Below, in pieces: positions 1 through 14,051 of a stretch of DNA of 14,051 nucleotides. A model generated the notes under the pieces. The model was not told the origin of the DNA, did no database searches, and was given only the letters and a program-made list of their open reading frames with translations. This DNA comes from Anaerobacillus sp. Lineage in GTDB: Bacteria > Bacillota > Bacilli > Bacillales_H > Anaerobacillaceae. The DNA lies in contig SKOL01000197.1 of assembly GCA_007120055.1 (NCBI GenBank), positions 1-14,051 on the forward strand, given 5' to 3'. The translations under genes and the position numbers were made by a program. Positions within the stretch are counted from its first letter, which is position 1, and the number at the start of each line of letters is the position of its first letter.

Positions 1-62
1 ATGAGCGTTTTCCTCCCTATTGGATGTCTAGAAGTTACTCCTATCTACGTTTCCTTAACTTG

Positions 63-245
63 CCGGACATTCATTCCGCTATTTGTGACATTTACTGTGT
101 TTAGCAGTACATAGCGGACATCCGTTCCGTTATGTACTTAAAAAAAGGCTGAAACCACGATGTTTTCGGCAAATAACGGAACAAGATGTCCGCTCACATA
201 GAAAAATCGCCCTCAAACATGCGCAATAAGGGATTTCATGTCCGC
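63..245. repeat. Palindromic array of four ~21-bp repeat units (two forward, two inverted)
   Basis: Four copies of a unit resembling GCGGACATCCGTTCCGTTAT are visible. Two are forward, at about 63-82 and 114-133. Two are inverted, at about 173-193 and 225-245. Start-to-start spacing is 51 bp on the left arm and 52 bp on the right arm, so the whole block is a symmetrical palindrome centred near 153. Each unit can itself fold (CGGA pairing with TCCG over a 7-nt loop). In the second unit the stem extends to 13 bp (106-118 with 126-138, one G-T pair). A further small hairpin (148-154 with 164-170) sits near the centre. The outer copies are more degenerate. No reading frame of note crosses it. This looks like an intergenic REP/BIME-like or MITE-like element, but its family is not recognised with certainty. 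Confidence 0.7.
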
Positions 246-280
246 AACGCTCACAATGTCACCATTCATATAAAGCAGAA

Positions 281-304
281 ACTTGCGGTAACCTCACCGC
301 AGGT
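281..304 (-). terminator. Possible weak terminator hairpin downstream of the FAH-family gene
   Basis: ACTTGCGGT (281-289) pairs with ACCGCAGGT (296-304), giving a 9-bp stem with one G-T pair and a 6-nt loop. Read on the minus strand the stem is followed by a moderately T-rich stretch (TTTCTGCTTT). It lies about 155 nt past the stop of the FAH-family gene and is the best terminator candidate there, although the U-tract is poor. Nothing else was recognised in 246-458. Confidence 0.3.
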
Positions 305-458
305 CTAAAAAACTAGCTACATATTTTTTCAAGTAAATCCTGTCCATAAACCTCCTAGAAAATTTGCCCTTATACGTCATTTTTATAGCTTGAATGCTAC
401 ATAAATATCCTCGTTAACGCCCTTAACATGGAGTCGTATATAGCTGTCATCAAATCTA

Positions 459-1088
459 TTATTTTAATAAAACTTTACACTCTCCAAGAACTTCTTCGCC
501 CCATAATAATACAAAGTGATCGTCACTACAAACTGGGCCAACCCCTTCAGGAGTCCCGGTAAAAATAATATCCCCTTCCCCTAGTCCGAAGTTCTCACCA
601 CTAAAATCAATAATCGTTTGTAAATCAAACAATATGTTTTTTATGTTCCCTATTTGTACATGTTCACCATTCTTCTTCAAAGAGAAATTTCTTTTTTTGC
701 AAGCCTCTTCACCAGGGAAATCAATAAACTTACTTAATACGGCTGAATTCGGAAAGCCTTTCGCTAAAAGCCATGGATGCCCTTTTTTCTTCAATTCACT
801 TTGGACATCCCGCAAAGTGAAATCGATCCCGACTGCCATCGACTCTACGATTTCGTCAACTTTGATCCCTTTTTGATAATCTTTGCTGACTTTAATGACA
901 AATTCCACTTCATAATGAACCGCCCCACGATCACCAGGTAAAACAATCGTTTGTCCGTTCGCTTCGACGGCCGCATGGGTCGGCTTAGAAAATATAAATG
1001 GAGAAGTTGGAACCTCATTATTTAATTCTTTCGCATGCAAAACGTAGTTTCGACCAACACAATATATATTTTTAATAGTAGAATTCAT
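459..1088 (-). CDS. FAHD1-type fumarylacetoacetate hydrolase family protein (acylpyruvase / oxaloacetate decarboxylase-like)
   Basis: This 209-residue single-domain FAH-family protein belongs to the cytosolic, divalent-metal-dependent enzymes that hydrolyse C-C bonds of acylpyruvates or decarboxylate oxaloacetate. The FAHD1 pattern is complete. Metal ligands are E60 and E62 in VHYEVEF and D89 in GIDFTLRDVQ. The catalytic His-Glu pair is H18/E21 in GRNYVLHAKEL. The active-site lysine is K110 in PWLLAKGF. The C-terminal GDIIFTGTPEGVGPV is typical. Spacings match those I recall for human FAHD1, so acylpyruvate hydrolysis or oxaloacetate decarboxylation is a better guess than fumarylacetoacetate hydrolysis. 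ATG at 1088 follows an AAAGGGG ribosome binding site at 6-nt spacing. Two terminators separate it from the upstream catabolic run, so it has its own control. Its link to that pathway, for example trimming a 2-keto acid, is inference. Confidence 0.87.
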   Translation of the reverse strand: MNSTIKNIYCVGRNYVLHAKELNNEVPTSPFIFSKPTHAAVEANGQTIVLPGDRGAVHYEVEFVIKVSKDYQKGIKVDEIVESMAVGIDFTLRDVQSELKKKGHPWLLAKGFPNSAVLSKFIDFPGEEACKKRNFSLKKNGEHVQIGNIKNILFDLQTIIDFSGENFGLGEGDIIFTGTPEGVGPVCSDDHFVLLWGEEVLGECKVLLK

Positions 1089-1125
1089 ACTGTACCCCTT
1101 TCTCTAATCCGGTAGTTTGAGCAGT

Positions 1126-1153
1126 ATACTATCAGTCTAAAGTGATAATTTAA
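1126..1153 (-). promoter_or_regulatory. Candidate promoter with dyad between -35 and -10 for the FAH-family gene
   Basis: On the minus strand a weak TTAAAT (1148-1153) and TAGTAT (1126-1131) are spaced by 16 nt, about 40 nt upstream of the FAH-family start. An inverted repeat, TATCA (1130-1134) and TGATA (1143-1147), sits exactly between them and abuts a palindromic AGTATACT (1123-1130). This arrangement would suit a repressor site. Both promoter hexamers are poor matches, so the call is tentative. A small TCGC/GCGA hairpin around seven T residues lies upstream near 1161-1175. The rest of the 1089-1432 gap is filled by the two terminators described separately. Confidence 0.3.
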
Positions 1154-1241
1154 CTAATTCTCGCTTTTTTTGCGATTCCTGCTTCTAATCGAACCACAAC
1201 CAATACGGAAAGTACACCAAATTTTTTCACTGTCTCTCACT

Positions 1242-1277
1242 AAAATAGACCGAACGCTATGGACGTCCGGTCTGTTT
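1242..1277 (-). terminator. Rho-independent terminator (second of a tandem pair)
   Basis: Read on the minus strand, AGACCGGACG pairs with CGTTCGGTCT over a 7-nt loop (10 bp including one G-U pair). The stem is followed by ATTTTAG. The G-U pair becomes an A-C mismatch on the plus strand, so the structure is oriented to stop minus-strand transcription. It lies downstream of the terminator at 1317-1364 and backs it up. Confidence 0.6.
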
Positions 1278-1316
1278 CACTCACCTATTAGTCGAGTGGT
1301 AGCCCAAAAGTTTTTT

Positions 1317-1364
1317 AAAAAGAAGTAACTATCCTTACATTTTTGGGCGGGACGGTTACTTTTT
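1317..1364 (-). terminator. Rho-independent terminator of the CoA-transferase/lyase operon
   Basis: On the minus strand AAAAGTAACCGTCC pairs with GGATAGTTACTTCTTTT across a central loop. The stem pairs AGTAAC 1324-1329 with GTTACT 1355-1360, extended by A-T and G-U pairs outward and by TCC/GGA inward. A T-rich tail (TTCTTTTT) follows. It begins about 70 nt beyond the stop of the lyase gene and would end the long minus-strand transcript. An overlapping alternative pair, GCCCAAAA (1302-1309) with TTTTGGGC (1341-1348), is also present. Confidence 0.6.
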
Positions 1365-1432
1365 CCTAATCTAACAATGAATTAATCGTATAAAATTGTT
1401 CCATTAAATGTAAATCCCACAAGGTATATCCT

Positions 1433-2374
1433 CTATTTTCCGATTTTCTGTTGTTTTTGGGGGGCAATGTGCAAATCTGAGCACCTCCCAGCTTTAAGAA
1501 TAAAACTATCGGAATGGTTAGGAAATTGGTTTTGTAACTGTCTTCCAATTTCAATCACTTTATTTAAGTTGATACCAGTAGAAATACCCATCTCTTCAAA
1601 ACCATGTACTAAATCTTCAGTTGCGATATTTCCACTAGCATTTGGTGCATAAGGACAACCACCCAACCCTGAAACTGAACTATCGAAATCGATGATTCCA
1701 ACCTCCATTCCGGCAATTGCATTAGCAAAAGCCATCCCTCTAGTGTTATGGAGATGTAGCGAGAAATTAAACTTTGGGAATTTCTCTGTTAGCACTGTTA
1801 CAACATTTTTTATTTTTAATGGATTTGCCATTCCAGTAGTATCCGCAAGTGAAATATCAGTTATTCCCAACTGTTCATATCTTTCACAAATTTCAATGTG
1901 TCGCTCAATGGGTACATTACCTTCGTAAGGACAGCCAAATGCCACTGAAATAGAGCCACCTAGTTGAATAGATGTATTATCAGCCACTTTCACCAATGGT
2001 AGAAACCCATTCATTGCCTCTATAGTAGTAGAGTTAGCATTATTTAAACTGTGAGAATCTGTTGCAGAAAGCATTAACTTCACTTTATCGACATTCGCTT
2101 CAATAGCTCGTTCCAACCCTTTTAAATTAGGAACTAGAGCGCGTAACTTTACACCATCAGGACGGTTGATTTTTTTTAACACTTCACCCGCATCTTTTAA
2201 TTGGGGAATTGCTCTAGGGTGTACAAATGAGGTTACTTCCACCTGTTTAAAACCACATTCTATTAATAAGTTTACATAGTTTACTTTTTCTTCAGTTCGA
2301 ATAAATTCTGGTAAACTTTGAAAACCATCTCTAGGACATACTTCAGTAATAGTTACTTGTTTAGGATATGTCAT
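1433..2374 (-). CDS. HMG-CoA lyase family protein (candidate citramalyl-CoA lyase)
   Basis: This 313-residue TIM-barrel lyase of the HMG-CoA lyase (DRE-TIM metallolyase) family splits tertiary 3-hydroxyacyl-CoAs by retro-Claisen cleavage. Visible motifs are R15-D16 in EVCPRDGFQS, the metal-binding HxH pair H207/H209 in LHLHNTRG, and the family signature SVSGLGGCPYA with catalytic Cys240, followed by the metal ligand Asn249. In the glycine-rich loop the usual CPYAPGASGN reads CPYAPNASGN (Asn245). The family includes true HMG-CoA lyase and, in Chloroflexus, an (R)-citramalyl-CoA lyase. Context (CoA-transferase 24 nt upstream, LeuCD-like hydratase, dicarboxylate-type transporter) favours citramalyl-CoA -> acetyl-CoA + pyruvate here, but that is inference. 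HMG-CoA cleavage to acetoacetate and acetyl-CoA remains possible. ATG at 2374 has an AAAGGAA site 8 nt upstream. Confidence 0.88.
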   Translation of the reverse strand: MTYPKQVTITEVCPRDGFQSLPEFIRTEEKVNYVNLLIECGFKQVEVTSFVHPRAIPQLKDAGEVLKKINRPDGVKLRALVPNLKGLERAIEANVDKVKLMLSATDSHSLNNANSTTIEAMNGFLPLVKVADNTSIQLGGSISVAFGCPYEGNVPIERHIEICERYEQLGITDISLADTTGMANPLKIKNVVTVLTEKFPKFNFSLHLHNTRGMAFANAIAGMEVGIIDFDSSVSGLGGCPYAPNASGNIATEDLVHGFEEMGISTGINLNKVIEIGRQLQNQFPNHSDSFILKAGRCSDLHIAPQKQQKIGK

Positions 2375-2398
2375 AGTTTCAATTCCTTTCCTTTTTTC

Positions 2399-3616
2399 CT
2401 ATATCACTTTCTTTTCTTTTAACTCGTTAATTTGCTCTTCTCCTAGTTGTAATAAATCCTGTAAAATTTCTTCTGAATGTTCACCTAGATCAGGTGCCGA
2501 ATGTCGGATAGAGCCAGGAGTTTCTGAAAACTTTGGAACGACTCCTGGAATTTTTACTTTACCAAGCCTCGGATGCTCCACTTCAACTATGTTATTTCTC
2601 GCTTTAAATTGCTCATCTTCAAAGATATCTTTTATACTATTTATCGGACTTACTGGTACCCCGTATTCATCTAGTAAATTTTGCAACTCATCTCTAGTTT
2701 TTGTTTTTACCCAGTCTGCAACAATTCCGTTCGTCTCTTCAAACCTCTTAAGACGCTCTGAATTTGTATAGTACCTTTCATCCTCAAGCATATCTTCTCT
2801 TCCCATTGCTGAAGCAAGACGATCAAACGTTCTATCTGAACTTGTCACTAAAACTACCCAATGACCATCCTTCGTCTGGAATGTCCCTGCTGGGCTTGAA
2901 TGTCCACTTAAACCCGGTGTCCTTTCTTTTACTATGCCGTTTTGGTCATAGTCTGCTATTAAAAATTCCATCATACGAAACACTGATTCATATAGACCAA
3001 TATCAACAAACTGCCCGCTCCCACCATCCTCACAATCTCTGTGGTATAGTGCTGTAGATGTAGCAAAAGCTACGTAAATCCCAGTAATATAATCCACAAG
3101 CGAGAAAGACGGACTTATTGGTGGACGATCTTTATATCCATGTAAATACGTAAAGCCACTGAAAGCGGTTGCAGGTGTACCAAATCCAGCCTTACTTGAG
3201 TATGGACCGGTTTGACCATAGCCAGTTACACGTATCATAATTAAATCTGGATTTACCTTTTTAAGCTCTTCATAGCCAACGTTCCACTTCTCTAATGTCC
3301 CTGGTCGGAAATTTTCTATAACAACATCTGACTTTTTAACAAGCTGTTTTAAAATATTTTGTCCCTCTTCTGCGTGTAAATCCAACGTTAATGATTTCTT
3401 ATTACGTGCAAGTCCCGGCCAACGCAACGGTTCATCATTGTGAAAAGGTCCCATTTGTCTTAATGAATCACCTTTACCTGGTATTTCAACTTTTATTACA
3501 TCTGCACCAAAATCTCCTAATAATGTAGCACCATAAGGAGCTGCAATCATCGTCGACAAATCTAAAATTCTAATTCCATGTAAAGGACCATTTGTTAAAT
3601 CCCTGTTTTTTTTCAT
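2399..3616 (-). CDS. Class III CoA-transferase, CaiB/BaiF family
   Basis: This 405-residue full-length family III CoA-transferase moves CoA from a donor such as succinyl-CoA to a carboxylic acid via an aspartyl-CoA intermediate. N-terminal IRILDLSTMIAAPYGATLLGDFGADVIKVE, the RNKKSLTLDL stretch and ENFRPGTLEKW near residue 101 are hallmark segments. The catalytic Asp is most likely D175 in SLVDYITG. It is followed 24 nt later by the HMG-CoA-lyase-like gene, so its product is probably that enzyme's substrate. Class III enzymes that activate malate or citramalate in Chloroflexus (Smt/Sct) are the relevant precedents. The acceptor cannot be read from sequence. ATG at 3616 is preceded by GAGAGGAG at 8-nt spacing. 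The 181-nt gap upstream contains an inverted-repeat element but no terminator, so it is probably still part of the upstream transcript. Confidence 0.9.
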   Translation of the reverse strand: MKKNRDLTNGPLHGIRILDLSTMIAAPYGATLLGDFGADVIKVEIPGKGDSLRQMGPFHNDEPLRWPGLARNKKSLTLDLHAEEGQNILKQLVKKSDVVIENFRPGTLEKWNVGYEELKKVNPDLIMIRVTGYGQTGPYSSKAGFGTPATAFSGFTYLHGYKDRPPISPSFSLVDYITGIYVAFATSTALYHRDCEDGGSGQFVDIGLYESVFRMMEFLIADYDQNGIVKERTPGLSGHSSPAGTFQTKDGHWVVLVTSSDRTFDRLASAMGREDMLEDERYYTNSERLKRFEETNGIVADWVKTKTRDELQNLLDEYGVPVSPINSIKDIFEDEQFKARNNIVEVEHPRLGKVKIPGVVPKFSETPGSIRHSAPDLGEHSEEILQDLLQLGEEQINELKEKKVI

Positions 3617-3670
3617 TTCCTATTCTCCTCTCTTAGTTAATGAATTTGAATGGAAATATCTTCAAGATAC

Positions 3671-3774
3671 TGAGGTTGACTCAAAATGAAAGTGAGATCG
3701 CTTAAACTTCATCTGAAGTGAATTAAAGGTGAATCCTATCACAAAAACACTAGACATATTTGAGTCATCTCTCA
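3671..3774. repeat. MITE-like inverted-repeat element between TRAP permease and CoA-transferase
   Basis: TGACTCAAA (3677-3685) is matched by TTTGAGTCA (3759-3767). The homology extends outward as GAGGT/GAGA next to the repeat, giving imperfect ~14-bp terminal inverted repeats about 100 bp apart. A second hairpin, ACTTCA/TGAAGT around TC, lies at about 3706-3719. A third small one, TATCTT/AAGATA, lies just outside at about 3656-3668. There is no U-tract on either strand, so it is not a simple terminator, and no coding frame is seen. It could be a small non-autonomous insertion element or a processing/attenuation structure that splits the operon into transport and enzyme halves. Confidence 0.4.
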
Positions 3775-3797
3775 ATTAAATTTCATTTTATTTCTAA

Positions 3798-5735
3798 TTA
3801 CACTAATGCTTCTTTAGAAACTGTCGATGTTTTTTCTTGCCTTGATTTTCGAATTTGATTTAGTAATATGAGCGCAAAGATTGATAGTCCAATAGTATCT
3901 GTCAATACATCACTCTTAATCAATGTAAATGCAGCGACGCCCATTAAAAGCTGCTCTAAAATAGTAATCTTTGTTAGAAGATACCTTTCCATCACTGTCC
4001 CAATACAAATCACTCCTACAATTGCAGTAATAAGAGGAACTACAATTTGAGTAATTGTTGAATCCGGAGCCCAAAGTAAAGCCGGTGAATATATAAACAT
4101 ATACGGAATAATAAATCCGACAATCGCTAATTTCAACGCAGAAAAACCAGTTTTATTTGGATCACTTCCTGCAATACCTGCTGCAGCAAAAGCACCTAAC
4201 GCCACAGGAGGGGTAACGGTTGATAGAATTCCAAAATAAAATACAAACATATGAGCATAAATGGGTTCTATTCCAAGAGCAACAATAGCAGGTGCGGCAA
4301 TTGCACTAGTTAAAATATAATTTGCTGTCGTTGGCAACTCCATCCCGATGATGATTGCAATAACCATGGTTAGTAGTAACGTAGTGAATAAGATACCACC
4401 GCTCATTTGTAAAATGGCAGATCCCATGGCTAAAATAGACCCTGACAATGATGTAATACCAATGACAATACCAATGATTGCACATGCACTTGCTACAGGA
4501 ACTGCATTTAGAGCTCCTTTTTCCATCGCTTCTATTAATTTTCTAAGGTTAATCCTAGTGTGTTTTCTAAAGGAACTAAATACTACAGCTAAGACAATCC
4601 CCCATACTCCAGCATACATTGCGTTATGCCCCTGAATAAGTAGATAAACTAAGCCGATAATTGGAACTAATAAATGCCAACCATCTTTTAGCACCTTCCA
4701 TATATTAGGTAACTCGGATTTATCTAATCCTCTTAATCCCATCCTTGATGATCTAAGATGAAGAATAACTAATATTCCTGTGAAATAAAGAATTGCTGGA
4801 ATTAATGCATACCCTAAAATATGGACAAAAGGAATACCAAGTGCATCAGCCATTAAAAATGCTGCTGCCCCCATTATCGGTGGCATAATTTGACCACCAG
4901 CAGAAGAAGCAGCTTCTACTCCTCCAGCAAAATGTGGCTTAAAACCTATTTTTTTCATCAGTGGGATTGTAAAAGCACCTGTTGTTACTACATTCGCTGA
5001 TGTACTCCCGCTAATTGTTCCCATACAAGCACTTGAGATTACCGAAACCTTTGCCGGACCACCTTTCGTATGTCCAGCAATAGCCAAGGAAATATCATTA
5101 AATAACTTTGACATTCCAGTTACGGATAAAAATGCTCCGAAAAGAATAAATAGAAAAATATACGTGGCTGAAACTCCTAAAATTTGACCGTAAACACCTT
5201 CAGTTGTTAAATATAAATGTTGAACAATACGCTCAATAGAAAAACCACTATGCTTTAATGGTCCAGGAATCAAAGGACCTGTAAATATATAGGTGATAAA
5301 AATAATTGCAATAATTGGTAATGCTTTACCAATTGCTCTTCGCGCTGCTTCAATGACTATCAGAAGATTTATCAAACCTACATAAATATCTGTACTTGTA
5401 TGTAGGCCCCCCGACCGTACATATCCGGGGAACCTCCATACTAAATAAAGAGTGGAAAAACTAGCAATACCTATCAATATAAAATCAAATATGGTCATTT
5501 TATTCCTCGGTGATTTTTTTGTAGCTGGGAACAAAATGAAAACTAGGATTAAAATAAACGTTAAATGTATGCTCCTTTGTATTGTAGGTGAAAATGTACC
5601 AAACGCTGCAGTATAAAGTTGAAATGATGATAATGCAATTGTAATTATAGTTAATGCTACCTTCCATTTACCTTCAAATTTGCGCCTCTTACTTTCGATC
5701 ACCTTCTTAACTTTTGAGGATGAGTTATTTCCCAT
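3798..5735 (-). CDS. TRAP transporter fused permease subunit (4TM/12TM, TAXI type)
   Basis: This integral membrane protein of about 645 residues fuses the small DctQ-like and large DctM-like TRAP subunits, as is usual for TAXI-type systems. Many hydrophobic segments run from about residue 25 to the end. Conserved large-subunit stretches include SSACMGTISGSTSANVVTTG, GGQIMPPIMGAAAFLMADALG and TVTPPVALGAFAAAGIAG. With the lipoprotein encoded 22 nt upstream it would form an ion-gradient-driven, binding-protein-dependent importer of an organic acid. ATG at 5735 is chosen because GGAGGTT (5742-5748) sits 8 nt before it. The longer TTG form at 5750 would overlap its own ribosome binding site. TAXI systems are known or suspected to move dicarboxylates, 2-oxoglutarate and amino acids. 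The ligand here is unknown but should match the enzyme set. Confidence 0.92.
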   Translation of the reverse strand: MGNNSSSKVKKVIESKRRKFEGKWKVALTIITIALSSFQLYTAAFGTFSPTIQRSIHLTFILILVFILFPATKKSPRNKMTIFDFILIGIASFSTLYLVWRFPGYVRSGGLHTSTDIYVGLINLLIVIEAARRAIGKALPIIAIIFITYIFTGPLIPGPLKHSGFSIERIVQHLYLTTEGVYGQILGVSATYIFLFILFGAFLSVTGMSKLFNDISLAIAGHTKGGPAKVSVISSACMGTISGSTSANVVTTGAFTIPLMKKIGFKPHFAGGVEAASSAGGQIMPPIMGAAAFLMADALGIPFVHILGYALIPAILYFTGILVILHLRSSRMGLRGLDKSELPNIWKVLKDGWHLLVPIIGLVYLLIQGHNAMYAGVWGIVLAVVFSSFRKHTRINLRKLIEAMEKGALNAVPVASACAIIGIVIGITSLSGSILAMGSAILQMSGGILFTTLLLTMVIAIIIGMELPTTANYILTSAIAAPAIVALGIEPIYAHMFVFYFGILSTVTPPVALGAFAAAGIAGSDPNKTGFSALKLAIVGFIIPYMFIYSPALLWAPDSTITQIVVPLITAIVGVICIGTVMERYLLTKITILEQLLMGVAAFTLIKSDVLTDTIGLSIFALILLNQIRKSRQEKTSTVSKEALV

Positions 5736-5757
5736 TATGAGAACCTCCAATCAAATT

Positions 5758-6720
5758 TTATTTAACACCTATTTCCTTAAGGTATTTTTCTGCCCCCGGG
5801 TGTAAAGGTACCGACATTCCGAGAGTTGCTGTCTCTTCATTCATCTGATGGAAGTATTGGTGATGGCTAATTAACTCTTCCTTATGTTCAAATAACGTTT
5901 TTATAATATTATAAATATCATCTTCTGGCATATCTTCTCTTGTTACTAACAATGAAGATCCTGCTACTGTCAGAATATCTGCATCTTGACCTTCATACGA
6001 TCCTGCAGGGATGACAGAAGATCCGAAATCTGGAAACTCATCAATCATCGTGTCTATAGCTTCTTGTGTCATTGGAATTAATTTAATATCACCTGTTCTC
6101 ATAAGTTCTGAAACTTGAGAACTTCCTACCCCTGTTCCGTAAATATGCACATCTACTCTACCAGTTTGTAAAGCTTCCGTAGCTTCCTGTCTCGTACCAT
6201 GAAATGCACTATAATCATCTGGAGTGATTCCGTATTGAGATAGAAGCTGATTTGTATTAATTTCAATTCCACTTGCAACAGGTCCTACCGCTACTCTTTT
6301 TCCTTTAATATCTTCTACTTTTTCAATTCCAGAATCTTTTCTTACAAGTATGTGAAACTCATTAAAGTATATCGAAGTAATCCCTCTAATTGATTTAATA
6401 GGACGCCCTTCAAAACTATCTGTACCATTATAAGCTTCCCTAAGTGTACCGGATTGAATTAACGCTAATTCGATTTCCTTTGACTCTAAAAAGTTAGCAT
6501 TTTCAGCAGAACCACCAGTTGCTTGTGCACTACCATTATATCCATCTACGTTGTTAGTAATAATTTGGGAAATAGCACTTCCAAGTGGGAAAAAGTTTCC
6601 ACCCATACTCGCAGTTCCTATACGTAAAAACTTATCACCGTCACTGCTTTCTAAAGAACAACCTGCCATTAAAATAGATACAAAGATTACTAGAATTGAA
6701 AAAACAGACGTTTTTTTCAT
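5758..6720 (-). CDS. TAXI-family TRAP transporter solute-binding lipoprotein
   Basis: This 320-residue extracytoplasmic receptor has a short basic N-terminus, a hydrophobic segment and the lipobox LMAGC. Signal peptidase II would therefore cut before Cys21 and anchor the protein to the membrane. The mature protein starts with the TAXI-typical RIGTASMGGNFFPLGSAISQII and contains ANFLESKEIELALIQSG, GKRVAVGPVASGIEINTNQLL and the TGRVDVHIYGTG region, all characteristic of the TAXI fold. The C-terminal half (SVIPAGSYEGQDADILTVAGSSLLVTREDMPEDDIYNI) is also typical. It lies between the flavoprotein and the permease with gaps of 33 and 22 nt, so all three should be co-transcribed. ATG at 6720 has a G-rich AGGGGGG site about 11 nt upstream, slightly long. 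Specificity is not readable. Confidence 0.92.
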   Translation of the reverse strand: MKKTSVFSILVIFVSILMAGCSLESSDGDKFLRIGTASMGGNFFPLGSAISQIITNNVDGYNGSAQATGGSAENANFLESKEIELALIQSGTLREAYNGTDSFEGRPIKSIRGITSIYFNEFHILVRKDSGIEKVEDIKGKRVAVGPVASGIEINTNQLLSQYGITPDDYSAFHGTRQEATEALQTGRVDVHIYGTGVGSSQVSELMRTGDIKLIPMTQEAIDTMIDEFPDFGSSVIPAGSYEGQDADILTVAGSSLLVTREDMPEDDIYNIIKTLFEHKEELISHHQYFHQMNEETATLGMSVPLHPGAEKYLKEIGVK

Positions 6721-6753
6721 GAAATTTAATACCCCCCTAGATTAATTTAAAAT

Positions 6754-8409
6754 TTAAATTGGATAAAAGTTTATATTTAATCTTTCTCCTTCTTGATAGT
6801 ACTCATGATTACCAATATAATTCTCATCCTCATTTAGAAAATCTATTCTCCAATGTGACCCTCTACTTTCTTTTCTCTTTAAAGCCCCTTGTATGACTAG
6901 TTTTCCAACAGTAATCATATTAGTTAATTCTCTATAGGAAACTAAATCTTTACTATTTTCAATCAATATGTGATCAAGATTTTTTTCTAGTTCAAGAAGT
7001 TTAAATAAACCTTCATTTAATTTCTTTTCTTCTCGGATAACAGAAGCACAATCCCACATTATATCGCGAAGTAATTCTCTTTTTTCCGAAATACGATGAC
7101 TATTATTCTTATATTGAAATAGTTTTTGAATATTCTGAATTCCGATACCGCAAGTCGCTTCTATATTTTCTAATTTACATTCCTTAGAATATCGAGCAGC
7201 CTCCTCACCTGCAATAATGCCAAACACTACAGTATCCGCTATTGAACACCCTGAAAGCCTATTTGCTCCATGAATCCCTGTCGCTGCTTCTCCAGCAGCA
7301 TAAAGGCCAGAAATATTACTCTCACATTTTGAATTTATCTTTATCCCACCTAAAAAATAATGAGTTGTAGGTGACACGATTACCATATCTTTATATGGGT
7401 CAATTTTATTCTTTCTTAATTGTCTACAAAAATGTACATATTTTGTTTCCAGTACTTCTTTAGGAATTTGACTACAATCGAAATATACACCCCCTTTTAC
7501 ACCATTTCCATCTCTCACTTCTTGAAAAATTGCCTGAGCCATCTTATCCCTTGTTGCTACTCTATCACCACCCTCTACATAATTATGGACAAACAACTCC
7601 TTCCGTTTATTCCTTAATACTGCACCATCTCCGAATAAAGGATTTGAAGCAGGCATTTTAATAGGTTCAATCATCATTGTTGGATAGAATTGTACAAATT
7701 CCATATCTTTTAATATTGCACCAATTTCATATGCCAAAGCATACGAATCACCGGTAATTCCTACTGTATTATTATTTTGTGAGAACATATTACCAGCCCC
7801 ACCATTTGCTAATATAACCGCTTTACAAGCGATTTCAATCAGTTCGTTTTTTTTCGCATCGATTGCTATTGCGCCAACTACTTTATTGTTTTGTTTTACT
7901 AAATTGTAAACCATTGAATGCTCGAGAATTTTAATTTTCTTCTCCAGTACAGAAAGATGAAGCGGTTTCATAAACGACAGTCCTCTTGCCATATAGGAAT
8001 ACCCTTCCCACTCAGTAGGCACTGATCTAGGGTATGAATGCCCTGGTGGTTGTCTCTTTACATATTCATTGTCTTTTTTAAAAAATTTCATTCCATGGTT
8101 TTCTAACCATCCAATCGTTTGACTAGAGTTTGTAGCCAAAACTTTAGCTAATTCGGGGTGATTAATTCCTTTACCGGATTTAATTAAATCATCATAAAAA
8201 ACTTCCTCATTATCAGGGTTACTCTCTTCTTTCACTACTACAGAAAAGGCTGAACCTGATACAATTGTATTACCACTCTTTCCTACTTTTTGTTTGCAGA
8301 TAATAGTCACGTCAGCACCTAATTCATGAGCCTTTAATGCTGATATTACTCCTGCCGCCCCTCCTCCGATGACTAAAACATCTGTAAGTAACTGTGTTCT
8401 TTTAAGCAT
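6754..8409 (-). CDS. FAD-binding fumarate reductase / L-aspartate oxidase-type flavoprotein
   Basis: This 551-residue flavoprotein belongs to the SdhA/FrdA/L-aspartate oxidase/TcuA superfamily, which interconverts CH-CH and C=C next to carboxylates. The dinucleotide-binding motif is VIGGGAAG (13-20). The active-site region RQPPGHSYPRS, the catalytic-arginine helix VATRDKMAQAI, THYFLGGIKIN, and GLYAAGEAATGIHGANRLSG follow in family order, with a helical C-terminal domain. The histidine that covalently holds FAD in SdhA/FrdA is replaced in KSGNTIVSGSAF, so FAD should be non-covalent. No iron-sulphur or membrane-anchor subunit is encoded nearby. It is not NadB by context, because no nadA or nadC is present. 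First gene after iclR (38-nt gap), ATG with strong AGGAGGGG. It is inferred to desaturate a succinate-like substrate for the LeuCD-like hydratase. The electron acceptor is unknown. Confidence 0.85.
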   Translation of the reverse strand: MLKRTQLLTDVLVIGGGAAGVISALKAHELGADVTIICKQKVGKSGNTIVSGSAFSVVVKEESNPDNEEVFYDDLIKSGKGINHPELAKVLATNSSQTIGWLENHGMKFFKKDNEYVKRQPPGHSYPRSVPTEWEGYSYMARGLSFMKPLHLSVLEKKIKILEHSMVYNLVKQNNKVVGAIAIDAKKNELIEIACKAVILANGGAGNMFSQNNNTVGITGDSYALAYEIGAILKDMEFVQFYPTMMIEPIKMPASNPLFGDGAVLRNKRKELFVHNYVEGGDRVATRDKMAQAIFQEVRDGNGVKGGVYFDCSQIPKEVLETKYVHFCRQLRKNKIDPYKDMVIVSPTTHYFLGGIKINSKCESNISGLYAAGEAATGIHGANRLSGCSIADTVVFGIIAGEEAARYSKECKLENIEATCGIGIQNIQKLFQYKNNSHRISEKRELLRDIMWDCASVIREEKKLNEGLFKLLELEKNLDHILIENSKDLVSYRELTNMITVGKLVIQGALKRKESRGSHWRIDFLNEDENYIGNHEYYQEGERLNINFYPI

Positions 8410-8447
8410 AATCCCCTCCTAAATTAAATAACTATCTTCATTTAAAG

Positions 8448-9227
8448 TCATTTAGAACTTATTGATTTATTTACTTTATCTTTGTTATAACCTAATTCAC
8501 TCGAGATTTTTTCACTGGCTTTCAAAACTTCTTCTATGAAAAAATTAATCTTTTCTTGAGAAAACCTGACAGATGGACCCGAGATAGTTAAACCTCCAAC
8601 TACGTTTCCTGTATAATCCCTAACTGCTGCAGATATAGAAGAAGTGCCATCTAGCCTTTCATTATCACTTGTTGCGAACCCTTGATCTCTAATGTCAAAT
8701 AGTTCAATTTTCAATTTATTCAATTCATCTTCTGTCAACGTATCTTTATTTTCCTTTAATACACTAATAATTTTATCTTGTGGACAAAAAGCTAATAACA
8801 ATTTACCTGAAGCTCCCTTATGTAATGGGAGTAACTTTCCTACTTCAGATACTTTTCTCAATAATTGAGTACCGTCTATCTTCTCAATGCAAACCCGGTG
8901 ATTCCCTTGTATGATATTAATGTTTACAGTCTCCTTAACCGCCTCTGAAAGCCTTTTCATAACTGGGAATGCAATACTTCGAAGTTCTATTGAACTTTGA
9001 ACAACATTGCCTAATTCCAAAATTTTAATACCAAGTTTATATTGGTGAGTATTGGTTATTTTTTCTACCATACCTTTACTCTCTAAAGATGCAAGTAATC
9101 GAAATGCAGTTGATTTATTTAATCCTGTAATATTACTAATCTCTGCTACGGTTAATCTTGGTTTTTCAATAGAAAAACACGACAATATCTCAATTGCTCT
9201 TTCTACAGAACGGACAGTTTCACTCAT
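8448..9227 (-). CDS. IclR-family transcriptional regulator
   Basis: This regulator has about 259 residues. A winged helix-turn-helix lies at about residues 25-60 (LTVAEISNITGLNKSTAFRLLASLESKGMV), and a C-terminal IclR effector-binding domain runs from about 80 to 250, including GKLLPLHKGASGKLLLAF and the YTGNVVGGLTISGP segment. IclR proteins usually control adjacent carboxylate-catabolic genes in response to a pathway metabolite. It is divergent from the leuC-like gene and heads the minus-strand run (38 nt to the flavoprotein), so it is well placed to control both arms. Two ATGs are available. The one at 9233 is only 2 nt from the AAGGAG (9236-9241), whereas the one at 9227 is 8 nt away and is preferred. 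An inverted repeat flanking its promoter suggests autoregulation. Confidence 0.93.
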   Translation of the reverse strand: MSETVRSVERAIEILSCFSIEKPRLTVAEISNITGLNKSTAFRLLASLESKGMVEKITNTHQYKLGIKILELGNVVQSSIELRSIAFPVMKRLSEAVKETVNINIIQGNHRVCIEKIDGTQLLRKVSEVGKLLPLHKGASGKLLLAFCPQDKIISVLKENKDTLTEDELNKLKIELFDIRDQGFATSDNERLDGTSSISAAVRDYTGNVVGGLTISGPSVRFSQEKINFFIEEVLKASEKISSELGYNKDKVNKSISSK

Positions 9228-9246
9228 ATTCATAGCTCCTTGTATA

Positions 9247-9298
9247 AAAACAGTTTAATTTTAATATATAATAAAAAACACTAAAAATGAACTGTTTT
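9247..9298. promoter_or_regulatory. Inverted-repeat operator candidate with iclR promoter
   Basis: AAAACAGTT (9247-9255) and AACTGTTTT (9290-9298) form a perfect 9-bp inverted repeat. The similarity continues inward with A/T-rich TTTT and AAAA runs. Between and overlapping these arms, on the minus strand, are a weak -35 TTCATT (9286-9291) and a -10 TATATT (9263-9268) at exactly 17 nt spacing, directed towards iclR. The half-sites thus bracket the promoter, as expected for an autoregulatory IclR operator. Binding itself is inferred. Confidence 0.5.
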
Positions 9299-9318
9299 CT
9301 CAAAATAACCCAATTAGT

Positions 9319-9351
9319 TTCACCCAGTGATTTTTAATTTCGTCTGGTGAA
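9319..9351. promoter_or_regulatory. Second inverted repeat in the divergent control region
   Basis: TTCACCCAG (9319-9327) mirrors CTGGTGAA (9344-9351) with one extra C. The heptamer GTGAATT/AATTCAC at its right edge (9347-9353) recurs at 9412-9418 and 9532-9538 in the same intergenic region, the last one just downstream of the leuC-like promoter. These are candidate regulator sites, without direct proof. Confidence 0.3.
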
Positions 9352-9400
9352 TTGATTAAATCATAATAAATTTCAAAAGATTAGTCAACAATAAATTTTG

Positions 9401-9415
9401 ATTTATCTGAAAATT
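9401..9415. promoter_or_regulatory. CodY-box-like site
   Basis: ATTTATCTGAAAATT matches the CodY consensus AATTTTCWGAAAATT at 13 of 15 positions. It lies in the divergent intergenic region about 80 nt upstream of the -35 of the leuC-like promoter. Weaker 11/15 matches at 9368-9382 and 9476-9490 (the latter abutting the -35) may be chance in such AT-rich DNA. If real, the island would be repressed when branched-chain amino acids and GTP are plentiful. Confidence 0.4.
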
Positions 9416-9493
9416 CACTTAAAGTTGTTGTTGTATCAAGTTTTTTTATTTCTTAATACATGTTTGAATATACAAAAATTTCAAAATATTTTA

Positions 9494-9523
9494 TTGACAA
9501 AAAAAACAAAGGTACCGTAGAAT
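9494..9523 (+). promoter_or_regulatory. Sigma-A promoter of the leuCD-like operon
   Basis: A perfect TTGACA (9494-9499) and TAGAAT (9518-9523) are separated by 18 nt. Transcription would start near 9530, leaving a leader of about 98 nt before the TTG start. No convincing riboswitch or attenuator structure is visible in the leader. Confidence 0.7.
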
Positions 9524-9627
9524 GAAAGTGTAATTCACAATACGAAACAAATAATTTTAAATGAATAATAACTAAAATCCTTTTTGTACTTTCCATAATC
9601 AATTAATAATTAGGAGGTTGATGTCCA

Positions 9628-10875
9628 TTGGATCAAACAATAGTAGAAAAAATTGTATCATCACACACAGATAAACTAGTTTACCAAAATGAAATAGCTA
9701 TTGTAGATGTAGATGCTGTTATGGCGTCGGATACGACTGCACCATTATCTATTAAAGGATTTGAAGAAATGGGAGGAAAAAATGTTTGGGATCCGTCGAA
9801 GGTTGTTTTTGTTATCGACCATGCATCCCCTGCTCCAAATGAACGCATCGCTAACTTGCATAGTTTAATTCGTGAATTTGTAAGTGGGCAGGGAGCTACA
9901 TTATATGATGTTGGAGAAGGGATTTGTCATCAATTAATGATAGACAATCACCATGTTAAACCAGGTCAATTAGTAATTGGTGCTGATTCTCATACATGTA
10001 CCTATGGTGCATTAGGGGCTTTTGCAACAGGTGTAGGTTCTACCGATTTAGCAGCAATATTACTTACAGGAAAAACATGGTTAAAAGTACCACCAACAAT
10101 CAAAATTAATCTAAATGGAAAGCTTCAAGATGGTGTCACAGCAAAAGATTTAATTTTATTTTTAGTAGGCCAGCTAGGCATAGATGGTGCAACCTATAAA
10201 GCCATTGAATTTACCGGTGAAGCAATTACTGATTTAAGTTTAGATAGTCGTTTAACCATTTCTAACATGGCTATAGAAATGGGAGCCAAAGTTGGCTTTG
10301 TTGACACAACCGGGTTAGAACTACCATATGAATTCGAAAAGTTAGCTCCTGATGAAAACGCTCATTATGAAAAAGAATATACATTTAATGTCTCAAAACT
10401 AGAACCGCAGATAGCTGTTCCTCACTCTCCAGAAAATATCAAGACAATTTCTGAAGTTGAAGGTGCTGAAATTCACCAAGCATTTATTGGTAGTTGTACA
10501 AATGGAAGATTAGAAGACTTACACATAGCTGCCAATATACTAGAAGGGAAGAAGGTTCATCCGAATGTAAGACTTATGGTCGCTGCGGCCTCTAGAAGTA
10601 TATACCTTAGTGCTCTTAGAGATGGAACAGTTGAAAAGTTAACACTTGCAGGAGCTACTTTCCTACCCTCAGGATGTGGGCCTTGTGTTGGCACTCACTT
10701 AGGAGTACCAGGAAATAACGAAACAATTATTTCTTCAACCAACCGAAACTTCCGAGGGAGAATGGGTAACAAAAACTCAAATGTTTATTTAGCTTCCCCT
10801 AGTAGTGTAGCTACTTCTGCATTAACTGGCAAAATCACAAGTCCATCCAATGTAACAAGGGAGGTAAGACATTGA
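9628..10875 (+). CDS. Aconitase-superfamily hydratase large subunit (LeuC/homoaconitase-like, short type)
   Basis: This 415-residue large subunit is of the isopropylmalate isomerase/homoaconitase/dimethylmalate dehydratase group and carries the [4Fe-4S] cluster. Cluster ligands are Cys290 (FIGSCTNGR) and Cys350 and Cys353 (FLPSGCGPCVG). Conserved IDHASPAPNE, GADSHTCTYGALGAFATGVGSTD and NFRGRMG are present. It is about 50 residues shorter than the LeuC of bacterial leucine operons and resembles the archaeal-type, two-subunit class. With no leuA or leuB nearby and catabolic neighbours, leucine synthesis is unlikely. A citraconate/citramalate-type hydratase is inferred. The start is TTG at 9628, 10 nt after AGGAGG (9612-9617). 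The closer ATG at 9621 is out of frame. Its stop overlaps the next gene's start by 4 nt (TTGA), implying translational coupling. Confidence 0.9.
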   Translation: MDQTIVEKIVSSHTDKLVYQNEIAIVDVDAVMASDTTAPLSIKGFEEMGGKNVWDPSKVVFVIDHASPAPNERIANLHSLIREFVSGQGATLYDVGEGICHQLMIDNHHVKPGQLVIGADSHTCTYGALGAFATGVGSTDLAAILLTGKTWLKVPPTIKINLNGKLQDGVTAKDLILFLVGQLGIDGATYKAIEFTGEAITDLSLDSRLTISNMAIEMGAKVGFVDTTGLELPYEFEKLAPDENAHYEKEYTFNVSKLEPQIAVPHSPENIKTISEVEGAEIHQAFIGSCTNGRLEDLHIAANILEGKKVHPNVRLMVAAASRSIYLSALRDGTVEKLTLAGATFLPSGCGPCVGTHLGVPGNNETIISSTNRNFRGRMGNKNSNVYLASPSSVATSALTGKITSPSNVTREVRH

Positions 10876-11369
10876 ATATTACAGGAAAAGCTATAGTTTA
10901 TGGAAATAATATTGATACTGATCGAATTATCGCCGGGAAATACACAAAGACTCTTAATCTTCAACATTTAGCAGACCATGTTTTTGAGGATCTAGATCCC
11001 GATTTTCTTACTAAATTAAAAGATAGAAATATTGTTGTTGCAGGATCAAACTTTGGGTGTGGTTCATCCAGAGAACAGGCCCCCTTGGCTTTGAAAAAAG
11101 CTGGGGTATCAGTCGTAATCGCTCGGTCTTTTGCTAGAATATTTTATCGTAATGCAATAAATATCGGTTTACCGATCATAGAAATTCCTGATCACACCAT
11201 TTCCGATTTTGATGAGTTGGTCATTTACTTGGGAAAAGGGATTGTTAAAAACGTAAATACTAATTGTTCCTATAAAGGAAGTAAAATGCCTCAAGTAATG
11301 ATGGATATTATAAATGACGGCGGTTTGGTAAGCTATTTGAAAAAGAGAGGGACATATGTAACCTCTTAA
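10872..11369 (+). CDS. Aconitase-superfamily hydratase small subunit (LeuD-like)
   Basis: This 165-residue swivelling-domain partner of the upstream large subunit has the length of archaeal-type LeuD/homoaconitase small subunits, shorter than the roughly 200-residue LeuD of leucine operons. Key segments are YGNNIDTDRIIAGKY (10-24), the catalytic-serine region GSNFGCGSSREQAP (58-71) and SFARIFYRNAINIGLP. The substrate-recognition loop after Ile-Ala-Gly-Lys reads YTKT (24-27), where isopropylmalate isomerases of this class typically have YLRT. This hints at another substrate. TTG at 10872 has GGGAGG seven nt upstream and overlaps the leuC-like stop, so the two subunits should be made in equal amounts. 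Confidence 0.9.
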   Translation: MNITGKAIVYGNNIDTDRIIAGKYTKTLNLQHLADHVFEDLDPDFLTKLKDRNIVVAGSNFGCGSSREQAPLALKKAGVSVVIARSFARIFYRNAINIGLPIIEIPDHTISDFDELVIYLGKGIVKNVNTNCSYKGSKMPQVMMDIINDGGLVSYLKKRGTYVTS

Positions 11370-11396
11370 CTTATCCCACCAAAAGTGGTGTCTCAA

Positions 11397-12575
11397 ATGA
11401 AAATTTTTTATATTGTTAATATTGCTGGCCTATATATGTTAATGGTAATGGGTACTAGACCATTTGTTACATTATTTGCTAACGAATTAGGTGCTAGTGT
11501 CATTACCATTGGATTTATTACAAGTCTATTTTCACTATTCCCTCTATTTTTTGCTATATATCTTGGAAAAAGGGTTGACAAATTAAATTCTAAAACAACG
11601 TTATTAATTGGTGGATACTTAGGAGTTTTAGGGATTTTATTACCGGGAATTTTCCAAGGATTTATAGGACTTTGTATTTCTCAAATTATTACAGGCTCTG
11701 CACAGACAGTATTAATACTATCAGCACAAGATTATGTTGGACGAATTTCTACTAAGGAAAGCAGAAATAAATATGTGGGCTGGTTTAGTTTCGGTGTGGC
11801 CTTAGGTAGTTTACTAGGCCCCCTTCTTGGTGGAATAATCAGTGATAATTCAAGTTTTCAAACAACTTTTTTTAGTATGGCGGTTTTTGGTTTATTAAGT
11901 TGTATCATTATAACTATTATTCCTAATGAATTCCCTGAAACAATAAATGATTATAGTCCCCCCCATCCTAGCAAATCGGCCATATCAGATTTGTTAGGAA
12001 TTAAAGAATTAAGGGTAGCATTGATTTTTAGCCTTCTTGTACTATTCGCTAGAGATTTATACCAAACTTTCTTTCCTTTATTAGCTTTAGAGTTTGGCTA
12101 TAGCCATGCTACCATCGGAATCGTATTCTCTATCCATGGATTAGCAAGTGTTATTATAAGATTTTACTTATCAACCCTAATCAAATGGCTTGGTAGCCAT
12201 AAATTATTTTTAAGCTCAATGTTTATTTGCGGAATATTGTTTATTTTTCTACCTTTTATCTCGAATTTATTCTTAGCAATAATTATCGCATTTTTGCTTG
12301 GAATGAGCGTTGGTATTGGTCAACCGCTCACCATTTCTTTAACCATAGAATCAGCCATACAAGGACGAGTAGCTGAAGCTCTAGGAATTCGTCTAACTGT
12401 TAATAGACTCACCCAAATAATTACCCCAATTACTTTTGGTGCATTAGCAAACATCATTGGTCTGGTTTCTATTTTTCTAATAAGTTCAATTGCAATCCTT
12501 TTTGGATGCACAATTCTTAGTAGATCAGCCAATACTACAACAGAAGATGGTAAAGAAAATAATATTAGTCAATAA
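11397..12575 (+). CDS. MFS transporter (12-TM, drug/proton antiporter-like)
   Basis: This major facilitator protein of about 392 residues has roughly twelve hydrophobic segments in two halves, joined by a polar central loop near PPHPSKSAISD. The loop after TM2 carries a motif-A-like YLGKRVDKLNSKT. TM5 contains GSLLGPLLGGIISD, the motif-C pattern (GxxxGPxxGG) associated with proton antiporters. It is the last gene of the leuCD-like operon, 27 nt after the small subunit, and could export a pathway acid or by-product, or serve as alternative uptake. ATG at 11397 is preferred over GTG at 11385 because GTGGTG (11385-11390) resembles the GAGGTG ribosome binding site at 6-nt spacing. That site can pair with CCACC just upstream in a small hairpin (11376-11390). 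Confidence 0.83.
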   Translation: MKIFYIVNIAGLYMLMVMGTRPFVTLFANELGASVITIGFITSLFSLFPLFFAIYLGKRVDKLNSKTTLLIGGYLGVLGILLPGIFQGFIGLCISQIITGSAQTVLILSAQDYVGRISTKESRNKYVGWFSFGVALGSLLGPLLGGIISDNSSFQTTFFSMAVFGLLSCIIITIIPNEFPETINDYSPPHPSKSAISDLLGIKELRVALIFSLLVLFARDLYQTFFPLLALEFGYSHATIGIVFSIHGLASVIIRFYLSTLIKWLGSHKLFLSSMFICGILFIFLPFISNLFLAIIIAFLLGMSVGIGQPLTISLTIESAIQGRVAEALGIRLTVNRLTQIITPITFGALANIIGLVSIFLISSIAILFGCTILSRSANTTTEDGKENNISQ

Positions 12576-12588
12576 GATAAACTTCTAA

Positions 12589-12638
12589 CAAATAAAAAAA
12601 GTTTGAGAGGTTAATTTTTCTCTAACTTTTTTTATTTG
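12589..12638. terminator. Bidirectional Rho-independent terminator
   Basis: A perfect 15-bp inverted repeat pairs 12589-12603 with 12624-12638. It is extended by AGAG (12606-12609) and CTCT (12620-12623) past a 2-nt bulge, around a 10-nt loop. Long A and T runs lie in the arms, so it can stop transcription of the MFS gene (stop at 12575) on the plus strand and of the zincin-like gene on the minus strand. Confidence 0.8.
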
Positions 12639-12663
12639 TCACACGATATTAATTTCTCCTAAT

Positions 12664-12791
12664 AGCTTACCACCCAAAATATAGTGAAGATACTAATCAG
12701 GTCATAACCAGAAAGCACGGATATTCCTTTTATGTAATTTTAACTAATATCATACATATTTATTTAAGTGGGAGCTTTCCACCCAAAAAAT
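12664..12791. repeat. Pair of 19-bp direct repeats between convergent genes
   Basis: AGCTTACCACCCAAAATAT (12664-12682) recurs as AGCTTTCCACCCAAAAAAT (12773-12791), identical at 17 of 19 positions and 109 bp apart. The stretch between shows no gene. It could reflect a duplicated site around a lost or degraded insertion, or two protein-binding sites. Confidence 0.45.
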
Positions 12792-12826
12792 TTTAACGGT
12801 TATAAATAATAAGCAATTCCTTTCAT

Positions 12827-13483
12827 TTATTTATCACACCTTGCAAAAAACTCCTCATAAAAATTAATAATCGTTTCTATGCTTTTTTTTCCTGAAGGAT
12901 ACCAGAGAAGATTGTTTCTCATTTTCGATTTGCTTTTACCAATAAACTTTATTCCAACTTTTTGAGTGACATAGATTTCAAACCCTCTTGCAAAAATCTC
13001 TACTGACGATCTTACATACTTATCATACGAGGACCATATCTCCCGTTCGACCCATTGATCTTTCTTGTCGTTAAATACAAGCTCTGTATCCTTTTCGGAG
13101 TGTCTCTCATGCTGCTTCCGAAAAACTTTGACAACCTCGTGCCAACGATCATCTTTTGAAACTTTAGAATAAGGTTTTCGACCATCTTCTCCATTTTTAT
13201 AATCGATTAAATGACCAAATTCATGTATAAAGGCAGTTAATCCCTCTTGTTTATTTTTCGTCGTGATCACGATGGATGTATTCGAATTTCTATAATACGC
13301 ATATCTACTCGGTAGACAAACAAACTTAAGTAGACCAACTCTGTATTTATCACAATCTAAAACTGGCAATACTTCTAAAAGCTTCTTTAAATCAGCTTCT
13401 ATCGCCGTTAAGTCTCGCGCACCGATATCATCATTAACCTTGATTTCTTTACACAATTTCTGAATGGTCGGATATGTTTTCAA
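12827..13483 (-). CDS. Zincin-like putative metallopeptidase (HEFGH motif)
   Basis: This 218-residue protein of unknown name has a clear gluzincin-like signature. FIHEFGHLIDY at about residues 85-95 supplies two zinc-binding histidines and the catalytic glutamate. SSVEIFARGFEIYV at about 157-170 probably supplies the third ligand (Glu). The combination of HExxH with a downstream S-x-E-x-F-A-R-x-F-E helix resembles metallopeptidase domains found in phage and conjugative-element polyvalent proteins, but I cannot name the family. No signal peptide or membrane segment is seen, so it is probably cytosolic. The start is TTG at 13483 with AGGAGG eight nt upstream. A TATAAT (13546-13551) lies about 60 nt upstream as a likely -10, with a weak TTCTAT -35. 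It is a lone gene unrelated in context to the catabolic island. Target unknown. Confidence 0.75.
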   Translation of the reverse strand: MKTYPTIQKLCKEIKVNDDIGARDLTAIEADLKKLLEVLPVLDCDKYRVGLLKFVCLPSRYAYYRNSNTSIVITTKNKQEGLTAFIHEFGHLIDYKNGEDGRKPYSKVSKDDRWHEVVKVFRKQHERHSEKDTELVFNDKKDQWVEREIWSSYDKYVRSSVEIFARGFEIYVTQKVGIKFIGKSKSKMRNNLLWYPSGKKSIETIINFYEEFFARCDK

Positions 13484-13545
13484 GAGTTCCCCCTCCTCAA
13501 TGTGTCCGCTCCGTCTTTAAAGTACCAGATATTAACCTCTTTACT

Positions 13546-13573
13546 ATTATAAAAACCGTAAGTTAAAATAGAA
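13546..13573 (-). promoter_or_regulatory. Candidate promoter of the zincin-like gene
   Basis: On the minus strand a perfect TATAAT (plus-strand 13546-13551) is preceded at 16 nt by a weak TTCTAT (13568-13573). The leader to the TTG start would be about 55 nt. A TGTCCGCTC nonamer at 13503-13511, shared with one unit of the left-end repeat, lies in the leader and is probably coincidental. Confidence 0.45.
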
Positions 13574-13609
13574 GGCGTTTCTCCTAGATTATTGTAATTA
13601 CAAGAAAAA

Positions 13610-13652
13610 TTGAAAAAACCACCGGCAAGATACTCGACGGTGGTTTTTTCAA
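13610..13652 (-). terminator. Strong Rho-independent terminator
   Basis: A perfect 15-bp stem pairs TTGAAAAAACCACCG (13610-13624) with its complement at 13638-13652 around a 13-nt loop. On the minus strand the stem is followed by TTTTTC, so it terminates the transcript of the DUF2249-like gene. It also insulates the downstream zincin-like gene, whose own promoter follows it. Confidence 0.85.
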
Positions 13653-13689
13653 TCCTACATGGTTTTCAATTTTTTCTGGTTCAAATACT

Positions 13690-13800
13690 TCATCAAGATG
13701 TTAATGCACGTTTTAAAACCTGGCCAACAGCTTAAGCTAGACTCACTGCCGTGTAACCAGGATCACGGGTAAACACATTTAAAACAAACCGTACTACAAA
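13690..13800 (-). pseudogene. Possible degraded coding extension downstream of the DUF2249-like gene
   Basis: Directly after the TAG stop of the small DUF2249-like gene and in the same frame, the minus strand continues with about 22 sense codons ending in DPGYTAVSLA. A TAA follows, then AVGQVLKRALTS and a stop. A second frame across the same DNA is open for about 34 codons (13666-13770), ending LMKYLNQKKLKTM. Either could be a decayed fragment of a gene or chance. No family is recognised. The stretch between gene and terminator also contains a palindromic AGCTTAAGCT (13729-13738) and CCGTG/CACGG. Confidence 0.2.
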
Positions 13801-14040
13801 CTATTCCGCAATAATCCTAAAGTGCTCCGGTGCTAATTCTTCGATGTATGCATTCAACCCGTTCGATTTGAGTAATTGCACCATCGGCTCTCCTCGAAGT
13901 GGTAAATGAATTTCAAAGGTTGTCCCCTCAGGCGCATTTTTCACAAATTGTAAAACTTCATCTTTCGGGTGTTCTCCTCTTAAAACTTTTTCCCGAACAT
14001 CAATAATTGCTTTATTTCCTTCCATTTTTACATCTAACAT
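13801..14040 (-). CDS. Small DUF2249-like protein
   Basis: This 79-residue cytosolic protein has a TusA/SirA-like alpha-beta pattern. IIDVRE opens a first strand. GEHPKDEVLQFVKNAPEGTTFEIHLPLRGEP matches the DUF2249 layout (proline-containing helix, then a strand ending in a polar-Pro loop). LLKSNGLNAYIEELAPEHFRI resembles the closing ExxPxHxRI strand. No cysteine is present, so sulphur-carrier chemistry as in TusA is not expected. Function is unknown. DUF2249 proteins often accompany nitrogen-oxide or anaerobic respiration genes, but the neighbour that would show this lies outside the window. ATG at 14040 is preceded by GGTG at 7-nt spacing. The reading frame stays open to the window edge, so a longer form cannot be excluded. 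It is followed about 150 nt later by a strong terminator. Confidence 0.7.
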   Translation of the reverse strand: MLDVKMEGNKAIIDVREKVLRGEHPKDEVLQFVKNAPEGTTFEIHLPLRGEPMVQLLKSNGLNAYIEELAPEHFRIIAE

Positions 14041-14051
14041 TTTGCTGCACC

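Follow-up and report, generated by a model that had tools for sequence, protein, structure and literature searches.

A set of nine genes in a 14,051-nucleotide stretch of DNA from Anaerobacillus sp. (the window) has the appearance of a full kit for taking up a small branched diacid and cleaving it to acetyl-CoA and a keto acid, for example pyruvate. There is roughly an even chance that the set serves the free-acid catabolism of a C4-chain diacid with a 2-alkyl substituent, methylsuccinate and citraconate being the simplest case. Full-length open reading frames were found at every position named by a preliminary description of this DNA, and profile matches support the families, so its gene list and coordinates stand:

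1273-1247, minus strand: terminator-like hairpin just past the lyase gene and the leftward arm (11 pairs, 6 G-C)
1433-2374, minus strand: HMGL-like lyase gene (PF00682, 156.6 bits; NF004283, 343.6 bits, cut-off 246)
2399-3616, minus strand: class III CoA-transferase gene, CoA_transf_3 (PF02515, 406.2 bits)
3798-5750, minus strand: fused TAXI-TRAP permease (TIGR02123, 726.6 bits, cut-off 320.65)
5758-6720, minus strand: TAXI solute-binding protein (TIGR02122, 301.8 bits, cut-off 84.35)
6754-8409, minus strand: flavoprotein of FrdA/SdhA fold (domain profiles FAD_binding_2 and Succ_DH_flav_C)
8448-9233, minus strand: IclR-family regulator, at the head of the leftward arm (PF01614 and PF09339)
9234-9627, no strand: divergent promoter region of 394 bases (predicted boxes at 9388-9360, minus, and 9494-9523, plus)
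9628-10875, plus strand: LeuC-type large subunit, hacA family (NF001614, 558 bits, and TIGR01343, 538.2 bits, both above cut-off)
10872-11369, plus strand: LeuD/DmdB-type small subunit with loop GKYTKTL (TIGR02087, 190.8 bits, cut-off 108.95)
11385-12575, plus strand: MFS protein of a drug/export-like type (PF07690, 182.7 bits)

We infer the reactions, their directions and the substrate from the observed genes, families, catalytic residues and conserved partnership. The importer is a TAXI-type TRAP system, with both a TAXI binding protein and a single fused permease in the window, and it would bring in the diacid. The flavoprotein, with an electron acceptor that is likewise inferred, would convert the saturated acid to a cis-unsaturated diacid (for a methyl branch, citraconate). 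Addition of water by the LeuCD-type hydro-lyase would yield a tertiary alcohol, (R)-citramalate, and the class III CoA-transferase would place CoA from succinyl-CoA onto this acid. The HMG-CoA-lyase-type enzyme would then split the thioester into acetyl-CoA and a 2-oxo acid (pyruvate). The IclR regulator presumably governs both arms. Promoter-like matches in the window (34, against a shuffle mean of 56.2) and terminator-like matches (4, against 8.6) are not commoner than chance, and the LeuC-side promoter box TTGAC...CCGTA(G/C)AATGAA is kept in three relatives (L001, L118 and L014); weight is therefore given solely to that box.

Conserved co-occurrence in other genomes, whose absence would have counted against the preliminary description, was found. 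All nine island genes are present in L001, a locus in Bacilli (60-82% identity). Eight of the nine are present in L118 of genome G657, also in Bacilli (59-79% identity), where the order is shuffled (binding protein and flavoprotein have changed places) and the main arm carries an MFS protein of another branch. The latter is 39% identical to the window MFS protein and nearer that of L063 (49%); relatives of the window MFS protein at 60% identity occur in L001 and L014. Because the set is found again in L001 and, rearranged, in L118, the island is more than a chance grouping. Whole-genome searches linked the LeuCD clade to the CoA-transferase/lyase pair in 10 of the 11 genomes having that clade, the contig of the eleventh stopping before linkage could show. 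In the eight genomes measured, no gap from LeuC to the pair exceeds 14.1 kb. The linkage is seen under four transporter types, as LeuCD and the pair also occur with TctCBA, an NMT1/SsuA-type ABC importer and a Liv-type ABC importer. It is scarcely credible that the LeuCD/MFS arm and the TAXI/lyase arm are unrelated operons brought together by chance. The two arms are transcribed apart, but the linkage data refute such an explanation, and LeuCD and the pair lie in a single same-strand gene run in L063/L096 and the TctCBA loci. The pair in L063/L096 sits elsewhere in the lyase tree, on a different branch; LeuCD and such pairs have thus probably come together more than once.

The full nine-gene set is very rare. 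LeuC is within reach in 9 of 80 pair loci and the flavoprotein in one of 80, most loci showing neither. The flavoprotein was found in one of 193 genomes (L001's own) and, at 41% identity, in one of 391, both searches scoring part of the first-look candidates per genome, as well as in one of 34 and none of seven. The clostridial locus L123 carries the flavoprotein, TAXI and LeuCD genes, the last with the same GKYTKTL loop, together with a lyase of the PrpB/isocitrate-lyase family; the transferase/lyase pair was not found on its 11.2 kb contig. Ten loci have a related pair (CoA-transferase 72-78%, lyase 64-69%) beside genes for a gentisate-dioxygenase-like cupin, a 3-hydroxybenzoate-6-hydroxylase-like enzyme, an FAA hydrolase and an AcnA paralogue. 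This gene set is the one expected if alkylgentisates yield alkylmaleate and pyruvate. One of the ten, L006, also has a TAXI-type importer. The preliminary description had placed the four enzymes in a linear route of desaturation, hydration, CoA transfer and cleavage. The conservation pattern supports this order as a whole, though not any one substrate. The order of the last three steps is well supported by the recurrent linkage of LeuCD to the pair and by the exchange of the pair for the PrpB-family lyase in L123.

The lyase has all of R15, D16, E46, H207, H209, C240 and N249, which we take to be the catalytic residues of the HMG-CoA-lyase family. In the lyase tree it belongs to a separate group of 83 of the 115 rows (support 99/94), outside the group of B. 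subtilis YngG and human HMG-CoA lyase, the human row having a long branch and an unsure placement of its own. Asp175 of the CoA-transferase is present in 83 of 83 matching rows, some of which are the same gene twice, and aligns with an Asp of human SUGCT that we take to be the nucleophile. The transferase gene lies directly upstream of the lyase gene in the window and in 72 of 80 loci. The pair is proposed to be a succinyl-CoA:(R)-2-alkylmalate CoA-transferase and an (R)-2-alkylmalyl-CoA ((R)-citramalyl-CoA) lyase. In the PDB, the transferase is closest to human succinate-hydroxymethylglutarate CoA-transferase, and the lyase, its catalytic residues complete, scores above an HMG-CoA lyase subfamily cut-off. 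These features would also suit the use of 3-hydroxy-3-methylglutarate or 3-methylglutaconate, in which the transferase would make HMG-CoA and an ordinary HMG-CoA lyase would release acetoacetate and acetyl-CoA. Such use is very unlikely, given the position of the lyase outside the YngG/human group (the place of the human row being unsure) and the presence of other HMGL-family genes in all ten genomes examined; of those genes, however, only four cluster with YngG, and L001's genome has none of the four. It would also leave the aconitase-type hydratase with no fitting substrate. Aconitase-type hydratases act on 2-hydroxy acids, and 3-methylglutaconate, which the preliminary description had listed, is for that reason an unlikely substrate.

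The LeuCD pair is indeed of LeuCD-type families, as first described, but it is better termed homoaconitase/DmdB-like, since it fits those subfamilies and falls short of every leucine-enzyme equivalog cut-off. LeuC scores above cut-off for TIGR01343, NF001614 and TIGR02086 (the LeuC/homoaconitase subfamily), and all 25 aligned rows have its cluster cysteines C290, C350 and C353, though ten of these rows are second copies of the same gene. The equivalog models for isopropylmalate isomerase and homoaconitase are missed by the pair (TIGR02083, 464.6 against 610.65; NF040615, 481.3 against 550; TIGR02084, 193.5 against 245.85; NF040625, 195.8 against 230). According to the accessible text of PMC7308503, a loop of the LeuD-type small subunit sets the substrate. 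That loop, identical (GKYTKTL) in all LeuD sequences compared at related loci, reads YTKT, against YLVY in 3vba and YLRT in 2pkp. The pair was accordingly rejected as isopropylmalate isomerase or homoaconitase proper, and we propose a citraconate-type hydratase, a [4Fe-4S] hydro-lyase.

The methyl branch is unproven because the loop Lys differs from both the Arg of homoaconitase and the Val of isopropylmalate isomerase at this position. The same chemistry might act on a 2-substituent other than methyl (hydrogen, ethyl, isopropyl or a carboxyalkyl chain), a reading somewhat on the doubtful side. With hydrogen, maleate and D-malate would lead to (R)-malyl-CoA and glyoxylate; a carboxyalkyl chain would make an aconitate- or homoaconitate-like acid yielding oxaloacetate or 2-oxoglutarate. 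The loop sequence favors a different substituent, as do the closest NCBIfam model for LeuD (that of a homoaconitase small subunit, whose cut-off it does not reach), the flavoprotein pocket, which is not succinate-like, and, at L020, a gentisate-type locus, a hydratase that scores above the AcnA equivalog cut-off. However, a Lys need not imply a third carboxylate, as a homoaconitase R26K variant reportedly gained isopropylmalate isomerase activity, and the TCA cycle would already handle citrate-type products. EC 2.8.3.20, the (R)-citramalate CoA-transferase, accepts (R)-malate as well, according to the accessible text of PMC8307300, which also suits a non-methyl substituent.

The flavoprotein was first described as succinate-dehydrogenase-type, which holds for its FrdA/SdhA-like fold; it is atypical in its residues. 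The AlphaFold model (mean pLDDT 91.2) has E. coli FrdA as its best PDB match (TM 0.89), and score and fold place succinate dehydrogenase/fumarate reductase first, with L-aspartate oxidase behind. FrdA R287, H355 and R390, for catalysis and one carboxylate, are kept in the window, L001, L118 and P0121-P0159, and the window residues R287, H350 and R384 are invariant across 40 aligned rows. The second carboxylate site (FrdA H232/T244/E245) is changed in the same proteins to Y, S or E, and N/S/T. In the window, L001, L118 and each of the 39 sequences P0121-P0159, Asn stands in place of the His at FrdA H44/SdhA H45, which we take to be the covalent-FAD residue. No FrdB/TcuB-like, iron-sulphur or membrane partner was found among the scanned proteins of the window, and no further genes were called inside the L001 and L118 islands, where two flanking genes each were scanned. 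Lacking the covalent-FAD His, one carboxylate site and an island electron partner, the flavoprotein is no true succinate dehydrogenase but a member of a separate FrdA/SdhA-like subfamily. Its FAD is probably not covalently bound, as in L-aspartate oxidase and soluble reductases. Members of the subfamily are currently labelled succinate dehydrogenase or L-aspartate oxidase; the flavoproteins of imide-type clusters are another subfamily with a different pocket.

The flavoprotein may be an oxidase or dehydrogenase of an imported 2-alkylsuccinate-like acid. The simplest reading runs from methylsuccinate via citraconate to (R)-citramalate, and the case for its proposed first step is weakened by the altered pocket. 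It is also conceivable, though unlikely, that the core degrades citraconate or citramalate while the flavoprotein acts otherwise on the TAXI substrate, for example by oxidising a succinate with a 2-amino group or another substituent, or by reducing an unsaturated acid. The altered pocket and probably non-covalent FAD are consistent with such a role, and the core (LeuCD, transferase and lyase) occurs without this flavoprotein in L014, L063/L096, L007, L017, L018 and L026. Reaction in the reverse direction is known from IrdA, which converts itaconate to methylsuccinate, according to the accessible text of PMC12290011. Against a separate role, L-aspartate oxidase ranks behind succinate dehydrogenase/fumarate reductase, and the flavoprotein stays with TAXI and LeuCD in L123 despite the different lyase, so its product should feed LeuCD.

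Parts of the methylsuccinate/citraconate route resemble known systems. EC 2.8.3.20 and EC 4.1.3.46 were described from Chloroflexus aurantiacus; the lyase is of the HMGL family, and the two genes are adjacent. Both enzymes act on (R)-citramalate, in succession, to yield acetyl-CoA and pyruvate, according to the accessible text of PMC8307300. The island pair, likened to them by family and gene adjacency, differs in being joined to LeuCD, the flavoprotein and the TAXI importer. The pseudomonad Ict-Ich-Ccl-Mcd-Msi cluster shares the final citramalyl-CoA cleavage and has methylsuccinate as a growth substrate; genes of the Msi family, MmgE/PrpD, occur in some relatives of the island. As described in the accessible text of PMC12290011, that cluster uses CoA esters throughout, with an acyl-CoA dehydrogenase, an itaconyl-CoA hydratase and an (S)-citramalyl-CoA lyase, whereas in the island oxidation and hydration would take place on the free acid. 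An Ich hydratase, a CitE-type Ccl lyase and an acyl-CoA dehydrogenase were all absent among the ten window proteins scanned. Hopper, Chapman and Dagley are said to have described in 1971 alkylgentisate degradation via citraconate and D-citramalate, in which water is likewise added to an alkylmaleate and the resulting 2-alkylmalate is cleaved. Gentisate-type genes stand beside a related pair in ten relatives, but the window has no ring-cleavage genes, and the gentisate-type loci have the AcnA paralogue and not this LeuCD. The 2,3-dimethylmalate branch of nicotinate fermentation (DmdAB and dimethylmalate lyase) also sets a LeuCD-like hydratase before a cleavage, as does the coupling of LeuCD with a PrpB-family lyase in L123; the window differs in activating with CoA and in using a lyase of HMGL type. 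Succinate dehydrogenase/fumarate reductase shares with the flavoprotein the fold, the catalytic Arg and one carboxylate site, and differs in the covalent-FAD His, the other carboxylate site and the iron-sulphur partner.

More tentatively, this undescribed FrdA-fold subfamily may oxidise 2-alkylsuccinates to a cis (maleate-type) and not a fumarate-type product, forming with TAXI, a new substrate class of LeuCD hydratase and exchangeable lyases an alkylmaleate hub. The oxidative side of such a hub would be a branch of branched-diacid catabolism that does without CoA, and alkylmaleates would reach it from alkylsuccinates, from ring cleavage and from cyclic imides. The traits that go with it are non-covalent FAD, a QFYPT...S(N/S/T)PLFG pocket and the GKYTKT loop of LeuCD.

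The exact gene combination was not found as a described pathway in the literature searched, in keeping with the preliminary description; the final two steps, by transferase and lyase, already match published biochemistry, and a different route by which methylsuccinate is used has been described. The accessible text of PMC12290011 describes both itaconate and methylsuccinate as plentiful in the healthy human gut, methylsuccinate as probably important in soils and itaconate as active in immunity; the methylsuccinate route that it presents runs via CoA esters. If the proposed route is true, Bacilli, and perhaps Clostridia, would have a second, free-acid route for methylsuccinate. The flavoprotein subfamily would gain a function, as would a LeuCD clade now grouped by automatic models with isopropylmalate dehydratase and homoaconitase. 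It would also provide a means to separate catabolic transferase/lyase pairs from the leucine-breakdown enzymes likewise labelled HMG-CoA lyase.

All nine claimed genes were found in the window by ORF calling, in two arms that diverge from a 394-base gap. The features referred to below are:

Leftward arm, minus strand: IclR regulator, flavoprotein, TAXI binding protein, fused TAXI permease, class III CoA-transferase and HMGL-family lyase (Pfam and NCBIfam)
Rightward arm, plus strand: LeuC-type, LeuD-type and MFS proteins (Pfam and NCBIfam)
1273-1247, minus strand: terminator-like hairpin just past the leftward arm
9494-9523: promoter core TTGAC...CCGTA(G/C)AATGAA ahead of LeuC, present also at the related loci L001, L118 and L014 and hence in four lineages

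The LeuC-side promoter box is the only intergenic element in common. Taken by themselves, promoter- and terminator-like matches are not more frequent in the window than in shuffles, and no tRNA was found there. A common IclR operator palindrome was dropped because its 14-position consensus, taken from aligned intergenic regions, did not rise above shuffles in the window (reached by 194/300), L001 (165/300) or L118 (300/300); L014 alone stood out (3/300). An FAH-family gene at 459-1088 (minus strand) was rejected as an island member, since a terminator-like hairpin lies in between and no relative was found in the stretches of L001, L118 and L014, that of L118 extending only 1 kb beyond its lyase. 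The encoded protein is of the PRK10691 kind, under the cut-off of that model. The gene at 12827-13483 (minus strand) encodes a 218-aa protein with an HExxH-like stretch and a weak, sub-threshold match to Peptidase_M90.

The preliminary description of this gene set was correct, and the genes form a real unit. An alignment of 13 close lyases was scanned against GTDB species genomes, and the best 80 of 379 loci were taken, each reaching at most 10 kb to either side. The CoA-transferase (at least 45% identity, over 300 residues, end within 400 bases of the lyase) lies immediately upstream of the lyase at 72 of these best 80 loci; at L066, one of the eight exceptions, it is close by, next to a lyase whose frame is broken. 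LeuCD of the island clade (LeuC at least 55% identity) is within reach at 9/80 loci and the flavoprotein (at least 50%) at 1/80, the missing LeuCD being partly a matter of reach because those of L005 and L015 are 14 kb away. The sole flavoprotein locus, L001 of Bacillus sp. ZZV12-4809, has nine of nine genes in the order of the window at 60-82% identity. Whole-genome searches found the flavoprotein in 1/193 (the family of L001, the match being its own genome), 0/7 and 1/34, the last in genome G657 at locus L118. There LeuD-LeuC diverges from IclR, binding protein, flavoprotein, permease, MFS, CoA-transferase and lyase, with the binding protein and flavoprotein in exchanged positions. Eight of the nine island genes are present at 59-79% identity; the MFS protein belongs to another branch (39%) and is encoded in the opposite arm compared with the window. 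The gene set is thus retained with its order altered, which is good evidence of joint function. A plasmid search with the flavoprotein returned only 30-31% matches in three records, and literature searches found no account of this gene set among the matches listed.

The predicted co-occurrence was also borne out from the LeuC side. LeuC of the island clade was found in 6/193, 2/398 and 4/29 genomes, amounting to 11 different genomes (group centres G001 and G004 were picked as island carriers), eight of which the lyase scan reached too; LeuC matches of 380 residues or fewer, such as that of L066, were left out of the alignment. In 10 of the 11, the CoA-transferase/lyase pair is near LeuC on the same contig. 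The LeuC-lyase gap is 1.8 to 14.1 kb in eight measured genomes, the other two linked being those of L017 and L026, and the contig of the eleventh (G606) ends 2.2 kb beyond LeuC. Three genomes were found through LeuC alone: G065 and G452, both linked, and G606. L063 and L096 have a pair from a different branch of the lyase tree, yet in one gene run with LeuCD; therefore, the association of LeuCD with the pair was probably made at least twice. The claimed reaction order of hydration, CoA transfer and cleavage is well supported by the gene neighbourhoods; the reactions themselves we infer.

LeuCD and the pair occur with several importers: TAXI with the flavoprotein in the window, L001 and L118; TctC/TctB/TctA in L007, L017, L018, L026 and L066; and an NMT1/SsuA-type ABC importer in L014, L063 and L096. 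The L026 operon of TctCBA-type importer, LeuCD, transferase and lyase comes from a record entitled plasmid pGIAK2 of Bacillaceae bacterium JMAK1. At L093/L015, L094/L005 and L095/L119, a larger set comprises a Liv-type ABC importer, two MmgE/PrpD proteins, a flavocytochrome-c/TcuA-like flavoprotein (an ORF of only 400 residues in L093), an isochorismatase-type amidase and an allantoinase/dihydropyrimidinase-type hydrolase, with the imide/amide-hydrolysis, MmgE/PrpD and TcuA-like genes placed between LeuCD and the pair. L002 has an incomplete form of this set, with LeuCD. Families were scanned in L094, L002, L003, L093 and L095, and the remaining loci of this type were placed by protein clustering. 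The amidase and hydrolase suggest that a cyclic imide would be opened and ammonia lost to give a free diacid, making the three complete loci candidate cyclic-imide catabolic clusters.

Ten further loci (L006, L008-L010, L013, L016, L020 and L023-L025) have a related pair, with 72-78% identity for the CoA-transferase and 64-69% for the lyase. An AcnA-type hydratase follows the pair, and ahead of the pair lie a gentisate-dioxygenase-like cupin, a 3-hydroxybenzoate-6-hydroxylase-like enzyme and an FAA hydrolase (families scanned in L020 and L006, the rest assigned via protein clustering). In L006, TAXI-type importer genes lie between the gentisate-type genes and the pair. These loci are candidates for an alkylgentisate pathway; methylated gentisates are reportedly degraded via citraconate and D-citramalate (Hopper, Chapman and Dagley, 1971). 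A further, distant HMGL gene is present at nine of these ten loci; that of L020 has an additional CoA-transferase and an acyl-CoA dehydrogenase on its flanks. L011, L019 and L022 combine the pair with a GntR regulator, a DUF1932 protein and an RraA-like protein resembling 4-carboxy-4-hydroxy-2-oxoadipate aldolase below the cut-off (scanned in L011, which adds a TctA importer gene), and are perhaps a C6 branched-acid variant.

The putative catalytic Asp175 of the CoA-transferase is kept in 83/83 rows; Glu at position 210 was considered as a changed nucleophile and dropped, since the catalytic Asp falls at 175 when the sequence is aligned to human SUGCT. The window lyase has all catalytic residues. 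In a tree of 115 lyases (matches below 250 residues, including L066, were left out), it groups with L001 (100/88) within a ten-row group (100/97), of which eight rows are LeuCD-linked by locus (window, L001, L002, L007, L017, L018, L026 and L119/G452) and two, L004 and L021, have no LeuCD within the stretch covered. The LeuCD-linked lyases of L014, L005, L015 and L118 fall just outside this group, and the lyases of L063 and L096 a long way from it. The human row and that of L026 sit on long branches, and their positions are unsure. The window lyase is placed apart from YngG of B. subtilis and from the human HMG-CoA lyase, and at least one other HMGL-family gene is present in 10/10 genomes examined. 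Four of these (L100, L103, L104 and L105) group with YngG, and the two in the genome of L001 (L097 and L098) lie outside the YngG group. The label hydroxymethylglutaryl-CoA lyase therefore denotes the family and not the substrate. An HMG/3-methylglutaconate route was set aside as very unlikely. Published enzymatic counterparts of the end steps are EC 2.8.3.20 and 4.1.3.46 (PMC8307300). A search from the Chloroflexi lyase L070 for a named Chloroflexus enzyme found none among the 120 matches listed.

The LeuC protein scores above the hacA/IPMI subfamily cut-offs and above no equivalog cut-off. In the LeuD family, a loop of the small subunit decides the substrate (PMC7308503). The loop GKYTKTL is present in every LeuD match listed for the compared loci, and in the distant relative L123, and is unlike those of 3vba (isopropylmalate/citramalate isomerase, YLVY), 2pkp (homoaconitase, YLRT) and 1v7l (YNLT). 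That the loop stays invariant with four kinds of transporter suggests a single common substrate class. The Lys that stands where homoaconitase has Arg can be read in two ways; an R26K variant of homoaconitase reportedly accepted isopropylmalate, a result that would favour an alkyl branch.

The earlier succinate dehydrogenase label for the flavoprotein needs correcting. Its AlphaFold model (pLDDT 91.2) has the FrdA fold (TM 0.89), but the covalent-FAD His is replaced by Asn, H232 by Tyr, T244 by Ser or Glu and E245 by Asn, Ser or Thr, while R287, H355 and R390 are retained (FrdA numbering). This pattern was read in L001, L118 and all 39 listed matches P0121-P0159. It implies that one end of the substrate is bound in the manner of fumarate reductase and the opposite end is not; a differently held second carboxylate could allow a cis product, as LeuCD requires. 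The flavoproteins of L094 and L002 have another pattern at the same columns, and therefore the imide-type clusters do not share the flavoprotein of the island. The island has no gene for an electron-transfer partner. IrdA is also a flavoprotein. It reduces itaconate to methylsuccinate (PMC12290011), and a different route for methylsuccinate use, through CoA esters, has been published (PMC12290011).

Known TAXI substrates include glutamate, 2-oxoglutarate and ortho-phthalate (PMC11574862), which makes a diacid plausible as the imported compound. The MFS protein resembles drug-export families, and both export of a by-product and uptake of a second acid are possible. The C5 diacid claimed earlier is the simplest substrate, as yet unproven.

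A distant locus bears on the intermediate. A search of 391 genomes in the class of Anaerosolibacter turned up one relative of the flavoprotein (41%), on the 11.2 kb contig L123 (1-11190) of a clostridial-class genome. This relative is followed by a TAXI binding protein (42%), TAXI permease (52%), 2-hydroxyacid dehydrogenase, HpaI-type aldolase, LeuC (48%), LeuD (55%), a further LeuCD and the first part of a PrpB/isocitrate-lyase-family lyase, within which the contig ends; the 11.2 kb contig has no match to the CoA-transferase or HMGL. Flavoprotein, TAXI and LeuCD thus stay together over great distance in this one case, with the cleaving enzyme exchanged. The PrpB family includes members that cleave 2-alkylmalates. 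The retention of the partners with exchange of the lyase fits a common 2-alkylmalate-type intermediate, which would undergo CoA-dependent cleavage in the window and CoA-free cleavage in L123. Each of the feed lines around the core can lead finally to an alkylmaleate or an alkylmalate.
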